A DNA stretch of 64,000 bases from Streptomyces changanensis (GTDB lineage Bacteria > Actinomycetota > Actinomycetes > Streptomycetales > Streptomycetaceae). Made by a program: the position numbers and the translations under genes. Positions 1 through 64,000 of the stretch are shown here, in pieces (within the stretch, counting starts at the first letter, position 1; the number at the start of each line of letters is the position of its first letter). The notes beneath the pieces were generated by a model, which saw nothing but the letters and a program-made list of their open reading frames with translations, did no database searches and was not told where the DNA came from. The DNA is taken from assembly GCF_024600715.1 (NCBI RefSeq), contig NZ_CP102332.1, positions 806,001 to 870,000 on the forward strand, given 5' to 3'.

Positions 1-285
1 CCGTACCGGCCCGGTGAGCGGTGGACGCCGGAGCTCGCGCAGGAGTTCTTCCAGCGGCACAGCAGCCGGTCGCCGGAGTTCGTCGAGAGCGAGATGGTCC
101 GGTACCTGTCGATGCCGGCGCAGGCCATCGGCTACAAGCTGGGCGAGCGGGCCTGGCTGCTGGGCCGGGAGAACGCGCGCCGGGCCCACGGCGCGGCGTT
201 CGACGCGAAGAAGTGGCACATGGCGGCGCTCTCCCAGGGCCCCCTCGGCCTGGACGACCTGGTGGACGAGCTGTCCCGACTCTGA
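1..285 (+). CDS. DUF885 family protein, C-terminal fragment
   Basis: The reading frame is open from the first base of the window and ends at a TGA at 283-285, so the start lies outside. The roughly 94 visible residues include YLSMPAQAIGYKLGERAW and a helical tail rich in Arg/Ala. This matches the extreme C-terminus of DUF885 proteins, zinc-peptidase-like enzymes (M32/M3-like fold) in which the conserved P-(A/G)-Q-A-x-(G/S)-Y-K-x-G motif lies near the end. The HExxH active site would be upstream and cannot be seen. Substrate is unknown for the family. Confidence 0.75.
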   Translation, partial: PYRPGERWTPELAQEFFQRHSSRSPEFVESEMVRYLSMPAQAIGYKLGERAWLLGRENARRAHGAAFDAKKWHMAALSQGPLGLDDLVDELSRL

Positions 286-303
286 CGCCACGCCGACGGG
301 GGC

Positions 304-320
304 GGGCGGGGGGCCCGCCC
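304..320. terminator. GC-rich hairpin after the DUF885 gene
   Basis: GGGCGGG (304-310) pairs with CCCGCCC (314-320) across a 3-base loop, 19 bases after the stop codon. There is no T-tract, as is usual for Streptomyces terminators. Short stem, so moderate confidence. Confidence 0.4.
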
Positions 321-413
321 ACGGACCGGTCACGACCGGCCGCGTGCCGGACGCGCCCCGCCCGGTCCACCGCCCCGCCCGGTCCGCCGCCCACGGCCCG
401 GGCGCGGGCGGGG

Positions 414-1034
414 TCAGCAGCCGCAGGCGTCCGCGCCGGCCGGTGCGGTGAGGGGGTCGGCCTCCCGGTGGCGCCGGCCCTCCCGGGTCTCGTACGGGAA
501 CCCCTCGCGGACCCAGTACTCGAAGCCGCCGAGCATCTCCTTGACCCGGAAGCCGCGTTCGGCGAGGGCGAGGGCGGCGCGGGTGGCGCCGTTGCAGCCG
601 GGGCCCCAGCAGTAGGTGACCACCGGGACGGCCCGGTCGAGGAGCCGTTCGGCGTGCTCGGCGACGAGGGCCGTCGGGAGGTGGACGGCGCCGGGGACGT
701 GCCCCTGCTCCCACGCCTCGGTGGAGCGCGAGTCGAGCACGACGAACCCGGGGTCACCGTCGGCGGCGAGGGCGGCGGCGACGTCGGAGACGTCCGTGTG
801 GAAGGCCAGGCTCGCGGCGAAGTGGGCGGCCGCCGCGGCGGGGGCGGCGGGCGGCACGCGCAGCACCGGACTGACGGCCGGGGACGCGGTGGCGGACGGG
901 GCGGCGGGGGACGCGGGGTCCTTGAGGTCCGTGGAGGTGGCCGTGGGGTCCGTGAAGGGGGTCATGGGGCCCGTGGAGGTGGCCGTGGGGTCCGTGGAGG
1001 GGGTCATGGCAAGGAATCTACGGTCGACGATCAT
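414..1034 (-). CDS. Rhodanese-like domain protein
   Basis: 206 codons. The C-terminal ~120 residues form one rhodanese domain: FVVLDSRSTEAWEQGHVPGA is the classic entry motif and VTYCWGPGCNGATRAALALA holds the active-site Cys loop. The enzyme would move sulfane sulfur or act as a sulfur-relay carrier in the cytoplasm. The first ~35 residues are a low-complexity Thr/Pro/Ser stretch made by a 42-bp duplication. ATGs at 1034, 1007 and 965 are all possible starts and none has a clear Shine-Dalgarno site, so the true protein may be shorter. It is divergent from an Lrp/AsnC regulator (67-base gap), which suggests that regulator controls it. Confidence 0.85.
   Translation of the reverse strand: MIVDRRFLAMTPSTDPTATSTGPMTPFTDPTATSTDLKDPASPAAPSATASPAVSPVLRVPPAAPAAAAAHFAASLAFHTDVSDVAAALAADGDPGFVVLDSRSTEAWEQGHVPGAVHLPTALVAEHAERLLDRAVPVVTYCWGPGCNGATRAALALAERGFRVKEMLGGFEYWVREGFPYETREGRRHREADPLTAPAGADACGC
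929..1012. repeat. Two-copy 42-bp tandem repeat at the rhodanese N-terminus
   Basis: Copies at 929-970 and 971-1012 differ at only a few positions. The unit is 14 codons and on the minus strand encodes variants of MTPxTDPTATST. Each unit carries an in-frame ATG, so the duplication also duplicates a possible start codon. Confidence 0.8.
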
Positions 1035-1101
1035 TACGGTGAAGGGGCGATCCCCGGCCGAGCCCTTGAACCGCCGGGGAATCCCCTGCTATTCCTCGTC
1101 C

Positions 1102-1548
1102 ATGACGGAACATTCACCGGACGCCACGGACTGGCGCATACTCCAGGCCCTCCAGGAGCAGGGACGGGCGAGCTTCGCGGAGCTGGCGCGGGCCGTGTCG
1201 ATGTCGGCGAGCGCCGTGACCGAGCGGGTCCGCCGGATGGAGGAGGCCGGGATCATCGCCGGCTACACGGCGGTCGTGGACCACGAGCGGCTGGGTCTCC
1301 CCATCCTGGCCTTCGTCCGGTTGCGCTACCCGCACGGGAACTACAAGCCGTTCCACGACCTGCTGGCGACGACGCCGGAGGTCCTGGAGGCGCATCACGT
1401 CACGGGGGACGACTGCTTCGTGCTGAAGGTCGCGGCCCGCTCGATGGCGCACCTGGAGCAGGTGGCCGGCAAGGTCGGCGCCCTCGGCTCGGTGACGACG
1501 AGCGTCGTGTACTCGTCACCGCTGCGGCGCCGTCCCGTCAGCCGCTGA
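1102..1548 (+). CDS. Lrp/AsnC family transcriptional regulator
   Basis: 148 codons, usual family length. Residues ~8-55 are an HTH of the AsnC type (LDWRIL-like start DWRILQALQEQGR, then SMSASAVTERVRRMEEAGII), followed by a RAM ligand-binding domain (GDDCFVLKVAARSMAHLEQV). Such proteins form octamers that respond to an amino acid. ATG at 1102 is chosen because the HTH begins nine residues later; no Shine-Dalgarno is visible. An 11-bp palindrome, GGGGA-A-TCCCC, sits at 1076-1086 just before the start and could be an autoregulatory site (inference). Confidence 0.9.
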   Translation: MTEHSPDATDWRILQALQEQGRASFAELARAVSMSASAVTERVRRMEEAGIIAGYTAVVDHERLGLPILAFVRLRYPHGNYKPFHDLLATTPEVLEAHHVTGDDCFVLKVAARSMAHLEQVAGKVGALGSVTTSVVYSSPLRRRPVSR

Positions 1549-4500
1549 GGCCCGTCCCGGCCCGCAGCCTGACCCGGGAGCCGTCGCGGCCCTTGACGAC
1601 CTCCAGTTGTGCGGGGACGCGGCGGCGCAGGTCGGGGACGTGGCTGACGATGCCGACGCTGCGGTCCCGTTCGCGCAGCGAATCGAGCACGTCCAGCACC
1701 TCGTCGAGGGTCTGTTCGTCGAGGCTGCCGAACCCCTCGTCGATGAAGAGGGTGTCGAGGCGGACGCCGCCCGCCTCGTCGGTGACGACGTCGGCGAGGC
1801 CGAGCGCGAGGGCCAGCGAAGCGAAGAACGTCTCCCCGCCGGAGAGCGTCGCCGTGTCGCGTTCGCTGCCCGTCCAGGCGTCGACGACGTGCAGTCCCAG
1901 GCCGGCGCGCCGGCCACCGGAGCGCGCGTCGGAGTGGACGAGCGTGTAGCGGCCCGACGACATGCGCTGGAGCCGTTCGGTCGCGGCGGCCGCGACCTGT
2001 TCGAGCCGGGCGGCGAGGACGTACGACTCCAGACGCATCCGCCGCTCGTTCTCGGCTGACGTGCCGGCGGTCAGCGCGGCGAGCCGGGCCACCCGGTCGT
2101 ACTCGGTGCGCAGCGGACCCAGTCGGCGCAGCTCCTCCACCACACGGGCGGACAGCCGGTCCAGCTCGGCGCACCGTTCGCGGTGTGCCGCCAGGGTGGT
2201 GGCGGCGGTCCGGACGGCGCGCTCGGCGGCGTCGTGGGCGGCGAGGGCGGCGGGCACGTCGGGGGGCGGGCCCTCGGCTGCGGCGCGTGCGCCGTCCTCG
2301 GCGAGCCGGTCGGCCACTGCGGCGGCCTCGGCCTGCCAGGCGTCGACGCGGCGCTGGAGGTCGCGCTGCCGGGCGTCGTCGAGGAGGGCGTCCGCGGCGG
2401 CGCGCGGGGTGGCGAAGCCGGCCCGGTGGGCGGCGTCGGCGAGCCGCTCGTCCGCCTCCTCGAACCGCCTGGCGGCGGATTCGGCGGCGCGTACGGCGCC
2501 GGCGGCCGCGGCGAGGGCGGCGATGCGGCGCTCCAGCGCGGCCTGCCGCCGCGCGACGGTGTCGCGCCCGTCGCCGAGGATCCGGGCGAGCTCCGCCTCC
2601 AGGGCGGCCTGCTCCTGGTCGAGCGCTTCACGGCGTGACGCCCTGGCGGCGGCCCGCACCTCCGCCTGCCGGTGCTCGTCGAGGCGCCGCGCGTGCTCCC
2701 GCTCGGCCCGTTCGAGGGCTTCCCGGGCGGGGTGGGCGGCGGCGGCCAGCTCGTACGCCTCGGCGTGCCGCCGCTCCAGGTCGGCGACGAGCTCGGCCAG
2801 TTCGGCGGCGGTCGGCCCGGCGACGGCGAGGACGGCGACGGCGGACCCGCCCCCGGACCCGGACCCCGAAGCGGCCGCGGAGCCCGAAGCGACCCCGGAC
2901 CCGGTCCCGGACGCGGCGGGCGCCGACGAGGACGCGGAGTCGGACCCGGTCCCGGACGCGCCGGGCGCCGAGGGTGGTGCGGCTGCGGCCGCTTCGGGTG
3001 GCCGGAGTGCTGCGGGTGCCGCGGTCGCCTCGGGGGACGCGGCGGGGCGGGGCACGGTGGCGCGGGCGGCCGGGTCCCCGGGGCCCTGTTCGGCGCCGTC
3101 CGGGTCCGCCGCCTCGGCCGCCGCGGCGGCCAGGGCCTCACCGAGGGCGGCCAGTTCGCGTTCGGCGGCGGCGCGGGATTCGGCGGCGCGGGTGTGCGCC
3201 TCGTAAGCCGCCGCCTCGGCCGCGCGGTCGACGTGGTCGGCGGTGGGCCGGGCGGGGCGCGGGTGGTCGGCGGAGCCGCAGACGGCGCAGGGAGCGCCGT
3301 CCGCGAGGTGCGCGGCGAGTTCCGCGGCGATGCCCCGCAGGCGGCGTTCGCGCAGGTCGAGCCAGGTCTCGTGGGCCGTGTTGGCCCGGTCCCTGGCGGC
3401 GGTGAGGCCGGCTTGGACGGCTGCCGCCTCCCGGGCGAGGGCGTCGCGGCGGCGGGCGGCGGCCAGTCGACGGCGGGCCGGTGCGAGCCGCCCGGCGAGG
3501 TGCTCGGCGCGGGTGGCGGCCTCGCGGGCGGCGTCGACGCGGTCGGCAAGGGCGCGGCGGGTCGCGTCCCAGTCGGCCAGCCAGGCGGCGGCGTCGTGGA
3601 GGGTCTCGTCGTCGGCCCGCGCCTGCCGGTCGAGGTCGGCGCGTTCGCGGGTGAGGAGCGTGACCCGCTCCTCGGCGCGGCGGGCGGCGTCGAGGCCGCC
3701 GAGCTCCTGGCGGTGTGCCTGTTCGAGGGCGGTCAGCCGGTCGGCGTCCGCCCCGGCCAGGTCGGCGGGGAGGGCGACCAGGGCCCGCGCGTGCGCGGCG
3801 TCGGCCTCGTCGTGGTCGCGCCGGGCGGCGTCGCGCAGGGCGAGCGGTCCGGCGACGCGCTCGGCCCGGCGCGCCTCGTCGAGCCGGGCCCGCCAGGCGT
3901 CCCGCTCGGGCCGGCGCGCGTCGAGCTCGGCGGCGCGGCGGCGGGCGTCCTCGTACCGGGCGCGGCGGGCGGCGCGGTCCCGGCAGGCGTCGAGGGCCAG
4001 ACGGGTGGCGGCCTGCCGGGACTCGGCGGCGGTGAGCGCGAGGTCGGCGGCGTCGAGCGCCTCCCGGGCGCCCGAGCGGGCGACCGCGGCCCAGCCGAGG
4101 ACGGCCTCGGCGAGTCCGGGCTCCCCGGGCGCGCCGGCCGGCGCGGGCCAGTCGCCCGCGGCGTCCCCCGCGGCCTGCGCCATCCGGTGGGCCAGGGCGA
4201 GCAGCCGCTGGTCGCCGTCGCGCACCCGCTGTTCGGCGGCGCGGCGCAGATCGGCGAGGCGCTCCTCGACGGCGGCGAAGCGGCGGGTGTCGAAGAGGCG
4301 GCCGAGGAGCTTGCCGCGGGCTTCGGCGTCGGCGCGCAGGAAGCGGGAGAAGTCGCCCTGGGGCAGCAGGACGACCTGGCAGAACTGGTCGCGGCTCATG
4401 CCGATGAGCTGGGCGACCTCCTCACCGATCTCCTGGTGCGAGCGGCTGAGGCCGGTCCAGGTGCCGGTCGCGGGGTCGTACTCGCGCAGCCAGGACTGCG

Positions 4501-4840
4501 CCTTCTCGGTGGTGAAGCCGGTACCGCGCTTCTTGGGGCGGGGCTGGGCGGGCCGGCGGGTGATCTCCAGCCGGCGGCCGGCGACGGTGAGGTCGAGGAG
4601 CACCTCGGTGGCGGTGCCGGGCGCGGCGTGGTCGCTGCGCAGCGTGGCGCCGGGGGCCTGCCGGGCGCCGGGCACGGAGCCGTACAGGGCGAAGCAGACG
4701 GCGTCGAGGACGGAGGTCTTCCCCGCGCCGGTCGGGCCGTGGAGGAGGAACAGGCCGGCGGCGGAGAGGGCGTCGAAGTCGACTTCCTGCGCGGTGCCGA
4801 AGGGGCCGAAGCCGGTGACGCGGAGCCGGTGGAGCCTCAT
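1538..4840 (-). CDS. sbcC: Exonuclease SbcC, AAA/SMC-like subunit
   Basis: 1100 codons. It is the ATPase of the SbcCD (Mre11-Rad50 type) complex that opens DNA hairpins and processes double-strand ends. Walker A GPTGAGKT is at residues 35-42, the Q-loop VVLLPQGDFSRFL near 145-160, a zinc-hook CAVC near 518 in mid-protein, signature LSGGETFF and Walker B LFIDEGFGS near 1030. Long Ala/Arg/Glu coiled coils flank the hook. A Ser/Gly/Ala/Pro-rich insertion of about 95 residues (~575-670) follows the hook and is unusual. The ATG overlaps the sbcD stop (ATGA), indicating translational coupling. Its last 11 bases overlap the convergent Lrp gene. Confidence 0.95.
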   Translation of the reverse strand: MRLHRLRVTGFGPFGTAQEVDFDALSAAGLFLLHGPTGAGKTSVLDAVCFALYGSVPGARQAPGATLRSDHAAPGTATEVLLDLTVAGRRLEITRRPAQPRPKKRGTGFTTEKAQSWLREYDPATGTWTGLSRSHQEIGEEVAQLIGMSRDQFCQVVLLPQGDFSRFLRADAEARGKLLGRLFDTRRFAAVEERLADLRRAAEQRVRDGDQRLLALAHRMAQAAGDAAGDWPAPAGAPGEPGLAEAVLGWAAVARSGAREALDAADLALTAAESRQAATRLALDACRDRAARRARYEDARRRAAELDARRPERDAWRARLDEARRAERVAGPLALRDAARRDHDEADAAHARALVALPADLAGADADRLTALEQAHRQELGGLDAARRAEERVTLLTRERADLDRQARADDETLHDAAAWLADWDATRRALADRVDAAREAATRAEHLAGRLAPARRRLAAARRRDALAREAAAVQAGLTAARDRANTAHETWLDLRERRLRGIAAELAAHLADGAPCAVCGSADHPRPARPTADHVDRAAEAAAYEAHTRAAESRAAAERELAALGEALAAAAAEAADPDGAEQGPGDPAARATVPRPAASPEATAAPAALRPPEAAAAAPPSAPGASGTGSDSASSSAPAASGTGSGVASGSAAASGSGSGGGSAVAVLAVAGPTAAELAELVADLERRHAEAYELAAAAHPAREALERAEREHARRLDEHRQAEVRAAARASRREALDQEQAALEAELARILGDGRDTVARRQAALERRIAALAAAAGAVRAAESAARRFEEADERLADAAHRAGFATPRAAADALLDDARQRDLQRRVDAWQAEAAAVADRLAEDGARAAAEGPPPDVPAALAAHDAAERAVRTAATTLAAHRERCAELDRLSARVVEELRRLGPLRTEYDRVARLAALTAGTSAENERRMRLESYVLAARLEQVAAAATERLQRMSSGRYTLVHSDARSGGRRAGLGLHVVDAWTGSERDTATLSGGETFFASLALALGLADVVTDEAGGVRLDTLFIDEGFGSLDEQTLDEVLDVLDSLRERDRSVGIVSHVPDLRRRVPAQLEVVKGRDGSRVRLRAGTGLSG

Positions 4841-6015
4841 CCGTCCACCTCGCGTTCGCGCACGGACGCGTCGGCGCGGACGTCGGCGAAGGCGCCGTGC
4901 AGCGCCGCGCGCTCGTGCGCGTCGGGTGCGGCGCCGCCGCGGACGTGGGCCACGAAGTCCTCCGCGATCTGCTGGTCGGTGCGCCCGCGCAGCCGCAGGG
5001 CGTACGAGGGCGGTCCGCCGTCGCCCTCGGTGCGCTCGGGGTCGAAGACGAGGCTGAGCGTGTGGGGGAAGCGTTCGGCGAGCCGCGCCATGGGGTCGGC
5101 GGGGCGGGCGGGGTCGGTGAGGGTGGCCTCGACCCACGCGTCCTCGTGCCGGGCGAGCGCCGGGTCGGCGAGGAGGTCGTCGAGCCGTCCGCGGAGGCGG
5201 GCGAGGGGGCGCGGTACGGGGCAGTCGATCCGCTCGGCGGTGACGCCGCCGTCGGGGGCGAGGTCGACGAGCCAGGTGGTCTTGCGGTGCCGCCACTCGG
5301 AGAAGGAGTACGCGAGGGGCGAGCCGGAGTAGCGGACGCGGTCGGTGAGGGCCTGCGCGCCGTGCAGGTGGCCCAGGGCGACGTAGTCGACGCCGTCGAA
5401 GACCTCCGCCGGGACGGCGGCGACGCCGCCGACGGTGATGTCGCGTTCGCTGTCGCTGGCCTCGCCGCCGGCGACGAAGGCGTGGGCGAGGACGACGGAG
5501 CGGGTGCCGGCGGGGCGGCCGGCGAGGTCGGCGCGGACGCGGTCCATGGCGGCGGCGAGGACGGCGCGGTGAGTCGTGGCGGCCGCGCCGAGCGGGTCGC
5601 GGGCCAGGGCCGGTTCGAGGTAGGGCAGCCCGTAGCAGGCGACGTCGCCGTGGGGCGGGTCGGGCAGCAGGACGGGCGTACCGATGCCGGCGGGGTCGGT
5701 GCGCAGGTGGATGCCGGCGCGTCGGATGAGACCGGAGGCGACGCCGAGGCGGCGGGCCGAGTCGTGGTTGCCGGAGATCATCACGGTGGGGACGCCGGCG
5801 TCCGCGAGCCGGTGCAGGGCGGTGTCGAAGAGTTCGACGGCGGCGAGCGGCGGTACGGCGCGGTCGTAGACGTCGCCTGCCACGAGGACCGCGTCCACGG
5901 CGTGCTCGCGGACCGTGGCGAGCAGGTGGTCGAGGAAGGCGGCCTGGGCGTCGAGGAGGCTGACGCGGTGGAAGGACCGGCCGAGGTGCCAGTCCGAGGT
6001 GTGCAGAAGTCTCAC
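4837..6015 (-). CDS. sbcD: Exonuclease SbcD, metallophosphoesterase subunit
   Basis: 392 codons. Nuclease partner of SbcC. Mre11-type phosphoesterase motifs are in order: HTSDWHLGR at residues 4-12, GDVYD near 51, GNHD near 82, then a GHLHG loop near 210. A GTG start at 6015 is chosen because RLLHTSDWH begins immediately and GGGGGCGGAG lies 7 bases upstream; the open frame continues upstream only through low-complexity sequence. It is first in the two-gene sbcDC operon and overlaps sbcC by four bases. Confidence 0.95.
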   Translation of the reverse strand: MRLLHTSDWHLGRSFHRVSLLDAQAAFLDHLLATVREHAVDAVLVAGDVYDRAVPPLAAVELFDTALHRLADAGVPTVMISGNHDSARRLGVASGLIRRAGIHLRTDPAGIGTPVLLPDPPHGDVACYGLPYLEPALARDPLGAAATTHRAVLAAAMDRVRADLAGRPAGTRSVVLAHAFVAGGEASDSERDITVGGVAAVPAEVFDGVDYVALGHLHGAQALTDRVRYSGSPLAYSFSEWRHRKTTWLVDLAPDGGVTAERIDCPVPRPLARLRGRLDDLLADPALARHEDAWVEATLTDPARPADPMARLAERFPHTLSLVFDPERTEGDGGPPSYALRLRGRTDQQIAEDFVAHVRGGAAPDAHERAALHGAFADVRADASVREREVDG

Positions 6016-6213
6016 GGTGCCGCTCCGCCCCCATCCGTCCCACTCGTCCGCCACCCGGGCCGGTAGGCAAGTCTGCCATCCGCCGGGGGTGGCTCCGGCC
6101 GTCGGCCTCCGGACCTCGGCGCCGCCCCGGCCACCGCCTCCGGCCGGGGACGCCGTGGCAGGGCCCCGGGGAACGACCGCGGCGGCGGGACCCGGCCGGG
6201 GCCCTGAGTGGCC

Positions 6214-6360
6214 GAGCGGTGGAGGCGTGGTGCGGCGTGGGCGGTACGGGTCGGGGAGCGGTGGAGGCGTGGGGCGGCGTGGGCGGTACGGGTCGGGGAG
6301 CGGTGCAGGCTTGGGGCGGCGTGGGCGGTACGGGTCCGGGAGCGGTGCAGGCGTGGGAGC
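6214..6360. repeat. 42-bp tandem repeat, ~3.5 copies
   Basis: Units begin at 6214, 6256, 6298 and 6340, exactly 42 bp apart, with a few substitutions (core gagcggtggaggcgtgg...). It fills most of the 361-bp gap between sbcD and the YigZ gene; the remainder (6016-6213) is GC-rich with no supported gene. Read on the minus strand just after the YigZ stop it gives a Pro-rich LPDPYRPRR motif per unit, but in another frame and without a start, so I treat it as non-coding. Confidence 0.85.
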
Positions 6361-6376
6361 GGGGGGCCGGTCGGGG

Positions 6377-7003
6377 TCAGTCCGCGCCGTACGCCTCGCC
6401 GCCGAGCTCCAGGACGGCGGTGCCGGCCGTCGCGTCGGCCAGCCAGCCACGGAAGGCGTCGACGTCCGCGTCCGGCAGGCCGACCTCGATGCGGACGGCG
6501 TCGGCGTACCGGACGTCGCGGACGGCCCGGCCGGCGGCCCGCAGGTCGTTCTGGAGCTTGCCGGCGCGCTGGTGGTCGACGGTGACCGTGGCGAGCCGGT
6601 AGCGGCGGCGCGTGACGGTGCCGAGCTCGTCGAGCGCCTCACCGACGACCCCGCCGTAGGCGCGGATCAGCCCGCCGGCGCCGAGCTTCACACCGCCGTA
6701 GTACCGGGTGACGACGGCGACGGCGTACCGGACGTCGCGCCGCAGGAGCATCTGGAGCATCGGCGCGCCGGCGGTGCCGCCGGGCTCGCCGTCGTCACTG
6801 GCCCGCTGGACGGCGGCGTCGGCGCCGATGACGTACGCGAAGCAGTTGTGGGTGGCGGTGGGGTGCTCCCGGCGGACGCGGGCGACGAACTCCTGCGCCT
6901 CGCGCTCGGTCGCGGCGGGGGCGAGCGCGCAGAGGAAGCGCGACCGGTTGATCTCGGTCTCGTGCACGCCCTCGCGGGCCACCGTGCGGTACTGCTCCTG
7001 CAT
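6377..7003 (-). CDS. YigZ/IMPACT family protein
   Basis: 208 codons. The N-terminal UPF0029 (IMPACT) domain is clear: INRSRFLCALAPA, HNCFAYVIG, ASDDGEPGGTAGAPML and VVTRYYGGVKLGAGGLIRAY in the family's order. The C-terminal ~70 residues match DUF1949, an EF-G domain IV-like fold. The family is linked to translation and stress responses, but its reaction is not settled. ATG at 7003 gives the standard N-terminus. Confidence 0.9.
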   Translation of the reverse strand: MQEQYRTVAREGVHETEINRSRFLCALAPAATEREAQEFVARVRREHPTATHNCFAYVIGADAAVQRASDDGEPGGTAGAPMLQMLLRRDVRYAVAVVTRYYGGVKLGAGGLIRAYGGVVGEALDELGTVTRRRYRLATVTVDHQRAGKLQNDLRAAGRAVRDVRYADAVRIEVGLPDADVDAFRGWLADATAGTAVLELGGEAYGAD

Positions 7004-7024
7004 CCCGCCACCCTACGGGGTGGT

Positions 7025-7429
7025 TCACCGGCCGCTGGGGGTGGCGTCCTCCGCCAGGCGCCGCCACGCCTCGTCCCACTGGACCGGCAGGGCGTCGGTG
7101 GTCGTCTCCCAGTAGGTGAAGGCGGAGTCCCGGGTCGTGGAGCGCAGCTCCTTCATGATCGTCCCGTGAGGTTCGGCGCGGGCGTAGGCGTACAGGGCGT
7201 CGCGGTCCTGCCAGGCGGAGAGCGTGTAGAAGGTCCGCCGCAGCGGCCGGGCGACGAGCGAGGCCCCGTAGGCGCCGGGGGCGGTGGCGAGCTGGCGCCA
7301 GGCGGCGAACGACCGGAGGAGGAAGCGCGGCACGTCCGTCAGGGAGCGCACCTCGAAGCGCGAGGCCATGACGTAGGCCGGGGCGTTCGACGGCGGGGTG
7401 GTGGGGGCGGTCCAGGGGATCGTGGGCAT
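7025..7429 (-). CDS. DUF3291 family protein (dimeric alpha/beta-barrel type)
   Basis: 134 codons. The sequence MPTIPWTAP, SRFEVRSLTDVPRFLLRSF and FYTLSAWQDRDALYAYARA resembles DUF3291, a ferredoxin-like fold close to antibiotic-biosynthesis monooxygenases. No activity can be assigned. ATG at 7429 is supported by GAGGAG six to seven bases upstream. Its upstream region has two copies of an imperfect palindrome (7458-7495), so expression is probably controlled by a dedicated repressor not encoded next door. Confidence 0.75.
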   Translation of the reverse strand: MPTIPWTAPTTPPSNAPAYVMASRFEVRSLTDVPRFLLRSFAAWRQLATAPGAYGASLVARPLRRTFYTLSAWQDRDALYAYARAEPHGTIMKELRSTTRDSAFTYWETTTDALPVQWDEAWRRLAEDATPSGR

Positions 7430-7457
7430 GGCGGGACTCCTCGGCCAGCAGCGAACG

Positions 7458-7495
7458 GATAGCGACACTACCTACAATCAGATAGTTACACTATC
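7458..7495. promoter_or_regulatory. Paired operator-like palindromes upstream of the DUF3291 gene
   Basis: GATAGTTACACTATC (7481-7495) is a palindrome with arms GATAGT/ACTATC. GATAGCGACACTACC (7458-7472) is a degenerate second copy. The stretch is conspicuously AT-rich for this genome and lies 29 bases before the minus-strand start, where a promoter should be. The ACTATC...GATAGT pattern resembles HxlR/YodB-class operators. Confidence 0.55.
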
Positions 7496-7658
7496 CGAGC
7501 GTTGAGGGAAGACTTTCCTCCTCCCGGCCCTCCCGTCGCCGCCGGCGCCACCGGAGGTCCGGCACGGCGGACGCCGTCGGGGAATGGCGGGCGGCGCGGC
7601 GCGGTTGCCCGCTACGAAGCGGCCCCGGCAGGGGGCCAGGACAGGTGGGAGAACGCAC

Positions 7659-8072
7659 GTGTACGGCGACACGGAGACCATCCGCAGGATCCTCACCGAG
7701 ACCGGCGACACCTGGGCCGTCGTCGGCCTGTCCGGCAACCGGTCCCGCGCGGCGTACGGCGTGGCCGCCGTGCTCCAGCGCTTCGGCAAGCGGATCGTGC
7801 CGGTGCATCCCAAGGCCGAGGCCGTGCACGGCGAGAAGGGGTACGCGACCCTGGCCGACATCCCCTTCCCGGTGGACGTCGTGGACGTCTTCGTCCACAG
7901 CGCCCTGGCCGGGGCCATCGCGGACGAGGCGGTGGCGAAGGGGGCCCGGGCGGTCTGGTTCCAGCTCGGCGTCGTGGACGAGGAGGCGTGGGAACGCACG
8001 CGCGCCGCCGGCCTGGACATGGTGATGGACCGCTGCCCCGCGATCGAGATCCCCGCGCTCGGCCTGGTCTGA
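7659..8072 (+). CDS. CoA-binding (Rossmann) domain protein, YccU type
   Basis: 137 codons, one CoA_binding_2 domain: WAVVGLSGNRSRAAYGVA is the nucleotide loop, followed by RIVPVHPKAEAVHGEKGY and ARAVWFQLGVVDEEAWERT. Family members bind CoA or a similar cofactor; the reaction is unknown. GTG at 7659 with GGGAGA eight bases upstream is preferred over an ATG 25 codons earlier that lies in low-complexity DNA. Divergent from the DUF3291 gene. Confidence 0.85.
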   Translation: MYGDTETIRRILTETGDTWAVVGLSGNRSRAAYGVAAVLQRFGKRIVPVHPKAEAVHGEKGYATLADIPFPVDVVDVFVHSALAGAIADEAVAKGARAVWFQLGVVDEEAWERTRAAGLDMVMDRCPAIEIPALGLV

Positions 8073-8264
8073 CCTCCGCCGCCGCATCCCCGGCCTCCGG
8101 CCGGGGCACACCCCGGCGCGGACCCAGTCCGGGGCCGGCCCGACCCGGCGCGGTCCCGACCGGGGGCGGGGCCCGACCCCGCACGGTCCCACCGAGCCGC
8201 GCACACCCCGGCACGGGCCCAACCCGGCACGCGAACCCGCGGGCCCACCCCTGCCGCGCCCCCG

Positions 8265-9464
8265 TCAGGCCCTGCCGTGCTCCCGGCGGGTGCGCCGCGT
8301 CACGCTGTCCAGGACCACCGCCGCCAGCAGCACGCAGCCGGTCACCATGAACTGGACGGCCGCCTGGATGCCCAGCAGGGACATCCCGGAGGCGATCGAC
8401 TGGATGACGAGCATGCCGAGCAGGGCGGACCAGGTCGTGCCGCGCCCCCCGAAGAGGCTCGTGCCGCCGATGACGGCCGCGGCGATGGCGTTCATCAGCA
8501 GCAGCCCCGACCCTGACGTCTGGCTGACCGAGGTGATGCGCGACGCGAGGAACAGCCCGCCGACCGCGGCCATCGTCCCCGACAGCACGAAGACCGACAC
8601 CCGCACGCGCACCACGTCGATGCCGGCACGGCGGGCCGGCTCGATCCCGCCGCCGAGCGCGTAGACGCTCCGCCCGTACCGGGTGCGGCGCAGGACGAGG
8701 TCGAGGCCCCCGACGACGGCCAGGAAGGCGAGCAGCGCCAGCGGCAGCCCCTGGAAGCGGTTGAGGACGTGCGCGGCGGCGAACGCCACGAGCGCGACCG
8801 CGCCGGTCCGTACGGCGACCTCCGTGAGCCGCCGGTGCGGCAGGCCCGCGGCCCGGCGCCGGCGGCGGTCCCCGTAGTGGACGAGGAAGCAGACGAGGGT
8901 GCCGAACGCCGCCAGCGAGTAGGCCGCGGCCACGTCGTGGAAGTAGAAGCCGGTCAGCTCGGCGACGAGTCCTCCCTCGTCGAGGTTGACCGTGCCCCTG
9001 GTGCCGAGGACGTACAGCATCAGGCCGTTCCAGCCGAGCAGCCCCGCGAGGGTGACCACGAACGCCGGCGCGCCCGCCCGGGCGACGAACGAACCGTGGA
9101 CCGAGCCGGCCAGGGCCCCGCCGGCCACGGCGACCAGGACGGCGAGCCACTCCGGCACGCCGCGCTCCACGTTGAGCACGGCGAACACGGCGGCGGCCAG
9201 TCCGCTGACGGAGCCGACGGACAGGTCGATCTCGCCGATCAGCAGGACGAAGACCACCCCGACGGCGATCATCCCGGTGCCGACGATGTCGACGCTGAGG
9301 TTGGACAGGTTCCGCGGGGACAGGAAGTTGGAGTTGAGGATCTGGAAGACCGTCCAGATCACGACGACGCCGGCGACGACCGGAAGCGCCCCGAGCTCGC
9401 CGCCGCTCAGCCGCCGGGCGAGGGCGCCGCCGCCGCTCCTGAGGACCCGCCGGAGCGCGTTCAC
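8265..9464 (-). CDS. Sugar ABC transporter permease (XylH/RbsC type)
   Basis: 399 codons, about ten membrane segments. The BPD_transp_2 hallmark LLIGEIDLSVGSVSGLAAAV is present near residue 75, and a C-terminal AVIGGTSLFGGRGTTWSALL matches the family. The long loop near residues 185-200 carries basic residues. The GTG start overlaps the ATPase stop as GTGA. Together with the two genes upstream it forms a monosaccharide importer of the xylose/ribose class; the exact sugar cannot be told. Confidence 0.92.
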   Translation of the reverse strand: MNALRRVLRSGGGALARRLSGGELGALPVVAGVVVIWTVFQILNSNFLSPRNLSNLSVDIVGTGMIAVGVVFVLLIGEIDLSVGSVSGLAAAVFAVLNVERGVPEWLAVLVAVAGGALAGSVHGSFVARAGAPAFVVTLAGLLGWNGLMLYVLGTRGTVNLDEGGLVAELTGFYFHDVAAAYSLAAFGTLVCFLVHYGDRRRRRAAGLPHRRLTEVAVRTGAVALVAFAAAHVLNRFQGLPLALLAFLAVVGGLDLVLRRTRYGRSVYALGGGIEPARRAGIDVVRVRVSVFVLSGTMAAVGGLFLASRITSVSQTSGSGLLLMNAIAAAVIGGTSLFGGRGTTWSALLGMLVIQSIASGMSLLGIQAAVQFMVTGCVLLAAVVLDSVTRRTRREHGRA

Positions 9465-10243
9465 CGCTCCCCCCGGCGCGCGTGGGGCGGACGGCGGCCC
9501 GCGCCGTGGAGGGTGGTGACACCGGTGACGGCCGAGATGATCTGCTCCTGCGCGGTGGTGCCCACGTCGAAGAACCCGTTGTTCCGGCCGAGGTGCAGTA
9601 CGGCGACGCGGTCGGCGACGGCCTTGATGTCACCCAGGTTCTGGCTGATCAGCAGCACGCCCGTGCCCCGGTCGCGCAGCGACTCGACGAGGTCGAGGAA
9701 GCGGCTGGTCTGCTGGACGCCGAGGGCCGCGGTCGGCTCGTCGAGGAGGAGCAGCCGCGGTTCGCCGACGAGCGCGCGGGAGATCGCGACGGTCTGCCGT
9801 TCGCCGCCGGAGAGGGCGGCCACGGGCGCCCTCAGGTCCGGTTCGTGGATGGCGAGCGACCCCAGCAGGTCCCGGGTGCGCCGCTCCATCCCGACCTCGT
9901 CGAGGAGACCGACCCGGCACGGCTCGCGGCCGAGGAACAGGTTGGCGACCACGTCGAGGTTGTCGCACAGCGCGAGGTCCTGGTAGACGGTCGCGATGCC
10001 GAGGGCGTGGGCGTCGTCGGGGCGTTTCATCCGGACGGGGCGGCCCTCCCACTCGACGGTGCCAGCGTCGGCGGGGCCGACCCCGGCGATGACCTTGACG
10101 AGGGTGGACTTGCCGGCGCCGTTGTCGCCCATGAGGGCGACGACCTCACCGGCCCTGACCTCCAGCTCCACGTCGTCGAGGGCCTGGACGGCGCCGAAGC
10201 GCTTGCAGATCCCGCGCAGCGACAGCAGGGGCGGGACCGACAC
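9461..10243 (-). CDS. Sugar ABC transporter ATP-binding protein
   Basis: 260 codons, one ATPase domain: Walker A GDNGAGKST, signature LSGGERQTV, Walker B LLLLDEPTAAL, and H-loop region LLISQNL where Asn replaces the usual His. The single domain (not the fused double domain of RbsA) is typical of XylG-like proteins of actinomycetes. GTG start with GGAGAGGAGG upstream. 26 bases separate it from the binding-protein gene, so the four genes read as one operon. Confidence 0.92.
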   Translation of the reverse strand: MSVPPLLSLRGICKRFGAVQALDDVELEVRAGEVVALMGDNGAGKSTLVKVIAGVGPADAGTVEWEGRPVRMKRPDDAHALGIATVYQDLALCDNLDVVANLFLGREPCRVGLLDEVGMERRTRDLLGSLAIHEPDLRAPVAALSGGERQTVAISRALVGEPRLLLLDEPTAALGVQQTSRFLDLVESLRDRGTGVLLISQNLGDIKAVADRVAVLHLGRNNGFFDVGTTAQEQIISAVTGVTTLHGAGRRPPHARRGER

Positions 10244-10268
10244 GGCGAACCACCTCCTCTCCGCCCGA

Positions 10269-11411
10269 TTACACGGTGAGTCCGGCCTTCGCGCACGCCG
10301 AGGCGTACTCCGGGGTGCAGATCCGGGCGACGGTGTACATGCCGTCCCGGACGACCGTGTCCCCGATCGTGGCGGCCGTGACGGGTACCGGGGTGAGCAG
10401 CACGGCCGGTACGCGCCGCCCGGTGCCGTCGCCTGCCACGTGCGGGGCGACGGCGTCCAGCGGGTCGCCGCGGCCGAGCGCGACGGCCATCGCGGCGGCG
10501 GCCTCGGCCTGCGGCCCGAACGGCTTGTACACCGTCATGTACTGCTCTCCCACCAGGATCCGCCGGATGGCGGAGAGGTCGGCGTCCTGCCCGGTCACCG
10601 GCGGGAGCGGCCTGATGAAGTTGGCCTTCATCGAGGCGATGGCCCCGCCGGCGAGTCCGTCGTTGGCGGCGTACACGCCGTCGATGTTCCCCGCGCCGAG
10701 CGCGGCGACGGCGCCGGTCATGTCGGTGTGGGCGATCTCCGGGCGCCACCGGTCCGTGTCGTACGACTTGCCGATCCGCACCTTGCCGCGCAGGACGTCC
10801 AGTGCGCCGCGCTCCAGCGCGGCCGCGTTCGGGTCGGCGGGGTCGCCGTTCACCATGACGATCTGTCCGCCGTCCGCGGCGGGACCCATGGCGGTGAGGA
10901 GGGCTTTCCCCTGGATCCTGCCGATCTGGCGGCCGTCGAAGGAGACGTAGCCGGAGACGGGGCCTTCCGCGAGCCGGTCGTAGCTGACGACGGGGACGCC
11001 CGCCCGGTCCGCCTTGCGTACCGAGGAGCTGAGGGCGCGGGCGTCGACGGGGTCGAGGACGAGGACGTCGACCCCCTTGGTGATCATCGATTCGACCTGG
11101 GCTTTCTGGGTCGCCACGCCGCCCTGGGCGTTGGCGTACTCCACGGCGCACCCGGGGCACAGCTGGAGGACCTTCGCCTCGAACAGCGGCCGGTCGAACG
11201 TCTCCCACCGCGCGGTGTGCGTGTCGGGCAACAGGAGGCCGATCCTGGGCGTGAACTCCGTCTCGGGGCGCGGCCCGCCGTCCAGGTACGCCTGGTCGGC
11301 CGTACCGCAGGCGGCGAGGGCCACCGCGAGCGACAGCGCCGCGGCGACGGCGGGCCGGCGGCGGCCGCGCCGGCGACGCCGCCGCCGCCACAGGGGGACC
11401 ACGGGAAGCAC
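10269..11411 (-). CDS. Sugar ABC transporter substrate-binding lipoprotein (XylF type)
   Basis: 380 codons. The n-region has a run of Arg ([13 protein letters not shown]), then a hydrophobic core and lipobox LAAC, so it is a membrane-anchored lipoprotein. The periplasmic-binding domain shows RIGLLLPDTHTARWETFDRP, DVLVLDPVDA and a C-terminal QYMTVYKPFGPQAEAAAAMA, typical of xylose-type proteins. GTG at 11411 is chosen because GAGGAGG lies eight bases upstream and it avoids overlapping the phosphatase gene; an ATG at 11453 is the alternative. Only 16 bases follow the phosphatase stop. Confidence 0.88.
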   Translation of the reverse strand: MLPVVPLWRRRRRRRGRRRPAVAAALSLAVALAACGTADQAYLDGGPRPETEFTPRIGLLLPDTHTARWETFDRPLFEAKVLQLCPGCAVEYANAQGGVATQKAQVESMITKGVDVLVLDPVDARALSSSVRKADRAGVPVVSYDRLAEGPVSGYVSFDGRQIGRIQGKALLTAMGPAADGGQIVMVNGDPADPNAAALERGALDVLRGKVRIGKSYDTDRWRPEIAHTDMTGAVAALGAGNIDGVYAANDGLAGGAIASMKANFIRPLPPVTGQDADLSAIRRILVGEQYMTVYKPFGPQAEAAAAMAVALGRGDPLDAVAPHVAGDGTGRRVPAVLLTPVPVTAATIGDTVVRDGMYTVARICTPEYASACAKAGLTV

Positions 11412-11427
11412 GGGGACCACCTCCTCC

Positions 11428-14106
11428 TCACGGACCGCCCGGCGGGGCGGCACCTGCGCCCGCGTCCACGGGCCCGGGCGCGGGGTCGACGACGAACTCG
11501 CTCCACACCTGCTTGCCGCCGCTGACCGGCACCGAGCCCCAGGTCGCCGACATGGCCTCGACCAGCAGCAGCCCCCGTCCCCCGGTGGACTCCCAGTCGG
11601 CGACGACCGGTTTGGCGGGGGCCCGCGGCGAGGCGTCGGTCACGGCGATCCGCATCCGGTCGCCCGCGAGCGTGAGGTCGAGCCGGACGGGGCCCTGGGT
11701 GTGGATCAGTGCGTTGGTGACCAGTTCGGAGACGACGAGCAGGGCGGCGTCGGCCTCCTCGGCCACCCCCCAGCCTCGCAGGGTGCGGGCGGTGAAGCGG
11801 CGGGCGTGCATGACGGCGTCCGGCAGCCGCCACACGGTCCACCCGGCCCGGATGGGCCGGACGCTCGTCCCGTCGTAGCGCAGGAGGAGCAGCGCCACGT
11901 CGTCGTCGCGGCGGGAGCCGTCGCCGAGGAGCCCGTCGGCCATGCGCCCGGCGTCGGACGGGTCGGCCGCCGCCAGCAGCCCGCGCATCCGGCGCATGCC
12001 GTCCTCCAGGTGGAGGGCGGCGGACTCGACGAGCCCGTCCGTGAGGAGGGCGAGGACCGTGCCGGGGACGAGCCCGGCGGCGGTGATCGGGTAGTCGGCG
12101 TCGGCGAGGATGCCGAGCGGGAGGCCGCCCTCGGTGTCGATCTCCTCCGTGGCGCCGTCCGGGTGGCGCAGCAGCGGGGCGAGGTGCCCGGCGCGGACGA
12201 TCCAGGCGTCGCCCTCCTCCATGTCGAGCTCGACGTAGCAGCAGGTGGCGAAGAGGTCGGTCTCCATGCCGACGAGGAGCCGGTTGGCGTGGGAGACGAC
12301 GACGTCCGGCGGATGGCCCTCCACCGCGTACGCCCGGATGGCCGTGCGGATCTGGCCCATGATGGTGGCCGCCCCGGCGCTGTGGCCCTGGACGTCCCCG
12401 ATGACGAGCCCGACGCGGCTGTCGGACAGGGGGATGACGTCGTACCAGTCGCCGCCCACCTCCAGGCCGACCATGGCGGGCAGGTAGCGGGCCACGGCGA
12501 CGCCGCCGGCGAGGGCGGGGAGCCGGCGGGGCAGCAGGCTGCGCTGGAGGGTCGTGGCGAGTTCGTGCTGGGCGTCGAAGGCGTGGGCGCGCCGGAGGGC
12601 CTGGCCGACCAGTCCGGCGGTCGCGGTGAGCAGGGACCGCTCCTCGGCGCCGAACTCGTGCGGCGTGTCCCAGCCGGCGAGGCACGCACCGATGACACGG
12701 CCCTCGGCCGGCAGCGGCAGGAGGGCCAGCCCGCCGGGTCCGACGCCCTCCAGCGCCGGTTCGAGCTCCGCGCCCGCCGGGCAGAGGCCGACCCGGACCT
12801 CGCGGAGCGCGGTGGCGAGGGTGGGCAGCGCGCGCAGCGGGGTGTCGGGCCATTCGGAGCGCCACTCGGAGCGCCAGATGTCCGGCCAGGCGGCGGGATC
12901 GGGCGGGTCGAGGACGGTGACGACGAGCCGGTCGGCCTCCAGTCCGGCGACGGCGACGCGGTCGGCTCCGACGAGCGGGTCGCGCAGCGCCTCGACGACG
13001 GCGAGGGCGACGTCGCGGGCGGTCATCGTGGCGGCGAGGGCGGCCGACAGCCGCTGGACGAGTGCGACCTCGTCGGTCTCCGGGCGCAGCGAGGACGCGT
13101 CGACGACGACGCCGAGGACCCGCTCGGGCCGTCCCGCCGGGTCCTCCAGCACCCGGCAGCGCAGCCGCAGCCAGCGCAGTTCGCCGGTGGGCCGGCGGAC
13201 CCGGAACTCCAGCTCGCGGCTGGCCGGGGCGCCCTTGCCGGGCTCGACGAGGGACATGAGGGTGGGCAGGTCGTCGGGGACGGCGTGGGCGAGGAGCGTC
13301 TCGACGCGGCCGTCGAACTCCCCGGGGTCGATGTCGACCAGCTCCAGCATCGACGGGTCCGCGGTGATGCGGCCGGTGTGGAGGGCGAGGGTGAACGAGC
13401 CGAGCGGTCCGGTGGTGAGGGCGTGGTCGGGCAGCAGGCCGCCGTGGACCCGCCCTCCTTCCGCCACCGGGACCGCGCCCGGCCGGCCCGCGGCGCCGAT
13501 CCCCCCCGGCGCGGCGCCGGGCGCCGCCGCGCCGGGGGTGGCCGTCATACCGGGGCCGACCGCCGCGCCGGGGGCGGCGCCCGCCTCGATCCGGGCGGCG
13601 ACCTGTTCGGCGTACAGCTCCAGGAAGGCGCGCCGGTCGGTGTCGAAGCCCTCGCCGGTACCGTCGACCACGACCAGGCAGCCGAGGCGTCGGTCGTCCG
13701 CGCCGATCGGGAGCACGCCCAGCGAGGCGTCGGCGGCGACCGTCCCCGGGACGGCCGCGCGGCGCTCCGCCGGCTCGTCCGGGCCGAGCCACAGGGCGCG
13801 GCCGCCGCGGTACGCGTCGGCCACGGCCGACCGCCCGGACACGGCGTAGCCGGCGGGCCACTCCGGCGGCACGCCCGACTCCCCCACCGGTCCGACGAGC
13901 CGCAGCTCCCTGCCGCCCCGGCTCGGCGCGTACACCGCCGCCAGTCTCGCCCCGGCGAACATCAGCGCCCGCCCGGCGGCCGGGGGCGCGCCACCGGGCG
14001 GCCAGGCGGCACCGGGGGCGCCGCCCGCGGGGTCCGCCCGCAGTCCCGGAGCCCCAGCCGCGCCGCCACCCTCGCTGGACACTTCGCCATCCACCTCACC
14101 CTCCAT
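11428..14106 (-). CDS. SpoIIE-family phosphatase with GAF, PAS and HATPase domains
   Basis: 892 codons. Order: low-complexity N-terminus, GAF-like region (~50-190), PAS/PAC region (~225-335), second GAF (~350-500), PP2C-type SpoIIE phosphatase (GGDWYDV, IGDVQGHSAGAA, LLTDGLVES, ~540-750), and an RsbW-like ATPase (~770-880, SELVTNALIHT, GGRGLLLVEAM). It joins a phosphatase for anti-sigma antagonists and an anti-sigma-type kinase fold in one chain, a common Streptomyces design for partner-switching control. ATG at 14106 follows GAGGGC; an ATG at 14187 is the alternative. Its stop is 16 bases before the sugar-binding protein start, an unusual link of this sensor to a transporter. Confidence 0.92.
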   Translation of the reverse strand: MEGEVDGEVSSEGGGAAGAPGLRADPAGGAPGAAWPPGGAPPAAGRALMFAGARLAAVYAPSRGGRELRLVGPVGESGVPPEWPAGYAVSGRSAVADAYRGGRALWLGPDEPAERRAAVPGTVAADASLGVLPIGADDRRLGCLVVVDGTGEGFDTDRRAFLELYAEQVAARIEAGAAPGAAVGPGMTATPGAAAPGAAPGGIGAAGRPGAVPVAEGGRVHGGLLPDHALTTGPLGSFTLALHTGRITADPSMLELVDIDPGEFDGRVETLLAHAVPDDLPTLMSLVEPGKGAPASRELEFRVRRPTGELRWLRLRCRVLEDPAGRPERVLGVVVDASSLRPETDEVALVQRLSAALAATMTARDVALAVVEALRDPLVGADRVAVAGLEADRLVVTVLDPPDPAAWPDIWRSEWRSEWPDTPLRALPTLATALREVRVGLCPAGAELEPALEGVGPGGLALLPLPAEGRVIGACLAGWDTPHEFGAEERSLLTATAGLVGQALRRAHAFDAQHELATTLQRSLLPRRLPALAGGVAVARYLPAMVGLEVGGDWYDVIPLSDSRVGLVIGDVQGHSAGAATIMGQIRTAIRAYAVEGHPPDVVVSHANRLLVGMETDLFATCCYVELDMEEGDAWIVRAGHLAPLLRHPDGATEEIDTEGGLPLGILADADYPITAAGLVPGTVLALLTDGLVESAALHLEDGMRRMRGLLAAADPSDAGRMADGLLGDGSRRDDDVALLLLRYDGTSVRPIRAGWTVWRLPDAVMHARRFTARTLRGWGVAEEADAALLVVSELVTNALIHTQGPVRLDLTLAGDRMRIAVTDASPRAPAKPVVADWESTGGRGLLLVEAMSATWGSVPVSGGKQVWSEFVVDPAPGPVDAGAGAAPPGGP

Positions 14107-14303
14107 ACTGGGCGCCCTCGCAGGAGGGCGGCCAGTCAGGCGGTCCGCCGGGGTGGCGACGGGCCCCTGGCGGGAGGGGCGCCGCACCGGCAGTGCGTCA
14201 GCGGGGTGGCGACGGGTGCGCCAGCGGGGTGACGGCGGGCAGGCGTCGCGTCAGCGGGCTGGCGGCCGGCGCGTGGCGGGCGGGCGCCGCGCCGGCGGGC
14301 GCG

Positions 14304-15047
14304 TCAGCGGCCTTCCCAGTGGGCCAGTGCCGCGAGCTGCGCCGCTGTGACGTGGTCCGGAATCGGTACCGGCGGCGGCGTGCGCAGCGGGGGCTGCCAC
14401 CCGGTGTCGGCGTCCCAGCGGCGTACGACGCGGGCCGGCGCCCCGGCGACCACGGCGTGGTCCGGCACCTCGCCCCGCACGACGGCCCCGGCGGCGACGA
14501 CGACGTTCCGGCCGAGGCGCGCGCCCGGCAGGACCACCGCCCCCGTGCCGAGCCAGCAGCCGGGGCCGATCTCCACGGGGGCGGAGCGCGGCCACTGCCG
14601 GCCGATCGGCTCGTGCGGGTCGTCGTAGCTGTGGTTGGTCGAGGTGATGTAGACGTACGGTCCGCAGAAGGTGTCGCGGCCGATCGTCACGGGCGCGTCC
14701 GCCACCACGTGGCTGCCCCGCCCGAGGACCACGCCGTCGCCGAGGGTCACCACGGGGTCGGGGCCGAGGTCGAGGCCGGGCAGCATGCCGGCGCTGAGGG
14801 TCACCTGCTCGCCGATGATGCAGCACTCGCCCAGCTCGATCCACGCCTCGCCGAAGACCGCGCCCTGGGGGAAGGCCAGCTTCGTGCCGGCGCCGATGCG
14901 CCGGAAGCGCAGGGGACCCGGCCGTTCGGCCGTCACCGCGCCGGTCTGCTGCACCCAGCGCCAGCCCCGGTGCACCGCGGCCGACAGCGCCCGGCGGCGC
15001 CAGGCGGCGAGCGACGCGAACGAGAACGTGTTTCTGCTGCTGGGCAC
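14304..15047 (-). CDS. Left-handed beta-helix acyltransferase
   Basis: 247 codons from a GTG at 15047; an upstream ATG at 15110 is possible. Hexapeptide repeats run through the middle (VVTLGDGVVLGRGSHVV, VTIGRDTFCGPYVYI) with the catalytic TSTNHSYDD His of O-acetyltransferases, then IGPGCWLGTGAVVLPGARLG. It would acetylate a sugar or glycan. The acceptor is unknown; no sugar-pathway genes adjoin. The 197 bases downstream hold imperfect repeats of a GTCAGCGGGG-type unit and no gene. Confidence 0.87.
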   Translation of the reverse strand: MPSSRNTFSFASLAAWRRRALSAAVHRGWRWVQQTGAVTAERPGPLRFRRIGAGTKLAFPQGAVFGEAWIELGECCIIGEQVTLSAGMLPGLDLGPDPVVTLGDGVVLGRGSHVVADAPVTIGRDTFCGPYVYITSTNHSYDDPHEPIGRQWPRSAPVEIGPGCWLGTGAVVLPGARLGRNVVVAAGAVVRGEVPDHAVVAGAPARVVRRWDADTGWQPPLRTPPPVPIPDHVTAAQLAALAHWEGR

Positions 15048-15226
15048 CCGGCCACGGTAGTGCGCCCGATCGGCGCCGGTCACAGCGCGGCGCTGTGATG
15101 TTCGCCCCACCGTCCGGCCCGGCCCGGCCGTCGCCTACGGTTCCCTCGGGCACGACGGGAGGACGGGGCGCGACACCGCCGCCCGTCCGACGCACGAGAG
15201 CGCACGCGAGCGCACGAGGAGCCGAG

Positions 15227-15763
15227 ATGACGCGAGGACCGCTGATCACCGCCGTGGGCGGCAGGGAGCCGGAGGTGGACGGCACGGCCTTCGCCGCGCC
15301 GACCTCCGTGGTGGTGGGCGAGGTGACGATGGGACCGGGGTCGAGCGTCTGGTACCACGCCGTGCTCCGCGCGGACATGGGTCCGATCGTCCTGGGCGCG
15401 GACAGCAACATCCAGGACAACTGCACCGTCCACGTCGACCCGGGCTTTCCGGTGACGGTCGGCGAACGGGTCTCCGTCGGCCACAACGCCGTCCTGCACG
15501 GGTGCACCGTCGAGGACGACGTCCTGGTCGGCATGGGCGCGACCGTGCTGAACGGCGCGCACATCGGGGCCGGTTCGCTCATCGCGGCGCAGGCGCTGGT
15601 CCCGCAGGGCATGCGGGTCCCGCCCGGCTCGCTCGTCGCGGGCGTCCCCGCGAAGGTGCGGCGGCAGCTGACCGACGAGGAGCGGGAGGGCATCCGGGTG
15701 AACGCCGCGATGTACCTGGAGCTGGCGCGGGCGCACCGCGAGGCGCACGCCGCGGGGGCCTGA
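15227..15763 (+). CDS. Gamma-class carbonic anhydrase family protein
   Basis: 178 codons, a single left-handed beta-helix. The metal-binding histidines are visible in CTVHVD and GHNAVLHGC, in the spacing of gamma carbonic anhydrases (YrdA/Cam type); GSVVWYH-like SSVWYHAVLRADM and NIQDNC are family signatures. ATG at 15227 has GAGGAG seven bases upstream. It likely hydrates CO2 or is a metal-binding relative. It diverges from another beta-helix protein, but the two are not closely similar. Confidence 0.9.
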   Translation: MTRGPLITAVGGREPEVDGTAFAAPTSVVVGEVTMGPGSSVWYHAVLRADMGPIVLGADSNIQDNCTVHVDPGFPVTVGERVSVGHNAVLHGCTVEDDVLVGMGATVLNGAHIGAGSLIAAQALVPQGMRVPPGSLVAGVPAKVRRQLTDEEREGIRVNAAMYLELARAHREAHAAGA

Positions 15764-15798
15764 CCGGTACCCCCGCGGCGGCGCCGGCGCCGTCCCCG

Positions 15799-16497
15799 TC
15801 AGTCGGCCGCGGCCGTGGCCGCGACCGCGGCGGGGACGGGGTCCTGGTGCGGCCGCCCGGCGGCCGCGGCGTCGCGCTCGGCCTCGGACCTGGCGGCGGC
15901 CTTCTTCGCGCGGCTGCGCAGGACGAGCATCGAGGTGAGGCCCACGGCGACCGCGAGGACGAGGCCGAGCCACGAGAAGCGCTTCAGCCACGCCTCGGCG
16001 ACGACGCCCACGGAGTAGACGACCGCGGTCGTGCCGCCGGCCCACAGGATGCCGCCGAAGACGTTCGCGACGAGGAACTTCCAGTACGGCATGCGCAGCA
16101 CGCCGGCCAGCGGCCCGGCGAAGATCCGCAGCAGCGCCACGAACCGGCCGAAGAAGACGGCCCACATGCCCCACTTCTCGAAGGACCGCTCGGCCATCGC
16201 GATGTTGGTCTCGCTGAAGTGCCGGGGGAACTTGCCGCCCAGCCACGCCAGCAGCGGCCTGCCGCCCTTGCGGCCGATGGCGTACCCGATCGAGTCCCCG
16301 ATGATCGCGCCGGCCGTGGCGCAGGCGCCCAGGACGTACGGGTCGATCTCCCCGTGCTGGGACGCGAGCAGCGCCGAACTGACGAGGACGATCTCGCCCG
16401 GCAGCGGGATCCCGAGGCTCTCCAGCCCGATCACCACACCCACCAGGATGTAGATGCTGACCGCGGGGACGGTCTCGAGCCACTCCTGGACGTGCAA
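15799..16497 (-). CDS. DedA family (VTT domain) membrane protein
   Basis: 232 codons. SLGIPLPGEIVLVSSALLAS, a re-entrant-loop signature, and FGRFVALLRIFAGPLAGVLR with the conserved Arg are both present, with four to five membrane helices and a basic Ala-rich tail. DedA proteins are polyprenyl-phosphate or phospholipid flippases/scramblases that support envelope homeostasis, which fits the uppP gene 7 kb away. Start at ATG 16497. Confidence 0.92.
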   Translation of the reverse strand: MHVQEWLETVPAVSIYILVGVVIGLESLGIPLPGEIVLVSSALLASQHGEIDPYVLGACATAGAIIGDSIGYAIGRKGGRPLLAWLGGKFPRHFSETNIAMAERSFEKWGMWAVFFGRFVALLRIFAGPLAGVLRMPYWKFLVANVFGGILWAGGTTAVVYSVGVVAEAWLKRFSWLGLVLAVAVGLTSMLVLRSRAKKAAARSEAERDAAAAGRPHQDPVPAAVAATAAAD

Positions 16498-16806
16498 CGC
16501 CGGTTCCTCCGTATCGACAGGTGACCCCTGGGGGCAGGCAGCCTACCGGGTCACGGGGGCGGCTCCCGGACGCGTGGGCGGGCCGCTGGTCACGGGGGGA
16601 GACGCCGGGAGGGACCGCCCGGTTGCCCGCCTCGACGGACGGGCGCGGCGGCCGGGTGCGCGAGGCGCGGCGGCCGGGTCGGCGAGGCGCGGCGGCCGGC
16701 TATGGCGCCGCCCCCGTACCCGGGGGCGGGTGCGGGGGCGGGGCGGTGCGATCCGTCGCGGGCCGGCGGGCGGCACGGGCCGCGCCTGCGGTGCGGGCGG
16801 TGTCGC
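16498..16806. other. Gene-free GC-rich gap
   Basis: 309 bases between dedA and the thioesterase gene. A G/C-rich near-duplicate (GAGGCGCGGCGGCCGG, around 16660-16700) is visible. No ORF here has the codon pattern or homology of a real gene. Confidence 0.6.
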
Positions 16807-17259
16807 TCAGGACTGCGGACGCAGCGTCCAGGTGATGGTCATCTCGCCCGTGACCGCGCCGTCCTCACGCGTGATCGCGATGTGTACGGGGAACTCGGGG
16901 CGCTGCCCCGCGTCGAGTTCGGCGATGACCTCGTCGCGGGTGCGGCCCAGCGTGGCGGTGGCGGTGACCACGCCCATGGCGAGCTTCTTGTAGCCGATCT
17001 CCGCGTTGACGGCGAGCGGGACGGCCCGCCCCATCTGGTCCCCGAAGGCGCCGATGACGATGGCGCCGCTGGCCGACTCGCCGAGCGTGAACATGGCGCC
17101 GGCGTGCGGGCCCCCGACGTGGTTGTGGAAGTCCCGCTGGTCGGGGAGGCGCAGCACGGCGCGATCGGCGGTCGCCTCGACGACCTCCAGGTTCAGGGTC
17201 TTGGCCATGGGAACCGTGGCCAGCAGCATCTCGCCGATGTTCGGCAGCGTCTCGGACAT
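16807..17259 (-). CDS. Hotdog-fold thioesterase-like protein (DUF4442/PaaI type)
   Basis: 150 codons. The hotdog core contains DFHNHVGGPHAGAMFTLGES, the equivalent of the PaaI HNxxGxxHxG helix region, and AVNAEIGYKKLAMG. It probably hydrolyses an acyl-CoA. The substrate is unknown. Complete length for the family; ATG at 17259 follows an unremarkable leader. Confidence 0.85.
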   Translation of the reverse strand: MSETLPNIGEMLLATVPMAKTLNLEVVEATADRAVLRLPDQRDFHNHVGGPHAGAMFTLGESASGAIVIGAFGDQMGRAVPLAVNAEIGYKKLAMGVVTATATLGRTRDEVIAELDAGQRPEFPVHIAITREDGAVTGEMTITWTLRPQS

Positions 17260-17353
17260 GCCCCGAAGTTACCAGGCAGTAGCTTGACGGGGAAGCCTTC
17301 CGCACGGGGCCGGGCATGGCACCCCGCACCCCTCCCCTCTATGGTTACAGCCC

Positions 17354-18385
17354 ATGTGGCCAGGACAGCAGCCGCCCGGGGGCGAGCAGAACCCGCAGGA
17401 CCCGAACACACCCCATCCCTATCAGCAGCCGGGATACCCACAGCCGAACCCGTACCAGCAGCCGGGGTACCAGCAGCAGGGGTACCCGCAGCACAACCCG
17501 TACCAGCAGCCCACCGTGCCGCAGTACGCGGTGCCCGGGCAGCCTCCGGGCCCGCCGGTGCCGTCGAACGACGACAAGAAGAAGACGACGCTCGTCGCGA
17601 TCGGTGCCGCCCTCGTGGTCCTGGCCGCCGCCGGCGTGACGGGGTACCTGGTCCTCGGCGGCGAGGAGAAGGAGCCCGCCGCCACGGCCGGTTCGTCGCC
17701 GTCCCAGAGCGCCTCGGCCCCCTCGGCCCCGGTGCAGCAGCCGGCGCAGTCGCCCTCCGGCAACCCGCGTGACGGCTCGTTGGCCCTCCAGCCGACCGTC
17801 CCGGGGTGGAAGGTCGTCCACAACCCCAAGCGCGGCACGCTCTTCGACATACCCGCCGACTGGGAGGTGCTCGGCTCGGGCGTCGCCACCGGCTTCGAGG
17901 ACGAGAAGGCGGGCGACGGCTCCCCCGTCGTCACCATGTCGGCGCCGGGCCGCTACAAGAGCGAGTGGTGCACCTTCGACGACGACAAGGACGGCTCCCC
18001 GGACAAGTGGAGCCTCGCCTCCGCGGGCACGAAGGGCGGCCAGGGCGCGAAGAACACCGCCGAGGCGGCGTACAACGAGGCGGGCAGCTGGGTCTGGGCG
18101 GGATACGCGCAGACCGAGCCCAAGGGCACCGTGAAGATCACCAAGGCGGTGCCCTACACCTCGAAGTCCGGCGTGAGCGGCCACGTCGCCACGGCGAAGG
18201 CCCTCGGCACCAAGCACGAGAACAAGTGCGACACGGACGGCAAGGCCATCGCGTTCTCCTTCAAGAACGCCAAGGGCGACTTCGTCTCCTGGGTCCTGTA
18301 CGGGAACACCGGCATTCCGGACGAGGTGCCGGAGGCCACGATCCAGAAGATCCTCAGCACGGTCCGGCTGGCCGAGGGCTCCTGA
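17354..18385 (+). CDS. Membrane-anchored extracytoplasmic protein with PxxY-rich cytoplasmic tail
   Basis: 343 codons. Residues 1-70 are Gln/Pro/Tyr-rich with repeated NPYQQPGY units. A single membrane helix follows KKKTTLVAIGAALVVLAAAG. The ~230-residue outer domain starts after a Ser/Ala/Pro linker, has two Cys (EWCTFDD, HENKCDTD) that could form a disulfide, and ends in FVSWVLYGNTGIPDEVPEAT. It resembles a class of secreted Streptomyces proteins of unknown role. TATGGT at 17340-17345 suggests a transcript starting at or near the ATG (leaderless). Confidence 0.85.
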   Translation: MWPGQQPPGGEQNPQDPNTPHPYQQPGYPQPNPYQQPGYQQQGYPQHNPYQQPTVPQYAVPGQPPGPPVPSNDDKKKTTLVAIGAALVVLAAAGVTGYLVLGGEEKEPAATAGSSPSQSASAPSAPVQQPAQSPSGNPRDGSLALQPTVPGWKVVHNPKRGTLFDIPADWEVLGSGVATGFEDEKAGDGSPVVTMSAPGRYKSEWCTFDDDKDGSPDKWSLASAGTKGGQGAKNTAEAAYNEAGSWVWAGYAQTEPKGTVKITKAVPYTSKSGVSGHVATAKALGTKHENKCDTDGKAIAFSFKNAKGDFVSWVLYGNTGIPDEVPEATIQKILSTVRLAEGS

Positions 18386-18467
18386 GCCCGGGCCCGCTCC
18401 CTCCCTCCGCGGATCTGACGGGTAATCCGTTTGGCGGCGCGGGGTTCCACCGGGGATAGTCCGGGAT

Positions 18468-19955
18468 GTGAGAACCCCCGCCGCCGCCCTCCGCCCGCGA
18501 CGACGCCGCCCGGAGTGGGCGGGACGCAACTACGTCCTGCTCACCGGCGCCGCGGTCATCACGTCCCTGGGCAGCCACGGCGCCCTGATCGCGGCGGCGT
18601 TCGCGGTGCTGGAGTCCGGCGGCGACACCGGCGACGTCGGTCTGGTCGCCGCCGCGCGCACCCTGCCGCTCGTCCTCTTCCTGTTGGTGGGCGGGGCGGT
18701 CGCCGACCGGCTGCCGCGCCACCGCGTGATGGTCGCCGCGAACAGCCTCAACTGCGTCTCGCAGGGGCTCTTCGCCGTCCTCGTGCTCACCGGCCGGGCG
18801 GACCTGTGGCACATGATGGTGCTGTCCGCCCTGGGCGGCACCGGCCAGGCGTTCTTCAACCCCGCCGCCGAGGGCATGCTGATGTCCAGCGTCAGCGGGG
18901 AGCAGGTGAGCCGGGCCTTCGCCCTCTTCCGCATGTCCATGAACGGCGCCGCGATCGGCGGAGCGGCGCTCGGCGGCGCCATGATCGCCGCGATCGGCCC
19001 CGGCTGGGTCCTCGCCGTCGACGCCGCGGCGTTCGCCGCCGCCGGTGCGCTGCGCGCCTTCCTGGACGTGTCGCACATACCCGAGCGGGCAGCCGGCGGC
19101 GGGCTGCTCGCCGATCTGCGCGAGGGCTGGAAGGAGGTCGCCGGCCGCCCCTGGCTGTGGGCGATCGTCGCCCAGTTCGCGATCGTGGTCGCCGTCATCG
19201 GCGCGGCGGAGTCCGTGTACGGGCCGCTCGTCGCCCGGGACTCGCTGGGCGGCGCGCGGCCCTGGGGCCTGGCGCTCGCCGCGTTCGGCGTGGGCACGCT
19301 CGCCGGCGCGGTGCTGATGATGCGTTGGAAGCCGCGCCGGATGCTGCTCGTCGGCACGTTGTGCGTGTTCCCGCTCGCGCTGCCCTCGGCGGCGCTCGCC
19401 GTGCCGCTGCCGGTCGCCGGCCTCGCGGCGGTGATGTTCGTGTCCGGGGTGACCGTCGAGGCCTTCGGCGTGGCCTGGATGACCGCGCTGCACCAGGAGA
19501 TCCCGGAGGACAAGCTGTCGCGGGTCTCCGCCTACGACTGGTTCGGCTCGACCGCGATGCTGCCGGTGTCGACCGCCCTGGCCGGGCCGGTCGCTGACAC
19601 GTTCGGCCGGTCGCGGGCCCTGTGGGGGTGCGCGGTGCTGATCGTGGTCGTGACGGCGCTGGTGCTGCTCGTCCCGGACGTGCGCAACCTGACGCGCCGC
19701 GACCCGGAAGCCGCGGGCCGCCCGGGGGTCCCTTCGCCGGGCCTGCCGGGCGCGGCGGCGGACAAGGCCGCCGGAGCGGTCGCCATGGCGGACGCCCCCG
19801 CCACCGGGACACCGACCGCGGGAGCCGCCACGGGCACCGGACCGGCCACCGTGGCGGACACCGCCGGCGGTTCGGGTACGCAAAGGCGGCCGGAGCCGGC
19901 TCGGCCCTCGACCACCGGGGCCGACACCGCCACCGGGCGGGCGCCGGGCGCCTGA
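18468..19955 (+). CDS. MFS transporter (EntS/MFS_3-like)
   Basis: 495 codons. Twelve hydrophobic segments can be followed, with VADRLPRHRVM (motif A between helices 2 and 3), GTGQAFFNPAAEGML in helix 4 and LDVSHIPERA in the central loop. This is the MFS_3 group that includes enterobactin exporter EntS and macrolide exporters. The last ~80 residues are a Thr/Ala/Gly-rich tail. GTG start at 18468 gives a standard N-terminus. The gene converges on a methyltransferase-fold gene with a 10-base gap. Confidence 0.9.
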   Translation: MRTPAAALRPRRRRPEWAGRNYVLLTGAAVITSLGSHGALIAAAFAVLESGGDTGDVGLVAAARTLPLVLFLLVGGAVADRLPRHRVMVAANSLNCVSQGLFAVLVLTGRADLWHMMVLSALGGTGQAFFNPAAEGMLMSSVSGEQVSRAFALFRMSMNGAAIGGAALGGAMIAAIGPGWVLAVDAAAFAAAGALRAFLDVSHIPERAAGGGLLADLREGWKEVAGRPWLWAIVAQFAIVVAVIGAAESVYGPLVARDSLGGARPWGLALAAFGVGTLAGAVLMMRWKPRRMLLVGTLCVFPLALPSAALAVPLPVAGLAAVMFVSGVTVEAFGVAWMTALHQEIPEDKLSRVSAYDWFGSTAMLPVSTALAGPVADTFGRSRALWGCAVLIVVVTALVLLVPDVRNLTRRDPEAAGRPGVPSPGLPGAAADKAAGAVAMADAPATGTPTAGAATGTGPATVADTAGGSGTQRRPEPARPSTTGADTATGRAPGA

Positions 19956-19965
19956 CCGTGTTCGG

Positions 19966-20811
19966 TCAGCCGATGCCGAAGGCTCCGCCCGGCGGCTCCG
20001 GCGACGCCACCGCGTCCGCGTCGCCCACCACCCGCGCGTCCCCCACCAGCCGGGCCAGCGCCTCGCCGTGCTCCACCCGCGCCGGGAAGGCGTCGGCGGC
20101 CGCCCGGCGGGTCAGCCGGGCCGTGTCGAGCGGCGCGTGCGAGGCCACCAGGACCGCGTTGCCGAACCGCCGCCCGCGCAGCACGGCCGGCTCGGCGACG
20201 AGCGCGAGCTCGCCGAAGAGGGCCGCGAACGTGGCGAGCTGGGAGCGCAGGAAGGCGAACGGCGCCCCGTCGGCGAGGTTCGCGACGTAGCAGCCGCCCG
20301 GCCGCAGCACCCGCTCGACCTCCCGCGCGTACTCGACGGAGGTCAGGTGCGCGGGGACGCGCGAGCCACCGAACACGTCGCCGACGACGATGTCCGCCGA
20401 GTCCGCGGGCGCCGCCGCGAGCCACTCCCGCGCGTCCGCTCCGTGCACGGTGATGCCGGCGCCCTCCGGGACGGGCAGGTGCTCCTCCACCAGCGCCAGC
20501 AGCCCCCGGTCCGCCTCGACGACGTCCTGCCGCGAGCCGGGCCGCGTCACCGCGACGTACCGGGGCAGGGTGAGGGCGCCTCCCCCCAGGTGCACGACGT
20601 CGAGGGGGGCGCCCTCGTGGGCCGCGGCGTCCACGACGTGGGCGAGCCGGCGAGCGTACTCGAACTCCAGATGCGTGGGGTCGTCGAGGTCGACGTACGA
20701 CTGGGGCGCGCCGTCGACGGTCAGCAGCCACGCCCGCTCCCGGTCGATGTCCGGCATCAGCTTGGCGGTGCCGCCGTCGACGGCGCGCAGGACGGGGAGG
20801 GGCTCGGTCAC
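19966..20811 (-). CDS. Spermidine synthase-like (SAM-binding Rossmann) protein
   Basis: 281 codons. VDGAPQSYVDLDDPTHLEFE is the spermidine-synthase-like entry; VVHLGGGALTLPRY is the nucleotide loop and GDVFGGSRVP replaces the catalytic D-A-F motif. Actinomycete homologues without the N-terminal membrane part are common; whether it makes polyamines is unproven. GTG at 20811 has GGGAGA eight bases upstream. It starts 28 bases after the EF-Tu stop, so the two genes may be co-transcribed. Confidence 0.85.
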   Translation of the reverse strand: MTEPLPVLRAVDGGTAKLMPDIDRERAWLLTVDGAPQSYVDLDDPTHLEFEYARRLAHVVDAAAHEGAPLDVVHLGGGALTLPRYVAVTRPGSRQDVVEADRGLLALVEEHLPVPEGAGITVHGADAREWLAAAPADSADIVVGDVFGGSRVPAHLTSVEYAREVERVLRPGGCYVANLADGAPFAFLRSQLATFAALFGELALVAEPAVLRGRRFGNAVLVASHAPLDTARLTRRAAADAFPARVEHGEALARLVGDARVVGDADAVASPEPPGGAFGIG

Positions 20812-20839
20812 CGTCCCATTCTCCCAGCCGCGCGCACCG

Positions 20840-22009
20840 CTACAGCAGTTCGCTCACGGTGCCCGCGCCGACCGTGCGGCCGCCCTCGCGGACGGCGAAG
20901 CCGAGCCCCGGCTCCAGCGGGACGTCCCGCCCGAGCTCGACGGTCATGGTGACCGTCTCGCCGGGGCGGGCGACGCCCGTACCGCCCAGGTCGACGTCGC
21001 CGACCACGTCGGCGGTGCGGATGTAGAACTGCGGCCGGTACCCGGTCGTGACGGGGGTGGTGCGGCCGCCCTCGCGGGCCGACAGGACGTACACCCGCGC
21101 GGTGAACCGCCGCCGCGGCACGACGCTGCCGGGCCGGGCCACGACGTGCCCGCGGCGGACGGCGTCACGCGGCACGCCGCGCAGGAGCAGCGCGACGTTG
21201 TCGCCCGCCTCCGCCCGGTCCATCGGCTTGCCGAAGGTCTCCACGCCGGTGACGACGGTCTCGGTGTCCGCGCCGAGCACCTCGACCCGGTCGCCGACGC
21301 GCACGGTGCCGCGCTCGACGGCGCCGGTGACGACCGTGCCCCGCCCGGTGATGGTGAGGACGTTCTCGATCGGCATGAGGAACGGCGCGTCCACGTACCG
21401 CTCGGGCGTCGGCACGTACGTGTCGACGGCGTCGAGGAGCGCCTCGATCGAGGCCGTCCACCGCGGGTCGCCCTGCAGGGCGCCGAGCCCGGAGACCCGG
21501 ACGACGGGGACGGAGTCGCCGCCGTACCCGTGGGCGGTGAGCAGTTCGCGCACCTCCAGCTCGACGAGGTCGGTGAGCTCGTCGTCGCCGGCGTCGGCCT
21601 TGTTGAGGGCGACGACGATGTGGTCGACGCCGACCTGGCGAGCGAGCAGGACGTGCTCGGCGGTCTGCGGCATGACGCCGTCGACCGCGGAGACCACGAG
21701 GACGGCACCGTCGAGTTGGGCCGCGCCGGTCACCATGTTCTTGACGTAGTCGGCGTGGCCGGGCATGTCGACGTGCGCGTAGTGGCGGGTGTCGGTCTCG
21801 TACTCGACGTGCGCCAGGTTGATGGTGATGCCGCGTCGGGCCTCCTCCGGCGCGCGGTCGATCCGGTCGAACGGGACGAAGGCGCCGGCCCCGCGCTCGC
21901 TGAGGACCTTGGTGATGGCGGCCGTGAGGGTGGTCTTCCCGTGGTCGACGTGGCCCATGGTGCCGATGTTGAGGTGCGGCTTGGTGCGCACGTACGCCGT
22001 CTTGGACAT
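20840..22009 (-). CDS. tuf3: Divergent elongation factor Tu paralogue
   Basis: 389 codons, slightly shorter than the usual ~397. It carries aminoacyl-tRNA to the ribosome. G1 GHVDHGKT (19-26), switch I RRGITIN (58-64), NKAD (136-139) and intact domains 2 and 3 are visible. Departures from main EF-Tu: DMPGH (81-85) instead of DCPGH and SGL (173-175) instead of SAL in G5. There are no rps/fus genes beside it, so this is the stand-alone second EF-Tu known in Streptomyces; in S. coelicolor tuf3 is reported as non-essential and positively stringent-controlled. It has a structured leader with an upstream ORF. Confidence 0.93.
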
Positions 22010-22046
22010 GACGGGGTGGTTCCTCTCCGGAACTCGAAGCGTGGTG

Positions 22047-22107
22047 GGACCCCTCGGCCTGACCGACCCTCCCCCTGCGGGGTCCGCCGGACGATCCGGG
22101 GAGGGTC
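22047..22107 (-). promoter_or_regulatory. Candidate attenuator: two mutually exclusive hairpins in the EF-Tu leader
   Basis: In minus-strand order: arm A 22107-22098 (GACCCTCCCC), arm B 22085-22079 (GGACCCC), arm A' 22074-22065 (GGGGAGGGTC), arm B' 22053-22047 (GGGGTCC). A pairs perfectly with A' (10 bp) and B with B' (7 bp), but the pairs interleave, so as simple hairpins they exclude each other (or form a pseudoknot). Arm A begins in the stop codon of the upstream ORF. The region is 38-98 bases before the EF-Tu start. Seen directly; function inferred. Confidence 0.55.
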
Positions 22108-22195
22108 AGCTTCGGGCGCCGTCCAGGACGATGGCGGCAGCCTTCGGCGCGTCCGCGACTGCGGACGGCGCTGCGAGGAAGGCGTACCGGAACAT
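22106..22195 (-). CDS. Candidate leader peptide (29 aa) upstream of EF-Tu
   Basis: ATG at 22195, stop TGA at 22106-22108. The peptide runs MFRYAFLAAPSAVADAPK, then AAAIVLDGARS. It lies 96 bases before the EF-Tu start and is the only start-stop frame of this kind in the leader. An AGGA lies about 10 bases upstream, a weak ribosome site. A GTCCGC-GACT-GCGGAC hairpin sits inside it (22151-22166). Codon third positions are mostly G/C, consistent with but not proof of translation. Its stop runs straight into hairpin arm A, the geometry of ribosome-mediated attenuation. Confidence 0.45.
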   Translation of the reverse strand: MFRYAFLAAPSAVADAPKAAAIVLDGARS

Positions 22196-22322
22196 GGCGA
22201 CGATCCTGCCCCGGCCGGACCGCCCGCGTCGACGGGTTTTCGGGTGGGGTGCCCCCGGTTCCCGCCGCGGGTGCGGTTCTCGGTCACGGCGATCACGGGG
22301 GGCCGTCGGTTACGCTCCCCGG

Positions 22323-23039
22323 ATGCTCCAGACCGCCGTCCGGCCCCCGGCCGGTCCCGCCCCGCGCCGTGCCCGCCTCCTGGTGTCGCCCGGTGCGCGC
22401 CTGGCCCTCCTGGTCTGCCTGCTCGCGGGCGGAGCGGCGGCCGTCGTCGCGTACGAGCCGCACCGGCTGCTGGCGGACGGCGGCTGGCCGCCGCAGCTGG
22501 GCGTCGCCGGCGCGGCGGTCCTCTTCGGGGTCGCGTACGGCCTGTGCACCGCCGCCTTCGTGCCGAGGCCCGTGTTGAACCTGGCGGCGGGGGCCCTGTT
22601 CGGTACGCAGGCCGGGCTGGCGGCGGCCGTCGGCGGGACCGTCCTGGGGGCCGGCATCGCGTTCGCGCTCGGCCGGGCGCTGGGCCGGGACGCGCTGCGC
22701 CCGTACCTGCGCGGCCGCTGGCTGGCGGCGGCGGACGGGCAGCTCAGTCGGCACGGCTTCCGCTCGACGCTGGCGATCCGGCTCTTCCCCGGCGTCCCCT
22801 TCGCCGCCGCCAACTACTGCGCGGCGATCTCCCGCATGGGTTACCTCCCCTTCCTCGCGGGCACGGGTCTGGGATGCGTACCGAACACTGCGGCCTATGT
22901 GGTCGCCGGGGCCCAGGCGGCGTCGCCGACGTCCCCCGCGTTCCTCGCCTCCGCCGGGTTCATCGTCGTGAGCGCGCTGGCCGGTGCGCTGGTCGCCTGG
23001 CGCAAGCGGCACCGGTTGCGCGCGGCACCCGCCTCCTGA
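22323..23039 (+). CDS. TVP38/TMEM64 family (VTT domain) membrane protein
   Basis: 238 codons. FVPRPVLNLAAGALFGTQAG and RLFPGVPFAAANYCAAISRM are VTT-domain signatures with the conserved Arg and Pro; about five membrane helices. Related to DedA proteins and probably a lipid scramblase or polyprenyl-phosphate transporter. ATG at 22323 begins the typical basic N-terminus. It diverges from the EF-Tu leader and precedes uppP, fitting a role in undecaprenyl-phosphate cycling (inference). Confidence 0.87.
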   Translation: MLQTAVRPPAGPAPRRARLLVSPGARLALLVCLLAGGAAAVVAYEPHRLLADGGWPPQLGVAGAAVLFGVAYGLCTAAFVPRPVLNLAAGALFGTQAGLAAAVGGTVLGAGIAFALGRALGRDALRPYLRGRWLAAADGQLSRHGFRSTLAIRLFPGVPFAAANYCAAISRMGYLPFLAGTGLGCVPNTAAYVVAGAQAASPTSPAFLASAGFIVVSALAGALVAWRKRHRLRAAPAS

Positions 23040-23143
23040 CGCCGCTCCGCGACACCGGATGATCACCGTCCGTTCCTCCTCAGGCGATACGCTGCACCGA
23101 CCCCAACGACCACACACGTACATTTCGGGACGGCCCTGGCCCC

Positions 23144-24016
23144 ATGAATTGGTTCGAATCGCTCATCCTCGGACTCGTCCAGGGGCTGACGGAGTTCCTC
23201 CCGATCTCCTCCAGCGCCCACCTGCGCCTCACCGCCGCCTTCGCCGGCTGGCACGACCCCGGCGCGGCCTTCACGGCGATCACGCAGATCGGCACGGAGG
23301 CGGCGGTGCTGATCTACTTCCGCGAGGACATCGGCCGCATCCTGTCCGCCTGGTTCCGCTCGCTGACGGACCGGACGATGCGCTCGGACCACGACGCGCG
23401 CATGGGCTGGCTGGTGATCGTCGGCTCGATCCCCATCGGCGTGCTCGGCGTGACCCTCAAGGAGCACATCGAGGGCCCCTTCCGCGACCTGCGGCTGATC
23501 GCCACCACCCTGATCGTCATGGGCATCGTGCTCGGCGTGGCCGACCGGCTGGCGGCGCGGGCGCAGGAGGGCGGCAGGCACCGGGCCTCGCCCGGCCCCA
23601 AGACGCTGCGGGACCTGGGCGTGAAGGACGGCCTGATCTTCGGAGTGTGCCAGGCGATGGCACTGATCCCCGGGGTCTCCCGGTCGGGCGCGACCATCAG
23701 CGGCGGCCTGCTGATGAACTACACCCGCGAGGCGGCCGCCCGGTACTCCTTCCTCCTCGCCATCCCCGCCGTCCTGGCGTCCGGTCTGTTCGAGCTGAAG
23801 GCCGTCGGCGAGGGTCACGTCGCCTGGGGACCGACCGTCTTCGCGACCGTGGTGGCCTTCGGCGTGGGCTACGCCGTCATCGCGTGGTTCATGAAGTTCA
23901 TCACCACGCGGAGCTTCATGCCGTTCGTGGTCTACCGGATAGTGCTGGGTCTGGCGCTGTTCGCGCTGATCTGGCTGGGTGTGCTGACCCCCGACGCGGG
24001 TCAGCCGTCGCACTGA
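23144..24016 (+). CDS. uppP: Undecaprenyl-diphosphatase UppP (BacA)
   Basis: 290 codons. It dephosphorylates undecaprenyl diphosphate to recycle the cell-wall lipid carrier. Both catalytic motifs are intact: [11 protein letters not shown] at 16-26 and [10 protein letters not shown] near 176, with eight membrane segments expected. Overproduction of this family gives bacitracin resistance. ATG at 23144. Downstream by 104 bases of the VTT-domain gene on the same strand. Confidence 0.96.
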
Positions 24017-24089
24017 CCGCGGCGTGGGAATCGTCACGGTGCGTGGCGGGTCACAGCGGATCGTCCGAATGGCCCATTAGTCTGGCGGC

Positions 24090-24266
24090 ATGTCCAAGCC
24101 CGTGCCCGACCCCGCCCTGCCCGACGCCGATGCCCTGAACCGCGCCATCCGGGAACTCTGGGCGCGCGCGGACGGACCCCTGTCGGAGGACGAGCAGCGG
24201 ATCTACCAGGCACTGGTCCTGAAGTGGACCGCCGCCCAACAGGGTGACGTCGACGCTGTCGCCTGA
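24090..24266 (+). CDS. Small conserved protein (58 aa)
   Basis: Encodes MSKPVPDPALPDADALNRAI, then a predicted helix pair with LSEDEQRIYQALVLKWTAAQ. Acidic, soluble, third positions G/C-rich. A TCTGGCGGC precedes the ATG; no strong Shine-Dalgarno. It lies between uppP and a strong hairpin, and similar small proteins are found in Streptomyces. Function unknown. Confidence 0.7.
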   Translation: MSKPVPDPALPDADALNRAIRELWARADGPLSEDEQRIYQALVLKWTAAQQGDVDAVA

Positions 24267-24280
24267 CCGCGGACACCACC

Positions 24281-24316
24281 GGCCCGCGGTACCGCCGCAC
24301 TGCGGTACCGCGGGCC
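24281..24316. terminator. Strong hairpin terminator after the 58-aa gene
   Basis: A perfect 15-bp inverted repeat, GGCCCGCGGTACCGC (24281-24295) with GCGGTACCGCGGGCC (24302-24316), and a 6-base loop, 15 bases after the stop. No U-tract. Confidence 0.75.
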
Positions 24317-24329
24317 GTGAAGAGGAGGG

Positions 24330-24361
24330 GGGCCGCCGGTAGGGGGGGTGACCGGCGGCCC
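24330..24361. terminator. Second hairpin, tandem with the first
   Basis: GGGCCGCCGGT (24330-24340) pairs with ACCGGCGGCCC (24351-24361) over a 10-base G-rich loop. Probably a backup terminator for the uppP transcript. Confidence 0.6.
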
Positions 24362-24694
24362 GGGTCCCGGGGGTTCTCCGGCCCGGAATCCTTACCCATG
24401 AGGGTGCCGTGTGCCGGGCCGGCCGCGGGAGGGCGCACGGCGCGGAAGTGCGCGTACGCGGTTCACACGGGGTGTGAACCGCGCCGGCGCCCGCCTGCCT
24501 GACCGCCGCGCCTCCCCGGCCGGTGCACCACCCCCACCGGTGCCCGCCGCCCCGCGGCCCGTACCTCCGACCGGTGCGCGCCGCGCCGGTCCGCCGGCCC
24601 CGCGCCCTCGCGCCCCCGACCGGTGCGCGCCCCGCCGGTCCCGGTCCGCTCCCGGCCGGCTGCGATCAAGCCGGGTCCGGCGCATCCTGGGGCT
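24362..24694. other. Gene-free gap
   Basis: 333 bases between the terminator pair and the next small gene. Contains GTTCACACGGGGTGTGAAC (24460-24478), a near-perfect palindrome with 7-bp arms (GTTCACA/TGTGAAC) in otherwise GC-rich DNA, which could be a regulator site. The rest is C/G-rich without a supported gene. Confidence 0.5.
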
Positions 24695-24910
24695 GTGCCC
24701 CCACAGGCCCCGATCGTCGTGCACCGTCCGACCCCGAGCGGCGGGCGACGCGTCACCGTGCGCGGCCGGATCCTCGGTCTGGCGCACAACGACGCCGACC
24801 TGCTGGAGTTCCTACGGCGCGCGGGGCTGGACGAACCCGACGTCGACCTTGACGACCCGCGGATGGTGGAGTGGCGGGGCGGCCGCGCCCACCAGTGGGA
24901 GGCGGCCTGA
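24695..24910 (+). CDS. Small conserved protein (71 aa)
   Basis: GTG at 24695. The product begins VPPQAPIVVHRPTPSGGRRV and ends DPRMVEWRGGRAHQWEAA. A short helix DADLLEFLRRAGLDEPD lies in the middle. I recognise the GGRRVTVRG...LLEFLRRAGL...WRGG pattern as a conserved small Streptomyces protein of unknown function. An upstream ATG at 24623 is less likely because it adds only low-complexity residues. Confidence 0.7.
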   Translation: MPPQAPIVVHRPTPSGGRRVTVRGRILGLAHNDADLLEFLRRAGLDEPDVDLDDPRMVEWRGGRAHQWEAA

Positions 24911-25077
24911 CGGGGCCGCCCACTCCCTGCTCCTCCCCCGTCGGGTGCTCCGGCCCGGGCGCTCCGGGCTCGGGGCTCTCCTGTCGGGGGCGCGCCCTGC
25001 CCGGCGCTCTGGTCCCGGACTGATCTCCTCCGCCACACTGGAGTCCTGGTTCCCCACTCCGGGCGAGGAGGCGCGAG

Positions 25078-26661
25078 ATGCGGTTGCCGACCGGAGACGG
25101 CGCAGTGGCCGTGCGCACGCCGCCGTCACGACGGCGGAGGTGGGGGCGCGGGGTGGCCGCGCTGGCCGCGGGCGCGCTGCCCGCGCTCGCCTTCCCGGCG
25201 CCCTCGCTGTGGTGGTGGGCGTACGGGGCACTGGTGCCGTGGCTCCTGCTCCTCCGGACGGCCCCGAGCGGGCGGCGCGCGGCCCTCGACGGGTGGCTCG
25301 GCGGCGCGGGGTTCGTGCTGGCCGTGCACCACTGGCTCGTACCGAGCCTGCACGTCTTCATCCTGGCGCTCGCCGCGCTGCTGGCGCTGCTGTGGGCGCC
25401 GTGGGGCCTGCTCGCGTGGTGGGCGCTGCGCCGGGCGGAGCACTCTCCAGGCCGGTCGGTCGCCGCGTGTGCGGTGGTGCCGTCCGGCTGGCTCATGGTC
25501 GAGATGGTGCGGTCGTGGGAGGGCCTCGGCGGGCCGTGGGGGCTGCTGGGCGCCAGCCAGTGGGAGGTCGCGCCGGCGCTGCGGGTGGCCGCGCTCGGCG
25601 GGGTGTGGCTCGTGACGCTGCTGGTGGTGGCGGTCAACACCGCGGTGGCCCTGCTCGTGGCGGTGCCCTCCGTACGGGGCCCGGCCGTGGCGGCGCTGGT
25701 GGTGTGCGCGGTCACCGTGGGCTCGGTGTGGGCCTGGCTGGAGGCACCCGCGCCGGTGGGGCGTGCGCGGATCGGGGTGGTCCAGCCGGGTGTGGTCGAC
25801 GGGCCGGGCGGACCCGAGCGGCGGTTCGCGCGGGAGGAGGCGCTGACCCGGACCCTGGCCGGGCGGGACGTGGACCTGGTGGTGTGGGGCGAGAGCAGCG
25901 TGGGCGCCGACCTGTCGGCTCGGGCGGACCTCGCCGCCCGTCTCGCGGCGCTGTCGCGGCACGTGGACGCCGAGCTCCTGGTGAACGTCGACGCCCGCCG
26001 CTCCGACCTGCCGGGCATCTACAAGAGCAGCGTCCTGGTGGGACCGGACGGCCCCACCGGCGACCGGTACGACAAGATGCGGCTGGTGCCGTTCGGCGAG
26101 TACGTGCCCCTGCGGTCGGTGCTGGGATGGGCGACGTCGGTCGGCCGGGCCGCGGACGAGGACCGGCGGCGGGGTGCGGAGCAGGTCGTGATGACGGTCG
26201 CGGCGGGTTCCGGGCCGGGCCTGGCGGTGGGCCCGCTGGTCTGCTTCGAGTCGGCGTTCCCCGACATGAGCCGGCACCTGGCGCGGGCGGGCGCCGAGGT
26301 GCTCGTGGCCCAGTCGGCGACGTCGACGTTCCAGGAGAGCTGGGCGCCGGAGCAGCACGCGTCGCTGGCCGCGCTGCGCGCGGCGGAGACGGGCCGGCCG
26401 GTGGTGCACGCCACGCTGACCGGTGTGAGCGCGGTGTACGGCCCGGACGGCGCGCGGATCGGCGCCCCGCTCGGTACGGACCGCAGCGCCGCCGCCGTCC
26501 ACGACGTGCCGCTGGCCACCGGGACGACACCGTACGTACGGTTCGGGGACTGGCCGCTGTGGGCGGCGGGGGCCGTCCTGGCGGGCGCCGCCCTGGGGGC
26601 CGTCAGGCGGCGGTCTGCTCCACGACCGCCCGGACCACCCGCTCGCACAGCTCGTGGGTGA
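25078..26661 (+). CDS. lnt: Apolipoprotein N-acyltransferase Lnt
   Basis: 527 codons. It transfers the third acyl chain to membrane lipoproteins. Residues 1-215 hold membrane segments; a nitrilase-fold domain follows, with catalytic Glu in VVWGESSVGAD (~270), Lys in YDKMRLVPFGEYVP (~332) and Cys in LVCFESAF (~388). ATG at 25078 has GAGGAGG seven bases upstream. Its last 59 bases overlap the convergent oxidoreductase gene. Several lipoprotein substrates are encoded in this window. Confidence 0.94.
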   Translation: MRLPTGDGAVAVRTPPSRRRRWGRGVAALAAGALPALAFPAPSLWWWAYGALVPWLLLLRTAPSGRRAALDGWLGGAGFVLAVHHWLVPSLHVFILALAALLALLWAPWGLLAWWALRRAEHSPGRSVAACAVVPSGWLMVEMVRSWEGLGGPWGLLGASQWEVAPALRVAALGGVWLVTLLVVAVNTAVALLVAVPSVRGPAVAALVVCAVTVGSVWAWLEAPAPVGRARIGVVQPGVVDGPGGPERRFAREEALTRTLAGRDVDLVVWGESSVGADLSARADLAARLAALSRHVDAELLVNVDARRSDLPGIYKSSVLVGPDGPTGDRYDKMRLVPFGEYVPLRSVLGWATSVGRAADEDRRRGAEQVVMTVAAGSGPGLAVGPLVCFESAFPDMSRHLARAGAEVLVAQSATSTFQESWAPEQHASLAALRAAETGRPVVHATLTGVSAVYGPDGARIGAPLGTDRSAAAVHDVPLATGTTPYVRFGDWPLWAAGAVLAGAALGAVRRRSAPRPPGPPARTARG

Positions 26662-27511
26662 GCAGGGCGTCGTGGGCGTCGAGCGTCCTTCCGGCCCGGA
26701 CGGCGTCCAGGAAGGTCAGCACGACCTGCTCGATGCCGCGCTGCCGGGCGACCGGCACCCAGTCGCCGCGCCGCCGCACGGACGGCTGCCCCTTGTGGTC
26801 GACGACCTCGGCCAGGTTGAGGACCTGCCGCTTGGTGTCCTGCCCCGAGACCTCCAGGACCTCCTCGGTGGAACCGCTCATCCGGTTCATCAGGCCGATG
26901 GCGGTGAAGCCCTCGCCGGAGAGCTGGAGCACGACGTGGTGCAGGAGGCCGTCGCGGACGCGGGCGCGCACGTCGGTGTGCTCGACCGGCCCCGGGAGCA
27001 GGAACCGCAGGGTGTCGACGACGTGGATGAAGTCGTCGAGGACGAACGTGCGCGGGTCCTCGGGGAGGCCGACGCGGTTCTTCTGCATGACGACCAGGTC
27101 GCGCGGGTGGTCGGCACACTGGGTGTAGGCGGGGGCGTGGCGCCGGTTGAAGCCGACGGCGAGGGAGACGCCGCGCCGGTCGGCGAGGTCCACGAGGCGG
27201 CGCGACGCGTCGAGTTCGTAGGCGAGGGGCTTGTCGACGTACGTGGGGACGCCCGCCTCCAGCAGCCGCGTGACGATCTCCGGGTGCGCGGCGGTCGGGG
27301 CGTGGACGAACGCCGCGTCCAGCCCGGCGGCGAGCAGCCCGTCGAGGTCCGTGTGACGGCGGTCCGCGGGTACGTGGTGCGTGTCCCCCACCCGCTCCAG
27401 GGTGGCCGGGGTGCGGGTCTGGAGGTGCAGTTCGGCACCGGGCACCGTGGTGAGCACCGGGAGGTAGGCCTTTCGCGCGATGTCGCCGAGTCCGATGCAG
27501 CCGACCCTCAC
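26603..27511 (-). CDS. Gfo/Idh/MocA family oxidoreductase
   Basis: 302 codons. N-terminal Rossmann fold with GLGDIARKAYLPVL, the VDKPLAYE motif near 93 (consensus EKP; Lys is catalytic), and a short C-terminal alpha/beta domain. An NAD(P)-dependent dehydrogenase of an unknown sugar-like substrate. The ATG at 27511 gives the standard MRVGCIGLG start. The 3' end overlaps the lnt 3' end by 59 bp on the opposite strand. Confidence 0.92.
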   Translation of the reverse strand: MRVGCIGLGDIARKAYLPVLTTVPGAELHLQTRTPATLERVGDTHHVPADRRHTDLDGLLAAGLDAAFVHAPTAAHPEIVTRLLEAGVPTYVDKPLAYELDASRRLVDLADRRGVSLAVGFNRRHAPAYTQCADHPRDLVVMQKNRVGLPEDPRTFVLDDFIHVVDTLRFLLPGPVEHTDVRARVRDGLLHHVVLQLSGEGFTAIGLMNRMSGSTEEVLEVSGQDTKRQVLNLAEVVDHKGQPSVRRRGDWVPVARQRGIEQVVLTFLDAVRAGRTLDAHDALLTHELCERVVRAVVEQTAA

Positions 27512-27679
27512 GGGGGTCTCCTCTCACGTGGTGGCGTCCGACCCGGGCAGCATACGTGCGCGTGCGGGACGATCCTCCGGCGGCCGTGACGGCCCGTCGA
27601 GGGCGGTCGCCGGCCGGGCGCCACCACCCCGTCGGGGGACGGCCGTTGGACGGGCCGGATCCGGGGCAGGATGCGGGAC

Positions 27680-28195
27680 ATGACAACCGATGAACGGGAA
27701 AGGCCCGACGGCTTGGCCGGCGAGCGGGAGATGCTGGAGGGCTGGCTCGAGTTCCATCGCGCCACGCTCGCCGCGAAGTGCGCGGGACTGGACGGCAAAC
27801 AGCTGCGGGAGACCTCCGTACCGCCCTCCGACCTGTCGCTGCTCGGCCTCGTCCGCCACCTGGCGGAGGTGGAGCGCGGCTGGTTCCGCCGGGTGCTGGC
27901 AGGCGAGGACGTGCCGCACATCTACTGCACCGAGGCCGACCCGGACGGCGACTGGCACCCGGCCGAGGACGACACCTGGGAGGAGGCGTACGCCACCTGG
28001 CAGGGCGAGATCGCCCGCGCCAGGGAGCTGGCGGCCGCGACACCGTCCCTCGACGCCGTGGGCGCGAAGCGGCACCGCACCGGTACCGCGCACAACCTGC
28101 GCTGGATCTACACCCACATGATCGAGGAGTACGCCCGTCACAACGGGCACGCCGACCTGATCCGCGAGCGGATCGACGGCGCTGCCGGCGAGTGA
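27680..28195 (+). CDS. DinB/DUF664 family protein (thiol transferase type)
   Basis: 171 codons. The four-helix DinB fold shows metal-binding His positions in LVRHLAEVERGWFRR, and in YTHMIEEYARHNGHADL the family's HxxxEYxRHxGH box. In actinomycetes these are mycothiol-dependent enzymes or their relatives. ATG at 27680 is chosen over 27671 because family members start MTTDERE; both lie after GGGGCAGG. A second, broken member of the same family lies at 46888-47491. Confidence 0.88.
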   Translation: MTTDERERPDGLAGEREMLEGWLEFHRATLAAKCAGLDGKQLRETSVPPSDLSLLGLVRHLAEVERGWFRRVLAGEDVPHIYCTEADPDGDWHPAEDDTWEEAYATWQGEIARARELAAATPSLDAVGAKRHRTGTAHNLRWIYTHMIEEYARHNGHADLIRERIDGAAGE

Positions 28196-28410
28196 CCGGC
28201 TCGGCACCGGGCGGGCGGACCTGTGCGTCACGGACGGACGGCCGGCTCGGCACCGGGGCGGGCGGACCTGTGGGGCGCAGACGGACGGCCGGCTCGGCAC
28301 CGGGGCGGGCGGACCTGTGGGGCGCAGACGGACGGCCGGCTCGGCACCGGGGCGGGCGGATCTGTGGGGCGCAGGCGGGCGGCCGGCTCGACGTCGGGGC
28401 GGGCAGACCG
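28195..28410. repeat. 47-bp tandem repeat, ~4.5 copies
   Basis: The GCCGGCTCGG core recurs at 28241, 28288, 28335 and 28382, exactly 47 bp apart, with a degenerate copy from 28195 that includes the last bases of the DUF664 gene. Because 47 is not a multiple of three, translation rotates through frames, so it is not coding. It occupies most of the 383-base gap before the next gene; nothing else is seen there. Confidence 0.88.
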
Positions 28411-28578
28411 GTGACCGGCGCCGCGCCCGGGGGGGGCGACCCGTCGGGGCACCCGTGGCAGGAGACCCGTCGGTGCGGAGGCGGTCCGGCGTCGACCGTC
28501 CGGGCGGCGTTCACTCGTGTGGGCCATAACCGCCGGTAGCGGGGTGCGCCCCCGAGCGGCGGCCCCCACAGTGGCCCG

Positions 28579-29175
28579 GTGCGAGGACGAGGAAGGCGTA
28601 CGGGGACGTCGGGGGCCGGGCCGGGAGTCGAGGCGGGTGCGGGAGCGACGGCGGTCGGGGTGGGCGCGGGCGGAGGCGGCGGGCCCGGCGGCGCGTCGAC
28701 GCTCCGGGCCCGGGTCCTGCTCGGCGTGGCGGTGGCGGTGACGGCCGTGTCCGGCTGCGTGTCGGTGGCGCCGCCGCCCGGCCCGGCGCACGTGCCCGCC
28801 GCCGGGCATCCGACACGGGACCCGGAACCACTCGTCGTCGAGGCCCCGGCCCGCGAGGCCCTGGAGAGCACCGGCCCGGTACCCCGGCCGGCCGCCCGTC
28901 CGGCCCCGTCCGGCCCGCCCCGGCCGTGGACCGCGCAGCGGCGGACGGAGGGGGCGGCCCGCCCCGGCGCGCCGCGCGGCGGGGCCGGGACGGAGCGCGC
29001 GGGGCCGGGGCACCGGAAGCGTGCCGGCGTACCCGTGCGCGCGGTCCTCCCGGTGCCCCTGCCCGTGCGCACCGCGGTCAGGGTGCCGGACGCGTGTGGC
29101 CTGGCGGAGCGGTACGGTGCGTGGCGGCCCGGCGGGCAGGAGGCCCGCAGGTGCCGGGAGACCGCCCGGCGCTGA
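28579..29175 (+). CDS. Putative lipoprotein, Pro/Ala-rich
   Basis: 198 codons as drawn. A membrane-type signal VLLGVAVAVTAVSGC ends in lipobox VSGC (Cys ~59 in this numbering); the middle is Pro/Arg/Ala-rich and the C-terminus has DACGLAERYGAWRPGGQEAR and a final Cys. The Cys pair flanking an (L/A)xxYG-W motif is familiar from small Streptomyces lipoproteins of unknown function. The start is uncertain; a later GTG near 28660 would leave a shorter signal peptide. Confidence 0.6.
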   Translation: MRGRGRRTGTSGAGPGVEAGAGATAVGVGAGGGGGPGGASTLRARVLLGVAVAVTAVSGCVSVAPPPGPAHVPAAGHPTRDPEPLVVEAPAREALESTGPVPRPAARPAPSGPPRPWTAQRRTEGAARPGAPRGGAGTERAGPGHRKRAGVPVRAVLPVPLPVRTAVRVPDACGLAERYGAWRPGGQEARRCRETARR

Positions 29176-29190
29176 CGGGGCGCCGGCCGG

Positions 29191-29664
29191 TCAGCACTCG
29201 CGCAGGCGGCGGTCGAGCCGGTCCATGGCGGCCCGCACGCCCTCTCCGTACCGGTCGTCGGCGAGGACGTGGGAGGCGGCGCGGGCCCGGTCGAGGTGGA
29301 CGCGGGCGTCCTCCGGCCGCCGCAGCCTCAGGTAGTCGGCGGCGAGGTTGACGTGCAGCGATGGGTAGAGGCACCGCAGGGCGGCGGCCGTGCCGTGCGG
29401 CGCGGGCGCCCCGTCGATCCGCTCGGCCGCGGTCAGCGCCCGCAGATCCCAGGCGAGTTCGGCGTCCGGGTCGTCCTGCGCGTCCGCCATGTAGTGGGCC
29501 AGGGTGCAGCGGTGCAGCGGGTCGCCGTCCGCGCCGATCCGCGCCCACAGGTCCTGGAAGCGGTTGCGGGCCTCCTCGCGGTCTCCCCCGTGCAGCAGCA
29601 TCGTCGCCTGGCCGATGCTGGTCATGACCGCGTCGTCGGACGCGCCCTGCCGCTGGTCCGCCAT
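29191..29664 (-). CDS. TPR-like helical repeat protein
   Basis: 157 codons. Helix pairs resemble tetratricopeptide repeats: GQATMLLHGGDREEARNRF, then LHVNLAADYLRLRRPEDARV. No enzyme motif. Similar standalone proteins with CTLAHYMADAQDDP occur in Streptomyces. Its role may be protein binding. ATG at 29664 follows an AGGGAGGCC site eight bases away. Convergent with the putative lipoprotein, 15 bases apart. Confidence 0.8.
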   Translation of the reverse strand: MADQRQGASDDAVMTSIGQATMLLHGGDREEARNRFQDLWARIGADGDPLHRCTLAHYMADAQDDPDAELAWDLRALTAAERIDGAPAPHGTAAALRCLYPSLHVNLAADYLRLRRPEDARVHLDRARAASHVLADDRYGEGVRAAMDRLDRRLREC

Positions 29665-30078
29665 GTGGCCGGCCTCCCTCGTCGTCGTACCACGACGCTA
29701 ACCGGCGCCCGGCCCGACGGCCGTCACGCGCAGCCGTCGGTACGTCACGTGGCGGTGCCGGGGAGGGCCCGACGGAGGGGGCAGCGGGGGCGGCGCGGTC
29801 GCCCGGCGACGGACCTCCGGGCACGGCCCGCCTCCGCTCTGCCGCCGCCGAGGGGTGCCGCCCGCCACGACCGGCGGCAGCGCCGGCCCGCCCGCCCCGT
29901 GCGGGGCCCCCGCCCGTCTCGCGCCGGGTCCCCGGACCGGGGAACGCGAGGGGGCCGGGGCAGGCGGTAGGCCGGAGTGAGCGGCGGGCCGGGGTAGCGG
30001 TGGGCCCGGGAACGCGTGGGGCCGGAATACGCGGGCCCCGCGGTCGGAGGGGGCGACGGGGCGGCCCGCCCCGCGCGG
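29665..30078. other. Gene-free GC-rich gap
   Basis: 414 bases between the TPR gene start and the ung stop. G/C-rich with loosely repeated GGGCCGGGG and GTGGGCCCGG words near 29945-30050. No reading frame with a protein-like composition. Confidence 0.6.
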
Positions 30079-30762
30079 TCAGCCGAGGTTCGGGATGCGC
30101 CAGTCGACGGGGTCGTGCCCCTGCTCGGCGATGGCCTTGTTGATCTGCGTGAAGGGGCGGGAGCCGAAGAACTTCTTCGCGGAGAGCGGCGAGGGGTGGG
30201 CGCCCTTCACCACGGCGTGCCGCGTCTCGTCGATGAGCGGCAGCTTCTTCTGGGCGTAGTTGCCCCACAGGACGAAGACGGCCGGGTCGGGGCGGGAGGC
30301 GACGGCCTTGATGACGGCGTCGGTGAACTGCTCCCAGCCCTTGCCCTTGTGGGAGTTGGCCTCGCCGGCGCGGACGGTGAGCACCGCGTTCAGCAGGAGG
30401 ACGCCCTGCTCGGCCCACGGCATGAGGTAGCCGTTGTCCGGGACCGGGTGGCCGAGCTCCTCCTGCATCTCCTTGTAGATGTTCCGCAGGGACGGGGGGG
30501 TCCTGACGCCCGGCCGCACCGAGAAGCACAGGCCGTGCCCCTGGCCCTCCCCGTGGTACGGGTCCTGCCCGAGGATGAGGACCTTGACCTTGTCGTACGG
30601 GGTGGCGTCGAGCGCGGCGAACACCTCCTCGCGCGGCGGGTAGACCGGCCCCTTGGCCCGCTCCTCCTCGACGAACTCGGTGAGCTGCGCGAAGTACGGC
30701 TTCTGCAGCTCGTCTCCGAGGACGCCGCGCCAGGACTCGGGCAGCATGGCGGTGTCGGTCAC
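30079..30762 (-). CDS. ung: Uracil-DNA glycosylase, family 1
   Basis: 227 codons, normal length. Removes uracil from DNA in base-excision repair. Motifs: LILGQDPYHGEGQGHGLCFS with the catalytic Asp (second His-box residue is GQGHG rather than GQAHG), LLLNAVLTV, and the HPSPLS loop. GTG at 30762 has GGAGG eight bases upstream. A DNA-damage-type promoter (30802-30824) sits about 30 bases upstream. Confidence 0.96.
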   Translation of the reverse strand: MTDTAMLPESWRGVLGDELQKPYFAQLTEFVEEERAKGPVYPPREEVFAALDATPYDKVKVLILGQDPYHGEGQGHGLCFSVRPGVRTPPSLRNIYKEMQEELGHPVPDNGYLMPWAEQGVLLLNAVLTVRAGEANSHKGKGWEQFTDAVIKAVASRPDPAVFVLWGNYAQKKLPLIDETRHAVVKGAHPSPLSAKKFFGSRPFTQINKAIAEQGHDPVDWRIPNLG

Positions 30763-30801
30763 GTCAACAACCTCCGGTGTGGGATCGCTTGGCCACCACA
30801 G

Positions 30802-30824
30802 AACCTACCTGCGGCCACTGACAA
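30802..30824 (-). promoter_or_regulatory. PafBC/RecA-independent DNA-damage promoter of ung
   Basis: On the minus strand, TTGTCAGTG (30824-30816), an 8-base spacer and TAGGTT (30807-30802). This matches exactly the actinobacterial RecA-independent damage motif TTGTCRGTG-N8-TANNNT recognised through PafBC. It predicts a transcript start near 30795 and a ~33-base leader. Confidence 0.75.
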
Positions 30825-30851
30825 CCGATCCCCCACCTCCTCGGGCGGCCC

Positions 30852-32429
30852 TCACCAGCTGGTCTTGCGGTGCAACTCCCACATCTGCATGACCGTCTGC
30901 GGGTCGAGGGCGCGCTCGCCGCCGCCGATCTCCTCGCTGGCCGCGACGTACAGCTTGCCCTGCCAGAGCGGCAGGAGCCGGACGTCCTCGACGAGGATCT
31001 GCTGCGCGCGCTCGAACTGGGTGGTGACCGCGGCGCGGTCGCTCTTGCGGCGCGACTCGGGCAGCAGCTGGTCGGTGATCTCCGGCTGCTCGTAGGGCGC
31101 ATTGTGGACGTTCTCCTTGCCGACGAACGGCGCGATGAAGTTGTCCGGGTCCGGGAAGTCGGGGAACCAGCCGCGGCCGAAGACCGGGTAGTCGCCCTTC
31201 TGGTACGCCTCCTGGAACTCCTTCCACGGCTTGCCGACGAGGGTCACCTCGAAGAGGCCGGACGCCTCCAGCTGGCGCTTGATCTCGGCGAACTCGGCGG
31301 CCGTCGAGGAGCCGTAGCGGTCCGTGGCGTACCCGAAGGTCAGCTTCACCGGCTCGTCGATGCCGGCCTTGCGCAGGATCTTCCGCGCCTTGTCGACGCT
31401 CGGGTCGCCGTACTGGTCGAAGAAGAGGGTGGTGTGCCCGGCGATGCCCTTGGGGACCATCGAGTACAGCGGCTCGGCGGTGCCCCGGTAGGCCTTGGCG
31501 ACGAGCGCGCCGCGGTCGATGAGCTGGGCGACGGCCTTGCGGACGGCGGGCTTGCCGGCCTGCGGGTCCTGGGGGTCGAAGACCAGGTAGTGGATGGTGG
31601 CGCCGGTCGACTCGACGACCTGGAGGCCCTCGTTCTCGGGCTTCTTCTCGCTCAGGTCGACGACCTCCTCGGCGGTCAGGCCGCGGTAGGTGGCGTCGAT
31701 CTCCTTCTTCTTCAGCGCGGCGACCATCGCCTCGGAGTCACCGAAGTAGCGGATCGTGACGGCGTCGTTCTTGCGGTCGGCGTACCCCTTGTAGCTGGGG
31801 TTCTTGACCAGTGCCGCCTCCCGGCCCTCGGTGTAGTTCTCCAGCGTGTAGGGGCCCGAGCCGACGACCTTGCCGTCGGTGCGGAGCTCGCCCGCCGGGT
31901 ACGAGGCCGGCTCGACGATCGACATGGCCGGGGTCGCGAGGACGAACGGGAAGGTGGCGTCCGACTCCTTCAGCCGGAAGATCACCGTCTTGTCGCCGCT
32001 GGTCTCGATCCGTTCGAGCGAGCCCAACAGGCCGCTCGGGCCGCCGTCGGCGTTGATCGTGCGGATCCGCTCGATGGAGTGCTTGACGGCGGCGGCGTCG
32101 AGTTTCGCGCCGGACGAGAACGTCAGCCCGTCGCGCAGGTCGCACTGGTAGACCTTGCTGACGGTGTCGGAGAACTTGCAGTCCGCGGCGTCCGGCTGGG
32201 GCGTCGTGCTTCCGGTCGGAAAGCTCAGCAGGGTCTGGAAGACGTTCCGGTACAACTCCCACGAGCTGTCCCAGGCGGCAGCGGGGTCGAGGGTGGTCGG
32301 AGAACTCGTCGTGCCCACGACGATCTTGTTTTCCGCCTCGGCCTCATCGTCCCCGAAGAGACTGCATCCCGCGAGCAGGGATATGGACGCAAGGGCTGCA
32401 GCCACCTGCAGACTGGTCCGGTTGAACAC
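30852..32429 (-). CDS. Peptide ABC transporter substrate-binding lipoprotein (SBP_bac_5)
   Basis: 525 codons. Lipobox LLAGC after a short signal, then the family-5 solute-binding domain: TTLDPAAAWDSSW, RDGLTFSSGAKLDAAAVKHS and PLWQGKLYVA near the end. It should bind oligopeptides or similar ligands outside the membrane. No permease or ATPase genes are adjacent, so it is an orphan binding protein. GTG at 32429 has GAGGAG nine bases upstream; a GTG six bases earlier is too close to it. A sigma-70-like promoter lies at 32464-32491. Confidence 0.92.
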   Translation of the reverse strand: MFNRTSLQVAAALASISLLAGCSLFGDDEAEAENKIVVGTTSSPTTLDPAAAWDSSWELYRNVFQTLLSFPTGSTTPQPDAADCKFSDTVSKVYQCDLRDGLTFSSGAKLDAAAVKHSIERIRTINADGGPSGLLGSLERIETSGDKTVIFRLKESDATFPFVLATPAMSIVEPASYPAGELRTDGKVVGSGPYTLENYTEGREAALVKNPSYKGYADRKNDAVTIRYFGDSEAMVAALKKKEIDATYRGLTAEEVVDLSEKKPENEGLQVVESTGATIHYLVFDPQDPQAGKPAVRKAVAQLIDRGALVAKAYRGTAEPLYSMVPKGIAGHTTLFFDQYGDPSVDKARKILRKAGIDEPVKLTFGYATDRYGSSTAAEFAEIKRQLEASGLFEVTLVGKPWKEFQEAYQKGDYPVFGRGWFPDFPDPDNFIAPFVGKENVHNAPYEQPEITDQLLPESRRKSDRAAVTTQFERAQQILVEDVRLLPLWQGKLYVAASEEIGGGERALDPQTVMQMWELHRKTSW

Positions 32430-32463
32430 GTGCACACGCTCCTCGTTCAGCCACGGTCGGCCG

Positions 32464-32491
32464 ACCATACCGCAGCGCCCCGCCAGGTCAA
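32464..32491 (-). promoter_or_regulatory. HrdB-type promoter of the binding-protein gene
   Basis: Minus strand TTGACC (32491-32486), 16-base spacer, TATGGT (32469-32464). This is a good housekeeping-sigma match and lies ~35 bases before the start. Confidence 0.65.
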
Positions 32492-32549
32492 TCGGGGAGG
32501 ACCGGCGGGGCACTTGAGGCGTTAGACGGCCAATCGGGCGCAATTCGCC

Positions 32550-33317
32550 TCAGCCGACTCCGGCATTGAGGAAAATTCCCCCATCGATCATGAGGGTCTG
32601 TCCGGTGATCCACTCGGATTGGCCGGATGTCAGGAATGCGGCGGCCCCGCCGATATCCGCGGGGGTGCCCAGCCGGCCGAGCGGATAGGCCGCCGTGACC
32701 TCCTCCTCGCGGCCCTCGTAGAGCGCCTGCGCGAATTTCGTTTTCACAACGGCCGGGGCGATGGCGTTGACCCGGACAATAGGGGCGAATTCATGGGCGA
32801 GCTGGAGCGTCAGATTGATCATGGCCGCTTTGCTCATGCCGTACGCGCCGACGAACGGCGAGGCGCCGACACCGGCGACCGACGCGATGTTCACGATCGA
32901 CCCGCCGTTCTCCCGCTGCCACGCCTTCCAGGTCTGCTGGGCGAAGCCGAGCGCCGAGATGACGTTGGTCTCGTAGACCTTGCGCGCGACGGCGAGGTCG
33001 AGGTCGGCCATGGGACCGAAGACGGGGTTGGTCCCGGCGTTGTTGACCAGGTGGTCCACCCGGCCGAAGGCCTCCATGGTCCGCTCCACCGCGTGCGCCT
33101 GGTGTGCCTCGTCGTGGGCCTTGCCCGCGACGTACACGGCCCGGTCGGGCCCCAGGCGCTCGACGGCCTCCTTGAGGGCGTCCTCGCCGCGGCCCGTGAT
33201 GCAGACCCGGTCGCCGCGGGCGACGAGGGCCTCCGCGATGCCGTAGCCGATGCCCCGGCTGGCGCCGGTGACGAGCGCGACCCGGCCGGACGGCTCGGGC
33301 AGTTCCCTGGCGTTCAT
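32550..33317 (-). CDS. Short-chain dehydrogenase/reductase (FabG-like)
   Basis: 255 codons, classical SDR: cofactor loop TGASRGIGYGIA, NNAG, catalytic Ser/Tyr/Lys in IASVAGVGASPFVGAYGMSKAA, and GGAAAFLTSGQSEWITGQ near the end. Probably reduces a 3-oxoacyl thioester or a xenobiotic ketone. Starts 21 bases after the preceding SDR, so both form an operon under one promoter. Confidence 0.92.
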   Translation of the reverse strand: MNARELPEPSGRVALVTGASRGIGYGIAEALVARGDRVCITGRGEDALKEAVERLGPDRAVYVAGKAHDEAHQAHAVERTMEAFGRVDHLVNNAGTNPVFGPMADLDLAVARKVYETNVISALGFAQQTWKAWQRENGGSIVNIASVAGVGASPFVGAYGMSKAAMINLTLQLAHEFAPIVRVNAIAPAVVKTKFAQALYEGREEEVTAAYPLGRLGTPADIGGAAAFLTSGQSEWITGQTLMIDGGIFLNAGVG

Positions 33318-33337
33318 GTCGTCGTCCGTCCTTCGCG

Positions 33338-34099
33338 TCAGTTGAGGGGGCCGCCGGCCACGTACAGCACCTGGCCGGAGACGAAGCCGGCGTCGTCACC
33401 GGTGAAGAACGCGATGGCGTTCGCGACGTCCTCGGGGCGGCCCACGCGCTGGACGGGGATCTGGGTCGCGGCGGCGGCCTGGAACTCCTCGAAGCCCATG
33501 CCCACGCGGGTGGCGGTCTGCGCGGTCATCTCGGTCACGATGAAGCCGGGGGCGACGGCGTTGGCCGTGATGCCGAACTTGCCGAGCTCCTTGGCCAGGG
33601 TCTTGGTGAAGCCCTGGAGACCGGCCTTGACGGCGGCGTAGTTGGCCTGGCCGCGGTTGCCGAGCGCGGAGGACGAGGAGAGGCTGACGATCCGGCCGAA
33701 GCCCGCGTCGACCATGTGCTTCTGGCACGCCTTGGCCATCAGGAACGCGCCCTTGAGGTGGACGTTCACCACCGTGTCCCAGTCGGACTCGGACATCTTG
33801 AACAGCAGGTTGTCGCGGAGGACGCCTGCGTTGTTGACGAGGACCGTCGGCGCACCGAGCTCGTCGGCGACGCGGGCGACGGCCGCCTCCACCTGGGCGG
33901 CGTCGGAGACGTCGCAACCGACGGCGAGCGCCCGGCCGCCGGCGGCGGTGACGGCGTCGACGGTGTCCTTGCAGGCGGCCTCGTCGAGGTCGAGGACGGC
34001 GACGGCGCGCCCCTGGGCCGCGAGCCGTACGGCGGTGGCCGCGCCGATGCCGCGCGCCCCTCCGGTCACGACGGCCACGCGCTGCTGGGTGGTGGACAT
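33338..34099 (-). CDS. 3-oxoacyl-ACP reductase FabG-like SDR
   Basis: 253 codons. TGGARGIGAATA cofactor loop, NNAGVLRDNLLFKM typical of FabG, SSSSALGNRGQANYAAVKAG catalytic segment, and the C-terminal GGPLN. Closer to true beta-ketoacyl reductases than its neighbour, but it is outside any fatty-acid synthase cluster. First gene of a two-gene operon behind a strong promoter with an operator-like palindrome. Confidence 0.92.
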   Translation of the reverse strand: MSTTQQRVAVVTGGARGIGAATAVRLAAQGRAVAVLDLDEAACKDTVDAVTAAGGRALAVGCDVSDAAQVEAAVARVADELGAPTVLVNNAGVLRDNLLFKMSESDWDTVVNVHLKGAFLMAKACQKHMVDAGFGRIVSLSSSSALGNRGQANYAAVKAGLQGFTKTLAKELGKFGITANAVAPGFIVTEMTAQTATRVGMGFEEFQAAAATQIPVQRVGRPEDVANAIAFFTGDDAGFVSGQVLYVAGGPLN

Positions 34100-34154
34100 G
34101 CTGGTTCTCCTCGCCCTTGAGTCCCTGGGGTCGTCGCCCTCCCGCAGTCCGCGG

Positions 34155-34173
34155 AAGCGGTGAGCGACCGCTT
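34155..34173. promoter_or_regulatory. TetR-type operator downstream of the fabG promoter
   Basis: AAGCGGT (34155-34161) and ACCGCTT (34167-34173) form a perfect 7-bp inverted repeat with a 5-base spacer, 19 bp in all. It is just downstream of the predicted transcription start and 56 bases before the fabG start, where repressor binding would block transcription. Confidence 0.65.
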
Positions 34174-34193
34174 AGTACCTTCAGCTGGACGAG

Positions 34194-34222
34194 ACGCTAG
34201 AAGCCCTGGCACCCGGTGTCAA
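34194..34222 (-). promoter_or_regulatory. Sigma-70-type promoter of the two-SDR operon
   Basis: TTGACA (34222-34217), 17-base spacer and TAGCGT (34199-34194) on the minus strand. A near-consensus housekeeping promoter; predicted start near 34187. Confidence 0.7.
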
Positions 34223-34698
34223 CGGCCCACGGGCGGGTGCGGAGGACGCGCCGCCGGAGCGGGCCGCCCGGTGGGGGGCGGTCGGAGCCGGTCCCTGGGG
34301 TGTCCGCGGCGGCCCCCCGGGGCGTCGGGCGGGGCTCGGGGGGGCAGCCCGACGGGGGCCTCGGGGTGCCCGGTGGGGGCCTCGGGACGTCCCCGGGCGG
34401 CTGGGACGTCCAGGGCGGCCGGGAGTCCGGCGACGGCCCCGTGTGCGGCTGGGCGCCGGTTCAGGGGCGCCCCGGCGGCGACTCGGGGCGCAGGGCCGGC
34501 CCCGGGGGCAGCAAAAGGTCTCCCGGGGCATCCGGCGACGGTCCTCCGGGCGGCCCGGGGCCTGGGGCAACCGGAGGCTCGCGGCGCATCCGGCGGCCGT
34601 CCCGGACGCCCACCACGGCGCGTCGGGGCGTCCGCCTCACGGGCCCGGGGTGTTTCCGCAGGCCGTCGCCGGACGCCCCCGCTGACGGCGGTCGCGCG
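34223..34698. other. Gene-free gap with G-rich low-complexity DNA
   Basis: 476 bases upstream of the fabG promoter. Contains irregular repeats of GGGGCCTCGGG-type words. Long frames on both strands are low-complexity Gly/Pro/Arg strings without starts or domains, so I call no gene. It may be decayed or expanded intergenic DNA. Confidence 0.55.
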
Positions 34699-35082
34699 TC
34701 AGCGGACGAGCAGGTCGAGCAGCCGCTCGACCTCGGCCTCCGGGTCGGCGGTCAGGCCGGTGTGCACGGGTCCCGGCTGGACGACCGTGGAGCGCGGGGC
34801 GACCAGCCAGCGGAAGCGGCGACCCGCGTCGTCGCGCGCGGCCTGCCCGGCGTGGTCCCCTCCCCGGCACACGCCCTCCACCGCGCGCAGGGCGGCCCGT
34901 ACACCGGCGACGTCGGCCCGGGGATCGAGCGCCGCGAGCCTGGCCTCGTCCAGGTGCGTCCGCGCCGCGACGAAGGACCGGGCACGGCAGTAGACCACCA
35001 CACCCGCGTTGAAGCACTCGCCGCGCTCGACGCGCGGCACGACGCGCAGCAGCGCGTACTCGAAGACGTCCCTCCGGGTCAC
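34699..35082 (-). CDS. DUF3037 family protein
   Basis: 127 codons. FEYALLRVVPRVERGECFNAGVVVYCR is the signature of DUF3037 (the Glu-x-x-N-x-G region). Its GTG overlaps the stop of the HipA-like kinase gene as GTGA, so translation is coupled. DUF3037 and HipA-like kinase genes recur together in bacteria, suggesting a functional pair; biochemical role unknown. Confidence 0.88.
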   Translation of the reverse strand: MTRRDVFEYALLRVVPRVERGECFNAGVVVYCRARSFVAARTHLDEARLAALDPRADVAGVRAALRAVEGVCRGGDHAGQAARDDAGRRFRWLVAPRSTVVQPGPVHTGLTADPEAEVERLLDLLVR

Positions 35083-35948
35083 TCGCCGCCGTCCTTCTGG
35101 TGCTCGCTCCGGACGGCCCCGCCGCCGGTGGTGTGGGGCCACGGGGTGGCGTGCTCGGTGAGCCAGCCGGGCGGCTGGGCTTTGCGCTCGGTGCGCCGAC
35201 CGAGGGTGACGCGCTCGTGGATGGTCGCGGCACGCGGCAGGAGCGCCTCCACGTAGGCGCGGCGGACGGCGTCGGGCCCGTCGAAGCCGGGCTCGTCGAC
35301 CAGCCACTCGTCGGGCACGTCGGCGGCCACCTCCGTCAACAGCCCCTCGGTGACGCGGGGCGCCAGCTCGGCGGCAGCGGCGGCGACGTCGGGGCCGTAG
35401 GGCGCGAGGACGTGGTCGGAGGCGTCGTACGGCTTGGCGGCGGACGCCTGGGCCCCGGGCCAGTTGTGGTGCCAGATCATGGTGGCGCCGTGGTCGATGA
35501 GCCACGGTTCGCCGTGCCAGACGAGCATGTTGGGATTCCGCCAGGACCGGTCGACGTTGTTGATGAGCGCGTCGAACCAGACGACGCGGCCCGCCTCGAC
35601 CGGGTCCATCTCGTAGGCGAGCGGGTCGAAGCCGAGGGAGCCGGGGAGGTAGTCCATCCCGAGGTTGAGGCCGCCGCTCGCCTTGAGCAGCTCCTGCACC
35701 TCCTGGTCGGGCTCGCCCAGGCCGATCACCGGGTCCAGCTGGATGGTGACCAGGTCGGGGACGCGCAGGCCGAGGCGCTGGCCGAGCCGGCCGCAGATCA
35801 CCTCGGCGACCAGCGTCTTGCGCCCCTGCCCGGCGCCGGTGAACTTCATGACGTACGTGCCGAGATCGTCGGCCTCGACGATCCCGGGGAGCGATCCGCC
35901 CTCGCGCAAGGGCGTGACGTAGCGGATCGCTGTGACTTCGGAAAGCAT
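35079..35948 (-). CDS. HipA-like kinase
   Basis: 289 codons. Kinase-fold features: TYVMKFTGAGQGRKTLVAEV (ATP lysine region), catalytic loop FDALINNVDRSWRNPNMLVW with Asp and Asn, and metal-binding WLIDHGATM (variant of the DFG/D-x-x). Unlike toxin HipA it lacks the N-terminal subdomain and has no HipB-type repressor beside it. Probably phosphorylates a protein or tRNA-related target (inference). First of a two-gene pair with DUF3037. Confidence 0.85.
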   Translation of the reverse strand: MLSEVTAIRYVTPLREGGSLPGIVEADDLGTYVMKFTGAGQGRKTLVAEVICGRLGQRLGLRVPDLVTIQLDPVIGLGEPDQEVQELLKASGGLNLGMDYLPGSLGFDPLAYEMDPVEAGRVVWFDALINNVDRSWRNPNMLVWHGEPWLIDHGATMIWHHNWPGAQASAAKPYDASDHVLAPYGPDVAAAAAELAPRVTEGLLTEVAADVPDEWLVDEPGFDGPDAVRRAYVEALLPRAATIHERVTLGRRTERKAQPPGWLTEHATPWPHTTGGGAVRSEHQKDGGE

Positions 35949-36049
35949 CCCCCCAGGCTACGTGGCCGCCCGGGCGTCATCGATCGGGTTTTCCACAGGC
36001 GGCGCCGCTCGCCGCCGCGGCCGTCGGCACCCCCTGGCATGCTGCGACC

Positions 36050-38377
36050 ATGACCGAGACCACTGCTGCGGCCCCTCTCCCGGCCTTACCCGACTTCCCC
36101 CGTGCGTTCGCCCGTACCCGCCGTTTCTCCCTGGGGGTGCCCGGCCACTTCACGGTCTCGCCCGACGGCGAGCGGGTGCTGTTCGTCCGCACCGGTTCGG
36201 GCACCGATCCGGTCGGCCGCCTGTGGCTGTACGAGGACGGTGGGGAACGGCTCCTGGCCGACCCGGCGGGGCTGGGCGGGCCGGGCGAGGACGCCCTTCC
36301 GGAGGAGGAGCGGGTCCGCCGCGAGCGGGCCCGCGTCCTGTCGTCGGGCGTCGTCGGGTACGCCGCGGACCGCGGGGTCCGCCTGGCGGTCTTCGCGGTC
36401 GGCGGGGCGCTGTGGGCGGTCCGGACCCGGGGCGGTGCTCCCTGGCGGATCCCGACGGCGGGCCCCGTCGTGGACCCGCGCCCCTCCCCCGACGGGTCGT
36501 TGGTGGCGTACGTGACGGGCGGCGCGGTGCGCGTGGTGGCGGTGGACGGCGGCGGGGACCGGGCGCTCGCCGAGCCGGAGTCCGCCGATGTCGTGTACGG
36601 CCTGGCCGACCACGTGTCGGCCGAGTCGATCGGGCGGACGCGCGGCTTCTGGTGGTCCCCGGCGGGAGACGCCCTCCTGGTGGCGCGCGTCGACCACGCG
36701 CCGGTGGCCCGCTGGTACCTCGCCGACCCGGCGGACCCGGCGACGGCGCCGCGCGTGCTGCGCTATCCGGCGGCCGGCACCGCGAACCCGGTGGTGACGC
36801 TGCACGTCCTGCGTCTCGACGGCGGCCGCGCGGCGCTGCGGACGCCCGCCGGGGCCGACGCGGGCGGGCACCCCGCGGGCGCCTGGACGGACCGGCGGTT
36901 CGAGTACGTGACCGCCGCCGGCTGGGACGCCCACGGTCCGTACGCCCAGCTCCAGACGCGTGACCAGCGCACCGCGCGGTGGTTCGGCGCCGACCCGGAG
37001 ACGGGAGACGTACGGCCGCTGCACGTGCTGCGGGACGACGCGTGGGTGGCCCTCACCCCGGGCGCGCCGCTGCGTACCGTGTCCGGCACCCCCGTCGTGG
37101 CCGACGTCCGGGACGACGTGCGCGGCATACGCGTCGGCGACGCCCCGTCGCCGCCCGGCCTCCAGGTCCGCGAGGTGCTGGGGGCGGTCGGTGAGCGGGT
37201 GTACTTCACGGCGAGCGAGGAGCCGACGGAGACGCACGTGTGGGTGTACGAGGGGGCGGACGACCCGGCGGACGGCGGTCCGGGCGGCGACGGGGCGGGC
37301 GATCCGGCGGCGGGCGGGGCGGGCGGCGACGGGGCGGGCGGGCGTACGGGGGCCGGGGCCGGGGCCGGCGCCGCCTCCCGTGCTGGTACCGCCTCCCGTG
37401 CCGAGGCCGGCTCCTGTCCCGGTGCCGGTTTCCGTCCCGGTGCCGGTTTCCGTCGGGTGAGCGACCGGCCGGGCGTGCACACGGCCGCGGTCGGCGGCGG
37501 CACCGTGGTGCTCGACAGCCTGACCCCGGACGGCCGATCGGTGACGGTACTGCGCGACGGTGCGCCGGCGGGCCGGATCGCCGTCCTCGCCGAGGGGCCA
37601 CCGGTCCGCCCCCGGGCCGCCCGCCTGTCGCTGGGGGCCCGCGCACTCCGCGCCCACCTGCACCTGCCGTCCTGGTACGACGCCGCGTCCGGGGAGCGGC
37701 TGCCGGTCCTGCTCAGCCCGTACGGCGGTCCCGGGATGCAGCTGGCGGTGTGCGGGCACGGATGGTGGAGCGCCGTCGCCCAATGGTTCGCCGAGCAGGG
37801 CTTCGCCGTGCTGGTGGCGGACGGGCGCGGCACGCCGGGGCGGGGCCGCGCCTGGGAGGTCGCGGTGCGCGGTGACCGGTTGGGCCCGGCGCTGGAGGAC
37901 CAGGTCGACGCGCTGCACGCGGCGGCTGAGCGCTACCCGGGGCTGGACCTGCGGCGGGTGGCGGTACGGGGGTGGTCGTACGGCGGTTACCTGGCGATCG
38001 GGGCCGTCCTGCGCCGTCCCGACGTGTTCCACGCCGCGGTGGCGGGCGCCGCGCCGACGGACCGGCGGCTGTACGACACGCACTGGGAGGAGCGGTTCCT
38101 CGGCCATCCCGACGTCGAGCCGGAGAACTACGTCCGGTCGTCCCTGCTGACGGAGGCGCACCGGCTGACCCGGCCCCTGATGCTGGTGCACGGCCTGGCC
38201 GACGACAACGTGGTCGCCGCCCACACGCTGCGGCTCTCCGCCGCGCTGCTCTCCGCCGGACGGCCGCACACCGTGCTGCCCCTGCCGGGCGTGACGCACG
38301 CGGTGACGCGGGAGGAGGTGGTGAGCAACCAGCTGCGGTTGGAGCTGGACTTCCTGAGGTCGTCGCTGGGGAGGTGA
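36050..38377 (+). CDS. S9 family prolyl oligopeptidase (dipeptidyl-peptidase IV type)
   Basis: 775 codons. N-terminal beta-propeller (~1-480, repeated SPDG blades) and C-terminal alpha/beta hydrolase: nucleophile in RGWSYGGYLAIG (~643), Asp in GLADDNVV (~717), His in GVTHAVT (~749). Cleaves peptides after proline or alanine. No signal peptide, so cytoplasmic. A low-complexity Gly/Ala/Arg insertion (~402-469) with GAGFR repeats interrupts the propeller. Divergent from the HipA-like gene with a 101-base gap. Confidence 0.93.
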   Translation: MTETTAAAPLPALPDFPRAFARTRRFSLGVPGHFTVSPDGERVLFVRTGSGTDPVGRLWLYEDGGERLLADPAGLGGPGEDALPEEERVRRERARVLSSGVVGYAADRGVRLAVFAVGGALWAVRTRGGAPWRIPTAGPVVDPRPSPDGSLVAYVTGGAVRVVAVDGGGDRALAEPESADVVYGLADHVSAESIGRTRGFWWSPAGDALLVARVDHAPVARWYLADPADPATAPRVLRYPAAGTANPVVTLHVLRLDGGRAALRTPAGADAGGHPAGAWTDRRFEYVTAAGWDAHGPYAQLQTRDQRTARWFGADPETGDVRPLHVLRDDAWVALTPGAPLRTVSGTPVVADVRDDVRGIRVGDAPSPPGLQVREVLGAVGERVYFTASEEPTETHVWVYEGADDPADGGPGGDGAGDPAAGGAGGDGAGGRTGAGAGAGAASRAGTASRAEAGSCPGAGFRPGAGFRRVSDRPGVHTAAVGGGTVVLDSLTPDGRSVTVLRDGAPAGRIAVLAEGPPVRPRAARLSLGARALRAHLHLPSWYDAASGERLPVLLSPYGGPGMQLAVCGHGWWSAVAQWFAEQGFAVLVADGRGTPGRGRAWEVAVRGDRLGPALEDQVDALHAAAERYPGLDLRRVAVRGWSYGGYLAIGAVLRRPDVFHAAVAGAAPTDRRLYDTHWEERFLGHPDVEPENYVRSSLLTEAHRLTRPLMLVHGLADDNVVAAHTLRLSAALLSAGRPHTVLPLPGVTHAVTREEVVSNQLRLELDFLRSSLGR

Positions 38378-38452
38378 ACGGGGCGGCGCCGGGCTCCGTA
38401 CATCCGCATGACCTGGGGGATCCCAGGTGTGTCGAGGTGGAAGGAACGGCGC

Positions 38453-38938
38453 ATGACCGGGACGGACGGAGCGGCGGCGGCACGGGGTGCGGGTGGGACG
38501 GTGGCGCGGCGGACCGTGGTCGCGGCGGCGGGGGGCGCGGGCCTCGCCGCGGCGTTGACGGCGTGCGCCGGGTCGGACGGCGGGTCGACGGCGCCGCCGG
38601 CCGCGCCCCCCGCGGGCAGTGGCCCGGCGCGGGACGCCGGGGGCGGGGCGGGGCAGGTCCTGGCGAGGACGTCGGACATCCCGGAGGGTGGCGGCCGGGT
38701 CTTCGGTGACCGGGGCGTGGTCGTCACGCAGCCGAAGGCGGGCGAGTTCCGGGCCTTCTCGGCGATGTGCACGCACCGGGGGTGCGCGGTGGGGGACGTC
38801 ACGGACGGGGTGATCAACTGCCCGTGCCACGGCAGCCGGTTCGACGCGGCCGACGGGAGCGTGAAGGCGGGCCCGGCGACGGAACCGCTGGCGGCCGCGA
38901 AGATCACGGTCGAGGGCGACTCGATCAAGCTCGCCTGA
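38453..38938 (+). CDS. Rieske [2Fe-2S] lipoprotein, Tat-exported
   Basis: 161 codons from ATG 38453 (AAGGA upstream). Twin-arginine signal ARRTVVAAAGGAGLAAALTAC ends with a lipobox Cys, so it should be folded before export and lipidated. Rieske ligands CTHRGC (~106) and CPCHGS (~123) with the disulfide cysteines make a cytochrome-type cluster. No b-type partner is adjacent; electron partner unknown. Common standalone protein in Streptomyces. Confidence 0.9.
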   Translation: MTGTDGAAAARGAGGTVARRTVVAAAGGAGLAAALTACAGSDGGSTAPPAAPPAGSGPARDAGGGAGQVLARTSDIPEGGGRVFGDRGVVVTQPKAGEFRAFSAMCTHRGCAVGDVTDGVINCPCHGSRFDAADGSVKAGPATEPLAAAKITVEGDSIKLA

Positions 38939-39119
38939 CGGCACCCCCCGCGCCCGGCACCCCGGTCCCCGCGCCCGGCACCCGCCTCCGGCGGCCGGCC
39001 GGGCGGGGCGGGAGGCGGGCGGCGTCGTCGACGCGGTCGGCGGGGACGGCTGTCGGGAGTCCGCCCCGACCCGTCGCCCGGCCCGGCCCGACCCGTCGCC
39101 CGGCCTGATCCTCCGCCGC

Positions 39120-39285
39120 CCGGCCCGGCCCGTCCCGGCGTCCGCTCCGGCTCCACGCCCGTCCCGGCCCCTCGCCCGGCCCGTCCCGGCGTCCGGCCCG
39201 TCCCGGCCCCTCGCCCGGCCCGTCCCGGCGTCCGGCCCGTCCCGGCCCCTCGCCCGGCCCGTCCCGGCGTCCCGCCCGTCCCGCC
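39120..39285. repeat. 39-bp tandem repeat, ~4 copies
   Basis: The CCTCGCCCGGCC core recurs at 39-base intervals (CTCGCC at 39171, 39210, 39249), with a degenerate copy before. The unit is a mix of CGTCCCGG and GTCCGGCCC words. It fills the 430-base gap between the convergent Rieske and LysR genes; no gene is seen. 39 is 13 codons, but neither strand has a start or sensible protein. Confidence 0.85.
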
Positions 39286-39368
39286 CGTCGCCCGGGGCGT
39301 CCCGTCGCCCCAGCCCTGGCCCCAAGCCGTCCGTTCGCCTCGGGAAGCCGTGCCGCGGGCCCGGCCGG

Positions 39369-40274
39369 TCACTCCGCCACGGCGGCCGCCGCGTCCCGCA
39401 GCGCCTCGACGGCCGCCCTGATCGAGGGCCGCCGGTCGGCGTCGCCGCGCCACACGGCGTAGATGTGCCGCCGCATCCGCTGCCGCACGGGGATCAGTAC
39501 GACCCCCTCCGGTACCGGGCCGCGCCCGAGCCGGGGGGTGACGCACACGCCGAGGCCCGCCTGGATCAGCGCCAGCTGCGTGTGGTGCTCGCCCGCGAGG
39601 TGGGCGATCCGCGGCTCGATGCCCTGGGAGCGCAGGGTGAACACCAGCCACTCGTAGCAGAACTCGCCCTCGGGCCAGGAGACCCAGTCGTCGTCGGCCA
39701 GGTCCGTCAGGTCGACCTCGGCGCGCCCGGCGAGCGGGTGGTCGGCGGGTACGGCGACGTCGGCCGTGTCGTCGAGGAGCGCCGTGTGGACGAGGCCGCC
39801 CGGGACGGGCAGGCGCTTGTTGCTCCAGTCGAGCACGACGGCGATGTCCACGTCCCCGCGCAGCACCTGGCGGATGCCGTGCTCGGGTTCCCGCTCGCTG
39901 CTGCGCACCCGCAGCTCCGGGTGGCCGGCGCGCAGGGCGGTGATGGCGTGCGGGAAGAGGCCGCGCGCCGCCGTGGGGAAGCCGGCGAGCCGCACCTCCC
40001 CCACGGCGCGGCCCCGCTGGGCCTCGATGTCCGACTGCGCCAGCTCGACCTGCGACAGGATGCGCGCCGCGTGTCCGGCGAGGAGTTGCCCGGCGTCGGT
40101 CAGGCGCACCCCGCGCCCGTTCTTGGCGACGAGTTGCTGGCCGACTTCGCGCTCCAGCTTGGCCAGCTGCTGCGAGACGGCGGACGTGGTGACGTGCAGT
40201 CCGTCGGCGGCGGCGCTGACCGAGCCGTGCCGGGCGAGGGCGTCCAGGGTCCGCAGGCGCTCCAGGTTCAACAT
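39369..40274 (-). CDS. LysR family transcriptional regulator
   Basis: 301 codons. HTH MLNLERLRTLDALARHGSVS, then AAADGLHVTTSAVSQQLAKL, followed by a LysR-substrate domain (GEVRLAGFPTAARGLFP). ATG at 40274 gives the family's usual N-terminus but lacks a Shine-Dalgarno site; ATG at 40298 is an alternative. Divergent from an EamA transporter with a short AT-rich gap carrying a palindrome, so it likely controls that transporter and itself. Confidence 0.92.
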   Translation of the reverse strand: MLNLERLRTLDALARHGSVSAAADGLHVTTSAVSQQLAKLEREVGQQLVAKNGRGVRLTDAGQLLAGHAARILSQVELAQSDIEAQRGRAVGEVRLAGFPTAARGLFPHAITALRAGHPELRVRSSEREPEHGIRQVLRGDVDIAVVLDWSNKRLPVPGGLVHTALLDDTADVAVPADHPLAGRAEVDLTDLADDDWVSWPEGEFCYEWLVFTLRSQGIEPRIAHLAGEHHTQLALIQAGLGVCVTPRLGRGPVPEGVVLIPVRQRMRRHIYAVWRGDADRRPSIRAAVEALRDAAAAVAE

Positions 40275-40309
40275 GTAAGCAATACTAACCAGACTCATCA
40301 ATAAATTCT

Positions 40310-40324
40310 CACTTGTTCTAAGTG
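40310..40324. promoter_or_regulatory. LysR-type binding box between lysR and eamA
   Basis: CACTT-N5-AAGTG is a 15-bp interrupted palindrome of the LysR size class, in a 73-base divergent intergenic region that is unusually AT-rich for this genome. Confidence 0.55.
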
Positions 40325-40347
40325 GTTCGCCGGGCCATGGTGGCCTC

Positions 40348-41397
40348 ATGAGCACCACGCCCCCGCAGCGGACCCCGTCCTCCGCCGACCGGCCCACCCC
40401 CGCCGCCCTCGCCGCCGCCTCCGCCACCGGCGGTCCGGCCGCCGGTCCCGCCCCCCGGCGGGCGCGCCGCGTCGACTGGCGCGTCCGGCTGGCGGTGCTC
40501 TCCGTGGTCTGGGGGTTCAGCTTCCTGCTCATCAGGGTCGGCACGTCGGCGTACGCCCCGTTCCAGGTGACCTTCGGGCGCCTCCTGTTCGGTACGGCCG
40601 TGCTCGCCGCCGCGATGGCGTTGCGGCGGACGGGGTTGCCGCGCGGGGCCCGCACCTGGGCGCATCTGACGGTGGCGGCGTTCTTCCTCAACGCCGTGCC
40701 GTTCTCGCTCTTCGCCTTCGCCGAGCTGACGATCCCCTCGACCCTCGCGGGCATCTGCAACGCCACGTCGCCGCTGTGGGGCATGGTCCTGTCGCTGGTC
40801 GCCCTGTCGGAGGACCGGCCCACGCGCCGCCGGGTGGCCGGTCTGGGGCTCGGTTTCCTCGGCGTCCTGACGGTACTCGGGGCCTGGCAGGGCTTCTCCG
40901 GCATCGACGCCGGCGGCACGGTCATGGCGCTGCTGGCCTCGCTGAGCTACCCGATCGGCTGGATCTACGTGCGCCGCACGCTGGCGGGCAGCGGCGCTTC
41001 GCATCTGCCCCTCACGGGTGCGCAGTTGCTGCTGGCGACGGTCCAGCTGGCGGTGGTCACCCCGCTGTTCACGAGCTGGCCGTCGTCCTTCCCGGTGCTC
41101 CCACTGCTGGCCGTGGTCGCCCTCGGCGCCCTGGGTACCGGCTTCGCGATGCTGCTGCAGTACGGGATCGTCTCCGAGGTCGGCCCGACGACGGGGCAGA
41201 TGGTCACATACTTCACGCCGGTCATCGCCACGGCCGCCGGCGTGACGCTGCTGGACGAGCCGCTCACCTGGAACACCCCGGTCGGGGCGCTGATCGTGCT
41301 GGCGGGCGCCGCCCTCACCCAGACCCGCCCCGACACCGCGTCCCGCCGACTCCCCGGCCGGCGACGGAACGACGGCGAGGCCGCCGCCCGACAGTGA
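40348..41397 (+). CDS. EamA/DMT superfamily transporter
   Basis: 349 codons, ten membrane helices in two EamA repeats (VVWGFSFLLIRVGTSAYAPF in the first, LQYGIVSEVGPTTGQMVTYF in the second). A short Ala/Pro N-terminus precedes. Exports or imports a small metabolite, often an amino acid; substrate unknown. Paired with a divergent LysR regulator. Confidence 0.92.
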   Translation: MSTTPPQRTPSSADRPTPAALAAASATGGPAAGPAPRRARRVDWRVRLAVLSVVWGFSFLLIRVGTSAYAPFQVTFGRLLFGTAVLAAAMALRRTGLPRGARTWAHLTVAAFFLNAVPFSLFAFAELTIPSTLAGICNATSPLWGMVLSLVALSEDRPTRRRVAGLGLGFLGVLTVLGAWQGFSGIDAGGTVMALLASLSYPIGWIYVRRTLAGSGASHLPLTGAQLLLATVQLAVVTPLFTSWPSSFPVLPLLAVVALGALGTGFAMLLQYGIVSEVGPTTGQMVTYFTPVIATAAGVTLLDEPLTWNTPVGALIVLAGAALTQTRPDTASRRLPGRRRNDGEAAARQ

Positions 41398-41503
41398 GGC
41401 CCGCGCCACCCGCCGGCGGCGGCCCGCCCCGCCCGGCAGGCCGGCCGCCGGGGCCGCTGCGCCGGCGCGAGGCACGCGGCCGGGCCGGCGCCGCGTCCGC
41501 GGC

Positions 41504-42838
41504 TCAGCGGTGGACGCCCACCGCCATCGGCCCGGCCGCCTCCGCCACGGCCGTGGCGAGCGCCGTGATGTCGTCGCCCCTCAGACCGGAGACGGTGAGA
41601 CGGATGCCCGGGGGCGAGGCCACGCGGAACCGGGCGCCGGGCGCCACCGCCCACCCCGCGTGCAGCAGCCGGGCCGCCGTACCGGTCTCGTCTGCCACCG
41701 GCACCCAGACGTTCATCCCGCTCCGGCCGTGCGCCCGGACGCCCCGCGCGGCGAGGGCGGCGATCAGCGCTTCGCGCCGCTCCCCGTACGCCCGCGCGAC
41801 GGCCGGCGCGTCCACGGCACCGGACTCCCACAGGTGGACGACGGCACGCTGGAGCAGCCGGCTCACCCAGCCGGGGCCGAGGCGCTGCCGGCCCAGGACG
41901 CGGTCGACGGTGGCGTGGTCGCCGGTGAAGGTCGCGACCCGGAGGTCGGGGCCGTACGCCTTGGCGACCGAGCGCACGTAGAGCCACCGCCCGGTGGCCC
42001 CGGACAGCGCGTGGAGCGGCTGTTCCACGAAGCCGTGGCCGTGGTCGTCCTCGACGAGCAGCACGTCCGGGTGACGGGACAGCACCTCCCGCAGTCGCTC
42101 GGCGCGCTCGGCGCCGACCGCCGCCCCGGTCGGGTTCTGCGCGCGGGCGGTGACGACGACGGCCCGGACGCCGTCGTCGCGCAGGGCCCGCTCCACCTCG
42201 TCCGGCAGCGGCCCGTCGTCGTCGACGCCGACGGGCACGGCCCGCAGCCCCAGCGCCGGCACGAGGTCGAGCATGCTGCCCCAGCCCGGGTCCTCGACGG
42301 CGACGGCGTCCCCGGGGCGCAGGTGCACGGCGAGGGCGCGTTCGATGGCGTCGAGGGAGCCGGAGGTGACGCCGACGGGTCCGTCCGGGACGCCGTCGGC
42401 GTCCAGCGCGGCCCGGGCGAGCCGGGCGAAGCGGTGGTCGACGGGCGGTTCCCCGTACAGCCCGTGGTGCTCGTCGTCCCGGCGCGCGGCGGCGGCCAAC
42501 GCGGGGGCGAGCGAGGGCAGCAAGGACGGGTCGGGGTTGCCCTGGCCGACGTCGCGGACACCCTCGGGCGCGTCGATCCGGACGGCGTCCCGCGCGGTGG
42601 TGACGGGCCGGGGGCGGATCCGGCTTCCGCGGCGGCCGGCGGTCTCGATGACGCCCCGCTCCCGCAGGGTCCGGTAGGCGGCGGCCACCGTGTTCGGGTT
42701 GACCCCCAGCTGCGCCGCCAACTCCCGCATGGGCGGCAGCAGTCGGCCCGGCGCGAGCTCACCCGCGCCGACCCCGCGCTCCACGCTGGCCGCGATCTCC
42801 GCTGCACGACGCCCGCTGATCCGATACTCTCCTAGCAC
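41504..42838 (-). CDS. MocR-type GntR/aminotransferase regulator
   Basis: 444 codons. N-terminal GntR winged helix (LPPMRELAAQLGVNPNTVAA) and a type I aminotransferase-fold domain with PLP Lys in RSVAKAYGPDLRVATF and QNPTGAAVG. PLP-binding regulators of this class (PdxR and relatives) sense vitamin B6 status. GTG start at 42838; TACTGT at 42845-42850 on the same strand predicts a leaderless mRNA. Divergent from two flavin split-barrel genes, which fits B6/flavin control. Confidence 0.92.
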   Translation of the reverse strand: MLGEYRISGRRAAEIAASVERGVGAGELAPGRLLPPMRELAAQLGVNPNTVAAAYRTLRERGVIETAGRRGSRIRPRPVTTARDAVRIDAPEGVRDVGQGNPDPSLLPSLAPALAAAARRDDEHHGLYGEPPVDHRFARLARAALDADGVPDGPVGVTSGSLDAIERALAVHLRPGDAVAVEDPGWGSMLDLVPALGLRAVPVGVDDDGPLPDEVERALRDDGVRAVVVTARAQNPTGAAVGAERAERLREVLSRHPDVLLVEDDHGHGFVEQPLHALSGATGRWLYVRSVAKAYGPDLRVATFTGDHATVDRVLGRQRLGPGWVSRLLQRAVVHLWESGAVDAPAVARAYGERREALIAALAARGVRAHGRSGMNVWVPVADETGTAARLLHAGWAVAPGARFRVASPPGIRLTVSGLRGDDITALATAVAEAAGPMAVGVHR

Positions 42839-42849
42839 AAACCACAGTA

Positions 42850-42861
42850 TGCACTAGTGCA
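42850..42861. promoter_or_regulatory. MocR operator palindrome
   Basis: TGCACTAGTGCA is a perfect 12-bp palindrome centred in the short MocR/PPOX divergent gap, between both start codons. A natural site for MocR binding to control both directions. Confidence 0.6.
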
Positions 42862-42873
42862 ATGGAGAACGCA

Positions 42874-43656
42874 ATGCCGGAGACCGCCTCGACGTCACCC
42901 CGGGCGCCGGAAGCGGGGGGTTCGTACGAGCCGACCGACCACACCGTCCCGACCCGCGGCCGCCCGAAGGCCTCGTACGACCGCGCCCTGGTCCACGCGG
43001 TGCTCGACGAGGGGTACGTCTGCCACCTCGGTTTCGTCCGCGACGGCCGGCCCGTCGTCCTGCCGACGCTCTACGGCCGGGTCGGCGAGCGGCTGTACGT
43101 CCACGGCTCCACGGGCTCGCGCCCCCTGCGCATGGCGGGCCGCGCTTCCGGTACGGCGGCCGACGGTACGGCTGTCGACGGGACGGCGGCCTCCGGTACG
43201 GCGACGCCCGACGGGACGGCCGCCGGCGGGACGGACCCCGGGCTGCCCGTGTGCCTGACGGTGACGCACGTCGACGGGCTGGTACTGGCCCGTTCGGCGT
43301 TCCACCACTCCGTGAACTACCGGTCGGTGGTGGTGCACGGCGTCGCCCACCAGGTGACGGACCCGGAGGAGCGGCGGGCCGCGCTCGACGCGCTCGTGGA
43401 CCACGTGGTGCCGGGCCGCTCGTACGACTGCCGCCCCGCCGACGCCCGGGAGCTCGCGGCGACGGCCGTGCTGAGCCTGGATCTCCGGGAGGTGTCCGCG
43501 AAGGTCCGCACGGGCGGGGTGAACGAGGAGCCGGAGGACCTGGCGCTCCCCCACTGGGCGGGCGTGATCCCCCTGGTCACCCGGTACGGGACGGCGCTCC
43601 CGGACGCCGACCTGGACCCGGCGGTGCCCTTCCCCGACTACCTCGCCGCTCTGTGA
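42874..43656 (+). CDS. Pyridoxamine 5'-phosphate oxidase family protein (FMN split barrel)
   Basis: 260 codons from ATG 42874, which has GGAGA five bases upstream; ATG at 42862 overlaps that site. Split-barrel core GYVCHLGFVRDGRPVVLPTL and LYVHGSTGSRPLRMA binds FMN or F420. A Gly/Thr/Ala insertion of ~32 residues with repeated DGTA units (~residues 88-120) interrupts the barrel. HGVAHQV and NEEPEDLALPHWAG follow. Reaction unknown. Adjacent MocR regulator suggests a link to B6 metabolism. Confidence 0.87.
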   Translation: MPETASTSPRAPEAGGSYEPTDHTVPTRGRPKASYDRALVHAVLDEGYVCHLGFVRDGRPVVLPTLYGRVGERLYVHGSTGSRPLRMAGRASGTAADGTAVDGTAASGTATPDGTAAGGTDPGLPVCLTVTHVDGLVLARSAFHHSVNYRSVVVHGVAHQVTDPEERRAALDALVDHVVPGRSYDCRPADARELAATAVLSLDLREVSAKVRTGGVNEEPEDLALPHWAGVIPLVTRYGTALPDADLDPAVPFPDYLAAL

Positions 43657-43666
43657 GGGGGACACC

Positions 43667-44311
43667 GTGCTGATACACCCCTGGGACGCGGCGCGCGACG
43701 ACGCCGAGTGGCGGGACTGGCTCGCCCACCACGACTTCGGCCAGCTCGCGGTGAACGGCCCGTCCGGTGCGCCGCCGTGGGTCCAGCCGCTGCACTTCCG
43801 CTACGACGCCGAACCCGGCCCGTTCGGCGAGGTCGTCACGCACCTGGCCCGGCCGAACCCGCTGTGGGCCGCGCTGGAGGCCCGGCCGACCGTCGTGCTC
43901 AGCGTCGTCGACGACTATGTGTTCGTCCCCGGCCCCTGGGCGGCCCCGGAGGGCGCCCCGCCCGAGCACGGCACGCCCACGTCGCTGTACGCGGCCGTCC
44001 AGCTCGTCTGCACGGCACGGGTGGTGGACGACCCGGCCGAGAAGGCGGAGCTGCTCGGCCGCCAGGTCGACCACTTCCAGCCGGCGGGCGGCTCCGCCCC
44101 GGTCGCGGCGGGGGAGGCGCCCTTCGGGCGGCTGCTGGCGGGCCTGCGCGGACTGCGGCTGGAGGTGACCGACGTGCGGGCCAAGTTCAAGTACGCCGGG
44201 CACAAGGCGGAGGCGGTGCAGGACCGCATCGCCGCCGGGCTCGCCGAGCGCGGCGGCCCGGGCGACGCGGCGGCGCGGGCCCACCAGCTCCGCCGCCGCG
44301 ACCGCGCGTAG
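43667..44311 (+). CDS. PaiB-like FMN-binding protein
   Basis: 214 codons. Begins with a GTG just after the previous stop. FMN_bind_2 features: HHDFGQLAVNGPSGAPPWVQ, LVVSV-like VVLSVVDDYVFVPG, and KFKYAGHKAEAVQDRIAAGL near the end. Split-barrel relative of PaiB (a B. subtilis repressor-like protein). GAGGGG lies eight bases upstream of the GTG. Part of one operon with the PPOX gene (10-base gap). Confidence 0.88.
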   Translation: MLIHPWDAARDDAEWRDWLAHHDFGQLAVNGPSGAPPWVQPLHFRYDAEPGPFGEVVTHLARPNPLWAALEARPTVVLSVVDDYVFVPGPWAAPEGAPPEHGTPTSLYAAVQLVCTARVVDDPAEKAELLGRQVDHFQPAGGSAPVAAGEAPFGRLLAGLRGLRLEVTDVRAKFKYAGHKAEAVQDRIAAGLAERGGPGDAAARAHQLRRRDRA

Positions 44312-44328
44312 GACCGCCGGCCGGGGCC

Positions 44329-45312
44329 CTACCCCCGGGGCGAGTCGGCGGACAGGGCCCGGGCGTCGGGGAGGGGGTCGGAGCCGGCGACGGGCCCGGA
44401 GGGCGCCTTCGGCGTGGACGACTGGGCGATGAACGCCCCGACCAGGACGAGCGCGCCACCGGCCACCTGCGGCGCGGTGAGGTGCTCGCCGAGGAGCACC
44501 CAGGCGAGGACCGTCGCGATGACGGCCTCCAGGCAGGCCACGACCCCGGCGACCTGCGGGGAGAGCCGGCGGACGGAGACGACCCCGGTGACGTACGCCA
44601 GCACGGTCGCGACGAGGACGATCCAGCCGAGCAGCAGGCCCGCGGGCACGGACGCGCCGCCGAGGTCGGCGCCGCCGGCGACGACCCGCCAGTCCATGGA
44701 CCAGGGCCGGGCCACGACCGTGAGGACGGCCGCGCCGACCAGGAGCCCGTAGGCGATGACACCCATGGGGTCGACGGGCCGGTCCTCGTCCCCGCCCTGG
44801 TCGGACAGGACGAAGTAGCCGACCTGGCAGCAGGCGGCGCCGAGGGCCAGGGCGAGTCCGAGCACGTCGAAGCGGAGGCCGGCCCACACCTCGACGACGC
44901 ACGCCAGGCCCGCGACGGCGAGGACGACGCCCAGGGCGGCGGCCCGGGTGACGGGGCGGCGCTGCACGAACCGGACCCAGCCGAGGACGAGCGCCGGGGC
45001 GAGGTACTCGATGAGCAGCGCGACCCCGACGGGGATGCGGGAGAGCGCGGCGAAGTAGAACGCCTGGACGCCCGCCACCGCGAGGAGGCCGAACCCGGCC
45101 AGCAGGGCGGGCTTGCGGCGCGGCAGGTCGCGGTGGCGCCAGGCCACGGGCAGCATGACGAGCGCGGCGCCCGTCACCCGCAGCCACACCACGTGCAGCG
45201 GGTCGAGGCCCGCCTCGATGAGCGGCTTGGCCGCGACACCTGATCCACCGAATGCGAACGCCGAGACCAGGGCCAGTCCCAGGCCGGCGCTTCTCACCTG
45301 AGACGCGTGCAT
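44329..45312 (-). CDS. EamA family transporter
   Basis: 327 codons, ten helices: FAFGGSGVAAKPLIEAGLDP, LRVTGAALVMLPVAW, ALLIEYLAPALVLGWVRFV and EAVIATVLAWVLLGEHL. Similar to RhtA/YddG-type efflux of amino acids or drugs; substrate unknown. ATG at 45312 begins the expected N-terminus, without a clear Shine-Dalgarno. Converges with the PaiB-like gene. Confidence 0.9.
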   Translation of the reverse strand: MHASQVRSAGLGLALVSAFAFGGSGVAAKPLIEAGLDPLHVVWLRVTGAALVMLPVAWRHRDLPRRKPALLAGFGLLAVAGVQAFYFAALSRIPVGVALLIEYLAPALVLGWVRFVQRRPVTRAAALGVVLAVAGLACVVEVWAGLRFDVLGLALALGAACCQVGYFVLSDQGGDEDRPVDPMGVIAYGLLVGAAVLTVVARPWSMDWRVVAGGADLGGASVPAGLLLGWIVLVATVLAYVTGVVSVRRLSPQVAGVVACLEAVIATVLAWVLLGEHLTAPQVAGGALVLVGAFIAQSSTPKAPSGPVAGSDPLPDARALSADSPRG

Positions 45313-45334
45313 CGGCACATGATGGCAGGCGGCG

Positions 45335-46029
45335 TCAGGAGCGTAAAGGTCGTGACACCTGTTGAGACGGCTCCGCGGACGAGGCGTCGAGGCGGGCACA
45401 CAGCGCGGTCGCGTCGACGCCCGCCCTGGTCAGCACCTCGACCGCCCGGCAGCGCGGGTCAGCGGCCAGCGCGGCGAGGAGGTCCAGGGGCGCCGCGCCG
45501 AAGCGCCGCGCGCCTCCGCCCGGGCGGAGGCGGCGGCCAGCGCGGCGGTGGCGGCGGGTGACCACCCGGGCAACGCACCACCAGCCCCACCAGCCGCACC
45601 CGGCCCCGGCGGGGCGGTGGGCACGGCGGGCGAGCGGGACGAGTCGGGCGAGCAGGCCACGACGGGAGCGACGGGTGGCGGGGCCGAGTCCTCCACCGAA
45701 CGGCGCCAGCGCAGCCCGTATCCGATGCCGCGCTGGGCCAGGTACCCCAGGAGGCGCGCCACGCGGGGCACTCCCCCGACGGCGGCGCGCACGTCCGGGT
45801 CGGACTCGACGAGGGAGTGCAGGAGGTGGGCCGTGTCGATCTCCCGGTCACCGTCCCGCGCGGCCCTGCGCCGGGCACCGGCGACGGCGGCGGCGAGTCC
45901 GGCCGCCGCGAGCGGGGGCTCGGGCTCCGCTCGACGGCGGGCGGGCCGCCGGGGCGCCGGCGGGGTGGAGCGCTGCACCCTCCCACCCCACCAGGCGCGG
46001 GGCCCGCGGTCGTCCCCGCCGGGGACCAT
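45335..46029 (-). pseudogene. Clp N-domain protein, broken by a -1 frameshift
   Basis: Two overlapping frames together make one Clp_N (double ClpA/B N-domain) protein. Frame 1 (start near 46029) has GDREIDTAHLLHSLVESDPD and RGIGYGLRWRRSVEDS up to AALAAASARAEARG. Frame 2 continues with RFGAAPLDLLAALAADPRC and stops at 45335. The shift lies near 45503-45512: inserting one C restores CGC-GGC-CGC-TTC and reading ARGRFGAAPLDLL. Position just after the padR gene matches that protein's usual Streptomyces context. Could be a real mutation, a sequencing error, or programmed shifting. Start codon uncertain. Confidence 0.7.
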
Positions 46030-46141
46030 CCGCGCGTCCCACGACAGGAGGGGGCCACCCGCCCACCCTCGTCCTGGAGGAGGAGGGGCGCCTGCTGCCG
46101 TACGCGTACGCGCCCCCCGGGCCGTGCCGGGGGCGCGCGCA

Positions 46142-46771
46142 TCAGTCCTCGTCGGCCAGGATGAGGTAGAGCCGCTTGCGGGCGTCGTTGATGACGGTCA
46201 GGGCCTTCTTCCGCTGTTCGGCGGAGCCCGTCTTCCACACCTGCCCGAACGCCTCCAGCAGCCCGAAGCCGGCCTGCCGGATCTCGTTCATCGCCTCCCA
46301 GTCGATGCCCTTGCCGGCCTCCTCCCAGGGGGCCTCCGGGGCGGCCTCGGCTTCCTGGCGGCCGCTGTCGGTGAGCGCGAAGAGTTTCTTGCCGCCCTCG
46401 CTGCGGCTCTCGATGAGGCCCTCGTCCTCCAGCAGCTGGAGGGTCGGATAGACGGACCCCGGGCTCGGCTTCCAGGCGCCGCCACTGCGCTCGGCGATCT
46501 CCTGGATCATCTCGTACCCGTGCATCGGGCGGTCCTTGAGCAGCGCCAGGATCGAGGCGCGGACGTCACCGCGGCGCGCCCTGCCCCGACCGCCGCCGCG
46601 CCCGCGCCCACCGAAGGGGCCACCGCCGAAGCCGGGGCCGCCTCCGAAGCCGGGACCGAAGGGACCGAAGGCGGCCCTGCGGCCGTCGAACTCGCCCTGG
46701 CCGCGGTGACCGGGCCCGCAGTGGCCGTGCCCGCGTCCGTGGTCATGATCGTGATCGTGTGAACGCATCAT
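46142..46771 (-). CDS. PadR family regulator with His-rich N-terminus
   Basis: 209 codons. The first ~60 residues are His/Gly-rich (SHDHDHDHGRGHGHCGPGHR), then the PadR winged helix RASILALLKDRPMHGYEMIQ and SPGSVYPTLQLLEDEGLIES, followed by a C-terminal helical region. The His/Cys stretch may bind metal (inference). Divergent gap carries a 31-bp nested palindrome with a CGATATATCG core, a likely autorepression site. Usually followed by a Clp_N gene, here frameshifted. Confidence 0.9.
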   Translation of the reverse strand: MMRSHDHDHDHGRGHGHCGPGHRGQGEFDGRRAAFGPFGPGFGGGPGFGGGPFGGRGRGGGRGRARRGDVRASILALLKDRPMHGYEMIQEIAERSGGAWKPSPGSVYPTLQLLEDEGLIESRSEGGKKLFALTDSGRQEAEAAPEAPWEEAGKGIDWEAMNEIRQAGFGLLEAFGQVWKTGSAEQRKKALTVINDARKRLYLILADED

Positions 46772-46797
46772 GCGCTCCTTCCATCGTTGATCAGTCG

Positions 46798-46828
46798 CGA
46801 TGCTTCAACGATATATCGGAAAGCATCG
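46798..46828. promoter_or_regulatory. Nested palindrome upstream of padR
   Basis: Outer arms CGATGCTT (46798-46805) and AAGCATCG (46821-46828) flank an inner perfect palindrome CGATATATCG (46809-46818). All share a centre at about 46813. It sits 27-57 bases upstream of the padR start and is highly AT-rich in a GC-rich genome; TATATC could also be the -10 box. Confidence 0.7.
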
Positions 46829-46887
46829 TCCGACAACCCTCGTCTTCCTTGGACCTCCGGGACTCCCCGGCGCCCGATCGCCCGCCG

Positions 46888-47491
46888 TCACCCGTCCCGT
46901 TCGGCCTTCCACTCCGCCTCCCGGGCGGCGTGCTCCAGCCGCTTCCGGTACTCCTCCCACCACGCCGCGTCCCCCGGCGCCACGGCGGTGTGGTCCCGCC
47001 GCATCCCCGCGCCGTCCGTCAGCTCCCGCAGGACGTCCGCGTGGCCGGCGTGCCGGTGCGTGTCGGCGATCACCCGCACCACGGCGTGGGGCAGCGTCAC
47101 CGCGTTCCGATCGGCCGGCCACCACGGCACCGCGCCGACGGTGTCCAGCGGCAGCGGGTCGATCGTGGCGTCGGCGTGCGCCCCCGTCCGGCGGTGGAGG
47201 GCGACGACCTGTGCACGCGGCTCGTCGGCGGTGGCCCCCGTGTCGGCGTTGGCGTCGGCGCCCTCGTCGAGCCAGGGCAGGGGTTCGCCCGAGGGCCGCC
47301 CGAAGGTGCCGCCCAAGTACCCCGGTTCCGCCCCGGCCCCGTGCTTGACCAGGCCCAGGAGAGTGGTGCCGGGTCGGCGTGAGCGGACGGCGGACGTCGT
47401 ACTCCGAGAGCCCGTCGAGCTTCCACAGCAGGGCGTCGCGGGCGGACGGGAGGGAGAGGTGGAGGACGGTCCTGGCATCCGATGCGGTCAT
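46888..47491 (-). pseudogene. DinB/DUF664 family gene, broken by a +1 frameshift
   Basis: ATG at 47491 begins MTASDARTVLHLSLPSARDA and runs to RRPLTPT, after which the frame moves: the continuation GTTLLGLVKHGAGAEPGYLG with VIADTHRHAGHADVLRELTD is in another frame ending at 46888. Removing one C from the GACCCGG run near 47369-47375 restores reading. Other than the shift, the DinB metal-binding residues and HRHAGHAD box are intact. Either a recent loss or a sequence error. Confidence 0.75.
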
Positions 47492-47616
47492 GGGCGCCAA
47501 GTCCGGCTGCCGCGGCCGACGGCCCCGCTCCGTACCGGGCGGCACGACGGACTCCGGTCCAGACGCCGCCGATTGGCCTTGGCCCGCGGCCCGGGACGCG
47601 TCCTACGGTCATGCCC

Positions 47617-48426
47617 ATGCGCATCCGAATCGTCGACGCCTTCGCCGACCGCCCGTTCTCCGGCAACCCCGCCGGCGTCCTGCTCCTCGACGCGTTCCCC
47701 GACGACTCCTGGCTGCGCCGGGTCGCCGCGGAGGTCAACCACTCCGAGACCGCGTTCGCCCACCCGTTGCCGCCCGGCGGCCAGGCGGACTGGGCGCTGC
47801 GCTGGTTCACCCCGGTGACGGAGGTCGACATGTGCGGCCACGCCACCCTGGCCACCGCCCACGTGCTGCACACGACCGGCCGCGCCACCGGGACCGTACG
47901 CTTCGCCGCCCGCTGCGGCGTGCTGACCACCACCGCCGCCGAGGACGGCTCCCTCACGATGGACTTCCCCACGTCGACGCTCACCCCGGTCGCCGCGCCG
48001 GCCGGACTCGCCGAGGCGCTGGGCACCGAGCTCGTCTCCGTGCACGACACGGCCGCCCACATCGGCGACCTGCTGGTGGAGGTGCGCGACGAGGAGGCCG
48101 TACGCGGCCTGGCGCCGGACCTCCCGGCACTGGCGGACCTGTCCGAGCGCGGCGTCATCGCCACGGCACGCGCCGCGGACCTGGCGGCCGGCCACGACTT
48201 CGTGTCGCGCTGCTTCTTCCCCCGCGTCGGCATCGACGAGGACCCCGTCACGGGCAGCGCCCACACGGCGCTCGCCCCGTTCTGGTCGGCCCGCCTCGGC
48301 CGTGACGAGCTGACCGGCCTCCAGGGCGGCGCGCGCACCGGCGTCGTCCGCACGGCACTGCGCGGCGACCGCACCCTGCTGACGGGACGGGCCGTGACGG
48401 TCATCGACGGCGAGCTGCACGCCTGA
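47617..48426 (+). CDS. PhzF family phenazine-biosynthesis-like isomerase/epimerase
   Basis: 269 codons. Two diaminopimelate-epimerase-like domains; catalytic Glu44 in NHSETAF, DMCGHATLATAHVL, and GIDEDPVTGSAHTAL are all family signatures. Despite the name there is no phenazine cluster nearby, so its substrate is unknown. ATG at 47617 gives MRIRIVDAFADRPFSGNPAG; one at 47611 is an alternative. Confidence 0.92.
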   Translation: MRIRIVDAFADRPFSGNPAGVLLLDAFPDDSWLRRVAAEVNHSETAFAHPLPPGGQADWALRWFTPVTEVDMCGHATLATAHVLHTTGRATGTVRFAARCGVLTTTAAEDGSLTMDFPTSTLTPVAAPAGLAEALGTELVSVHDTAAHIGDLLVEVRDEEAVRGLAPDLPALADLSERGVIATARAADLAAGHDFVSRCFFPRVGIDEDPVTGSAHTALAPFWSARLGRDELTGLQGGARTGVVRTALRGDRTLLTGRAVTVIDGELHA

Positions 48427-48584
48427 GTGAAGCGGGCCCCCCGGCCGCCCGCCGGCCCCGGGGCCCGACCCGCGCCCCCGGCCGGCCTCAGCCCCTGATC
48501 ACGCCGGCCGGCCTCAGCCCCTGACCGGGCCCCGACCGGGTCCGCGGTCCCCGCCACGCGCCCGGTTCCGGGGCCCGCCCGCTC

Positions 48585-49394
48585 TCACGGCGCCGTGGGC
48601 AACCAGTCCACCTCGCCCGCCAGCAGCCCGTACCCGACGAAGGCCACGATGTCGAGCAGCGCGTGCGCCACGACCAGCGGGCCGACCCGCCCCCACCGGC
48701 GGTACAGCAGCACGAAGACCACTCCCATGACCAGGTTCCCGATGAACCCTCCGATGCCCTGGTACAGGTGGTAAGAACCGCGCAGCACCGAGCTGGCCAC
48801 CAGCGCCGCCATCGGGGACCACCCCAGCTGACCGAGCCTGCGCAGCAGGTAGCCGACGACGATGACCTCCTCCACCAAGGAGTTCTGGATCGCCGAGAGG
48901 ACCAGCACGGGGTACTTCCACCACTCCGCCGGCAGCGCTTCGGGGACCACGGTGAGGTTGATGCCGATCCCGCGCGCCACCAGGTAGAAGGCGAGGCCGG
49001 CGCTGCCGATGCCGGCGGCGACGAGCGCGCCACGCCGCAGGTCGGGCCCTGGCCTGCGGCGGTCGAAGCCGATCGCCCGCAGCCCGGCGCCCTCCCGCAG
49101 CAGCAGGTGGGCGACGAGGACCACCGGCACGAGCGCGGTGGCCACGGAGAACAGCTGCCAGGCGAGGTCCAGCCAGGGCCGCCCCGGCGCGTACGAGCCG
49201 TTGAGGGTGGCCGCCTGCTCCTTCAGCCCGCCCGGCCTGGTCAGCGATCCGACGAAGCTGATCAACGAGGAGACCGCGCTGGCGCCGAGGGAGAGCGCGA
49301 GCACGATCAGCGTCTCGGAGCGCAGGGCCCCGGGCCCGATCCCGGTCGGCGGGTCGCCGGCCGCCCCGCTCGTCCGTTCCGCATCTGTCCGCAC
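48585..49394 (-). CDS. CPBP (CAAX) family intramembrane metalloprotease
   Basis: 269 codons, about seven helices. Motif 1 NSLVEEVIVVGYLLRRL holds the Glu-Glu pair (the Arg of the canonical EExxxR is replaced, as is common in actinomycetes), motif 2 GSYHLYQG and motif 3 VAHALLDIVAFVG give the His ligands. Possible membrane protein processing. GTG at 49394 has GGGAGG six bases upstream; the longer frame above is low-complexity. The 157 bases downstream hold a 28-bp duplicate of GCCGGCCTCAGCCCCTGA. Confidence 0.87.
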   Translation of the reverse strand: MRTDAERTSGAAGDPPTGIGPGALRSETLIVLALSLGASAVSSLISFVGSLTRPGGLKEQAATLNGSYAPGRPWLDLAWQLFSVATALVPVVLVAHLLLREGAGLRAIGFDRRRPGPDLRRGALVAAGIGSAGLAFYLVARGIGINLTVVPEALPAEWWKYPVLVLSAIQNSLVEEVIVVGYLLRRLGQLGWSPMAALVASSVLRGSYHLYQGIGGFIGNLVMGVVFVLLYRRWGRVGPLVVAHALLDIVAFVGYGLLAGEVDWLPTAP

Positions 49395-49657
49395 GCGCGC
49401 CTCCCGTCGTGGTCTCGCGCCGTCCAGCTTGCCCGACGGCCGCGGGAGGCGCGCGGACGGGTCCCGCCACACCCGGCACCGCCCCGGCACCACGAAGACG
49501 ACCCGGCCCCGGCACCACCGACAGGCCCCGGTCCCGGAACCCCCTGATGCCACGGACCCGGCACAGCCGGTACGCCGCGACGCCACGGGCACGGCCCAGC
49601 CCCGACGCGTACCCGGCACGGCCCCGGACCGCCCGGACGTCCGGGCCACGGCGCGCC

Positions 49658-49720
49658 CCGGTTCCCCGTCCGGGGAACCGGCGCCCCGTCCGGGGAACCG
49701 GCGCCCCGTCCGGGGAACCG
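49658..49720. repeat. 20-bp palindromic tandem repeat, three copies
   Basis: GCGCCCCGTCCGGGGAACCG at 49681-49700 and 49701-49720, with a first copy at 49661-49680. Each junction forms the inverted repeat CCGGTTCCCCG/CGGGGAACCGG (49658-49668 with 49671-49681, 11-bp arms). It lies in a 370-base gap between the CPBP and GCL genes; otherwise no gene is seen. Confidence 0.85.
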
Positions 49721-49764
49721 GCGCCCGCGAGGCCGCGGCGCGCGGGCGCCCCGAGGGGCACGCC

Positions 49765-51288
49765 TCAGGGGGTCCGCCGCGGGTACCGCTCCGGGAAGCC
49801 GGCGGGCCAGGTGTGGACCGGTTCGCCGGTCATCGCGAGTTCCCGGTACCGGCGGGCGGTGGCCGCGAGCGCCGCCTCCCGGTCGAGGCCCGCCTCCTGC
49901 GCCCGGTGGAACGTCCCGACCTGCCAGGAGGCGCCGTTGACACGGCGGCGGCAGCGTTCCTCGATGAGCCCGAGGCACCGGTCGCGGTCGCCCGCCTCGA
50001 TGCCCCACGCGTCGAGGCCCGCAGCGGCGAGCGGCAGCAGTTCGTCCCGTACGAGCTTCACCGCGGGCACGACGGTCACGCCGCCGCCGCGGCCGGGGCG
50101 GGGCCAGCGCAGCTCGGCGTCGATGCCGTGGCGGCACGCGGAGTCGAAGTTGGCGGAGGCGTCGGCGAAGCCCATCCGCCGCCACACCGGCCGGGGGTCC
50201 TCGGCGAGGGCGCGGACCAGTCCGTAGTAGAAGGCCGCGTTGGCGACCACGTCGTCGACCGTCGGCCCCGCGGGCAGCACCCGGTTCTCCACCCGCAGGT
50301 GCGGGACGCCGTCCACGACGCCGTACACGGGGCGGTTCCAGCGGTAGACGGTGCCGTTGTGCAGGACGAGCTCCCGGAGGGAGGGGACGCCCCCGTCGTC
50401 GAGCACCCGCAGCGGGTCCTCGTCGTCGCAGAGCGGCAGCAGCGCGGGGAAGTACCGCAGGTTCTCCTCGAACAGCTCGTACGCCGAGTCCACCCAGCGC
50501 TCCCCGAACCAGGTCCGCGGCCGGACGCCCTGCGCCTGCAGCTCGGGCGGGCGCGTGTCGGTGGCCTGCTGGAAGAGGGGCGGGCGGGTCTCCCGCCACA
50601 GCTCGCGGCCGAAGAGGAAGGGGGAGTTCGCGCCGATGGCGATCTGCACGGCGGCGACCGCCTGCGCCGCGTTCCACACGTCGGCGAAGCGTTCCGGGGT
50701 GACCTGGAGGTGCAGTTGGACGGAGGTGCACGCGGCCTCCGGCGTGATGGAGCCGGCGGTGCAGCTGAGCCGCTCGACACCGTCGATCTCCAGGGCGAAG
50801 TCCTCGCCGCGCGCGGCCACCATCTGGTCGTTCAGCAGCATGTAGCGGTCGACGTCGCTGATGTTGACGAGGTCGACGTCGCCGCGGGTGAGCGTCGGCA
50901 GGATGCCGATCATCAGGATCCCGGCGCCCAGCTCCTCGGCCTTGCGGTGGGCGTATCCGAGGCCGGTGCGGAGTTCCTCGGCCAGCTGGGAGAAAACGTG
51001 CCCGGAGAGCCGGTGGGGGGCGATGTTCACTTCCAGGTTGAACAATCCGAGTTCGGTTTGGAAATCACCGCTGGCGATGCGTTCCAGGACCCGTCCGTTC
51101 ATCATGCGGGGCAGGCCGTCGGCTCCCGTGAGATTCAGTTCTATCTCCAGCCCCATGAGATTCCTGGGCCGGTCGAACCGTTTCTCCGCGAGGAGCCGCT
51201 CCAGGGCCTCCAGGCAGCTCCCGAGCTTCCTGCGGTACCTCTGCCGATCGGCCAGGTCGAACCCGACGGCCACGACCTTCTCCCCCAT
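49765..51288 (-). CDS. Glutamate-cysteine ligase family protein (GCS2)
   Basis: 507 codons. MGLEIELNLTG is the glutamate-site Glu motif; NLEVNIAPHRLSGHVF and RVENRVLPAGPTVDDVVAN are GCS2 signatures. Usually annotated glutamate-cysteine ligase or a carboxylate-amine ligase; Streptomyces uses mycothiol and ergothioneine, so EgtA-type (gamma-glutamylcysteine for ergothioneine) is plausible but egtB-E are absent here. ATG at 51288 with GAGGAGGGA upstream. The longer frame from 51339 adds only a spurious tail. Confidence 0.9.
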   Translation of the reverse strand: MGEKVVAVGFDLADRQRYRRKLGSCLEALERLLAEKRFDRPRNLMGLEIELNLTGADGLPRMMNGRVLERIASGDFQTELGLFNLEVNIAPHRLSGHVFSQLAEELRTGLGYAHRKAEELGAGILMIGILPTLTRGDVDLVNISDVDRYMLLNDQMVAARGEDFALEIDGVERLSCTAGSITPEAACTSVQLHLQVTPERFADVWNAAQAVAAVQIAIGANSPFLFGRELWRETRPPLFQQATDTRPPELQAQGVRPRTWFGERWVDSAYELFEENLRYFPALLPLCDDEDPLRVLDDGGVPSLRELVLHNGTVYRWNRPVYGVVDGVPHLRVENRVLPAGPTVDDVVANAAFYYGLVRALAEDPRPVWRRMGFADASANFDSACRHGIDAELRWPRPGRGGGVTVVPAVKLVRDELLPLAAAGLDAWGIEAGDRDRCLGLIEERCRRRVNGASWQVGTFHRAQEAGLDREAALAATARRYRELAMTGEPVHTWPAGFPERYPRRTP

Positions 51289-51780
51289 CGAAGCGTCCCT
51301 CCTCGAGTGGGCGGCACGCGGCGTCGCCGCTCGTGTCACGGACGATGATGCCCACCCGGGCGGATCCGTAACGCCCCCGCGGAGAGGCCTTCGCCACTAA
51401 GCTGGCCGGGTCGGTCGTCCGGCACATTCCGGAGGCATGGCGTGGCTAGCAGATCTCCCTGCCCGGTGTGGTGGAATGGGGCGGCGAGATTCGGCCTTCC
51501 GAGCCGTGGGCAACATTGCAGGTATCGGCTGCGGGGCACCGGATAATCCCCGGAAAAGGCAACGTATCCGAGACGCGATGCGGCCTTGACGGACTTCTCG
51601 GCGACAGGTAGCGGAAACACGGCGTGAACATTTGTCGTATAAACTCCGCGGACGAGGCTGAGACCCGGCGCCCCGGCATGGTGCCGTGGGCCCTCCACGG
51701 CCCCGTCGCTGACAGCGCCGTCCGCACCCGCACCCACGCAGGCTCCACCCCTCTGTCTCTTGATTGAGAGGCGACCCACC
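51289..51780. other. Gene-free divergent promoter region
   Basis: 492 bases between the GCS2 gene and the 197-aa gene, with relatively AT-rich stretches around 51500-51650. A candidate ECF-type promoter is listed separately. No ORF on either strand has homology-like sequence; the minus ORF over 51446-51748 is a shadow. Confidence 0.6.
51613..51636 (+). promoter_or_regulatory. Candidate ECF-sigma promoter of the 197-aa gene
   Basis: GGAAA (51613-51617), 16 bases, GTC (51634-51636), then GTATAAACT. The pattern resembles the SigE-like GGAAC-N16-GTC but the -35 is one base off. It leaves a ~135-base leader before the gene. Confidence 0.35.
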
Positions 51781-52374
51781 ATGCCGCTCCACGTCTCCCA
51801 GGCGCCCGTGCCTGCCCTGCACAGTGTCCTCGCGGCCCTGGGCTCCCCCGCCCTCCGCGAGTCCAGCACCCCCGCCCTGCGCTCCGTACAGGGCCCGCTC
51901 GCCGCCGAACTCCCGCTCCCCGTCCACATGCTGGACGTCGCCGCGCCGACGGTCGGACCCGCGGGGACGCCCCGTACCCGGCTCGCCGGATGGCGGTTCA
52001 TGATCCGCGGCGGTGACCTCTCCCTCGCCGCCGCGGACGTCCTGTGCACCGCCGGGGGATGGGCGTTCTCGCACTTCTTCGAGGGCCCCTACATCGCCTC
52101 GACCGAACGGGCCCTGCGCCAGGCCGAGGACTCCGGGTCGCCGTGGCAGCCGCGGCTGCTGTCGGTGCCCGAGCTGTACATGTTGACGCTCTGGCTGCAC
52201 GGGGACACGGCCGCCGACCCGGCCGAGGGCTCCCCCGACCCGGCCGACGTCCTCATCCCGCTGGCGCCCGCACCGCCCGGGATCGCCGCGCACCGCCCGC
52301 ACCGCGTGGCGGACCTGCTGCCCCGGCTTACCGTGCGGCTCGCCCCGTCGCCGCTGCTCGGCTCGACCGCCTGA
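51781..52374 (+). CDS. Conserved Streptomyces protein (197 aa)
   Basis: No enzyme motif recognised. ATG at 51781 has GAGAGGCG nine bases upstream. The middle contains RFMIRGGDLSLAAADVLCTA and GGWAFSHFFEGPYIASTERA; then YMLTLWLHGDTAADPAEGS with an acidic Pro stretch. A soluble, Ala/Pro-rich protein conserved in Streptomyces. It ends with a strong terminator at 52411. Confidence 0.8.
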   Translation: MPLHVSQAPVPALHSVLAALGSPALRESSTPALRSVQGPLAAELPLPVHMLDVAAPTVGPAGTPRTRLAGWRFMIRGGDLSLAAADVLCTAGGWAFSHFFEGPYIASTERALRQAEDSGSPWQPRLLSVPELYMLTLWLHGDTAADPAEGSPDPADVLIPLAPAPPGIAAHRPHRVADLLPRLTVRLAPSPLLGSTA

Positions 52375-52410
52375 CCCGCCCCCCGGCGCCCGCACCACCC
52401 GCCCCCTCCG

Positions 52411-52442
52411 GTGCCCCACGTCCCCCGCGGGACGTGGGGCAC
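52411..52442. terminator. Terminator of the 197-aa gene
   Basis: GTGCCCCACGTCCC (52411-52424) pairs perfectly with GGGACGTGGGGCAC (52429-52442) across CCGC, a 14-bp stem. The rest of the 322-base gap to 52696 shows no gene; it holds the promoter region of the next gene. Confidence 0.8.
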
Positions 52443-52696
52443 TCGCGTACGCCCCGTGGCCCGTACGGACTAGTCCGCCCCGGCCACTGCGAACCACCCG
52501 AACGGACGGGGTGGTCGCGTTGAACCATCCGCGCGGGTGATACGTCCTTCACCAGTAGGAAGAGCTGCCGTGAAATCCCTGCGGAATCAGCCCCGCGGGG
52601 CAACACTGGAACCGACCGATCGGAAGACGGGGGGCGGCCATGAGCACCGCATCGAGCCGCAGGACAGACTCCACACCGCAGCGAAAGATCCCAGCC

Positions 52697-52903
52697 ATGT
52701 GCCAGCACCAGCCATCCTGCCCGAACGCCGACTCAGCCGACCGGGAGGCCGCGCGCGTCGTGGCGCACCACCCGGAGCAGGGCTGGAGCCTGCTGTGCAA
52801 CGGCGTCCTCCTCTTCGAGGACACCGGGGAGCTGCTGCCGGACGGGAAGATCATCGCGCCGCACCGGCCGCTCACCGCGGCGCGCGTGGCGACGGCGGCG
52901 TAG
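52697..52903 (+). CDS. DUF5999 family small protein
   Basis: 68 codons from ATG 52697. MCQHQPSCPNADSADREAA, then VAHHPEQGWSLLCNGVLLFE and a DTGELLPDG tail: this is DUF5999, a small protein nearly universal in Streptomyces, with Cys/His residues that could bind metal. An ATG at 52640 (AGACGGGGGGCGG upstream) would add 19 residues. Function unknown. Confidence 0.87.
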   Translation: MCQHQPSCPNADSADREAARVVAHHPEQGWSLLCNGVLLFEDTGELLPDGKIIAPHRPLTAARVATAA

Positions 52904-52924
52904 ACGGCGCCGAGGACACGACGA

Positions 52925-52963
52925 GGGGCCGGTACGGAGGTGGTTCACCTCCGTACCGGCCCC
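52925..52963. terminator. 18-bp stem, shared convergent terminator
   Basis: GGGGCCGGTACGGAGGTG (52925-52942) pairs perfectly with its complement (52946-52963) around a 3-base loop. It stands between the DUF5999 gene and gcvP, which converge, and so can serve both. A 38-bp imperfect duplicate containing CCGCCGCCCGTGACGC follows at 52981 and 53019. Confidence 0.85.
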
Positions 52964-53059
52964 GACGCGCGCGCGGTCAGCCGCCGCCCGTGACGCGGGC
53001 CGGCGTGCGCGGCGTCAGCCGCCGCCCGTGACGCCGGCCGGCGTCCGGCGTGCGTCCGC

Positions 53060-55945
<2,886 letters not shown>

Positions 55946-56007
55946 GTACGGGGGCCTCCTGGTCGTAGCGACCTGCGAGGGGCACCTTGGCGCGGGTGCC
56001 CGGACGG

Positions 56008-56222
56008 CCTCCCCCTCTGTCATCTCAACCTGAGAGTTTCGCCGTGCGCGCACCCCGACGGGAGGCGGCACGGCTTTCACCGTCGGTGAGAGCGGGTGCC
56101 GTCCGACGCCCGCCCTGCTTTCCAGAGTGACCTCGTCCGCGCGGTACAGGGGCCTGAGAGATTCCGGGGAGGATTTGCTCCTTCGGCGCCTCCGGAAGGT
56201 TTCTCCGGAGGACTCTCCCGCG
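56008..56222 (-). promoter_or_regulatory. Tandem glycine riboswitch upstream of gcvP
   Basis: On the minus strand two aptamers run in order. Aptamer 1 starts GGGAGAGTCC (~56220) and contains GCGCCGAAGGAGCAAATC, CCCCGGAATCTCTCAGGC and CACTCTGGAAAGC. Aptamer 2 contains CTCACCGACGGTGAAAGC and CGAAACTCTCAGGTTGAGA, closing with GACAGAGGGGG. These are the conserved gcvT-type (RF00504) signatures. It ends ~63 bases before the gcvP start. Glycine binding normally turns gcv expression on. Confidence 0.93.
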
Positions 56223-56343
56223 CGGGGTCAGCGGCCAATGCCAGCCTACCAGCGACGTTCCGGGGCGATCCCTCGAGTGGCCGAGGTCACGGTTGTGCCC
56301 TTTCGTAGTGTTCACGGCCCCGTTGTGACCGGCTGGAGGAACC

Positions 56344-56736
56344 GTGCAGAGCGACATCGACCCGCGCAGCCTGATCGGGCGCAAGGCGTTCGACCGCGAC
56401 GGCCGCAAGATCGGAACGGTGGACGAGGTGTACCTCGACGACGCGACGGGCGTCCCGGAGTGGGCCGCCGTGCGCACCGGCCTCTTCGGCCGCGACGCCT
56501 TCGTCCCCCTGGAACCCAGCGACCTCGTCGGCGACGGCCTGCACGTCCCCTACGAACGGGCCCTCGTCAAGGACGCGCCGGACTTCGGTGTGGGGCGGCA
56601 CCTCTCCCCGGAGCAGGAGGTGCAGCTGTACCGCCACTACGGCATCGCCCTGCCGCCCGCGCCCTCCCCCGGGCCGCCGCCCGCCGCGCCGCCGCCGGAG
56701 CGGGAGGTGGGCGGCTCCGCGGGCGCGGGGGGCTGA
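56344..56736 (+). CDS. PRC-barrel domain protein
   Basis: 130 codons. GTG at 56344 follows GGAGGAACC. PRC-barrel fold ASRRSLIG-like IDPRSLIGRKAFDRDGRKIG, VPEWAAVRTGLFGRDAFVPL, and a helix HLSPEQEVQLYRHYGI. The last ~30 residues are Pro/Gly-rich and overlap the 3' end of dinB (56637-56736) on the other strand. Similar small proteins are often stress- or membrane-linked in Streptomyces; no direct role known. Confidence 0.88.
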   Translation: MQSDIDPRSLIGRKAFDRDGRKIGTVDEVYLDDATGVPEWAAVRTGLFGRDAFVPLEPSDLVGDGLHVPYERALVKDAPDFGVGRHLSPEQEVQLYRHYGIALPPAPSPGPPPAAPPPEREVGGSAGAGG

Positions 56737-58328
56737 CCGCCCGGTACCAGCGGCAGCGGGTCGGAGGGCTCGAGCTCGGGGTCGTCCGTGCGGAAGGTGC
56801 GCACCCGGCCCGGGGCCGATCCGGGGTGCTCGAACCGCACGGTGACCCGCCCGAGCCCGCTTCCCTGCACCCAGCCGGGCCCGTGGACGGCGTGCCGGAC
56901 GTCGGCACCGGCGGCCCACCGCCGCTCGGCGGCCGGCGCCGGACCCCCCTCGCCCGGCCCCGAGCCCCCGGCTCCCGTGTCGGACGCCCCGGGCGCGGGC
57001 GCCGGCCCGCCTTCCTCCTCCCGGACCCCACCGCCCGTGTGCGGCACCCCGCCGCCCGCGTCCGCGCCTCCCTCCGGCCCCCGACCTCCGGACGGCGTCG
57101 TACCGCCGAGTGCCACCGCGCCTGCCGGCGCCACCGCACCTCCGGGCACGACGGGGCCGCCCGCCGGCGGCCCCGGGGCGTCGGCTGCCGTACGGCCCGC
57201 GCCCGTGGCGCCCTCCGTACCGGCGGCGGACCCACCGACGGCCGGGGCCTCCCCGACGGCCGCCTGGGCGAACAGGTCCTCCTGCGTGTAGTCGGCCAGA
57301 CCGCTCACGCCGACCCCGAGCAACCGGACCCCGCCGGTGGTGTCCACGGCGTCGAGCAGTCGGGCGGCGGCCTCGCGGACCACGACGGGGTCGTCGGTCG
57401 GCCCGCGCAGCGTCTCGGAGCGGGTCAGCGTCGAGAAGTCGTAGCGCCGCACCTTCAGCACCACCGTCCGGCCCGAGCGCCCCGCGTCCCGCAGCCGGCG
57501 CACGCACCGCTCGGCGAGCCGCTCGACCTCCCAGCGCACGCGCACCCGGTCGTGGAGGTCGACGTCGAAGGTGTCCTCCACGGAGACGGACTTGGCGTCG
57601 CGCTCCGCCACCACGGGCCGGTCGTCGTGCCCCAGGGCCATCGCGTACAGGGACGCTCCGTGCGCCCGGCCGAGGAGCCGGACGAGTTCGTCCTCACCGG
57701 CCTCGGCCAGATCGGCCACCGTCGTCATGCCGGCCCGCCGCAGGTGCTCGCCGGTGGCCGGACCGACACCGGGCAGCGTGCGCACGCCCATCGGCGCCAG
57801 CAGCTCGCGCTCCGTGCCGGGCTCGATGAGCACGAGGCCGTCGGGCTTGGCCTCCTCCGAGGCGATCTTCGCGAGCATCTTGGAACCCGCGAGCCCCACG
57901 GAACCCGTCACGCCCGTCACGGCGTGGATGTCGGCGCGCAGCCGCTCCCCGACCGCCCGCGCCGTGGCGGCGTCGTACGCCGCTCCCCCGGCCTCCAGGT
58001 CCACGAACGCCTCGTCGAGGCTCAGCGGCTCGACCAGCGGCGAGAGCCTGCCGAGCAGCTCCATGACCTGCCCGCTCACCGTCCGGTACACGGCGAAGCG
58101 CGGCACGAGGTACGCGGCGTTGGGCGCGAGCCGTCGGGCCTGCGCCATGGGCATGGCCGACCGCACTCCGAACGGCCGCGCCTCGTAGGACGCGGTGGCG
58201 ACGACGCCCCGGGGGCCCAGACCGCCCACGATGACGGGCTTGCCGCGCAGACTCGGCTTCGCCGCCTGCTCGACGGCGGCGAAGAACGCGTCCATGTCCA
58301 GGTGCAGGATGGTCGGCGCGGCTCTCAC
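56637..58328 (-). CDS. dinB: DNA polymerase IV (translesion, Y family)
   Basis: 563 codons. ILHLDMDAFFAAVEQ and SLDEAFVDL hold the catalytic Asp/Glu. SVGLAGSKMLAKIASEEAKP is family-specific, followed by HhH and little-finger domains. QEDLF (~345) is a likely sliding-clamp motif. A long Gly/Ala/Pro/Glu-rich region (~355-480) precedes a GADVRHAVHGPGWVQGSGLG domain, common in actinomycete Pol IV. GTG at 58328 immediately follows a DNA-damage promoter, so the mRNA is probably leaderless. 3' overlap with the PRC gene. Confidence 0.94.
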   Translation of the reverse strand: MRAAPTILHLDMDAFFAAVEQAAKPSLRGKPVIVGGLGPRGVVATASYEARPFGVRSAMPMAQARRLAPNAAYLVPRFAVYRTVSGQVMELLGRLSPLVEPLSLDEAFVDLEAGGAAYDAATARAVGERLRADIHAVTGVTGSVGLAGSKMLAKIASEEAKPDGLVLIEPGTERELLAPMGVRTLPGVGPATGEHLRRAGMTTVADLAEAGEDELVRLLGRAHGASLYAMALGHDDRPVVAERDAKSVSVEDTFDVDLHDRVRVRWEVERLAERCVRRLRDAGRSGRTVVLKVRRYDFSTLTRSETLRGPTDDPVVVREAAARLLDAVDTTGGVRLLGVGVSGLADYTQEDLFAQAAVGEAPAVGGSAAGTEGATGAGRTAADAPGPPAGGPVVPGGAVAPAGAVALGGTTPSGGRGPEGGADAGGGVPHTGGGVREEEGGPAPAPGASDTGAGGSGPGEGGPAPAAERRWAAGADVRHAVHGPGWVQGSGLGRVTVRFEHPGSAPGRVRTFRTDDPELEPSDPLPLVPGGQPPAPAEPPTSRSGGGAAGGGPGEGAGGRAMP

Positions 58329-58335
58329 ACCACCG

Positions 58336-58358
58336 ATGCTGCCCTACACCACTGACAA
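58336..58358 (-). promoter_or_regulatory. DNA-damage-type promoter of dinB
   Basis: TTGTCAGTG (58358-58350), exactly 8 bases, then CAGCAT (58341-58336) on the minus strand. Same -35/spacer as at ung; the -10 is a weaker match (C for T at the first base). Transcription would begin at about the GTG start. Confidence 0.65.
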
Positions 58359-58390
58359 TCGCCCGCACACACGTACGACCACACGCGGGG

Positions 58391-58984
58391 TCATACCGCC
58401 TTGTCGCGCCTGCGCCGGGCCAGCTCGTCGGCGGGGTTGTGCCGCACGAGGGTCTCCCCCGTGTCGACGCGCTCGCCGTGCAGCTGCGACAGCGCCGCCT
58501 CCACGTCCCGCCAGACCACGCCGACCGCGATCCCGAAGATCCCCTGGCCCCCCTGGAGGAGGTCGACGACCTCGTCCGGCGACGAGCACTCGTAGACCGT
58601 CGCGCCGTCGCTCATGAGCGTCATCCGCTCCAGGTCGTCCAGACCGCGACCTTGCAGGTGCTGGACCGCCGCCCTGATGTTCTGCAGGGCGACACCGGTG
58701 TCCAGGAACCTCTTGACGATCTTCAGGACGACGACGTCCCGGAAGCTGTAGAGGCGCTGCGTGCCCGATCCGTACGCCGGCCGCACGCTCGGCTCGACCA
58801 GTCCCGTACGGGCCCAGTAGTCGAGCTGCCGATAGGTGATGCCCGCCGCCGCACAGGCGGTGGGTCCCCGGTAACCGATGACGTCGGTCGTCGCGTCGGT
58901 CGCACTGCCGTGAAGCGGATACGGCCCGCTCCCGCCCGGACTCCGCCCGGGGAGACCCCCTGCCGCACCGTCGCCGCTGCTCAT
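58391..58984 (-). CDS. MerR family regulator (Streptomyces conserved)
   Basis: 197 codons. Single MerR HTH: GPTACAAAGITYRQLDYWAR, GLVEPSVRPAYGSGTQRLYS with VALQNIRAAVQHLQ afterwards, then a short domain with SDGATVYECSSPDEVVDLLQ. No metal-binding Cys triplet. ATG at 58984, GGAGGGT ~8 bases upstream. Part of the conserved block MerR - BFN - FtsR - FHA; role likely in central regulation of division or metabolism (inference). Confidence 0.9.
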   Translation of the reverse strand: MSSGDGAAGGLPGRSPGGSGPYPLHGSATDATTDVIGYRGPTACAAAGITYRQLDYWARTGLVEPSVRPAYGSGTQRLYSFRDVVVLKIVKRFLDTGVALQNIRAAVQHLQGRGLDDLERMTLMSDGATVYECSSPDEVVDLLQGGQGIFGIAVGVVWRDVEAALSQLHGERVDTGETLVRHNPADELARRRRDKAV

Positions 58985-59254
58985 CACGCCGACCCTCCGT
59001 CCTTGACCTGCCACATCGACGGTAGGCAGTCCCCAGGGGTGCGTCAACGATCGCCACACTCGCCACGCCGAGTGATAATCACCCTGAGAGTGGTTTGGCG
59101 TGACCGGTTTCCGGGAAACGCTACTCGAATGCGCCGGAAGCGCTGACTGCGCCCCCGTGAGCCGTCGCAAGCGACCCCCGCGCGCCCCCTCCGCCACCGA
59201 AGGCGGCATCCGCCCCCACCGGCGGGCGGCCGCCGCGGACGGGCACCGGGCGGG

Positions 59255-59728
59255 TCACTGGTTGCTGGTGCCGAAGTCCTCCGGAGAGATCTGGTCGAGG
59301 AACTCGCGGAACTTCTCCACCTCGTCCTCCTGCTCGTCCGGGATCGCGATGCCGGCGTCGTCGAGGACCCCGTCACTGCCGAAGATCGGCGTACCCGTGC
59401 GCAGGGCCAGCGCTATGGCGTCGGAGGGCCGCGCGCTCACCTCCACACCGCTGGCGAAGACCAGCTCCGCGTAGAAGACGCCTTCCCGCAGGTCCGTGAT
59501 GCGGACCTCCGTGAGCTCCTGGCCCACGGCCTCGAGCACGTCCTTGAAGAGGTCGTGGGTGAGCGGCCTGGCGGGGGTCATCCCCTGCTGGGCGAAGGCG
59601 ATCGCGGTCGCTTCCCCCGGGCCGATCCAGATCGGGAGGTAGCGGTCGCCTCCCACTTCCCGCAGGAGCACGATCGGCTGGTTGGAGGGCATTTCCACCC
59701 GGACACCGACAACATCGAGCTCGTTCAC
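59255..59728 (-). CDS. Bifunctional nuclease family protein (DUF151)
   Basis: 157 codons. Starts MNELDVVGVRVEMPSNQPIV; LPIWIGPGEATAIAFAQQG and VSARPSDAIALALRTGTPIF are DUF151 signatures (Arabidopsis BBD-like nuclease fold). TAGGGT lies six bases before the GTG, predicting a leaderless transcript. Member of the conserved merR/ftsR/FHA block; biological role not established. Confidence 0.93.
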   Translation of the reverse strand: MNELDVVGVRVEMPSNQPIVLLREVGGDRYLPIWIGPGEATAIAFAQQGMTPARPLTHDLFKDVLEAVGQELTEVRITDLREGVFYAELVFASGVEVSARPSDAIALALRTGTPIFGSDGVLDDAGIAIPDEQEDEVEKFREFLDQISPEDFGTSNQ

Positions 59729-59781
59729 ACAGCAACCCTAGGACGTGCCGCCCCGGTTTGGATAGTCGGGCTCCGCCAAGG

Positions 59782-60531
59782 TCAGGGGAACCGGACGCCG
59801 AGGGCCGCCCTGACCAGGGCCGCGTGCAGCCGGACGGACAGGGCGGCCAGCTCCTTCACCGTCGCCTCGGCATGGGCGCGGGTCTGTGGGTTGCGGTGTC
59901 GGCGCTGCGGCGCGACGACCTGCTCCACCAGCCCCGCCTCCCGTTCGGCGGCGGCCTTCACGGCCCGCAGGTGGCGCGGCTCCAGCCCGTACCGGCCGAG
60001 CTCGGCGACGAGCTTCGCGACGGTCACCGCCTCCGCGTCGTAACCACCGTCCGCGCCCGGCGCGACCAGGCCGTACGCCTCCCACTCGGCGAGCTCGGCC
60101 TCCTGAGCCCCCACGGCGGCGAGCAGCTCGGCACGGCCGACCCGGGCGACCGGCGCCACGCCCTCCCCCGGCTCCCACGGGCCCGCCGCCTCGGGAGGCT
60201 CGCCCGGCGCGGCCTGGGCGGGCAGGACGACCTGGTCGCCCCGCCCCAGGGCGTCCAGGTGCTCCCGGATGACCTTGAGCGGCAGGTAGTGGTCGCGCTG
60301 CATCCGCAGGATCAGCGCCAGCCGCTCCACGTCGTGCGGGCTGAACTTCCGGTACCCGGAGGCGGTCCGCTGCGGCTCGACGAGCCCCTCCGCCTCCAGG
60401 AACCGGATCTTGGAGATGGTGACCTCGGGGAACTCCTCGCGCAGCCGGTTGAGCACCGTGCCGATGCTCACCAGCCGGTCGCCCGCGTCGGCGGTGCCGT
60501 GACCGGCACCGCCCGTCGGTGTTCGCAGCAT
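59782..60531 (-). CDS. ftsR: FtsR-like MerR regulator
   Basis: 249 codons. MerR HTH with VSIGTVLNRLREEFPEVTIS, KIRFLEAEGLVEPQRTASGY and KFSPHDVERLALILRMQRDH, the FtsR pattern; a second winged region and a C-terminal coiled coil follow. In corynebacteria FtsR activates ftsZ; the order FHA - ftsR - bfn matches other actinobacteria. ATG at 60531 has GGGAAGG four bases upstream. Confidence 0.87.
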   Translation of the reverse strand: MLRTPTGGAGHGTADAGDRLVSIGTVLNRLREEFPEVTISKIRFLEAEGLVEPQRTASGYRKFSPHDVERLALILRMQRDHYLPLKVIREHLDALGRGDQVVLPAQAAPGEPPEAAGPWEPGEGVAPVARVGRAELLAAVGAQEAELAEWEAYGLVAPGADGGYDAEAVTVAKLVAELGRYGLEPRHLRAVKAAAEREAGLVEQVVAPQRRHRNPQTRAHAEATVKELAALSVRLHAALVRAALGVRFP

Positions 60532-60570
60532 GGACCTTCCCTGGGGATCCCCCAGACGGGTCTGGAGGGG

Positions 60571-61365
60571 TCAGACGCCCCGCTGGCTCCCGTAGAAGAC
60601 CAGCCGGTACTTGCCGATCTGCACCTCGTCACCGTTGGTGAGCTGGACCGCGTCGATCGGCTCACGGTTGACATAGGTGCCGTTGAGGCTGCCGACGTCC
60701 GCGACGGTGAAGCTACCGTCGGCCGCCCTGCGGAACTCCACGTGGCGACGCGACACGGTCACGTCGTCCAGGAAGATGTCGCTCTGCGGGTGGCGGCCGG
60801 CGGTCGTCAGGTCGCCGTCGAGGAGGAAGCGGCTGCCGGAGTTGGGACCGCGCCGCACGACGAGCAGCGCCGAACCGAGCGGCAGCGCGTCCACGGCGGC
60901 CTGCGCCTCGGGCGACAGGGACGGCAGCGCCGTCTGGCCGGTGGTCTCGCTGTCGTACGCCTCGAGGCCCGAGATCGAGATCGTGGACGTCGTCTCGGAC
61001 GCGCGCTCCGCCGGGGCGCCGCCACGCAGCGGGGCCCCGCAGTTGGAGCAGAACCGGCTCGTCTCGGCATTGCGGTGTCCGCACCGCGTACACACCGGCA
61101 TGGACCCATCCTCCTGCCGCGGCTGTCCCGCGTGGACGCTGGTCGCGTACGGATCGGAACCTATGCGGCCGGGACCTGCGGGGTCAACAGAAGACGCGCC
61201 CTGTCCGCCCGTAATGTCACCACCCGGACCAGCGACCTCGTCCCGGAACAGCGGACGCTCCCCGCCCTGCTCCTCCCCGGACTGGCCGTGCCGCGGCGCA
61301 CGGTGCTTGGCGCTGCCGCCGTCCTCGCGTGCGCTCTTGCCGAACAACTTCGCAAACAACTTCAC
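60571..61365 (-). CDS. FHA domain protein with zinc ribbon (GarA/OdhI-like)
   Basis: 264 codons. A low-complexity N-terminus, zinc ribbon CTRCGHRNAETSRFCSNCGA, then SETTST, like the phospho-Thr site of GarA, and a C-terminal FHA domain (GRHPQSDIFLDDVTVSRRHV, SLNGTYVNREPI). In mycobacteria GarA phosphorylated by PknB/G controls the TCA cycle; here the zinc ribbon is extra. GTG at 61365 with AAGGGG upstream. Likely a kinase-responsive phosphoprotein (inference). Confidence 0.9.
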   Translation of the reverse strand: MKLFAKLFGKSAREDGGSAKHRAPRHGQSGEEQGGERPLFRDEVAGPGGDITGGQGASSVDPAGPGRIGSDPYATSVHAGQPRQEDGSMPVCTRCGHRNAETSRFCSNCGAPLRGGAPAERASETTSTISISGLEAYDSETTGQTALPSLSPEAQAAVDALPLGSALLVVRRGPNSGSRFLLDGDLTTAGRHPQSDIFLDDVTVSRRHVEFRRAADGSFTVADVGSLNGTYVNREPIDAVQLTNGDEVQIGKYRLVFYGSQRGV

Positions 61366-61451
61366 GGGCGATTCCCCTTGAACGAAACAGACCCGCCCGT
61401 GGGGCAGGACGAACGCTGAATGAACACACCTGCCGACCCGGACACCTTCAC

Positions 61452-61478
61452 AACGTCCGTATCCTCCGGACAGTTTCC
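61452..61478 (-). promoter_or_regulatory. Candidate ECF-sigma promoter of the FHA gene
   Basis: GGAAAC (61478-61473), 18 bases, GTT (61454-61452) on the minus strand, close to SigR-type GGAAT-N18-GTT spacing. It would give a leader of ~80 bases. Confidence 0.35.
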
Positions 61479-61481
61479 ATC

Positions 61482-61503
61482 ACGCACCACTTTCGTGGTG
61501 CGT
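61482..61503. terminator. Hairpin between DUF881 and FHA genes
   Basis: ACGCACCAC (61482-61490) pairs with GTGGTGCGT (61495-61503) over TTTC: a 9-bp stem. It could terminate the DUF881 transcript before the FHA gene on the same strand. Confidence 0.5.
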
Positions 61504-61699
61504 CGACCCCCCGCAACGTCCCGGCCAGGCTGGCCGATTCCGGATCTTGCCGGGCACGTGGCCCGCTCCGGCACCGGTTCCGGCCTCCGACGCCTCCCCA
61601 GCCCTGCGGTCACGGGAGCTGCCCCCACTACTTCGCCTCCCCTGTACGGCCCCGTCCCTCGGGCTTTCCCCCGCCGCGCGGCCCCCATGCGTCCCCGGC

Positions 61700-62503
61700 T
61701 CACTGCGGTGACGACCGAGCGTAGTCAGGCCGCTCCGCCGGTCGCAAGGCGTCGACAACGATCTTCTCCGACCGGGTCACCGTGGCCGTGGCCTGCTCCT
61801 TCTCCAGCGTCTGCACGATGCCGCCGGGGATGTTCAGCGCGGGCTCCAGGTCCTGCGGCCTGCCGATGACCTCGAACCGGTACGGCGCGCGGATCTTCTG
61901 CCCGTCCACCTGCACCGCCCCGGCCTCCCCGGAGAAGTACGTGTCGGCGACGACCCTGACGTCGTTGACCTGGATGGCCTCCGCGCCGGCCGCGCGCAGC
62001 TCCTGGATGGTGTCGAGCAGCTTGTCCGGCTGGACGGCCGTCATCGGGTCCTCGACGACGAAGGTGATGCCCGGTCCCTCGGCGGCCACCGTACCGGCCA
62101 GGACACCCAGCTGACGTTCCCTCTCCTGAGTCTGCCTGCGGGCCTCTTCCGCCTGGTCGGAGCTGTTCTCCAGTTCGCGCCGCTGCGCCTCCAGCCGGGT
62201 CTTCTCGTCCTCCAGCCGCTGGCTGCGGTCGTCGAGCTCGTCCAGGATCCGCACGAGGTCCTCCTGGCGGGCACCCCGCAGCGCCCCGTCGTCGCTCGTG
62301 GAGCGCACCTGGATGGCCAGCCCCAGCCCGAGGCCGAACAGCAGCAGCGCGACGACGAGTTGGGCGCGGGTCAGGCGCGGCGGCCACAGTCCGGCGACGA
62401 GCCGCTGCCGCCCGGTCACCCCCTCGGGGGGCGGTCCGGGGGCCTGCTGTGCCTGGGGACCCTGTGCCTGTGGGGGCTGTGGTGCGTGCTCTTCGTTGCT
62501 CAT
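61700..62503 (-). CDS. DUF881 family membrane protein (second copy)
   Basis: 267 codons. Pro/Gln-rich N-terminus, one membrane helix (LVVALLLFGLGLGLAIQV), a coiled coil (RILDELDDRSQRLEDEKTRL and following), then the DUF881 core (GPGITFVVEDPMTAVQPDKL, GAEAIQVNDVRVVADTYFSG). Bitopic, with the C-domain outside. Linked in other actinobacteria with cell-division or envelope genes (sbp/sepF region). ATG at 62503, six bases after the sbp stop. Confidence 0.92.
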   Translation of the reverse strand: MSNEEHAPQPPQAQGPQAQQAPGPPPEGVTGRQRLVAGLWPPRLTRAQLVVALLLFGLGLGLAIQVRSTSDDGALRGARQEDLVRILDELDDRSQRLEDEKTRLEAQRRELENSSDQAEEARRQTQERERQLGVLAGTVAAEGPGITFVVEDPMTAVQPDKLLDTIQELRAAGAEAIQVNDVRVVADTYFSGEAGAVQVDGQKIRAPYRFEVIGRPQDLEPALNIPGGIVQTLEKEQATATVTRSEKIVVDALRPAERPDYARSSPQ

Positions 62504-62508
62504 CGGCC

Positions 62509-62841
62509 TCACGCCCGGAACACGTGCCGACGGATGGCGGCGGCGTTGGAGAAGATCCGGATGCCGAGGACGACCACGACACCGGTGGAGAGCTGGGCGC
62601 CGACGCCCAGCTTGTCGCCGAGGAACACGATCAGCGCGGCGACGACGACGTTCGACAGGAAGGAGACGACGAAGACCTTGTCGACGAAGATCCCGTCCAG
62701 CATGGCCCGCAGACCGCCGAAGACCGCGTCGAGCGCCGCGACCACGGCGATCGGCAGGTAGGGCTCGACCACCGCCGGCACCTCGGGCCGGACCAACAGT
62801 CCGACCACGACTCCCACGACGAGGCCCAGTACGGCGATCAC
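62509..62841 (-). CDS. sbp: Small basic protein Sbp (DUF1290)
   Basis: 110 codons, three membrane helices: VVVGLLVRPEVPAVVEPYLP, ALDAVFGGLRAMLDGIFVDK, GVVVVLGIRIFSNAAAIRRH. Classic sbp found beside ftsA/ftsZ in firmicutes and beside DUF881 in actinobacteria. GTG overlaps the upstream DUF881 stop (GTGA). Likely membrane protein of the division apparatus; mechanism unknown. Confidence 0.95.
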   Translation of the reverse strand: MIAVLGLVVGVVVGLLVRPEVPAVVEPYLPIAVVAALDAVFGGLRAMLDGIFVDKVFVVSFLSNVVVAALIVFLGDKLGVGAQLSTGVVVVLGIRIFSNAAAIRRHVFRA

Positions 62842-63767
62842 GATGTGCCCTTCCCTGTGTCTGCCGCGCCCCGCCCGTCACCCGTCCCGGTTCCGGAGGT
62901 CCTCGGCTGTGCTGTACGTACGATCAGGCTCGGCGCCGCCGGCAGGGTGACCCGGTCCTGGGCGGAGACGCTGCTGCGGATGCCGAAGTTCTCCTCCAGC
63001 GCGTGCAGGTAGCGGCCGTCCGCGCTGTCCTGGAACCGGGTGGCGAGCCGTTTCCCGTCCCCCACCGCGAGCACCGTGTACGGCGGTACCAGCGGTCTGT
63101 TGTCGACCAGTATGGCGTCACCCGCGGCCCTGATCGCGGACAGGGCGGTCAGCCGCTGCCCGTTGATGGCGACGGCTTCCGCCCCGGACTGCCACAGGCC
63201 GTTCACGATGCGCTGCATGTCCCGGTCGCGGACGCGCCCGGTGTCGGAGAAGCCACTGCCCTCACGCGGCCCGTCGCCGCCCCGGTCGGTCGCCTTGGCG
63301 TCGTCGACGACGAGCCTGACCCCCGGACCGGTCACCTCGGTCGCGCCGGAGAGCAACGCGACCAGGCCGCCCTGGTCGCCGCCGTGCTGCTGGAGCGCGG
63401 CCCGCTGCCGCTCGCCGACCTCGCGGCGCAGCCGTTCGATGTCCGTTTCCAGTCCGTCGACGGCGGTCGTCTCGGCCTGGATGCGGTCGATGAGCTCCTC
63501 GCGCTCCTTCGCGACGACGGGCGCGGAGATCTGCGTCTGCGCGGCGCCGAGCGTGACGACGGCGGCGGCGAGGACGAGGCCGGCGGCGAGACCCAGTTTG
63601 GCCCGCAGTGTCCGCGGGAGTCCGCCGCCGTCGGCGGCACGGCGTGCGGACGCCTCCGCGTAGCCGTCGTCGAGCGCGTGGTCCATCACGTTGGTCAGCA
63701 GCGACATCGACGCGTCGGGACGCGGAGGCGGGGAGCCGGTGCTCCGAACGGGGGGCTGCTGCGACAT
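62838..63767 (-). CDS. DUF881 family membrane protein (first copy)
   Basis: 309 codons from ATG 63767 (ATG at 63776 is an alternative). Pro-rich start, helix LAAGLVLAAAVVTLGAAQTQ, coiled coil TAVDGLETDIERLRREVGER, then the DUF881 core (GAEAVAINGQRLTALSAIRA) and ENFGIRSSV near the end. Extracytoplasmic C-domain. Its start codon lies in one arm of an 11-bp hairpin. First of three tightly packed genes (DUF881 - sbp - DUF881). Confidence 0.92.
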   Translation of the reverse strand: MSQQPPVRSTGSPPPRPDASMSLLTNVMDHALDDGYAEASARRAADGGGLPRTLRAKLGLAAGLVLAAAVVTLGAAQTQISAPVVAKEREELIDRIQAETTAVDGLETDIERLRREVGERQRAALQQHGGDQGGLVALLSGATEVTGPGVRLVVDDAKATDRGGDGPREGSGFSDTGRVRDRDMQRIVNGLWQSGAEAVAINGQRLTALSAIRAAGDAILVDNRPLVPPYTVLAVGDGKRLATRFQDSADGRYLHALEENFGIRSSVSAQDRVTLPAAPSLIVRTAQPRTSGTGTGDGRGAADTGKGTS

Positions 63768-63792
63768 GCCGCACATCGTCGCATGTCGCAGC
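63758..63792. promoter_or_regulatory. Inverted repeat covering the DUF881 start codon
   Basis: GCTGCGACATG (63758-63768) and CATGTCGCAGC (63782-63792) are perfect 11-bp arms with a 13-base loop. On the minus strand the ATG of the DUF881 gene is in the 3' arm. It could hide the start in mRNA or be a DNA-binding site. Confidence 0.55.
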
Positions 63793-63876
63793 GGTTACCG
63801 CCGAATGGCCCCACCGGTGTGCCGGGTGCCGTCGGGGACGGCACCCGGCACGGGGTCATGCGGGGCGCGGCGCGGT

Positions 63877-64000
63877 TCAGCGGCCGGCGCTGTCCACCAC
63901 GGCGGCCCATTCGTCGAGGAGCGCCTGGGCCGACGCGTCGTCCGGGCCCTCGGCCCACAGGTGGGTGACGGCCTCGGCCGGGTCGGGCAGGACCAGAACC
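63877..64000 (-). CDS. C-terminal end of a probable ManC-type mannose-1-phosphate guanylyltransferase
   Basis: A frame open to the window edge ends at TGA 63879-63877. The 41 visible residues include VLVLPDPAEAVTHLWAEGPD and a final EWAAVVDSAGR. This looks like the C-terminus of the fused nucleotidyltransferase/phosphomannomutase-like protein of Streptomyces located next to DUF881/sbp; the identification rests on memory and a short segment. Confidence 0.6.
   Translation of the reverse strand, partial: VLVLPDPAEAVTHLWAEGPDDASAQALLDEWAAVVDSAGR

Follow-up and report, generated by a model that had tools for sequence, protein, structure and literature searches.

The tuf3 gene of Streptomyces changanensis is preceded by a conserved leader that consists of a short upstream ORF (uORF) followed by two interleaved, covarying helices. 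Comparison of leaders makes it nearly certain that this leader is real, and the two helices probably fold into a pseudoknot of the H type, its first strand starting within the stop codon of the uORF. The window, by which we mean the whole stretch of 64,000 nucleotides that was analysed, carries tuf3 on its minus strand, and the features of the locus are collected in Table 1. Read along that strand the order is GAAAAC, TCGACG, an 18-nt spacer, CAGGAT, 8 nt, the ATG of the uORF, the two helices, the ribosome-binding site (RBS) and tuf3.

Table 1. Features of the tuf3 locus and its leader, in window coordinates
Feature	Position	Strand	Basis
WblC/WhiB7-like motif GAAAAC (22241-22236), 3 nt, -35 TCGACG (22232-22227)	22227..22241	-	compared with the PMC7157823 consensus
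-10 CAGGAT, 18 nt after the -35 and 8 nt ahead of the uORF ATG	22203..22208	-	sequence reading
uORF, 29 codons, MFRYAFLAAPSAVADAPKAAAIVLDGARS, ATG at 22195, stop TGA 22108-22106 followed by C	22106..22195	-	comparative
Hairpin H0 within the uORF, codons 3 to about 21	22135..22189	-	minimum-energy fold
Stem 1, 5' strand GACCCTCCCC, begins inside the uORF stop codon	22098..22107	-	pairing in 187 leaders
Loop 1, often a mini-hairpin GGA-NNN-TCC	22086..22097	-	12-13 nt in 175 of 187 leaders
Stem 2, 5' strand GGACCCC	22079..22085	-	fixed-spacing pairing
Stem 1, 3' strand GGGGAGGGTC	22065..22074	-	perfect 10-bp match to GACCCTCCCC
Stem 2, 3' strand GGGGTCC	22047..22053	-	pairs with GGACCCC
GCTTCG, possible base-stem partner of CGAAGC (22114-22109)	22035..22040	-	weak
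tuf3 ribosome-binding site GGAGAGGA	22021..22028	-	by eye
tuf3 (EF-Tu3, 389 aa)	20840..22009	-	Pfam and TIGR00485 matches, identity comparison

The tuf3 product has the three EF-Tu domains (Pfam) and matches the EF-Tu model TIGR00485 above its cut-off. The 6.9-Mb genome has another EF-Tu, with which the tuf3 product shares 62% identity; EF-Tu3 is thus a paralogue distinct from the main EF-Tu, which agrees with the divergent tuf gene proposed in an earlier reading of this DNA from its letters alone (the sequence-only reading). An actEF-Tu/EF-Tu3 subfamily has been described in actinomycetes (PMC4342817), and reports describe EF-Tu3 as made under stress and as resistant to EF-Tu inhibitors (as cited in PMC12309360 and PMC4342817; the original papers are of 1995 and 2007). 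Beside the gene, a divergent VTT-domain gene (PF09335; 22323-23039, plus strand) has its intergenic region in common with the tuf3 promoter, and 28 nt downstream of tuf3 lies a spermidine-synthase-like gene (19966-20811, minus strand) whose product scores over the cut-off of NF037959 (fused MFS/spermidine synthase) with the spermidine-synthase half only. A product that ends in SPEPPxGAF is also found behind the decayed tuf3 of another Streptomyces genome (L239, below), and therefore tuf3 and the spermidine-synthase-like gene may form an operon. Elsewhere in the window there is a glycine riboswitch (RF00504, 68.2 bits; 56132-56230, minus strand).

WblC-activated promoters are described as GAAAWY, 3 nt, a -35 of TKGMNN, 16-19 bp and a -10 of TANNNT, with most start sites 7-8 bp downstream of the -10, and tuf3 of S. 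coelicolor (SCO1321) is given there as a WblC-activated target (PMC7157823). The window has this layout with one mismatch in each hexamer, TCGACG being one base off the -35 consensus and CAGGAT departing from the -10 consensus at its first base. Binding and activation of tuf3 by WblC are thus published for S. coelicolor, and the motif in the window resembles a WblC site. This fits the connection that the sequence-only reading had made with antibiotic stress on ribosomes. When the 187 leaders described below were compared, a strict GAAAWY was found 44-46 nt upstream of the uORF ATG in 119; its absence at that place in 68 counts against the model of ribosome gating that we propose, as do the single mismatches in the two hexamers of the window. 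The position of the -10 and the published start distance of 7-8 bp together predict a transcription start on the A of the uORF ATG or on the base that precedes it, and this base is C in 187 of 187 leaders. The uORF is therefore predicted to be leaderless, and leaderless transcripts are reported to make up 21% of the primary start sites of S. coelicolor (PMC4895711).

Matches to tuf3 were found in 238 of 295 genomes of the genus (E up to 1e-180), 156 of 197 of the order (E up to 1e-175) and 34 of 296 of the class (E up to 1e-165), the three draws of genomes overlapping. From part of the matched loci 187 non-redundant tuf3 leaders were taken, which come from Streptomyces and, in 13 cases, from six other genera; among these 13, L142 belongs to the same family and the rest to three other families (L140, L141 and L143-L145; L207-L210; L211-L213). 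Leaders L216-L219, from three more genera and one more family, stand outside the count of 187. In a MAFFT alignment of 46 sequences (A1) strand 5 was misplaced because loop 3 varies, and therefore pairs were counted by script from the positions of the segments. A model (R1) built from A1 contains only stem 1 and the mini-hairpin.

All 187 leaders have the uORF open, with ATG as the start in 186 and GTG in one; its length ranges from 25 to 64 codons, with 31 different values. A conserved short upstream ORF is a feature that the tuf3 leader has in common with the wblC attenuator discussed below. The 2,269 codons that make up the variable middle of the uORFs have no in-frame stop, while the other two frames contain 38 and 1, and Ala accounts for 40% of these codons in frame versus 4% in the +2 frame. 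Both ends of the peptide are conserved, the start as MFR[YH]AF... and the terminus as [DG]GARS and variants of it. In the class with 33 codons (87 distinct of 99) the last five codons are nearly invariant even at third positions, which shows that the end of the uORF is constrained as RNA too. The stop is TGAC in 187 of 187 leaders, and UGAC is a poor termination signal. In L219, one of the leaders outside the count, CGA stands at the usual stop position and the ORF, as judged by eye, ends at a TGA just past strand 1. No TTA codon occurs in any uORF of the 187 leaders. The possibility that ribosomes read through the uORF stop into tuf3 in a programmed way was considered and rejected: the two are in frame in the window, yet all three relative frames occur across the 187 leaders (48, 85 and 54). 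As to H0, a hairpin of similar shape was obtained in most of 25 folded leaders and its paired bases co-vary between lineages. As an extra-stable structure it was discarded, as its stability exceeds that of synonymous recodings only mildly (mean z -1.15; 3 of 24 below -2), and for this reason we give it moderate weight.

The two helices are conserved as well. With G-U pairs allowed, the best partner of the first stem 1 strand makes 10 of 10 pairs in 181 and 9 of 10 in 6 of the 187 leaders, whereas mononucleotide-shuffled windows reached 10 of 10 in 20 of 3,740, and the first pair, made by the G of the stop codon, is present in 183 of 187. Stem 2 at fixed spacing makes 7 of 7 pairs in 184 of 187 leaders versus 3.9% of shuffled windows. 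In the 13 leaders from other genera stem 2 is complete in all 13 despite changed bases, and when the stem 2 strand of these genera was set against Streptomyces windows, full pairing was found in 14 of 169. The lineages have their own versions of stem 2, namely GGACCTC/GAGGTCC (L142), GAGTCCC/GGGACTC (L140), GGGAACC/GGTTCTC (L144), GAGCCCC/GGGGCTC (L207) and TGACCCG/CGGGTCA (L213). Stem 1 is rebuilt as GACCGTTCCC/GGGGGCGGTC in L140 and as GACCTTCCCC/GGGGAAGGTC in L142, and L216-L219 have yet other sequences in both helices, which there comprise 10-12 bp (stem 1) and 7-8 bp (stem 2). When the partner strand was slid by 1-3 bases, pairing fell from 99.7% to 49-78% in stem 1 and from 99.8% to 18-71% in stem 2. 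In stem 1, 3 of the 10 pairs have a double change, compared with 0-2 after sliding; in stem 2 it is 6 of the 7, compared with 2-4, some of the stem 2 variation being register ambiguity. Within Streptomyces, compensation in stem 1 is sparse, which counts against the gating model.

These results show that what the sequence-only reading had noticed in the leader is real, and on stronger grounds than it had given. The positions that it gave on the minus strand for the uORF and for the 10-bp and 7-bp helices were all right, including the TGA of the 29-codon ORF as part of a perfect 10-bp stem arm, in which 22107-22098 pair with 22074-22065. The leader ORF that it had described is conserved, in 31 lengths, and the tie of the structure to the stop codon is borne out by a TGAC that lies within the first strand of stem 1 in every one of the 187 leaders. 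The check that it had suggested, on whether the ORF and the paired positions are conserved, was carried out and both are, so that the reading was not refuted; the compensatory changes that it had suggested looking for in both helices exist in separate lineages (L140 and L142 for stem 1, 13 of 13 other-genus leaders for stem 2).

The evidence for the leader is comparative and not one of folding energy. The folding energy of the window leader alone is ordinary (z -1.55, with 12 of 200 shuffles as good), which is what would be expected if there were no regulatory leader and the pattern were due to chance or were a by-product of high G+C and coding constraint. All of the comparative results speak against this explanation, and the conservation across 187 leaders contradicts it to the point that we give it hardly any credence. 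At the level of sequence, comparison demonstrates the conserved ORF, both stems with their compensation, the stop codon in stem 1, the near-fixed loops and the promoter motif.

How the two helices relate to each other is a separate question. They consist of four disjoint strands that have no nucleotide in common, and therefore they are mutually exclusive only as nested hairpins and could form jointly as a pseudoknot. Loop 2 is 3-4 nt long in 185 of 187 leaders and loop 3 is 11-12 nt long in 180 of 187, whereas the tail past stem 2 can be as short as 26 or as long as 106 nt; an exception that counts against the pseudoknot is L217, where loop 3 has 28 nt. The sequence of loop 3 drifts, at 1.12 bits per site as compared to 0.04 in the adjoining stem 1 strand (161 leaders). 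The disjoint strands, the near-fixed loop lengths and the drifting sequence of loop 3 fit an H-type pseudoknot better than exclusive hairpins, and the fold of the leader is probably of this type. In nested ensembles calculated for 47 of the 187 leaders the mean probability of stem 1 was 0.86 and that of stem 2 was 0.03, so that the nested ensemble is accounted for by stem 1 alone, which counts against the pseudoknot. When the bases that a ribosome at the stop codon would cover were masked in the same 47 leaders, the probability of stem 1 fell from 0.86 to 0.00 and that of stem 2 had a mean of only 0.16. Stem 2 is thus strongly conserved and yet rarely formed alone, and this is best explained if it folds on top of stem 1, the two stems then forming simultaneously.

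The sequence-only reading had taken the two helices for the mutually exclusive hairpins of an attenuator, and this part of it was not upheld: the strands are disjoint, the loops are near-fixed, stem 2 hardly forms alone when strand 1 is masked and there is no general terminator. Its statement that the interleaved helices cannot both form as simple hairpins is correct, but they could form together in a pseudoknot, in which no base would be used twice. As a whole it is partly supported, with the ORF, the structure tied to the stop, the divergent tuf and the antibiotic link on one side and the exclusive hairpins on the other. Classical ribosome-mediated attenuation, in which a stall upstream would let stem 1 act as the antiterminator and a ribosome at the stop would mask strand 1 and so leave stem 2 to act as the terminator, is in our judgement unlikely. 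This logic is known from wblC and from drug-resistance leaders (PMC11550727, PMC12421871), and S. lividans leader peptides often have no U-tract (PMC8079986). Competition between hairpins, however, normally requires a common strand, which is lacking here, unlike in the wblC attenuator; attenuation has no need of fixed loop lengths; and the low probability of stem 2 in the masked leaders goes against it. Nor was a Rho-independent terminator with a U-tract, as in the wblC attenuator, found for the group, since at least four T within 8 nt behind stem 2 occur in only 25 of 187 leaders and behind stem 1 in none. A classical terminator is therefore unsupported for the group, and an intrinsic terminator at either stem was rejected, although a minority of leaders could still have one. 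In favour of attenuation, bases 4-7 past stem 2 are rich in C/T and poor in G (G 5-8% versus 34% in the whole region, with T at 53% at base 4; 165 of 187 leaders), and this stretch leaves room for unusual terminators and for Rho.

Translational control was also considered. CGAAGC at the end of the uORF could pair with GCTTCG beside the tuf3 RBS as a base stem round the pseudoknot, and a ribosome at the uORF end would then open this stem and free the translation of tuf3. Both motifs are present in 118 of 187 leaders, and the LEU element of leuA is described with such a stem (PMC1262725). In the 14 leaders where CGAAGC has changed, on the other hand, the stem is uncompensated (3 of them keep GCTTCG, mispaired), and none of the 13 other-genus leaders has it as the best helix. 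We regard this control as improbable, and a base stem to the RBS would be at best an addition made in Streptomyces. To a similarly small degree we allow that a protein, EF-Tu3 or some other factor, binds the pseudoknot, the main role of the uORF then being to control whether ribosomes occupy the pseudoknot. That the fold is compact and is conserved across families is consistent with this, and for the LEU element a protein was the option preferred in PMC1262725; the loop sequences, however, are variable, and the tie of the stop codon to stem 1 in 187 of 187 leaders points to the ribosome.

In the genome that the window comes from, R1 matched only the tuf3 leader, the next hit having an E value of 4.4, and among the 296 class genomes it matched 34. 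It recovered 31 of the 34 class genomes that have tuf3, missing G560, G565 and G679, and its extra matches were in G088, G489 and G707; those in G489 and G707, with no tuf gene behind them, were taken for chance. In G088, a Streptomyces genome, no tuf3 match reached the cut-off, and at L239 (G088:C1:495200-497500) there is a decayed tuf3-like frame and a decayed leader in which the pseudoknot strands are kept and the uORF start is unrecognisable. That the decay of tuf3 is accompanied by decay of the leader is counted in favour of the gating model. An exact pattern scan of named genomes gave at least 120 stretches, and among the 80 loci listed from it 75 have EF-Tu coding directly behind, two look like chance, one is at a contig end and two have a uORF and no EF-Tu motif within the 420 nt examined. 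L294, in an actinomycete MAG, and L246, on a Sporosarcina contig, are exact pattern matches without EF-Tu behind that look like chance. Rfam gave no above-threshold match at the tuf3 leader; the best match, msiK, was rejected as its identity at 16.4 bits against a threshold of 33.

The known systems nearest in kind to the tuf3 leader are the LEU element of leuA and the wblC uORF attenuator. The LEU element of Actinobacteria has a short ORF and a conserved pseudoknot upstream of the gene (Seliverstov et al. 2005, PMC1262725), and the tuf3 leader, of the same phylum, is alike in having a short uORF and then a conserved, probable pseudoknot ahead of the regulated gene; at tuf3 this layout is seen as two interleaved covarying helices, which probably fold as a pseudoknot. 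The LEU element differs by a run of Leu codons, of which there is none in the listed tuf3 uORFs, and by its base stem to the Shine-Dalgarno box; the tuf3 leader belongs to a translation-factor gene, has its stop codon in stem 1 and has no general base stem. R1 does not detect the leuA leader. Upstream of leuA in the same genome (L242) there is a short ORF, MRFGLLLLSRRGEGL, that is almost the LeuL1 peptide of S. lividans (PMC8079986). Mutations in the leucine codons of the LEU element were without effect on regulation according to work cited in PMC1262725, because of which its authors doubted classical attenuation. This result means that a layout of uORF and pseudoknot need not be gated by the ribosome, and it counts against our model. 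The wblC/whiB7 uORF attenuator (Lee et al. 2022), as described in PMC11550727 and PMC12421871, is likewise an actinomycete uORF ahead of a gene for resistance to translation inhibitors, and both genes belong to one regulon, since WblC autoregulates and tuf3 is a WblC target. The wblC leader has a Rho-independent terminator and an antiterminator, whereas in the tuf3 leader no general terminator was seen and the helices have no common strand. S. lividans leader peptides resemble the tuf3 uORF, with its predicted leaderless start, in being leaderless short ORFs before hairpins, several without a clear terminator, and alaL is Ala-rich like the tuf3 uORF; they are listed for amino acid and aminoacyl-tRNA genes, unlike tuf3 (PMC8079986). 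In the literature searched, which was mostly outside subscription journals, neither a uORF nor a pseudoknot was found to be described for tuf3. In the text of PMC7157823 the word 'leader' occurs 0 times and 'uORF' once, about wblC, and 'tuf' occurs 0 times in the texts of PMC12421871, PMC8079986 and PMC11550727.

A model in which the pseudoknot is gated by the ribosome is the account that we lean towards. A promoter activated by WblC/WhiB7 would start the tuf3 transcript on or beside the ATG of a probably leaderless uORF, and just past this uORF the transcript would form an H-type pseudoknot whose first strand starts within the stop codon. Given where the stop codon lies, a ribosome that has finished the uORF and waits at UGAC would mask the whole of the first stem 1 strand and keep the pseudoknot open. 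If translation is blocked or slow, by a drug on the ribosome or on EF-Tu or by amino acid shortage, no ribosome would arrive in time and the pseudoknot would fold co-transcriptionally, the folded state being the ON state of tuf3. A cell whose ordinary EF-Tu cycle is failing would in this way make the resistant EF-Tu3. Since the length of the uORF varies freely, dependence on a single stall codon is unlikely, and what the leader would ask is whether the ribosome reaches the end. The output may be transcription read-through, Rho termination, RNA stability or translation. Another case in which a ribosome at a leader stop codon decides on pseudoknot formation is repY-repZ of IncI-type plasmids; there translation opens the way to the pseudoknot, whereas in our model for tuf3 translation blocks it, and the genes are unrelated. 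We place the ON state where the ribosome fails to arrive because of the analogy with the wblC leader, in which blocked translation of the uORF is reported to lead to read-through (PMC11550727). This sign would also fit the product, as EF-Tu3 is reportedly made under stress and resistant to inhibitors. A further point against the model comes from PMC12309360, where GE2270A resistance did not rise with two of the three constructs made to over-express tuf3.

More tentatively, and with less confidence than in the gating itself, the leader may be seen as an elongation sensor. The time that a ribosome takes to cross a leaderless, structured and Ala-rich ORF of no fixed length would decide on the folding of an H-type pseudoknot that is rooted in the stop codon, and an inhibitor-resistant EF-Tu would be turned on when the EF-Tu cycle fails. 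This would be a new class of actinobacterial leader. The tuf3 gene is reportedly, to go by the title of a 1995 paper, under positive stringent control, and such control would then be due at least partly to the leader and WblC. If this is true, tuf3, the gene of an EF-Tu known since the 1990s to be made only under stress, would have a concrete switch that is testable base by base, and its positive stringent control would become a question separable into the parts of the leader, WblC and ppGpp. Beneath WblC there would be a second layer, one that reads translation, for one resistance factor, and it would suggest that actinobacteria read the progress of ribosomes with pseudoknots rooted in stop codons and not only with terminator hairpins.
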